Virus record (IMG/VR): IMGVR_UViG_3300031951_001511 | Location: 1-20,275 of that record | DNA length: 20,275 nt | Direction: 5' to 3' (one strand) | Source: a virus | Part shown: positions 1-20,275 of the stretch, piece by piece | Layout: each line of letters begins with the position of its first letter | Numbering within the stretch: the first letter of the stretch is position 1 | Notes under the pieces: model-generated | Databases searched by the model: none | What the model saw: only the letters and a program-made list of their open reading frames with translations | What the model was told of the DNA's origin: nothing | Program-made: the position numbers and the translations under genes

Positions 1-528
1 AAGCTTCCGTATCCGGTGTGGGTCCGTGAGGGCCACCTTCACGCACCGCAGGGCGAAAGCATCAGCTTCCGCCATGTGGCGCAAACGCTGGCCGAGTACG
101 ACCGGGACTTCAGCGTTCAGCTCGTGGCGTATGACCGCTTTGCGTTCCGGCGGTTTGAGGAAGACATCGACGAACTCGGCCTGTCGGTTCCGTTCGCGGA
201 GCATCCGCAAGGCGGGCTGAAAAAGGGCAAGCCGCTCACGACGGGCGGCGACGGGCTCTGGATGCCCGGCTCAATCCGACTGCTGGAAGACGCGCTTTTA
301 GAGGGCCGCATCCGGCTCAAGCGCAACCCTGTCCTGATCTCGGCGATGATGTCGGCGGTGATCGAAGAGGACAAGTGGGGCAACCACTGGCTGGCTAAAA
401 CCCGGTCAGTCAACAAGATCGACGCCGCGATTGCGCTGGCGATGGCAATGGGAGCGGCAAGCATGGGTGAGCAAATCGCTCCGGCCTCCCCTTGGGATGA
501 CCCCTCTTACTCGTTGGCCGCCGCATGA
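1..528 (+). CDS. terL: Phage terminase large subunit, C-terminal part (5' truncated by window)
   Basis: The reading frame is open from base 1 to the TGA at 526-528, so the gene enters from outside and only the last 175 residues are seen. The visible part fits the nuclease half of a Terminase_1-type large subunit, the motor that cuts concatemeric DNA and drives it into the prohead. The C-terminal stretch KIDAAIALAMAMG (codons near 415-455) matches the conserved acidic position of the nuclease site, where an Asp is followed by a small-residue helix. The adjacent portal, protease and capsid genes support this. The stop overlaps the portal start (ATGA at 525-528), so the two are probably translationally coupled. 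The ATPase half, with its Walker motifs, lies upstream and cannot be checked. The GTG at 16 is internal and is not taken as a start. Confidence 0.9.
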   Translation, partial: KLPYPVWVREGHLHAPQGESISFRHVAQTLAEYDRDFSVQLVAYDRFAFRRFEEDIDELGLSVPFAEHPQGGLKKGKPLTTGGDGLWMPGSIRLLEDALLEGRIRLKRNPVLISAMMSAVIEEDKWGNHWLAKTRSVNKIDAAIALAMAMGAASMGEQIAPASPWDDPSYSLAAA

Positions 529-1787
529 AGCTGTTCGGCTACGAGTTCGGTGGTCGCGATGGCCGTAAGGATGAGGAGCGCGTCATCACGTCGGTGACGG
601 GCATGGAACGCCCTGGCTCCAGCATCCTGCAACTGATCGGCGTGACGAGCGCCACGCTGCCCACCGTGACGATTGATAGCGCGCTTTCGGTTCCGGCTGT
701 GTCGGCGGCGGTGTCGTTCCTGTCTGGCAGCATGGCGAATCTTCCGCTGCACGCCTACCGCGTCAAGAAGGGCGGATCGGAACGGCTGAAGGACGGCGTT
801 CAACGCCTCATGAATGAGGCGCCGAACCCGGAGTGGACGTCCTTTGGGATGCGCAAATACCTGTGGCAACAAGTGTTCACGGGCGGTCGAGGGCTGGCGT
901 GGATCGAGCGCGACGGTTCCAAGATCGTCGCCATTTGGCCGATGGACCCCGGCGAAACGCAGATCACCCGCCTCGGTGGCCGCAAATTCTACAACTACGG
1001 CGGCAAGCGATACGAGGCTGCCGACGTAATCGACATCCCGTTTATGCTGAAAATTGACCAGCTCGGGTCTTATAGCCCGATCACGATGGGCGCGAAGGCT
1101 ATCCAGCTCGCGCTGGCGATGAACGACTATGCGTCAGGGTTCTTTGCCGGTGGCGGTGTTCCTCCGTTGGCTCTGGTCGGGCCGATGCCTGCCGGGCCTG
1201 AAGCGGTCAAGCGGGCGCAGGCGGATATCAAGCGCGCGATCACGGCGGCCAAGTCCAGCGGCGATGCAGTGTTTCCGATCCCTGCCGGGTACGATCTCAA
1301 GCCGGTCGGCTTTGACCCCGACAAGGGCCAGATGACCGAGGCCCGGCGCTTCCAAATCGAGGAGTTCGCCAGGATTTGGAACCTTCCGCCGGTCTTCCTG
1401 CAAGACCTGACGCACGGGACGTTCAGCAACACCGAGCAACAGGACTTGCATTTGGTCAAGCACTTAATTGCTCAATGGGCCAAGGCTTTCGAGGAAGAGT
1501 GCAATCTTAAACTGTTCGGCCAGCGGCCCGGCGGCCTCTACGTTGAACACAATCTGGACGGCCTGATGCGCGGTGACTTCAAGTCGCGGATTGAGGGGCT
1601 GGCCCGTGGCGTTCAGTCGGCGATCCTAACGCCTGACGAGGCCCGCGCGCTGGAAAATCGTCCGGCGATGCCAGAAGGCGGCAGGCTCTACATTCAGGGG
1701 GCGACCGTCCCGCTCGGCTCGCAGCCGGTCACGAACAACGGAGGGGCGAATGACCCTGGAAACTCGGACGCTAACCCGTCCGGTTGA
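525..1787 (+). CDS. Portal protein, HK97 family
   Basis: A 420-residue protein of typical length for HK97-type portals (pfam04860 family by recognition). Portals form the dodecameric ring at one capsid vertex through which the terminase pumps DNA and to which the neck binds. Family-like segments include LPLHAYRVKKGG after the N-terminal helix, the stretch RKYLWQQVFTGGRGLAWIER, and the region EEFARIWNLPPVFLQDLTHG followed by SNTEQQDLHLVKH, which is the portal signature near residues 285-315. The Gly/Asn-rich C-terminal tail is probably flexible. The ATG at 525 overlaps the terminase stop and there is no strong ribosome site, so coupling is likely. The 3' end overlaps the protease gene by 38 nt. 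The order terminase-portal-protease-capsid is the standard HK97 order. Confidence 0.95.
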   Translation: MKLFGYEFGGRDGRKDEERVITSVTGMERPGSSILQLIGVTSATLPTVTIDSALSVPAVSAAVSFLSGSMANLPLHAYRVKKGGSERLKDGVQRLMNEAPNPEWTSFGMRKYLWQQVFTGGRGLAWIERDGSKIVAIWPMDPGETQITRLGGRKFYNYGGKRYEAADVIDIPFMLKIDQLGSYSPITMGAKAIQLALAMNDYASGFFAGGGVPPLALVGPMPAGPEAVKRAQADIKRAITAAKSSGDAVFPIPAGYDLKPVGFDPDKGQMTEARRFQIEEFARIWNLPPVFLQDLTHGTFSNTEQQDLHLVKHLIAQWAKAFEEECNLKLFGQRPGGLYVEHNLDGLMRGDFKSRIEGLARGVQSAILTPDEARALENRPAMPEGGRLYIQGATVPLGSQPVTNNGGANDPGNSDANPSG

Positions 1788-2328
1788 GGTCCGCGCCGCT
1801 GGTGACAGTGGACGGACCATCGCCGGTTACGCAGCCGTTTTTAACAGCACGGCGGATATCGGGGATAGCTTCCGCGAGATCATCGCGCCTGGAGCCTTCG
1901 CGGGCACGCTGGGCGGCGATGTGATGGCCCTGATTGGCCATGACCGCAACCGCGTGCTGGGTCGCACCACGGCGGGAACCCTGCGGCTTCGCGAGGACGA
2001 CATGGGGCTGGCGGTCGAGATCGATCTGCCCGACACCACGGACGGGCGAGACCTTGCAGTGCTGATCGAGCGCGGCGACGTGTCAGGAATGTCGTTCGGG
2101 TTTGTCGTCACGAAACAGCGGTGGGATGAGACCGGCCCGGTTCCGACGCGGACCATTGAGGCGGTTGATCTTCGGGAGGTCACGGTCACGGCGTTTCCCG
2201 CCTATGACGACACCTCCATTGCGCTGCGCTCGCTGGACGACGCCCGCAAGGAACACCGCAAGCATCACAATCAGTCGGGCTATTCCCTTCGGAAAGCCCG
2301 CACCGAGATGACCCTTCGGGGTCTGTAA
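1750..2328 (+). CDS. Prohead protease, HK97 family (peptidase S78-like)
   Basis: A 192-residue serine protease that acts inside the prohead, trimming the N-terminal delta domain of the capsid protein and degrading itself before DNA packaging. The fold markers are GYAAVFN near residue 26, REIIAPGAF near 42, LIGHD with the candidate catalytic His64, GMSFGF with candidate nucleophile Ser115, and LREVTVTAFPAY with Glu143 as likely third member of the triad. The spacing matches the His/Ser/Glu arrangement known for the HK97 protease. The ATG at 1750 lies inside the portal gene and follows a strong GGAGG at 1740-1744, which supports this start despite the 38-nt overlap. Its substrate is presumably the product of the next gene, which carries the expected N-terminal coiled-coil extension. 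Confidence 0.95.
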   Translation: MTLETRTLTRPVEVRAAGDSGRTIAGYAAVFNSTADIGDSFREIIAPGAFAGTLGGDVMALIGHDRNRVLGRTTAGTLRLREDDMGLAVEIDLPDTTDGRDLAVLIERGDVSGMSFGFVVTKQRWDETGPVPTRTIEAVDLREVTVTAFPAYDDTSIALRSLDDARKEHRKHHNQSGYSLRKARTEMTLRGL

Positions 2329-2350
2329 CCTCCCACGCGACCGCGTGAGG
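2329..2350 (+). other. Stem-loop in the leader of the capsid gene
   Basis: The arms CACGC (2334-2338) and GCGTG (2343-2347) enclose a GACC loop. CCT (2329-2331) can also pair with AGG (2348-2350) across a 2-nt bulge. It begins right after the protease stop and lies 72 nt before the capsid start. There is no T-run, so it looks more like an mRNA-processing or stability element, or a weak pause, than a rho-independent terminator. The remaining leader (2351-2421) is GC-rich with no recognisable promoter. Confidence 0.35.
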
Positions 2351-2421
2351 CCGGGCCGGGCTAGATCGGTCAACCGCAGCGTCGAGACGACGCCGCACCT
2401 CCCATAGATGGAAATTCTACC

Positions 2422-3666
2422 ATGAGCACTGAACTGCACGAGAAGCGCGGTCGCCTCGTTACCGAAGCGCGCGCCGCCCTGGACGAGATCAAGGGCAACA
2501 CCGACGACAGCCGCGCCGCCGAACTGGAAGCGCGTCACGATGCGATCATGGGCGACTTCGACAAGGTGTCTAAGGACATCGAACGCGAAGAGCGTCAGGC
2601 TGCCATCGAGGCCCGCGCCGAAGAGCAGCGCGCCGCCCAACGCCCGATTCCGGGTGACGCCGAGGCTCGTGGCCAAGACGTCCAGGGCAAGCCGGAATAT
2701 CGCGAGGCGTTTATTGCGCTCGCCCGCGCCGGCTTCGACCCGCAGGAGATTTCGCCTGAGCTTCGCGTGGTCCTCAAGGCGGGCGTGGAAAAGCGCGCCC
2801 AGTCCACCACGGTCGGCGCGGGCGGCTACACGGTCCCGACCGATCTGGCCAACGCGGTTGACAAGACCCTGAAGGCTTGGGGGCCGATGTACAACGAGGA
2901 CATCTGCACCGTCATCACCACGTCGAGCGGAAACCCGCTGGACTTCCCGAAGATCGATGACACCGCCGTGGCCGTTGCCCAGCACTCCGAAGCTTCGGCC
3001 ATGACCGACGACGGCGGCGTTGACGCTACGTTTACGAAGCTGACCCTCGGCGCCTTCGCCTATGACACCGAGTGGGTTCAGATTTCGATGGAGCTGCTGC
3101 AAGACAGCGCCATCAACATCGAGCAATTTCTCGGCGAACTGCTGGGCGAACGTCTCGCGCGTCGCGTCAACAGCGAACTGACCGTGGGTGACGGCACGGG
3201 CGACCCGCTCGGCATCGTCGCGGCTTCGACGCTGGGTGTTACCGCCGCTTCGACTACGGCGGTCACGTTCGATGAACTGCTGGACCTCTACCACTCGGTT
3301 GACCCGGCCTATCGCGCCTCCCCCAAGGCGCGCTGGATGTTCAACGACACCACCCTCAAGGCTATCCGCAAGCTGAAGGGCGGCGACGGCCAGTATATCT
3401 GGCAGATGGGCGACGTTCGGACGGGCGCTCCTGGCACGCTGTTTGACAAGCCGTACTCGGTGAACCAAGCCTGCGTGAACGGCGCGACTGGGACCAAGCC
3501 CATCGTCTTCGGTGACTTCGGGAAATACTACGTCCGCAAGGTCGGCGCTCCGGTGATCGGCGTGCGGCGCGAGTATTACTGGCCGAACATCGGCCTGGCT
3601 GGCGTGGTTCGCCTCGACGGCGATCTGATCCAGACGGGCGCCGTGAAGCACCTGGTCCAAGCTTAG
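2422..3666 (+). CDS. Major capsid protein, HK97 fold, with N-terminal delta domain
   Basis: A 414-residue HK97-type coat protein (pfam05065 by recognition). Residues 1 to about 75 are charged and helical, a predicted coiled coil rich in Glu, Arg and Ala. This is the scaffolding delta domain that the upstream protease removes. A variable linker follows, then the coat domain starting around KRAQSTTVGAGGYTVP (residues 124-139); the cleavage site probably lies in or just before this stretch. Later landmarks are the P-domain strand around MTDDGGVDATFTKLTLGAF and the C-terminal KYYVRKVGAPVIGVRREYYWPN, typical of the family. A weak GGA lies about 9 nt before the ATG. The gene stands apart from its neighbours, with a 93-nt leader and a stem-loop after it, as expected for the most abundant structural protein. 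Confidence 0.96.
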   Translation: MSTELHEKRGRLVTEARAALDEIKGNTDDSRAAELEARHDAIMGDFDKVSKDIEREERQAAIEARAEEQRAAQRPIPGDAEARGQDVQGKPEYREAFIALARAGFDPQEISPELRVVLKAGVEKRAQSTTVGAGGYTVPTDLANAVDKTLKAWGPMYNEDICTVITTSSGNPLDFPKIDDTAVAVAQHSEASAMTDDGGVDATFTKLTLGAFAYDTEWVQISMELLQDSAINIEQFLGELLGERLARRVNSELTVGDGTGDPLGIVAASTLGVTAASTTAVTFDELLDLYHSVDPAYRASPKARWMFNDTTLKAIRKLKGGDGQYIWQMGDVRTGAPGTLFDKPYSVNQACVNGATGTKPIVFGDFGKYYVRKVGAPVIGVRREYYWPNIGLAGVVRLDGDLIQTGAVKHLVQA

Positions 3667-3673
3667 GGACAGG

Positions 3674-3693
3674 GGGCGGGTTAACGCCCGCCC
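3674..3693 (+). terminator. Stem-loop after capsid gene (partial terminator or 3' stabiliser)
   Basis: A perfect 7-bp stem, GGGCGGG (3674-3680) with CCCGCCC (3687-3693), encloses the 6-nt loop TTAACG. It starts 7 nt after the capsid stop. The following bases (TCAACCTTTCC) hold only a short broken T-run, so full intrinsic termination is unlikely. Protection of the capsid mRNA 3' end or partial attenuation of downstream genes is more plausible. Confidence 0.55.
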
Positions 3694-3723
3694 TCAACCT
3701 TTCCAACACTGAAGGAGTAGGTC

Positions 3724-4095
3724 ATGTCCTACAATCAAACGGGCTACCGGAACGCGGATGGCGTCGAGGTCGTGACCGGCCAGACTGCGGTAACGCAGGC
3801 CACCAGCATCACCACGGGCGTTACCTGCAACGCCTACACGGGCGTCATTACCACCGTTTCGCAGACGGTGGCGGCTGGCGCTGAAGCTGAGTTCACCGTG
3901 ACGAACGACAAGGTTGCGGCGACTGACGTAGTGGTCGCTTCGATCAAGACGCACACTTCGGCGGGTGACTTCATTGTGGCGGTTTCGGCCATCGCGGCGG
4001 GCAGCTTCAAGCTGCGGCTCACCAACCTTCACGCCTCCACAGCCGGGAACAACACGCTGGCCATTAACTTCCTGGTGCTGAAGGCCACGGCCTGA
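3724..4095 (+). CDS. Putative capsid decoration/structural protein, beta-rich
   Basis: A 123-residue protein rich in Thr, Ala and Val, with alternating hydrophobic residues throughout and no membrane segment. The pattern (short N-terminal arm, TGVTCNAYTGVITT, AEAEFTVTNDKVAATDVV, AGSFKLRLTNLHA, then a final hydrophobic strand) is one I have seen repeatedly in unnamed proteins next to capsid genes of tailed phages, and it suggests a single beta-sandwich domain. A role on the capsid surface or at the head vertex is inferred from position and fold style only. It has a strong ribosome site, GGAG at 3714-3717, six bases before the ATG, one of the best in the window. High expression would fit a decoration protein. 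The stop overlaps the next start (TGATG at 4093-4097). Confidence 0.75.
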   Translation: MSYNQTGYRNADGVEVVTGQTAVTQATSITTGVTCNAYTGVITTVSQTVAAGAEAEFTVTNDKVAATDVVVASIKTHTSAGDFIVAVSAIAAGSFKLRLTNLHASTAGNNTLAINFLVLKATA

Positions 4096-4286
4096 TGCGA
4101 CTGCGGATGCTGACGGGCATTGCCGGGGCCGATTTTGTCGTCAACCCCGGCGAGGAAACCGAGCGTTTCAGCGGTGATGAGGCTACGCGCCTTGTCGCCG
4201 CTGGATACGCGGTTCCTGTCAGCGACGAGATTGTGGAGCGCGCGGTAAAGGCTATTGCGCCGGAACGTCGGAAGGGGAAATCCTGA
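4095..4286 (+). CDS. Small phage protein of the head-completion region (copy 1)
   Basis: A 63-residue protein of unknown function. It begins MRLRMLTGIAG, has an acidic middle with NPGEETERFSGDEATRLV, then the segment AAGYAVPV and a basic tail ERRKGKS. Short proteins with the pattern 'Gly, turn, Asp/Glu-rich helix, Leu-x-x-A/Q-A-G-Y/L-A' are common beside head-tail connector genes. The gene at 5220-5453 has the same design (RLLQAGYAVA) and is probably a paralogue. The start overlaps the preceding stop and the stop overlaps the next start, so expression is likely coupled on both sides. A structural or chaperone role in head completion is only a guess. Confidence 0.75.
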   Translation: MRLRMLTGIAGADFVVNPGEETERFSGDEATRLVAAGYAVPVSDEIVERAVKAIAPERRKGKS

Positions 4287-4867
4287 TGTGGCGTCCGGTG
4301 ATTGTCACGACCGCCGCGACCGGCGAGCCTATCGAGGCTGAGGACGCAATCGCGCATGTTCGGGCGCAAGGCGCGGGCGATGACGTCGAAATTGCCGCGA
4401 TGGTCGCAACCGCTCGCGCCGTCGTGGAAAGCCGCACCGGAACCAAACTGTTCACGCAGACAGTTACCCTGCAAACAGATGATTGGGCGGACCTGGGCGC
4501 GCTTCCTGTCGCTCCGGTGCAGTCGATAACGTCTGTCACCTACACCGACACGGACGGCGCTAGTCAGACGCTAGGCGGTTCGGTGTATGAGGCGCGGCTC
4601 TACGGGTTGGAGCCGGCCATTGTTCTGAAATATAACCAGACTTGGCCGACTATTCGCCAAGGCTCTCAGATCGTCGTCGTGGCCGTTGTCGGTTATGGCG
4701 CCGCCGGAACGCAGCCGCCTGAAACCTTGCACGCAATGCGGCTAATTGTGGCTGATTTGTATGCGTTCCGCGAGACGGCGCAGATCGGCAGCGTGTCGGG
4801 CAAAATCCCAAGCACGGCCACGGTTGACGCTCTGCTGGCAAATCACAAGCTGGCGCTGATCGTCTGA
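4286..4867 (+). CDS. Head-tail connector protein (gp6/gp8-like adaptor)
   Basis: A 193-residue protein with the features of the phage gp6-like / phiE125 gp8-like connector family, which forms the adaptor ring under the portal. The N-terminal half has helices typical of the family: IEAEDAIAHVRAQG, then DDVEIAAMVATARAVVESRTG (the signature 'D..i..li..Ar..iE..tg'). The stretch PVAPVQSITSVTY follows, where these proteins usually have a beta insertion, then LRYN/KYNQTWP-like sequence. The C-terminal helix TLHAMRLIVADLYAFRE is also family-typical. It is coupled to the genes on each side by TGATG overlaps (4284-4288 and 4865-4869). The location between capsid and joining-protein genes is as expected. 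Confidence 0.88.
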   Translation: MWRPVIVTTAATGEPIEAEDAIAHVRAQGAGDDVEIAAMVATARAVVESRTGTKLFTQTVTLQTDDWADLGALPVAPVQSITSVTYTDTDGASQTLGGSVYEARLYGLEPAIVLKYNQTWPTIRQGSQIVVVAVVGYGAAGTQPPETLHAMRLIVADLYAFRETAQIGSVSGKIPSTATVDALLANHKLALIV

Positions 4868-5211
4868 TGCGCGCCGGGGCTCTAGACCGTTTGCTTACCC
4901 TTCGCCGCCGCATGGTGCAGGCTGATGCGCTTGGCGAAGAAGTCGAAACCTTCGCCGACTTGGCGACCGTTCGTGCGAGCAAAACCGACATCAGCGACGC
5001 TGAAAAGGTGCGCGCCCAACAGGTCGGGGCCGAGATCACCACGCGGTTTCAGATCCGCTGGTCGGTGAACTGGTCGGACTTGAATCCGAAGGACCGGGTG
5101 ACGTGCGACCTGCGCGAATACGAAGTGGTCGGCGTCAAAGAGATTGGCCGCCGTGAAGGCATCGAGATCACCGCCGCTGCGCGGGCCGATCAGAACAACC
5201 TCTACACTTAG
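4867..5211 (+). CDS. Head-tail joining / head closure protein
   Basis: A 114-residue protein of the Phage_H_T_join type (SPP1 gp16-like). These form the stopper that closes the portal channel after packaging and docks the tail. Recognisable parts are the N-terminal GALDRLLTLRRRM, the WSDL-containing segment after the arginine-rich strand TTRFQIRWSVNW, and the C-terminal strand pair DRVTCDLREYEVVGVKEIGRREGIEI, the family's usual ending ('d.i...g..y.I.gv.e.grr..l.i'). The ATG overlaps the connector stop. The next gene starts 9 nt after the stop. Confidence 0.9.
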   Translation: MRAGALDRLLTLRRRMVQADALGEEVETFADLATVRASKTDISDAEKVRAQQVGAEITTRFQIRWSVNWSDLNPKDRVTCDLREYEVVGVKEIGRREGIEITAAARADQNNLYT

Positions 5212-5219
5212 GGCGAGCC

Positions 5220-5453
5220 ATGAAAATCAGGATTACGACGGACAATCTGGCTCCGACACACAGCCTTGGTGATGTGATTGAGATCGCCGAAGCCGACGCG
5301 GTGCGGCTGTTGCAGGCCGGTTATGCGGTGGCAGCGGGTGAAGCTGCGGCGCTGGTCGTTAACGCCCTGCCTTTGCCTGAAGAGGTCGAGGCCCCCGCAA
5401 AACCCAACAAACCGGCGAAGGCAGAGCCCGCCGAAACCGTGATCGGAGAATAG
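5220..5453 (+). CDS. Small phage protein of the head-completion region (copy 2)
   Basis: A 77-residue protein of unknown function. The N-terminal half (MKIRITTDNLAPTHSLGDVI, then an Ala/Asp-rich helix ending RLLQAGYAVA) parallels the product of 4095-4286, which has RLVAAGYAVP at the same place. The C-terminal third is a Pro/Ala/Glu/Lys-rich tail (EEVEAPAKPNKPAKAEPAE) that looks disordered and is absent from the other copy. The ribosome site AGGGCGAG lies just before the ATG. It sits between the joining protein and a decoration-like protein. The role is unknown. Confidence 0.75.
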   Translation: MKIRITTDNLAPTHSLGDVIEIAEADAVRLLQAGYAVAAGEAAALVVNALPLPEEVEAPAKPNKPAKAEPAETVIGE

Positions 5454-5457
5454 ACAC

Positions 5458-5868
5458 ATGGCCGACCTTTCAGTGACCGCCGCTAACTGCGTCCCCGGTG
5501 CGGGCGTGGTTCCCGAATTCGGCACGGCTGGCGAAACCATCGCCGCCGGCAAGGCGATCTATCTGGCCGCGTCCACGAACAAGTGGATGCTTGCCGACGC
5601 CAACTCCGGCACCGCTGAGGCTCGCGACGCCAAGGCTATCGCGCTCACCAGCTCCTCGCTCAATCAACCGATTGCTTACCAACGTTCTGGAAGCCTGACC
5701 TTGGGCGCCACCATGACGGCGGGAACGGTCTATTATCTCTCCGACACTCCCGGCGGCATCTGCCCGGTTGCTGACGTCGGCTCGGGCGAATACGTCGAGG
5801 TTATCGGAGTGGCGACGTCCACCACGGTCATGTCGCTTATCCTGGCTTACTCGGGCGTCGCGCTCTAG
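5458..5868 (+). CDS. Putative capsid decoration/structural protein (second type)
   Basis: A 136-residue beta-rich protein without membrane segments. The order of motifs is GETIAAGKAIYLAASTNKWM, then LADANS, EARDAKAIALTSSSLNQPI, SGSLTLGATMTAGTVYYLS, PGGICPVADVGSGEYVEVIG, and a last strand VMSLILAYSGVAL. This layout ('AG..vYl......l.lada', 'a.GiAl......q.v.....G....g....Gt.Y.ls...GgiaP') is one I recognise from many unnamed phage head-region proteins thought to decorate capsids or form head fibres. Its function is inferred. GGAGA lies about 8 nt before the ATG. The stop TAG overlaps the next start (TAGTG at 5866-5870). It differs in sequence from the 3724-4095 product. Confidence 0.78.
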   Translation: MADLSVTAANCVPGAGVVPEFGTAGETIAAGKAIYLAASTNKWMLADANSGTAEARDAKAIALTSSSLNQPIAYQRSGSLTLGATMTAGTVYYLSDTPGGICPVADVGSGEYVEVIGVATSTTVMSLILAYSGVAL

Positions 5869-6335
5869 TGACGATCCGCGTCGAGGGTCTAAAGGAACTC
5901 GACCGGGCGCTTTTGGAAATGAAGACCGCCACGGCGCGGGGCACCGTTCGGCGCGCAATGCTAAAGGCGTTGCAGCCGATGGCGGACGAAGCCTCGCGTC
6001 TGGCGCCCGACGATCCCCGCACAACCGGCCAAGACCTTCACCGCTCAATCAAGGTCGGCGATGCGCTCAAGGCCGGGCGTTCGATGATGACAAAGGGCTT
6101 TGGGTTCGGAGACGGTCAAGTGACCGTTTGGATGGGTCCGACAAGGGAAGGCTATCCTCAAGCCATCATGCAGGAGTTTGGGACGGTAAAGCAGCCGGCT
6201 CAGCCCTACATGCGGCCCGCCTGGGACGCTGGAAAGGCCCAGCTTCTGGAGGACTTCTCCACGAACATGGGCGCCGAGATTACCAAGACAGCCGAACGCG
6301 CGGCGCGCAAGGCGGCACGGAAGGCGGGGCTCTAA
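5868..6335 (+). CDS. HK97 gp10-like neck protein
   Basis: A 155-residue protein with the HK97 gp10 pattern (pfam04883 by recognition). The N-terminus IRVEGLKELDRALLEM opens the family domain, followed by the conserved helix and then APDDPRTTGQDLHRSI ('aP..tG.L..si'). The next conserved section is VWMGPTREGYPQAIMQEFGT ('vg......ya...EfGt'), ending QPYMRPAW ('pfl.pA'). These are the diagnostic steps of the family. Proteins of this family act at the head-tail interface during tail completion. The start is the GTG at 5868, which overlaps the preceding TAG. The next gene begins immediately after the stop. Confidence 0.92.
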   Translation: MTIRVEGLKELDRALLEMKTATARGTVRRAMLKALQPMADEASRLAPDDPRTTGQDLHRSIKVGDALKAGRSMMTKGFGFGDGQVTVWMGPTREGYPQAIMQEFGTVKQPAQPYMRPAWDAGKAQLLEDFSTNMGAEITKTAERAARKAARKAGL

Positions 6336-6728
6336 ATGGAAGAGGCGTTCCGCAATCATCTGTTGGCGTCGGTTCCGCTTGTGGCGCTGGTTGGCCAGAA
6401 AATCCGATGGGTGGTTTCGTCGCAAGGCGATACGGGAAACCGGATCGTTCTGACCACTATTTCGCGAGTGCCCGTCTATCACACGAGCGGTCAATCCGAC
6501 CTTGCCGACGCGCGGGTTCAGGCGGACTGCTACGCTGAAAACGCCTTGGCGGCTCTAAGCATCGCACGGGCGCTGAAAGCGGCCATCCCCAAAACCCAGT
6601 TCACGCGCGACGGGCTAATGTTCTCGGTCACTCAACTGAGCGAGCGTCAGACCTACGAGGACGCGGCGCCGTCGCATCGGGTCCACCGCGTGAGCGTTGA
6701 CTTTCAGGTCTGGCACACAAGCCCCTGA
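6336..6728 (+). CDS. Tail terminator / completion protein, DUF3168-like
   Basis: A 130-residue protein matching the DUF3168 (gp17-like) tail completion family. The N-terminus EEAFRNHLLASVPLVALVGQKIRW fits the usual 'l...L.....l..lvg.ri.p', and RIVLTTISRVPVYHTSG follows as 'P.i.y..is..p'. LADARVQADCYAENALAALSIARALKAAI is the family's central strand and helix ('....vqvd.ya.....a..la.av...l'). It would cap the tail tube and connect it to the neck. The ATG follows the preceding TAA directly. This is the last gene of the head-neck block before a 75-nt gap. Confidence 0.88.
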   Translation: MEEAFRNHLLASVPLVALVGQKIRWVVSSQGDTGNRIVLTTISRVPVYHTSGQSDLADARVQADCYAENALAALSIARALKAAIPKTQFTRDGLMFSVTQLSERQTYEDAAPSHRVHRVSVDFQVWHTSP

Positions 6729-6757
6729 GCCTCAATACGCCCTTTGGCAAGGCGCCC

Positions 6758-6780
6758 GCCAACGTCGCGATGACGTCGGC
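6758..6780 (+). terminator. Possible weak terminator or processing stem-loop before the tail-tube gene
   Basis: Arms 6758-6766 and 6772-6780 pair over nine positions with one A/C mismatch around a 5-nt loop (GCGAT). The core is ACGTC/GACGT. It is followed by CTTCCTTTAA, a broken pyrimidine run. It lies in the 75-nt gap between the tail terminator and tail-tube genes, so it may set the relative level of the abundant tail-tube mRNA. Intrinsic termination would be weak. Confidence 0.35.
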
Positions 6781-6803
6781 CTTCCTTTAAATGGAGCCAC
6801 CTG

Positions 6804-7211
6804 ATGGCCATCACCGGCTATAACACTACGCTGCAACTCGACAACGCGGCGGGAACTCTGACCTCGCTTGGCGAGGTGGTCAGCATCACGCCGATCAACG
6901 TCGCGGTCGGCACGGTTGAGGCTACTCACCTGACCTCGACCTCGGGCTATCGGGAATACCTCTCGACCCTGAGCGATGCGGGCGAGGCGTCCGTGACCAT
7001 TAGCTGGACCCCTGGCAACGCCACCGACGTCATTCTCTACACCGCCGCGACTGATCGCCTTGTGCGGACGTTCAAGCCGACGTTCCCGAACACGAAGTTT
7101 ATTTCGGTTGAGTGCTTCGTGACCAGCTACTCGCCCGGCGCCATCAACGCCGACGGCAAGATGGAAGCGACCTTCACCGTCAAGTTCACCGGCGTCCCGA
7201 CCTACGGGTGA
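6804..7211 (+). CDS. Major tail (tube) protein
   Basis: A 135-residue protein with the composition and strand pattern of siphophage tail-tube subunits. The N-terminus GYNTTLQLDNAAGTLTSLG is followed by 'v..I..i.......ve.T.l.s..gyre....l.D.ge.s...', visible here as VEATHLTSTSGYREYLSTLSD. This 'T-H-L/M-x-S' motif and the later ATFTVKFTGVPTYG are typical. The ring subunits stack around the tape measure to form the tube. TGGAG at 6792-6796 lies seven bases before the ATG. Its position directly upstream of the chaperone and tape-measure genes supports the call. Confidence 0.9.
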   Translation: MAITGYNTTLQLDNAAGTLTSLGEVVSITPINVAVGTVEATHLTSTSGYREYLSTLSDAGEASVTISWTPGNATDVILYTAATDRLVRTFKPTFPNTKFISVECFVTSYSPGAINADGKMEATFTVKFTGVPTYG

Positions 7212-7214
7212 TAA

Positions 7215-7556
7215 ATGCCTAACGCTTTGAAAGGCGAGGTTGGGTTTGAGGTCGAGGGCGAGGCTTATACCCTCCTCCTCGACTTCAACGCCCTGTGTGA
7301 ACTTGAAGCGGCTTTGACGCCGGGTGATGACCGCAACGGCCCCAGGGCATCGCGTGCAACCCTCTGGGCGGCTTTGCAACGCCATCACGCGGACCTGTCG
7401 CTGAACGACGTGGGCGACCTCATCGCGGCCTTGACGCTTCCCCGCGTGCGCGAACTGATCGGCCAGGCGTATGACGCTGCCGGCCTTAACGAGGTGCTTG
7501 GCGGAAACCCTCTGAAGGCCCCGGCTCGGAAGAAGACGACCAAGACCGGGGCATAA
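7215..7556 (+). CDS. Tail assembly chaperone, unshifted product (GTA gp10-like)
   Basis: A 113-residue protein recognised as the GTA gp10 type of tail assembly chaperone. The markers are GEVGFEVEGEAYTLLLDFNALCELEAAL, a beta start and helix typical of this group ('l......l.fd.nAlcelE...g'). The stretch ATLWAALQRHHADLSLNDVGDLI follows ('lWa.L...h..ls..e.g.li'). It would bind the tape measure while the tube polymerises, playing the part of lambda gpG. The position between tube and tape-measure genes is diagnostic. The last 16 codons contain a slippery heptamer and stem-loop, described separately, from which a longer protein is probably made. Confidence 0.9.
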   Translation: MPNALKGEVGFEVEGEAYTLLLDFNALCELEAALTPGDDRNGPRASRATLWAALQRHHADLSLNDVGDLIAALTLPRVRELIGQAYDAAGLNEVLGGNPLKAPARKKTTKTGA

Positions 7557-7849
7557 GCGGCGCCCTCGGCGTCTATTACGAACTTGGGGGCGCGAGCGAA
7601 GATCAGTTCTGGCGTTTTACGCCGCGACTGTTTCGGCTGTGGATGGCGGCAAAGACGAAGGCGGCTAAGGCAGAGCGGGAGTTTTCCCGCTGGTGTGTCT
7701 GGCACGCTGCGGCGCTCCCCCGCGCTAAGGACTTTCCAGACCTTGGCCTGTTCGTGACCGGCGTTAGGCCGCCGACCCGTCGCCAGACCCCTGAAGAAAT
7801 CGAAGCCGTGTTCCACGCTATGTTCGGACCACCGCCGGAGGATGCTTGA
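7215..7849 (+). CDS. Tail assembly chaperone, predicted -1 frameshift fusion (G-T type)
   Basis: If ribosomes slip back one base at 7505-7511, residue 99 (Pro, zero frame) is followed by the -1 frame from TCT at 7511 and translation continues to the TGA at 7847-7849. The fusion has 211 residues. The -1 frame is open over this whole span but has no start codon with a ribosome site. Its only ATG (7643) lies inside what looks like one domain, since the segment SEDQFWRFTPRLFRLW lies upstream of that Met. That segment resembles the small second chaperone ('fW.lTp.e') that follows gp10 in alphaproteobacterial GTA clusters. The T part then has a basic helix and ends EEIEAVFHAMFGPPPEDA. By analogy with lambda gpGT, the fused tail would recruit tube subunits. 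Read conventionally, 7643-7849 would be a 68-residue stand-alone protein. Confidence 0.8.
7505..7552 (+). promoter_or_regulatory. Programmed -1 ribosomal frameshift signal
   Basis: A canonical X_XXY_YYZ heptamer, A_AAC_CCT, lies at 7505-7511 in the zero frame of the chaperone gene. After a 6-nt spacer (7512-7517) comes a perfect 7-bp stem, GCCCCGG (7518-7524) with CCGGGGC (7546-7552), around a 21-nt loop. AGACG in the loop (7534-7538) could also pair with CGTCT at 7570-7574, giving a possible pseudoknot. Heptamer phase, spacer length, stem strength and the open -1 frame all agree. The zero-frame stop (7554-7556) lies right after the stem. Confidence 0.82.
7837..7841 (+). promoter_or_regulatory. 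Ribosome binding site fixing the tape-measure start
   Basis: GGAGG at 7837-7841 is seven bases before the ATG at 7849. This favours ATG 7849 over the in-frame TTG one codon upstream (7846). The site lies inside the end of the frameshifted chaperone frame. Confidence 0.75.
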
Positions 7850-9813
7850 TGGCAGGTTCGGTGATCGGCGCCCTCCGGGTAAGCCTTACGGCAGAGACGG
7901 CTCAATTCGACAAGGGCATCGACCGGTCCAAAACCAAGCTTCGCCAGTTTGACGCCGACACCCGCAAGATGGCGGGCAGCGTTTCGGACCTTGGCCGGGA
8001 TTTTGGAACCGGGTTCGGTCCCGTCGGGACGGTTCTGGACAAGATCGGGGCGGCGGGCCTGGTGGCCGGCGCTGGCGTCGGCGCGGCTGTTGTCGCGTTT
8101 CAGGGGATGCAAGCGGCGCTGAAGTTCGCCGACGATCTGGACGCCACGGCGACAAAGATTGGCGTGACCGCTGAGCAGTTTCAGGAACTGACCTTTGCGG
8201 CCAAAGAGAACGACATCACGACGGAGGCCCTTAGCCAATCGTTGCAAGGGCTGAACGTCGCCCTCGGCGCCTACAAGTCAGGCGTGGGTGACGCCAAGGT
8301 CAAGAAGGTGTTCGAGGCTTTGGGCATCACGCCGGAAAGCCTGGCCGACGTCAACAACGCCGCCGACTTCCTGCCGATGCTCGCCGACAAGATCAAGGCT
8401 CTAGGCTCGACGGCTGAGCGCGTGAAGATCGCCAAGATGATGGGCGTCGAGGATCTGGTCCCGCTGCTTATGAAGGGCGGTGACGAAATCGACCGACTGG
8501 CCGCCAAAGCGCGTGACCTCGGCTTGGTCATGTCCAACGAACTCACCGCGAAGGCCGCTGACGCCAATCGCGAGCTTGAGGTGATGGGCGACTATATCAC
8601 CGCGCATCTGTCGATTGCGTTTGCCGGTCTGGCGACATGGCTCAACGATGCGGCGAAGGACTTTCAGCCTCTGATCGACAAGATCAGGGAAGCCACTCAA
8701 GCCATGCGCGAATATCAAGCGGGCAGGGGCCGGGATATTGCGGCTCGCCAGCGCGAACGCGCCGCCGCGATGGAAGCGGCCAACGGCGGACGGCCAACCC
8801 GACAAAGCGCCCTGCTGCGCTCCGACGCTGAGAAGTACGACCCGACGCAGTTCGGCGATAGCGCCATCAGCGACCGCATGGGAACCCAGGCTTCGTTCGA
8901 TGCCATGAGGCCACAAGGCGGCGGCGGCGGTGTCAATCGCAGCGGTGGTGGTGGTCGCGGGGCTTCCCGTTCGCGCGCCGCTGGCAAGCCGCGCTTTACC
9001 GGCAAGCTTCCGGACTATATCGCCGCCCTGATTGCCGAGGGACGGTTCACTGAAGCGTCTATCCGCGAAGCATACCCCGACGGCAACTTCCCCATGCAAG
9101 GGGGCGTCTTCCTACCCGATCCGGTGGTGGTCGATAGCAAGACGGCGTTCGACGCGGCGGACCTTGTGGCCAACGCGCGGCGGGTAGATGAAAGCCCTAC
9201 GGGGTTCAGGTCTTCGGCAGATCGCGTTGGCGACGTCACGTCGGCCATTGAGGCGACCAAGGATCAAAACCGCGAAGCCTTCCGCGAAATGTTCTCCGGC
9301 GGGCTGATGTCCGCCCTTCGCGATGGCGAAGACGGCGTGCGCGAGTGGATGCGCCGCGGCGCTGAGCGCGGCCTGGAACAAGCCCTGAACAACCTCGCCG
9401 ACCTGATCTTCAAGCTGTTCAGCGATTCAATGGGCGGCGGTTCGGGCTCCGGCATCGGATCGTCAATCGGCCAAATCGTCAGCGCCATCTTTGGCGGCGG
9501 CAACAGTTCCAGCATCCCAGGATTTGCGACCGGCGGGAACTTCACGGTCGGCGGGTCCGGTGGCGTTGACAGTCAGCTCGTCAGGTTCCGCGCGACGCCC
9601 GGTGAGATGGTCAACATCAGCCACGGCAACGACAACGGGTCGCGCGGTAGCGTTACGTTTGACATGCGAGGCGCGGTGGTCACGCAAGACCTTTTAAACC
9701 AAATGAACCAGATTGCGGCAAACGGCGACGCGCAGGTTCTCGGCGCCGTCGCCCGTGAGAAACAGCGCGGCGACAAGGCCAGTCGCTACACGGTGGCGAG
9801 GGCGCGGCGATGA
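7849..9813 (+). CDS. Tail tape measure protein
   Basis: A 654-residue protein, the longest in the tail-tube block, directly downstream of the chaperone. The N-terminus LRVSLTAETAQFDKGIDRSKTKLRQFD is the usual tape-measure opening. A hydrophobic stretch follows at about residues 67-85 (GAAGLVAGAGVGAAVVAF), then long Ala-rich helices. A glycine-rich break lies near residues 357-372 (GGGGG and GGGGRG). The C-terminal part has the well-known end motif: FATGGNF, then VGGSGGVDSQLVRFRATPGE. The protein sets tail length. At the usual estimate of about 0.15 nm per residue the tail would be near 100 nm, which is an inference. The stop overlaps the next start (ATGA, 9810-9813). Confidence 0.93.
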   Translation: MAGSVIGALRVSLTAETAQFDKGIDRSKTKLRQFDADTRKMAGSVSDLGRDFGTGFGPVGTVLDKIGAAGLVAGAGVGAAVVAFQGMQAALKFADDLDATATKIGVTAEQFQELTFAAKENDITTEALSQSLQGLNVALGAYKSGVGDAKVKKVFEALGITPESLADVNNAADFLPMLADKIKALGSTAERVKIAKMMGVEDLVPLLMKGGDEIDRLAAKARDLGLVMSNELTAKAADANRELEVMGDYITAHLSIAFAGLATWLNDAAKDFQPLIDKIREATQAMREYQAGRGRDIAARQRERAAAMEAANGGRPTRQSALLRSDAEKYDPTQFGDSAISDRMGTQASFDAMRPQGGGGGVNRSGGGGRGASRSRAAGKPRFTGKLPDYIAALIAEGRFTEASIREAYPDGNFPMQGGVFLPDPVVVDSKTAFDAADLVANARRVDESPTGFRSSADRVGDVTSAIEATKDQNREAFREMFSGGLMSALRDGEDGVREWMRRGAERGLEQALNNLADLIFKLFSDSMGGGSGSGIGSSIGQIVSAIFGGGNSSSIPGFATGGNFTVGGSGGVDSQLVRFRATPGEMVNISHGNDNGSRGSVTFDMRGAVVTQDLLNQMNQIAANGDAQVLGAVAREKQRGDKASRYTVARARR

Positions 9814-10400
9814 GCGTCACGCTTCCAACTAGCCCGCCGCCCCGGTCCATCACGCCCCGGCTAGTCACGGTTCGGGCTGACCTTCGCCCGGCTTTTGGCG
9901 GGGCTACGCAGCGCATCGCGCGGGCGGGCTCCCATTGGGCGTTCGACGTTGAGATGCCGCCCATGTCCCACGCTCAGGCGCTAGATTGGGTCAACATCCT
10001 CCACGAGACGGATACTTGTATCCTGCAACTGCCGGAGCCGGGCATCACCATCGGATCTCCGGGAACGCCGCTGGTCAACGGTGCATCGCAAACCGGGACG
10101 TCACTCATCACCGATGCCTGGGCGGCGAGCTACGCCATCCCCAAGGGCAAGTTTATCGGCGTGTCGGTGTCGGGGCTTCAGTACCTCTACCAGACTACGA
10201 CGGCGGTCACGGCGAGCGGGGCGGGGGCGGCTACGCTGGCCCTTCGTCCGATGCTTCGCGCGTCACCGGCTGACAACGCGGCCTTAATCGTCAACCCAAC
10301 CACAATCGAGGGGTTCGTGAGCCTTCCCGATGGGGCCATGAACATCAGCGTCAACCGGCTGATCGAGGGTCTGACTTTTACGATTGAGGAGCGTCGATAG
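9810..10400 (+). CDS. Putative distal tail / minor tail protein
   Basis: A 196-residue protein with no membrane segment. It sits in the slot after the tape measure, where the distal tail protein is usually encoded. Visible features are a Pro-rich start (LPTSPPPRSITPRLVTVR), then RIARAGSHWAFDVEMPPMSH with the Trp-containing strand, AQALDWVNILHETD, and a beta-rich rest ending SVNRLIEGLTFTIEERR. The 'R.G..W.f.v..ppm....a..w...l' pattern recurs in unnamed siphophage proteins at this locus. The role as a ring between tube and hub is inferred mainly from position. Its start overlaps the tape-measure stop and its TAG overlaps the next GTG (10398-10402). Confidence 0.7.
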   Translation: MSVTLPTSPPPRSITPRLVTVRADLRPAFGGATQRIARAGSHWAFDVEMPPMSHAQALDWVNILHETDTCILQLPEPGITIGSPGTPLVNGASQTGTSLITDAWAASYAIPKGKFIGVSVSGLQYLYQTTTAVTASGAGAATLALRPMLRASPADNAALIVNPTTIEGFVSLPDGAMNISVNRLIEGLTFTIEERR

Positions 10401-11017
10401 TGGACGCCACACTCAAAACCGAGTTTCAGGCGGCGGGCCTCACGACCTTCACCGCCGTCTCTATCGCGCTATCCGGTGGGACTATCTACCTCGTTTCGGG
10501 CGGGGCTGACATCACCATCGCCGCGCAACTCTACAGCGCATATAACACGACCTACGGCGCCCTTGGCGAAGTGGACATCATCAACGACGGGATCGACGGC
10601 CAGACCACGCGGGCGACTATCACGCTGCATCCGCCGTCGTCTGCGGCTATCGCGGCACTCGCGGCGACGGCAGAGCAAGACGCACGGGTCTACGTCTATC
10701 AAGGCGCGGTCAACACCGCGACCGGCGCCAGCATCGGCACGGTCGAAACCCTGTTCCGGGGTGAGCTGGATTATCCGTCGCTGTTCGTTGGCGAGAGCGG
10801 TTACGCGCTGACCCTGGAATGCGGGACCGAAGAGGCCCGGCTTCTAGAGCGGAACGAAGAGCGCAAGCTCGTAAACACGTTTCATCAGGCGTGCTTCTCC
10901 GGCGAGCTGGGGCTGGAGAAGGTGACGGCGCTGGTTCGCAAGGTCTACTGGCGAGCGACCGCGCCTACCACAGTCGTCGCCACAAGCCGTCCGCGTGGCC
11001 CCGGTGGGCGGTCCTGA
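10400..11017 (+). CDS. Putative tail hub / baseplate protein
   Basis: A 205-residue protein, GTG start overlapping the preceding TAG. Early beta strands (VSIALSGGTIYLVSGGADITI) are followed by YSAYNTTYGALGEVDIINDGID, LTLECGTEEARLLERNEERKLVN, and the end TFHQACFSGELGLEKV. This resembles the hub-type protein that follows the distal tail protein in GTA-like and related siphophage tails (DUF2163-like in position), especially the 'R....HQ..fpgd.gl..v' ending, where a strand pair precedes a Cys/His-containing loop. The identity is tentative. The C-terminus is Arg/Pro/Gly-rich (TSRPRGPGGRS). The TGA overlaps the next ATG. Confidence 0.65.
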   Translation: MDATLKTEFQAAGLTTFTAVSIALSGGTIYLVSGGADITIAAQLYSAYNTTYGALGEVDIINDGIDGQTTRATITLHPPSSAAIAALAATAEQDARVYVYQGAVNTATGASIGTVETLFRGELDYPSLFVGESGYALTLECGTEEARLLERNEERKLVNTFHQACFSGELGLEKVTALVRKVYWRATAPTTVVATSRPRGPGGRS

Positions 11018-11460
11018 TGACGCCTCCTATCGTAATCCGCAGCGAGGCCGCGCAAGCCTGCATTGACCGGTTCAACGGCAAGGCGATGTCGTGGGGCAAG
11101 GTCGATTGCGCCAAGATCGCGGCGCATAACCTGCGTCATCTCGGCATCGCTACGTCATTGATGAAGGGCGCCGTCTACACGTCCGAGATGGGCGCAGCGA
11201 AGGAATTGCGGGCGCGCGGGTTTAACGGCCTTGGCGACGCGATGGACGCAATCGACCGGCTATTCCGCATCCCGCCTGCGATGGCCACGACGGGCGATGT
11301 GATTGGGCTGGCCTGCGAGGGCTCGCTTTGGGACATGGCGCTGGTCGTGTCGGTGGGCAACGGGCGCGTGCTGGGGATTAAAGACGGGCTTTGCGCTGTC
11401 ATGCAACCCGACATGAACCAGGCGCTCGCGGCGTGGAGGTGTAACCCATGCCGCAGGTAG
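11017..11460 (+). CDS. DUF6950/NlpC-P60-like tail-associated protein
   Basis: A 147-residue protein. I take the ATG at 11017 because it overlaps the preceding TGA (TGATG) and the protein-like pattern starts there; a frame open further upstream only shadows the hub gene. The segment ACIDRFNGKAMSWGKVDCAK (residues 14-33) has the Asp-Cys of an NlpC/P60-like site (Cys31). TGDVIGL and ALVVSVGNGRVLGI correspond to the later strands. The His normally found before the 'v.i...ngrvi' strand appears to be replaced (LWDMALVV). That suggests an inactive or altered enzyme, as in the DUF6950 group found at this locus. In lambda the equivalent place holds gpK. It may cleave or bind peptidoglycan during DNA entry, or act only in tip assembly. 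Confidence 0.75.
   Translation: MTPPIVIRSEAAQACIDRFNGKAMSWGKVDCAKIAAHNLRHLGIATSLMKGAVYTSEMGAAKELRARGFNGLGDAMDAIDRLFRIPPAMATTGDVIGLACEGSLWDMALVVSVGNGRVLGIKDGLCAVMQPDMNQALAAWRCNPCRR
11435..11439 (+). promoter_or_regulatory. Ribosome binding site of the tail-tip gene
   Basis: GGAGG at 11435-11439, eight bases before the ATG at 11448, lies inside the 3' end of the preceding gene. It supports a start that overlaps that gene by 13 nt. Confidence 0.7.
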
Positions 11461-13730
11461 CTGCCGCCGCTGCGGCGTTTATCGTTAGCGCCGTGGGCGC
11501 AACCGGCGCCACCACTGCGATTATCACGGCGGGCGTTAACTTGGCTGTGGCCGCCGCAACGCAGGCCATCATCTCGTCAATCACTCAGGCCATCACCAAG
11601 CCCAACGTTGCGGCGGCAGAGGGGCGTCCTACCGAATGGGCGGCAGACCCTAACGCGGCTATTCCGTTCGTTCTGGGCCGTCGCGGCGCGTCGGGCGTCA
11701 TCGTTCACCGCGACACCTACGGCGCCAACAATCGCTTTCTGGCCAACGTCACCGTCTACAGCGGCGGCGGTCCTATCAACGCTTATGGCGACTTCCTGGT
11801 GGACGGCGCCACGGTCTCATTTACCGGCGAGGCCATGAACGGCTCGCCCGCCGGTCGCCTGTATCGCCAGACCAAGCTGGGCGACCAGCCCGACACCGCG
11901 TTGACCTCGCCGACCGTCTCGCCAGCCGCATCGCTGAGTGACTGGGGAGCGTCGCACAAGCTGTCGGGCTACGCCTGTTCGATGATTACGTTGCAGCAGG
12001 ACGGCGACTTCAAATACTGGCCTGCCGGCATCCCGAGGACGTTGCAGGAAATACAGGGCATCAAGTCGTGGGACCCCCGGCTGGATAGCACATGGCCGGG
12101 CGGGTCGGGCTCCTGTCGCCTCGCTACGCCGTCAACCTGGGTCTATTCGACTAACCCGATTATCAACGCTCTGAAGTGGGCGCTGGGCATCAAGCACAAC
12201 GGCGTTCTGGTCGGCGGCATCGGATCTTCGGTGGACGGGATAGACGTGGCGGCGTTTATCGCGGCGGCCAACGTGGCGGATACCAATAGCTGGACGGTTT
12301 CGGCGGTCGCCTACTCTGACGCACCGTCAGGCGACGACAAGTATCAGGTACTTGAAGCACTGTTGCAGGCGGGCGGTGCGGTTCCCTCGCGCAAGGCTGG
12401 CAAGATCAGTTGCGTCTCGCGTGCGGCTAACCCGTCGTCGGTCGTCACCATCACGGCGGCGGACACGGCGGGGCCGTTTGACTTCCGGGCTGGGGCGTCC
12501 CGTGAAGGCCGCATCAACACCATCATCCCCCGGTGCGTTCAGGAAGCGCACGAGTGGGAAATGGTCGATCTGGAGCCTGTCACCAGCTCCACCTATGTCA
12601 CCGAAGACGGCGGGGCGACGCGCTCGCGAGGCGTGACGTATGCCTATGTGGCCAACGCCGACCAAGCCGCGCAGCTTGCTGCTTACGACATCGCCGACAG
12701 CCGCGAGGGCATCACCGGGACCATTACGCTGAAGCCGTACCTTCGCGACTTGGAGCCGGGCGACGCCTTCACCATCAATGAAGACGGGTTCGCGCTGGCC
12801 TCTCAGAAGTGCCTCGTTCTGTCACGGTCCTATGACCCGGCGCGGGATGTGGTGACGGTGACGTTCCGCAGCGAAACGGCGGCAAAGCACGCATGGGCGC
12901 TAGGCAAGACGGGCGTGGCGCCGTCCAGCCCCACGCTGGGGACAGTTGACCCCGCGACGGTCCCGACGCCGGATGTCGCAAACTGGTCTGTAACGACCCC
13001 GACCAATAGCTCGCCGGTTCTGCTGTTGAGCGGAGCGGTTCCCACGTCCGTAAACGTCAGCAAGGTCATAGTTGAGTACCGCGAGGACGGCTCAACGGAT
13101 TGGCGGACGTTTGGCGAACTGGGGCCGTCCACCATCGGGGCGGAACTGGCCGGGCTCACGGCAAACACTGATTATGAGATCGCCGTTTCCTACCGCAACA
13201 CCTTCGGTGCGCTCGGTGATCGCCTTGTCCTGACGCCCGCCACAACCGGCTACCTAGCGGGCGGCGATCTGGCCGATAGCAGCGTCGATTCCCCGTCCGT
13301 CAATACGGGCGCACTCACCCGCATCACCGCTGACCAGTCCGTGGGCACGTCCGTCACGATTATTTCGGCGGGTGGCAGTCCAAACAGAGTGCTAATCAAG
13401 ACGATGGATTTCACCATTGACCGCAGTGACAGCAAGATCACGGCGATGATCAACTTCAACTACGAATCCAGCAACTCAAACATTTCAAACGTCTACGTCA
13501 AGGTCGGAACGACGGCTCCAACGTGGAGCGGGTCGGTTATGACAAACGCCGATCTGAAATATCCGGTATCTGCCTACAGTGGACCGGCGACGACGTTTGT
13601 CATTCTCACCGGCCTCTCGACCGGCACAAACACGATAGAGGTCTGGGCCAATTCGACCGGCTCCGGCTCGCATAGCAACGTCGCCGTTAACCCCTACTTT
13701 CAGGTCATTGAAAACAAGAGGTCGGCGTGA
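11448..13730 (+). CDS. Tail tip / host specificity protein, J-like
   Basis: A 760-residue protein at the position of lambda gpJ. Residues about 4-50 are almost wholly small and hydrophobic, as at the start of many J-like proteins. DPNAAIPFVLGRRGASG and VIVHRDTYGANNRFL follow, then YACSMITLQQDGDFKYWPAG and the hub-type section SREGRINTIIPRC ... YDIADSREGITGTITLKPYLRDLEPGD, which matches the tip-fold pattern. A fibronectin type III-like domain lies around residues 535-605 (KVIVEYREDGSTDWRTFGEL ... ANTDYEIAVSYRN). The last ~140 residues are Ser/Thr/Asn-rich beta sequence and may bind the receptor; their DNA looks less GC-rich than the rest. The protein is shorter than lambda gpJ (1,132 residues). 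It overlaps the upstream gene by 13 nt and the next one by 4. Confidence 0.9.
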   Translation: MPQVAAAAAAFIVSAVGATGATTAIITAGVNLAVAAATQAIISSITQAITKPNVAAAEGRPTEWAADPNAAIPFVLGRRGASGVIVHRDTYGANNRFLANVTVYSGGGPINAYGDFLVDGATVSFTGEAMNGSPAGRLYRQTKLGDQPDTALTSPTVSPAASLSDWGASHKLSGYACSMITLQQDGDFKYWPAGIPRTLQEIQGIKSWDPRLDSTWPGGSGSCRLATPSTWVYSTNPIINALKWALGIKHNGVLVGGIGSSVDGIDVAAFIAAANVADTNSWTVSAVAYSDAPSGDDKYQVLEALLQAGGAVPSRKAGKISCVSRAANPSSVVTITAADTAGPFDFRAGASREGRINTIIPRCVQEAHEWEMVDLEPVTSSTYVTEDGGATRSRGVTYAYVANADQAAQLAAYDIADSREGITGTITLKPYLRDLEPGDAFTINEDGFALASQKCLVLSRSYDPARDVVTVTFRSETAAKHAWALGKTGVAPSSPTLGTVDPATVPTPDVANWSVTTPTNSSPVLLLSGAVPTSVNVSKVIVEYREDGSTDWRTFGELGPSTIGAELAGLTANTDYEIAVSYRNTFGALGDRLVLTPATTGYLAGGDLADSSVDSPSVNTGALTRITADQSVGTSVTIISAGGSPNRVLIKTMDFTIDRSDSKITAMINFNYESSNSNISNVYVKVGTTAPTWSGSVMTNADLKYPVSAYSGPATTFVILTGLSTGTNTIEVWANSTGSGSHSNVAVNPYFQVIENKRSA

Positions 13731-14101
13731 AGTGGTTCCGCGTCCGCACCGACGACGGGTGCATTGTCGGCATCTGCGAGATGTCGGAACAAGACGCGGT
13801 TCGCAATCTGCCTCGCGGCCAGCTTCTCGTTCCGCATGATCCGGCGGTCCCGCTTCACCACCGCTGGCAGAACGCGGAATGGATCGACGCTGGCTTGCCG
13901 GCTGGCCCGGAAGCAGATTTTCGCTTTATGCGCCGGTCGGGCTACGACGTGGGCGCCCAGGTTGGCGCGCTGATGAAAGTTGTCGAGGCGTTGCTGTCCA
14001 AGCCCGATCTGGCGGCGGCTTTGCCTGAAAACGTGAAAGCCGAGTTCACGGCTCTGGCTGCCCACAACGCTGCCATCAAGGCCGCGCATCCCAAGCCCTA
14101 G
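13727..14101 (+). CDS. Small tail-associated protein of unknown function
   Basis: A 124-residue protein with a GTG start that overlaps the tip-gene stop (GTGA at 13727-13730). It opens MKWFRVRTDDGCIVGICEMS, two short strands around a Cys. The central part LHHRWQNAEWIDAGLPAGPE has paired Trp residues, and the C-terminal half is helical (ALMKVVEALLSKPDLAAALP). Between J-like and tail-spike genes, phages often carry a short adaptor or chaperone for the fibre. The 'gr/w..W.d' element resembles such proteins, but I cannot assign a family. No membrane segment or signal peptide is seen. The codon pattern matches its neighbours, so I think it is real. Confidence 0.7.
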   Translation: MKWFRVRTDDGCIVGICEMSEQDAVRNLPRGQLLVPHDPAVPLHHRWQNAEWIDAGLPAGPEADFRFMRRSGYDVGAQVGALMKVVEALLSKPDLAAALPENVKAEFTALAAHNAAIKAAHPKP

Positions 14102-14118
14102 CCCGGTAGGAATCCTTT

Positions 14119-16620
14119 ATGACCGCTACACAGCGCGCCGTGGTCGATGACCTCGGCAATATCAACGTGCATGGCCGCTCGGCGCTTGAGATCGTCTGGA
14201 AGGTCAAGGACGCCGAGGGCTCGTTCATCAATATCTCGGCAAGCGACCTGTTCGTCGAGATCGCGACCAAGCTCCGCATCGCCCTGGTGGCTGGCGAGGA
14301 CAACTACAGCCGCAAGCTGACGCTGACGCGGGCGCAGATCGCGACCCTGCCGCTGAACCAGCCGCTCGACTACGCGCTGCACGACGAGACGCCCTCGAGC
14401 CCTGCGACGATCTGGAACGGCAAGATCACCGCCTACGGGTTCCGCACGGCGCCGTCTGGCGCGGCTGCGGTAGATCCGGGAACTGCCAGCTGGACCGGCG
14501 CGACGGTCACGGTTATGCAGGGCGAAAGCGTCCCCACGGTCGTCGTCACCTACATGGGCGCGACGGGATACGGCATTCCGACTGGCGGGACGGTCGGGCA
14601 ATACATCCGCAAGGCATCTGCGACCAACTTCGACACGGCGTGGGATACCATCACGGCTGACGACGTGTCAGGCCTGTCGGCGAGCCTGTCGACGCTCACC
14701 TCGGCAGACGCCTCGCTGACAAGCCGGGTGTCGACCGAGGAGACCACCCGCGCCACCGCCGACACCTCGCTGACCACGCGGCTTTCCACCGAGGAAGCGG
14801 CCAGGGGCTCAGCCGACACCTCCATCGTTACCCGCTTCTCGACCGCCGACACTTCCCTGACTACTCGGCTTTCGACCGAGGAAGTCACCCGCGCGTCTGC
14901 CGACACGTCGCTGACAAGCAGGCTTGCAACGGAGGAGTCTGCGCGATCTTCAGCCGACACCTCGGTCATGGCGGCGTTTGCGGCTTCAGGCGGGTCGGGG
15001 CTAGTAGGTTTTGTGCAGGCCGGGACGGGTGCGGCGACGCGGACGACGCAGGCCAAAATGCGCGATGTCCTTACCACTGCTGACTTTGGCGCCGTAGGCG
15101 ACGCAACGACAGACGCCACGGCGGCTATTCAAGCGGCGCTGGACGCGGCGGCGGCGGCTGGCGGCGGCACGGTGTTTATCCCTGCGGGCATCTACAGGAT
15201 CAGCAACACCCTGCTGATCCCCTCCAAGGTTCACGTTCGCGGGGCCGGGCGTGGAGCCACCGTTCTGAGAGGCATTGCTGGCCAATATTCCGGCAAGTCG
15301 GTCAACGGATTGACCGCCTACATTACCCTCTGCATGGGAGCGGTTGACCGCGCCAGTGTGGCGCACCTGACGGTCGATCACGCGACCAACGGCTGCACTG
15401 CCAACGGCATCGGCTGCACCATTGATGCGTCTGGCAACTATTCGACGAACTGCACCGTGTTTGACTGTGAGATCACGGCGTCGGTCAATTCTGGCTATCT
15501 GTTGTGGAACCTCAAGGGCCGGTACATCAAGTACGTCGGCAATTACCTGCATGGCGGCTATGTCAGCGGAGTTAGCACTCAGGAAGGAATTGAAACTTTT
15601 GGCGGGCTAGACGTGCTGATCGAGGGCAACACGGTCATCAACGTCGGGTCGGCTGGTGTTTACTGCGTTGCCGAGCAGATCAGCGGCCTGCCGGCGGGTT
15701 CGTCGGGAACCACGGTCGCCGCTCGCATCCTCAACAACTACATTTCCGGATGCAAGCGGGGGATCAACATCACCCCCAGCGAGACCGTCAAGAACATCAA
15801 GGTTATCGGAAACCAAATCTTTGACAGCAGCTCAATCGGTATCCAAATGACCTGCGCCAGCGGCGTGACGATTGAGGATGTGTCGATTAACGACAACACA
15901 ATCGAAAACGCCCCGGTAGGCATTAGCCTGGGCTGTTCGTCGGGGGCGGTCACTCGCAAGATTCAGGTCTGCCGTAACACGATCGAGAACACCACGGACG
16001 CTAACAACGGCGCGATTTATGCGTCGTATCTTTCCAATGCGATTTTCGCGGGAAACCAGACGCGGACGGCGGCGGGGTACGGCCTTTATGCCAACACGAT
16101 CACCGACTGCATCATTGACGGCAACCGGTTCACCAGCATCCAGAAGATGGGGATGCTCTGCGACGACAATACGCGCCTCAGGGTCACCAATAACGAGTTC
16201 ATCAGCTACGATCTGGCAGCGGGCGCGGAACCTGGGATGCTTGTTCGCGGCAACACCGACACCCTGATTGCGCGCAACACCTTCAGGACCGGCGGTTCGG
16301 CGGCCTATCTGGTCAATGTGTCGAGCACCACGTCGTCGCGCGTAATCGTGCAGGACAACTATGCGACCGGGACGGCGACCACAAACCCCGTTTATCTTAA
16401 CGCGGGCCTGAACCCCAACACGGGGACCATATCCCCGACTGCGGGGGCCACCTCAACCACGGTGACAAACTCGCTGGCTCACCAATCGTCGCGCATCCTG
16501 ATCTGGCAATCGGCAGGAACGCCGCTGGCCTTTAGCGTCAGCCGAACGAGCGGCGCCTTCACCGTGACGTGGGCCAGCGCCGCTGTCGGCAACGAAACCT
16601 ATCAATACGAAATCCGATGA
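14119..16620 (+). CDS. Tail spike / fibre with pectate-lyase-type beta-helix
   Basis: An 833-residue protein in three parts. Residues 1-195 look like a tail-attachment region (LEIVWKVKDAEGSFINIS at its core). About 196-280 is a coiled-coil stalk of 18-residue repeats. From about residue 320, ADFGAVGDATTDATAAIQAA, then GGGTVFIPAGIYRI and GAGRGATVLRG, give the classic pectate-lyase-superfamily opening of a right-handed parallel beta-helix. The body has repeated short strands with Asn and Ile ladders (IEGNTVI, ILNNYISG, VIGNQIF, INDNTIENA, VCRNTIENT). The last ~65 residues (TAGATSTTVTNSLAHQS onward) may be a trimerisation or binding cap. It probably binds or degrades a surface polysaccharide. 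The catalytic site cannot be assigned by eye. AGGA lies about 8 nt before the ATG. Confidence 0.92.
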   Translation: MTATQRAVVDDLGNINVHGRSALEIVWKVKDAEGSFINISASDLFVEIATKLRIALVAGEDNYSRKLTLTRAQIATLPLNQPLDYALHDETPSSPATIWNGKITAYGFRTAPSGAAAVDPGTASWTGATVTVMQGESVPTVVVTYMGATGYGIPTGGTVGQYIRKASATNFDTAWDTITADDVSGLSASLSTLTSADASLTSRVSTEETTRATADTSLTTRLSTEEAARGSADTSIVTRFSTADTSLTTRLSTEEVTRASADTSLTSRLATEESARSSADTSVMAAFAASGGSGLVGFVQAGTGAATRTTQAKMRDVLTTADFGAVGDATTDATAAIQAALDAAAAAGGGTVFIPAGIYRISNTLLIPSKVHVRGAGRGATVLRGIAGQYSGKSVNGLTAYITLCMGAVDRASVAHLTVDHATNGCTANGIGCTIDASGNYSTNCTVFDCEITASVNSGYLLWNLKGRYIKYVGNYLHGGYVSGVSTQEGIETFGGLDVLIEGNTVINVGSAGVYCVAEQISGLPAGSSGTTVAARILNNYISGCKRGINITPSETVKNIKVIGNQIFDSSSIGIQMTCASGVTIEDVSINDNTIENAPVGISLGCSSGAVTRKIQVCRNTIENTTDANNGAIYASYLSNAIFAGNQTRTAAGYGLYANTITDCIIDGNRFTSIQKMGMLCDDNTRLRVTNNEFISYDLAAGAEPGMLVRGNTDTLIARNTFRTGGSAAYLVNVSSTTSSRVIVQDNYATGTATTNPVYLNAGLNPNTGTISPTAGATSTTVTNSLAHQSSRILIWQSAGTPLAFSVSRTSGAFTVTWASAAVGNETYQYEIR
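14704..14952 (+). repeat. Coiled-coil repeat array in the tail-spike stalk
   Basis: The encoded units begin ADxS and read ADTSLTTRLSTEEATRAS with variations. Four are full 18-residue units (starting at 14704, 14758, 14845 and 14899) and one is a short 11-residue unit (14812-14844). A sixth, degenerate start is at 14953. An 18-residue period equals one heptad plus one hendecad, and the short unit equals one hendecad, so the coiled-coil register is kept. The DNA copies have diverged at many silent positions. The array probably spaces the beta-helix from the tail. Confidence 0.85.
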
Positions 16621-16651
16621 CCGCCGCGACCCCTGACCGGAGCCACGACGC

Positions 16652-16948
16652 ATGAACCTTCCGCCCGAGATCATCACCCTGGCCCTCGCGGCGGTCGCCG
16701 TGATCGTCTGGGGTGTCCGCCTGGAGGGGCGGGTCAATTCCGTTGACAAGGACGTTGCCGCAAGTCGAGTGGCCCTCGACGTCGCCAACGCCCGCGTCGA
16801 CGCCGAGGCTGTTGCTCACCGGGCCACTGCTGACAGCCTGATCCGGGTCGAGGAGCAACTGAAGTACGTCAGGGAGTTGCTCGAACGTCACTTCGTCATC
16901 GAGGAGCCGACCCCGCGCCGTCGTCGCCCCGGCGGGCCGGCGTCGTGA
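16652..16948 (+). CDS. Single-TM coiled-coil membrane protein of the lysis region
   Basis: A 98-residue protein. Residues about 6-22 (EIITLALAAVAVIVWGV) form one membrane segment near the N-terminus. A long helix rich in Val, Ala, Asp and Arg follows (residues ~25-82), predicted to be a coiled coil. The tail ends in a basic run (TPRRRRPGGP). CGGAG lies about 11 nt before the ATG. The design (one TM plus soluble coiled coil) is common among small phage membrane proteins placed beside holins. A holin partner, antiholin or structural role are all possible, and I cannot assign a family. The stop overlaps the holin candidate's start (GTGA at 16945-16948). Confidence 0.7.
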   Translation: MNLPPEIITLALAAVAVIVWGVRLEGRVNSVDKDVAASRVALDVANARVDAEAVAHRATADSLIRVEEQLKYVRELLERHFVIEEPTPRRRRPGGPAS

Positions 16949-17328
16949 GCTTCAAGGGCTGGCCGTCGCTGATCTGGCACGCTCCCGGCAGAGCGTGGGG
17001 CGGAATGCTTCGGGCGGGTTCCCTTGCTACCTGGATGCAATGGGGCGCCGGGGTTTCTGCAACCGCCGGGATGCTCGGTTATGGCTGGGTCATCTGGAAA
17101 GGCCCGTGGCCGGCCAACGCGGCGGGAAAGCAGCTTGAACTGCTAGGCCAAGGTCAGATGATCTTTGGCGGTGTGGTCCTGGTGGCGCTCGCTGCAATCG
17201 CGGGCCTGCGTCTGGCCGTCTCTGGCAGCAAGGACGGGTTCCGGGCGGGCGTCGAGCGTGACGACGACGACGCGCCTACGGTCAAGGTCGAGACCGTTAC
17301 GACGACCTCGATAGCCGAGAAGCCTTAG
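16945..17328 (+). CDS. Putative holin, two transmembrane segments
   Basis: A 127-residue protein. Predicted membrane helices lie at about residues 31-51 (MQWGAGVSATAGMLGYGWVI) and 71-92 (MIFGGVVLVALAAIAGLRLA). They are separated by a short polar loop and followed by a charged C-terminal tail with DDDD and alternating Lys/Glu. This fits a class II-like holin or holin-like protein that forms lesions in the cytoplasmic membrane to release the endolysin. The N-terminal ~25 residues are long for a minimal holin. Its place just before the endolysin/spanin region supports the call, although the phosphoesterase gene intervenes. The GTG start overlaps the preceding stop. Confidence 0.62.
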   Translation: MSFKGWPSLIWHAPGRAWGGMLRAGSLATWMQWGAGVSATAGMLGYGWVIWKGPWPANAAGKQLELLGQGQMIFGGVVLVALAAIAGLRLAVSGSKDGFRAGVERDDDDAPTVKVETVTTTSIAEKP

Positions 17329-17329
17329 A

Positions 17330-17370
17330 CAGCCCTGAAACCTTCGGCCACTGGCCCAAGGGCCGGGCTG
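17330..17370 (+). other. Nested inverted repeat before the phosphoesterase gene
   Basis: CAGCCC (17330-17335) can pair with GGGCTG (17365-17370). Inside it, GGCC (17353-17356) pairs with GGCC (17361-17364) around CAAG. It fills most of the 64-nt gap between the holin candidate and the phosphoesterase start. No T-run follows, so a true terminator is unlikely. It may be an mRNA-processing or translation-control element. An AGGTGA ribosome site (17382-17387) lies after it. Confidence 0.4.
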
Positions 17371-17392
17371 ATCTTCCGACAGGTGATCCCGC

Positions 17393-18541
17393 ATGAGCAA
17401 GCCCTGGAGCCGGGAACGGCTTGAGCATCTGTGTGAGACAATCAACGAGTGCCTGGAGGAGGGCTTCCCCCTCGATCCGGGCCGGGGATCGTTTGAGGGC
17501 AGCGCGATCCGAGAGGCCGCCGACCGGCTGGGCATCAACCGCAACGGCGTCTATGATCGGCTCAAGTCCGCCAAGTCCAAGTATGGACTGGAGCCCGACC
17601 CCGAGCGGTTCAAGCCACGCCAGAACGCCCCGATCTTCGAGGTTGACGGCCTGCCCGACGACGGCGAGCCGAATGCGCGGGAACTGATCGACCAGCTGAA
17701 GGTCCGCCACCTGAAGCGCAAGGCGTTTGACGACGCCGCCAAGCTTCAGACCCTTCGCGTCTCCATGCCCGGCCCCATCGCCGTGGCGTTCTTCGGCGAC
17801 CCCCACATTGACGACCCCGGATGCGCGTGGTCCGACCTTGAGCGCGACATCGCCACCTGCCGCGACACGCCGGGCATGATGGCCGTGAACATCGGCGACA
17901 CCACGAACAACTGGGTCGGGCGGCTCATGGGCCTGTACGCAAATCAGGAGGTGACGAGCCGGCAGGCCCTGACCCTGATCGAGTGGGTTCTGACGGAAAT
18001 CCCGTGGCTGGTGACGGTCGGCGGCAATCACGACACCTGGAACACGCAGAAGGGCGACGTGTCGGAGGTGATCCACCGGCTTAAGAAGCTGCCGGGCCTA
18101 TACGAAAACGTCGGCGCCCGGATGCGGGTGTGCCTGCCCGGCGGCGCGGAGTTCACGATGAACGTCCGCCACGACTTCCCCGGCGGCTCGCAATTCAACC
18201 CGGCGCACGCGCTCGTGCGTCAAACGCTGTTCGATCACCGCGACCACATTCTGGCCTGCGGCCACCGCCACACGAGCGGCTACATCCCGATCTGGCACAA
18301 CGACCCGGCCCGGCTCTGCCACGGGTTCCGCGTCGGGACGTACAAGGACTTCGACCACTACGCCAAGGAAAAGGGGTTCAAGGAGTCCAACTGGGCGCGG
18401 TCCATGGCCGCTGTGATCGACCCTGACTATGCCGAAGATCCGGTGCGCTACATCAAGCCGTTTTTCTCGCTGGAGGAAGCAGCGGAGTATCTGACCTGGC
18501 GCCGCACAAAGTGGGACGCTGGAAAGAGCGCCGCCGCATGA
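17393..18541 (+). CDS. HTH-containing calcineurin-like metallophosphoesterase
   Basis: A 382-residue protein with two parts. Residues about 35-65 (SAIREAADRLGINRNGVYDR) form a helix-turn-helix of the kind that precedes phosphoesterase domains in other alphaproteobacterial phages. The catalytic part has all metal-site motifs: GDPHID (Asp136, His138), NIGDT (Asp169), GGNHDTW (Asn212-His213), VRHDF (His260) and CGHRH (His291, His293). A phosphoesterase or nuclease activity on DNA or RNA is expected from the family. The substrate is unknown. The protein is unusual in a lysis cassette. It may act on host or phage nucleic acid late in infection. The stop overlaps the next ATG (ATGA at 18538-18541). 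Confidence 0.9.
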   Translation: MSKPWSRERLEHLCETINECLEEGFPLDPGRGSFEGSAIREAADRLGINRNGVYDRLKSAKSKYGLEPDPERFKPRQNAPIFEVDGLPDDGEPNARELIDQLKVRHLKRKAFDDAAKLQTLRVSMPGPIAVAFFGDPHIDDPGCAWSDLERDIATCRDTPGMMAVNIGDTTNNWVGRLMGLYANQEVTSRQALTLIEWVLTEIPWLVTVGGNHDTWNTQKGDVSEVIHRLKKLPGLYENVGARMRVCLPGGAEFTMNVRHDFPGGSQFNPAHALVRQTLFDHRDHILACGHRHTSGYIPIWHNDPARLCHGFRVGTYKDFDHYAKEKGFKESNWARSMAAVIDPDYAEDPVRYIKPFFSLEEAAEYLTWRRTKWDAGKSAAA

Positions 18542-18702
18542 CCCCCGAGGAAGCCAAGCGCCGTCACGACGAATGGTACGCCAAGCGCGCCGAATGGGTG
18601 CAGGCGATGGTCGATGCGGGCTACCGGGTCAAGTTAAAGCGGCTCGGCAAGGGCAAGCACCCGGCCCCCGCTGCGCTCCCGGTCGATCCCGAACCCGGCT
18701 GA
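18538..18702 (+). CDS. Small basic protein of unknown function
   Basis: A 54-residue protein starting at the ATG that overlaps the phosphoesterase stop (ATGA). A GTG nine codons upstream would give a longer version but lies inside the other gene. The sequence is strongly helical and charged (EEAKRRHDEWYAKRAEWVQA), then GYRVKLKRLGKGKHP and a Pro-rich tail. No membrane segment. The next ORF starts on its stop (TGATG at 18700-18704). It might bind nucleic acid or the phosphoesterase, but nothing in the sequence proves that. Confidence 0.6.
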   Translation: MTPEEAKRRHDEWYAKRAEWVQAMVDAGYRVKLKRLGKGKHPAPAALPVDPEPG

Positions 18703-18854
18703 TGTGGCCGCTAGTCCACGTCGCTGAGGGCGTCCTGATCGGGGTGGGTGTCTCATGGCTCTGCTGGCGTTCGCAGGCGGCTTTGCGCTGGGTGTCGGCT
18801 CTGTTGTCGCGGCGGCGTGGTTCGCGGCGCGATGGCTGCTCAGGCGGGCGGTGA
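18702..18854 (+). CDS. Tiny predicted membrane protein (first of two overlapping candidates)
   Basis: A 50-residue ORF whose ATG overlaps the preceding TGA. It begins MWPLVHVAEGVLIGVGVSWL, a plausible single membrane segment ending in Cys-Trp-Arg. The end (SRRRGSRRDGCSGGR) is arginine-rich and could be a shadow of the overlapping frame. I accept the start because of the tight coupling. The true C-terminus is uncertain if a second ORF is used from 18755. A regulator of the holin or an inner-membrane accessory is possible. Confidence 0.45.
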   Translation: MWPLVHVAEGVLIGVGVSWLCWRSQAALRWVSALLSRRRGSRRDGCSGGR

Positions 18855-18859
18855 GGTAG
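18755..18859 (+). CDS. Tiny predicted membrane protein (second, overlapping candidate)
   Basis: A 34-residue ORF, out of frame with 18702-18854. The ATG is preceded by GGGGTGGG at 18741-18748, a mediocre ribosome site at good spacing. Residues 2-28 are almost entirely hydrophobic (ALLAFAGGFALGVGSVVAAA then WFAARWLL), ending with a basic tail RRAVR: a textbook single-span micropeptide with positive-inside tail. Such peptides are frequent in phage lysis regions. Third-position G/C is high in both overlapping frames, so base use does not decide which is real. Confidence 0.45.
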   Translation: MALLAFAGGFALGVGSVVAAAWFAARWLLRRAVR

Positions 18860-19008
18860 TCGGCGGCGGCCCAACCGAGAGACCCCAGTCCAAAGCCGCC
18901 GCCGTTGCTGCGCTGGGAATCGAACCCTTCGGCGAGCATCACGCCTACGACCAACCGTCGTGCTCTTCGGAATACGCAGCGTTCAAAACCTACCACATCA
19001 CGAGGTAA
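18832..19008 (+). CDS. Small hypothetical protein before the endolysin gene
   Basis: A 58-residue ORF in the third frame relative to the two preceding tiny ORFs. The part from about residue 18 looks protein-like (SKAAAVAALGIEPFGEHHAY, then SSEYAAFKTYHITR) and has G/C-rich third positions. No ribosome site precedes the ATG at 18832. The frame stays open upstream to a GTG at 18748, but that part encodes an unlikely Cys/Arg-rich stretch. The TAA lies six bases before the endolysin start. Much of it coincides with the multibranch inverted-repeat structure at 18907-18980, so it may instead be a non-coding structured leader. I cannot name a family. Confidence 0.4.
   Translation: MAAQAGGEVVGGGPTERPQSKAAAVAALGIEPFGEHHAYDQPSCSSEYAAFKTYHITR
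18907..18980. other. Multibranch inverted-repeat structure, tRNA-like in shape
   Basis: Outer arms GCTGCG (18907-18912) and CGCAGC (18975-18980) enclose three hairpins: GGG/CCC (18915-18927) with a 7-nt loop, GGCG/CGCC (18931-18945) with a 7-nt loop, and ACGAC/GTCGT (18947-18961) with a 5-nt loop. On the - strand the first hairpin reads GGGTTCGATTCCC, like a tRNA T-arm, and the whole spans 74 nt. The T stem has only three pairs, and U33, a normal D arm and CCA are missing, so I do not call a tRNA. On the + strand the same fold lies 34 nt before the endolysin ATG. Confidence 0.35.
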
Positions 19009-19014
19009 TGCAAC

Positions 19015-19527
19015 ATGGGCGACCGTTTCGCCGAATGCCTGCCGCACATCCTGCACCATGAAGGCGGATGGGCCGATCATCCCAAGGACCCCGGCGGCGC
19101 GACCATGAGGGGGATCACCCTCGCCGTGTTCCGCGAGTGGACGGGCAAGCAATCGACCAAGGCAGAGCTAAAGGCGATCTCTGACGAGACGGTCGCGGCG
19201 ATCTACCGCAAGAACTACTGGTTCCCGTCGCACTGTGACAAGCTGCCGGCGGGCGTTGACCTGATCGTCTTCGACCTGGCGGTGAACAGCGGGCCGGGGA
19301 GGGCGAGGAAGTTTTTGCAAGAGGCGGTTGGCGCCGAACCTGACGGCGTGATCGGGGCCAAGACCCTCGCCGCTGTCGCCGCCCTTCCGCCGCGTGAGGT
19401 GATCCTTCGCCTGCGGAACCGGCGCGAGCGATTCTACAGGGGCCTCGCCACCTTTGCCACGTTCGGCAAGGGCTGGATGCGCCGGCTTTCTGAGGTCGCG
19501 GTTGCTGCTGATCGGATGACGAAGTGA
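19015..19527 (+). CDS. Endolysin, GH108-type N-acetylmuramidase
   Basis: A 170-residue protein recognised as a glycosyl hydrolase 108 muramidase with a C-terminal peptidoglycan-binding domain (PG_binding_3-like). LPHILHHEGGWADHPKDPGG has the catalytic Glu16 in the family's 'EGGyv..p.DpGG' motif, followed by ATMRGITLAVFREW ('T..Git...'). Then AAIYRKNYWFP gives 'iYr..YW', and LIVFDLAVNSGPGRARKFLQ with DGVIGAKTLAA are the second-domain signatures. It hydrolyses the MurNAc-GlcNAc bond of the cell wall. No signal peptide or SAR segment is present, so export needs a holin. GAGG about 10 nt upstream serves as the ribosome site. The stop overlaps the spanin start (GTGA). Confidence 0.95.
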   Translation: MGDRFAECLPHILHHEGGWADHPKDPGGATMRGITLAVFREWTGKQSTKAELKAISDETVAAIYRKNYWFPSHCDKLPAGVDLIVFDLAVNSGPGRARKFLQEAVGAEPDGVIGAKTLAAVAALPPREVILRLRNRRERFYRGLATFATFGKGWMRRLSEVAVAADRMTK

Positions 19528-19886
19528 CCCAAGCCCGCGCCATCATCGCCGCGCTGGCCGCCCTCGCGCTGGCCCTGCTGTTGGCCATCGGCTGGTTCCA
19601 ATGGCGAGCGGCAAAGGATGCCAAGGCCCGCGCCGTCGTCGCCGAACAGGGCCAAGCCCTCGCCGAACAGACCACGGGCATTGTTGAGCGGACGCTGCGA
19701 ACGGAAGTTGTCGTGCGTCAGGAAGCAGAAAGGCAAGTCAATGTCGTTCAGTCAGCGCCGGGGGCAGATACGCGCCTTGACCCCGCTTTCACTGATGCTC
19801 TGCGCGGGTCTATTGGCGTCATGCGCGGGGAGCCCCAAACCCCTGACGATCAACGTCCCGCCGATCCTGCGGGAAGCCTGCCCTAG
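19524..19886 (+). CDS. i-spanin, Rz-like
   Basis: A 120-residue protein with a GTG start overlapping the endolysin stop. Residues about 6-25 (AIIAALAALALALLLAIGWF) form one N-terminal membrane anchor. A predicted coiled coil follows (AAKDAKARAVVAEQGQALAE onward), rich in Ala, Glu, Gln and Arg. This is the type II N-in, C-out design of an inner-membrane spanin subunit that joins the outer-membrane partner across the periplasm and fuses the two membranes in the last step of lysis. The C-terminal ~45 residues (RGEPQTPDDQRPADPAGSLP) are encoded by DNA that also encodes the partner in another frame. The overlap with a lipoprotein gene is the strongest support. Confidence 0.85.
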   Translation: MTQARAIIAALAALALALLLAIGWFQWRAAKDAKARAVVAEQGQALAEQTTGIVERTLRTEVVVRQEAERQVNVVQSAPGADTRLDPAFTDALRGSIGVMRGEPQTPDDQRPADPAGSLP

Positions 19887-20052
19887 GGCCGACGTCGGCC
19901 CTTTGGAGACCGTTGGCGACCTTGGGGCGCTCGCCCTACGCCAAGAGGCCGCGCTGACCGTGTGCGATGGCCGTAGAGCCGCAGCCGTGGCTATCGTGGA
20001 TGCTCACCGGGAAACGGTGACGCATCGGCCCTGGTGGAAGCTGTGGAAGTGA
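19741..20052 (+). CDS. o-spanin, Rz1-like lipoprotein (embedded start)
   Basis: A 103-residue protein in the +1 frame relative to the i-spanin gene. The first 145 nt are embedded in that gene and the rest extends past it. The frame is open further upstream, but the ATG at 19741, preceded by AAGG, starts a proper lipoprotein signal: SQRRGQ basic region, hydrophobic TPLSLMLCAGLLA and lipobox Leu-Ala-Ser-Cys with Cys28 as the lipidated residue. The mature part has Pro-rich LTINVPPILREACP, then GDLGALALRQEAALTVCDGR and a C-terminus WWKLWK. The Cys pair and 'D...l..q..al..C..r' are usual in Rz1-like proteins of this phage group. It is longer than lambda Rz1 (60 residues). This is the last gene before the strong terminator. 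Confidence 0.88.
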   Translation: MSFSQRRGQIRALTPLSLMLCAGLLASCAGSPKPLTINVPPILREACPRADVGPLETVGDLGALALRQEAALTVCDGRRAAAVAIVDAHRETVTHRPWWKLWK

Positions 20053-20091
20053 CGGCGGCTTGAAATCGCAAAATGTGATCTCAACAGCAAT

Positions 20092-20121
20092 GGCCCCTGC
20101 GCTTCGGCGTGGGGGCCTTTT
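20092..20121 (+). terminator. Rho-independent terminator with UUCG tetraloop
   Basis: An 11-bp stem (20092-20102 with 20107-20117, two G-U pairs) closes a C(UUCG)G tetraloop and is followed by TTTT at 20118-20121. It lies 39 nt after the o-spanin stop and is the strongest terminator in the window. It very probably ends the late transcription unit. Confidence 0.92.
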
Positions 20122-20257
20122 GTGCGTTTGAAGGGTGAGACACTATCCCCGCAACGCCAAGCCCCGCTTTAGGGCGCCGGGGACGGTGAGACAGTGCAAC
20201 CGATTGATCCGGCACACTTGCGACATTCCCTCCGGGCCTACCATCCCCATTCTCAAC
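20122..20257. other. Non-coding stretch with a 9-bp direct repeat
   Basis: No convincing gene is seen after the terminator. GGTGAGACA occurs at 20134-20142 and again at 20185-20193, 51 bp apart, each followed by unlike sequence. Between them, CCCCG and CGGGG (within 20162-20182) can form a hairpin. The pair of repeats could be protein-binding sites for a regulator of the next transcription unit or part of a packaging or replication region, but the sequence does not decide. Confidence 0.4.
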
Positions 20258-20275
20258 CGCCTTTCCTATAAGGCG
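20258..20275. repeat. Perfect inverted repeat at the window edge
   Basis: CGCCTT (20258-20263) and AAGGCG (20270-20275) are perfect complements around TCCTAT. The window stops at the last base, so the structure may be longer. It could be an operator, or a terminator on either strand. Confidence 0.4.

Follow-up and report, generated by a model that had tools for sequence, protein, structure and literature searches.

Predicted −1 frameshifting between a GTA gp10-like tail chaperone and its start-less partner in a phage tail module and in related gene transfer agent loci

Locus layout and the two proteins

The window, i.e., the whole stretch of 20,275 nucleotides (nt) analyzed here, carries two overlapping open reading frames (ORFs) between a tail tube gene and a tape measure gene, with the following features.

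6804 to 7211, plus strand: major tail tube protein gene, lambda-like, upstream of the pair (PF16461, 5e-17, at 6804-7208)
7215 to 7556, plus strand: upstream chaperone ORF, gene transfer agent (GTA) gp10-like, the G equivalent, 113 amino acids (aa)
7490 to 7849, plus strand: open −1 frame, the T equivalent, predicted to be read from 7511, 112 aa after the shift
7491 to 7496, plus strand: internal Shine-Dalgarno (SD)-like GAGGTG, a putative stimulator, 8 nt before the heptamer
7505 to 7511, plus strand: slippery heptamer A_AAC_CCT, in phase, kept in 14 of 73 clusters of related loci
7508 to 7511, plus strand: C_CCT slip core, where Pro CCT would be re-read as CCC; the family's most widely shared element
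7518 to 7524, plus strand: 5′ arm of a 7-bp stem, GCCCCGG, the same in relatives L001 to L004
7546 to 7552, plus strand: 3′ arm of the stem, CCGGGGC, pairing with 7518-7524
7849 to 9813, plus strand: tape measure protein gene, downstream of the pair (several tape-measure PHROGs at 7846-9810, best 4e-20)

Around the slip site the 0 frame reads GGA AAC CCT CTG, with GGA AAC CCT at 7503-7511, and it stops at TAA 7554-7556. The −1 frame is shut by TAA 7487-7489, is open from 7490, and ends with the TGA at 7847-7849, which overlaps the tape measure ATG at 7849 as TGATG. Between 7490 and ATG 7643 this frame contains no ATG, GTG, or TTG, only ATA at 7553 and CTG at 7628 and 7637; the ATG, the only one of the −1 product, is its residue 45. 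A sequence-only reading of the stretch had placed an in-phase A_AAC_CCT at 7505-7511, followed the −1 frame to a TGA ending at 7849, and found no usable start for the second ORF, and all three points are exact. Both the gene order (tail tube, chaperone pair, tape measure) and an overlapping second ORF in the −1 frame without its own start are hallmarks of frameshifted G/GT chaperones, as is an in-phase slippery motif kept among relatives, which was also found.

For the upstream protein, profile comparison gave phrog_2115 'tail protein' (2e-11) and a weak match to PF11836 Phage_TAC_11 (GTA gp10) of 16.6 bits, the cut-off being 27.8. Among the aligned relatives, 29 of 38 match PF11836 at E 0.01, the best at 3.7e-14. 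The −1 product matches phrog_19318 (2.5e-17) over residues 27-104, a match that begins upstream of ATG 7643, and all 38 relatives of this product match the same family. TIGR02216 (the rcc01693 family, GTA gp10.5) was found in 23 of the 38 and PF09550 Phage_TAC_6 in 19, at E 0.01; the window's downstream protein scored 18.2 bits in the profile test, below 56.1. In AlphaFold models, the upstream protein is folded to residue 89 and continues as a low-confidence tail with the slip site at residues 98-99, and the −1 product is folded from about residue 15, with predicted helices at residues 15-24 and 30-35 preceding the ATG. The frame change thus falls, in these models, in a linker between two domains. 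A PDB fold search with both models returned no convincing match, the first-ranked entries 3fgx and 3klu (YqbN) having Z scores of 4.5-4.7, too low to count, and no solved structure matched the profile of either protein in sequence at E below 0.3. The window's tape measure protein has 655 aa and gives no match to the RcGTA-type tape measure profile NF058675. The short tape measure of RcGTA-type gene transfer agents was not found here; the window is a phage.

Slip site and flanking signals among relatives

We compared IMG/VR loci that carry both domains, i.e., 87 non-redundant loci in 73 clusters. The second ORF lies in the −1 frame in 87 of 87. By itself this relation is weak proof, because simple ATGA or TGATG overlaps also give −1, and it carries weight only in combination with the lack of a start. 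Between position −60 and the FW motif, ATG, GTG, or TTG occurs in the −1 frame in 13 of the 73 clusters; the corresponding counts for the two remaining frames are 40 and 55.

When the codons of the gene are shuffled, an in-phase XXXYYYZ motif turns up in the shift window 9.7% of the time. With a chance of about 10% for a heptamer, the single locus is only suggestive, and the case therefore rests on conservation in relatives. Near the gene end, the 73 clusters contain 48 XXXYYYZ motifs in phase versus 11 and 6 in the two alternative phases, 64 CCCT in phase versus 8 and 3, and 14 AAACCCT in phase versus 0 and 0. In-phase C_CCT is present in the overlap in 58 of the 73 viral clusters, mostly with AAC, CGC, GAC, or GGC before CCT. 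The 14 clusters with A_AAC_CCT have GGA, GCA, CTA, GAA, CCA, or AAA in front of AAC, i.e., codons for six amino acids that always end in A, and local codon usage gives each such cassette a 0.6 to 9% probability. When every Asn-Pro pair within the final 40 codons was counted, so as not to select on the motif, 14 of 17 were encoded as A_AAC_CCT. Proline codon choice near the gene end is likewise dependent on the preceding base: CCT accounts for 54 of 103 proline codons after C (expected, 18.5) and for 9 of 129 not after C (expected, 26.2).

Clusters devoid of C_CCT mostly have another heptamer, such as G_GGA_AAC or G_GGA_AAG; no slip heptamer was found in L067, L141, and L148. In some loci the place of the shift is narrowly bounded: the −1 frame opens as near as 7 nt upstream of CCT, and a 0-frame stop directly follows CCT. 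Conservation of C_CCT could come partly from a conserved Pro-Ser-Glu in the −1 frame, which would also require −1 translation there. The sequence-only reading had proposed alignment of homologues as a check on its core claim, a −1 frameshift fusing a gp10-like chaperone to a start-less partner, and that claim is supported by the recurrence of the heptamer or C_CCT and of the open start-less −1 frame. In three viral loci (L081, L083, and L090), a G_GGA_AAG heptamer occurs together with an ATGA start at the junction, and both routes may coexist there.

C_CC.U is a measured shift-prone tetramer in Escherichia coli, and cognate re-pairing in the A site, the rule for efficient bacterial motifs, favors −1 shifting (PMC4066793). 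The change from CCU to CCC leaves the proline tRNA cognate, in line with that rule. In E. coli, AAN and UUN heptamers are on average stronger than CCN heptamers (PMC4066793), and the frameshift level at the CCN motif of the window may therefore be low.

The SD-like GAGGTG, absent from the sequence-only account of the cassette, is not followed by a start codon in the −1 frame. Across relatives, anti-SD pairing peaks 7-22 nt upstream of CCT. The mean best anti-SD energy is −8.5 versus −7.3 kcal/mol in synonymous-codon shuffles for 58 phage clusters (p = 1e-5), and −8.7 versus −7.35 kcal/mol for 26 GTA loci (p = 0.001), the GTA loci being related to each other so that p-values overstate independence. 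In the nine GGGAAAC/G loci, the SD-like signal is not above shuffles (p 0.37). At the family level, these comparisons indicate that the SD-like element goes beyond codon choice, and we propose that it stimulates frameshifting.

The 3′ stem is less widely shared. The 6-nt spacer and perfect 7-bp stem of the sequence-only reading are exact, and conservation of the stem extends only to L001-L004 and to the distant L043, which has a 10-bp stem at the same place with changed base pairs (AGCCCCGACG/CGTCGGGGCT); the stem is not kept in L010-L021. Folding of 7512-7580 yields −29 kcal/mol (z −2.4), and 4 of 200 shuffles fold equally well. A role of the 3′ stem as a general stimulator was rejected, as z is below −1.5 in that interval in only 16 of 58 loci. 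The 5-bp complement AGACG/CGTCT (7534-7538/7570-7574) is present in the sequence, but the pseudoknot built on it is not supported: one pair is broken in L004, which retains heptamer and stem, and the 3′ arm lies within a competing hairpin. Between the window and L004, the cassette forms an island of 80-93% identity, and identity drops to 37% and 67-70% in the flanks. Over 7345-7495 the chaperone genes of these two loci are 37-67% identical, and their tail tube and tape measure genes are mostly 73-100% identical, which suggests that the G-like gene was replaced or is fast changing inside an otherwise close tail module.

The second ORF might instead be an independent gene, translationally coupled to the first and initiated from ATG 7643 or from a non-canonical codon (CTG, ATA), the heptamer being incidental. 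An ATG is indeed present at 7643, public annotations give two genes in the isolated phages Kronos, Shpa, and Pben1, and some GTA lineages have ATGA or GTGA starts. However, a start at 7643 would cut off the conserved FWRFTP segment, which sits before it, and two predicted helices, and this ATG is missing in L003 and L008, which have Ile there. Moreover, among relatives this stretch is poor rather than rich in start codons, and the slip motif and SD-like element are constrained at the nucleotide level, so that we consider an independent gene improbable. In Caulobacter phage Kronos (MH884648.1, L006 2127-2860), the annotation has the second ORF begin at an internal ATG (2570), which cuts the conserved domain, and the overlap contains a C_CCC_CCG heptamer in phase. 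The annotated Kronos partner protein is probably truncated for these two reasons.

Fusion by transcriptional slippage, or by +2 or other recoding, would be compatible with the homopolymers seen in the overlap of a few relatives (A7 in L091, C6 in L039 and Kronos), but no run exceeds three bases at the window's site, and both the codon-phase bias (64 versus 8 and 3) and an SD-like element at ribosomal spacing implicate the ribosome, making this explanation very unlikely. A sequencing error or gene decay that split one ORF into two frames, by which the pair would be a single fusion broken by a frame change in a 20-kb IMG/VR virus record, is refuted by recurrence and has a negligible probability, given that the same −1 break is found in all 87 non-redundant loci, where both frames are conserved and a single-frame fusion never occurs, and that it recurs in many bacterial genomes.

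The chaperone pair in gene transfer agents

TIGR02216 searches provided gp10/gp10.5 pairs from alphaproteobacterial genomes for the GTA comparison. The L214 and L217 clusters have RcGTA-type neighbors (TIGR02217 and NF058675 in both, TIGR02215, 02218, and 02219 in L217). A search of 18 genomes with the RcGTA tape measure profile NF058675 gave matches in 18 of 18, next to the pair in nearly every case, at scores below the family's own cut-off. Of 24 loci in one bacterial family, 17 place g10.5 in the −1 frame, lack any start ahead of its domain, and contain an in-phase C_CCT_TTN located at, or within 12 nt of, the first residues of the g10.5 domain. C_CC.U_UU.C is a high-level frameshift motif in E. 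coli (PMC4066793). Two further bacterial families comprise 53 −1 pairs, 28 of which lack ATG or GTG near the junction, 10 of these having TTG, which is ambiguous as a start. In-phase C_CCT is present in 25 of these 28 pairs versus 4 of the 25 that have ATG or GTG (p = 6e-8), arguing that slip motif and start codon largely exclude each other, although the relatedness of the loci makes this p-value overstate independence as well.

In RcGTA, g10 and g10.5 are described as two tail chaperone genes, and recoding is not mentioned (PMC11409702). The open-access literature searched, which leaves subscription journals outside, contained no paper linking GTA gp10/g10.5 to frameshifting. The sequence-only reading had likewise taken the GTA pair for separate genes; this agrees with publication, but many RcGTA-type loci have a start-less −1 partner with C_CCT. 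It had also held that homologues with an independent start for the second ORF would speak against frameshifting. Such starts do exist in some GTA lineages, and since these lineages mostly lack the slip motif, they fit an alternative route rather than a refutation.

Genuine GTA gp10/gp10.5 is likely to be a G/GT frameshift pair in many lineages, in which an internal SD and C_CCT, often as C_CCT_TTN, would lead to a fusion; elsewhere an ATGA or GTGA start appears to replace the slip site, so that the two routes would substitute for each other in evolution. In seven GTA loci (L220, L221, L223, L224, L231, L234, and L237), the slip core enters the stop codon as C_CCT_TGA, creating a TTGA overlap; this may represent a transitional state between frameshifting and the use of an ATGA or GTGA start. 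The partner is in the +1 or the same frame and has its own start in the GTA-type loci L176, L184, L188, and L211, where the two are clearly separate genes.

Proposed mechanism and known systems

It is highly probable, from sequence and comparison, that a −1 frameshift joins the GTA gp10-like chaperone of the window to its start-less partner and that the locus encodes two forms of a tail assembly chaperone. From the frame geometry, the absent start, the conserved slip site and SD-like element, and the gene order, we infer the occurrence of slippage, its level, the tRNA step, and the role in assembly as follows. Most ribosomes would stay in the 0 frame and stop at 7554-7556, producing the 113-aa gp10-like protein. 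A minority would pause at 7505-7511, with GAGGTG at 7491-7496 paired to the 16S anti-SD and the stem at 7518-7552 ahead. The tRNA-Pro would then re-pair from CCU to CCC and the tRNA-Asn from AAC to AAA, moving the frame back by one base, and the 112-aa T-like domain would be added via a flexible linker. As in lambda G/GT, the short form may serve to coat the tape measure protein, whereas the fusion may recruit the tail tube protein. In lambda, tail assembly is set by the ratio of short to fused chaperone.

The mechanism is known, and the window adds a new case of it; in the open-access papers searched, neither the slip signal shared across the family nor its occurrence in GTAs appears to have been reported. 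If GTAs and their phage relatives share this recoding switch, both partners would be misannotated in many genomes, with the partner shortened at an internal ATG, and the second GTA chaperone may be present mostly in fused form. The exchange between frameshift site and start codon could then be tested by comparing related lineages. The range of natural bacterial −1 signals would be widened by a proline CCU slip core that follows an SD-like element.

The −1 signals of dnaX and IS911 use A-rich motifs. The site described here resembles them in having an SD-like sequence shortly upstream of the slip site and, in the window, a 3′ stem (IS911 stimulators, PMC4066793), but the A-site codon is Pro CCU. 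RcGTA g10/g10.5 (PMC11409702) belong to the same two protein families and occupy the same place, and related GTA loci have a start-less −1 partner with C_CCT; in contrast, the RcGTA genes are published as separate, several lineages have ATGA or GTGA, and the comparison covered junctions other than that of Rhodobacter capsulatus. The phiCbK-like Caulobacter phages encode the chaperones gp93/gp94 with the heptamer AAAAAAC, or GGGAAAC in Colossus (PMC3556154). Like the present pair, these are a chaperone and an extension predicted to be joined by −1 frameshifting, they precede the tape measure gene, and they occur in phages of alphaproteobacteria; the heptamers differ, and the likeness concerns the arrangement. 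The closest parallel in layout is lambda G/GT (PMC5009743), which shares the order tail tube, G, T, tape measure and the combination of a short chaperone with a longer −1 form whose T part has no start of its own. Unlike lambda, the present family pairs PF11836 with PF09550/TIGR02216, uses A_AAC_CCT or its C_CCT core together with an internal SD-like element, and has a fusion that is predicted.
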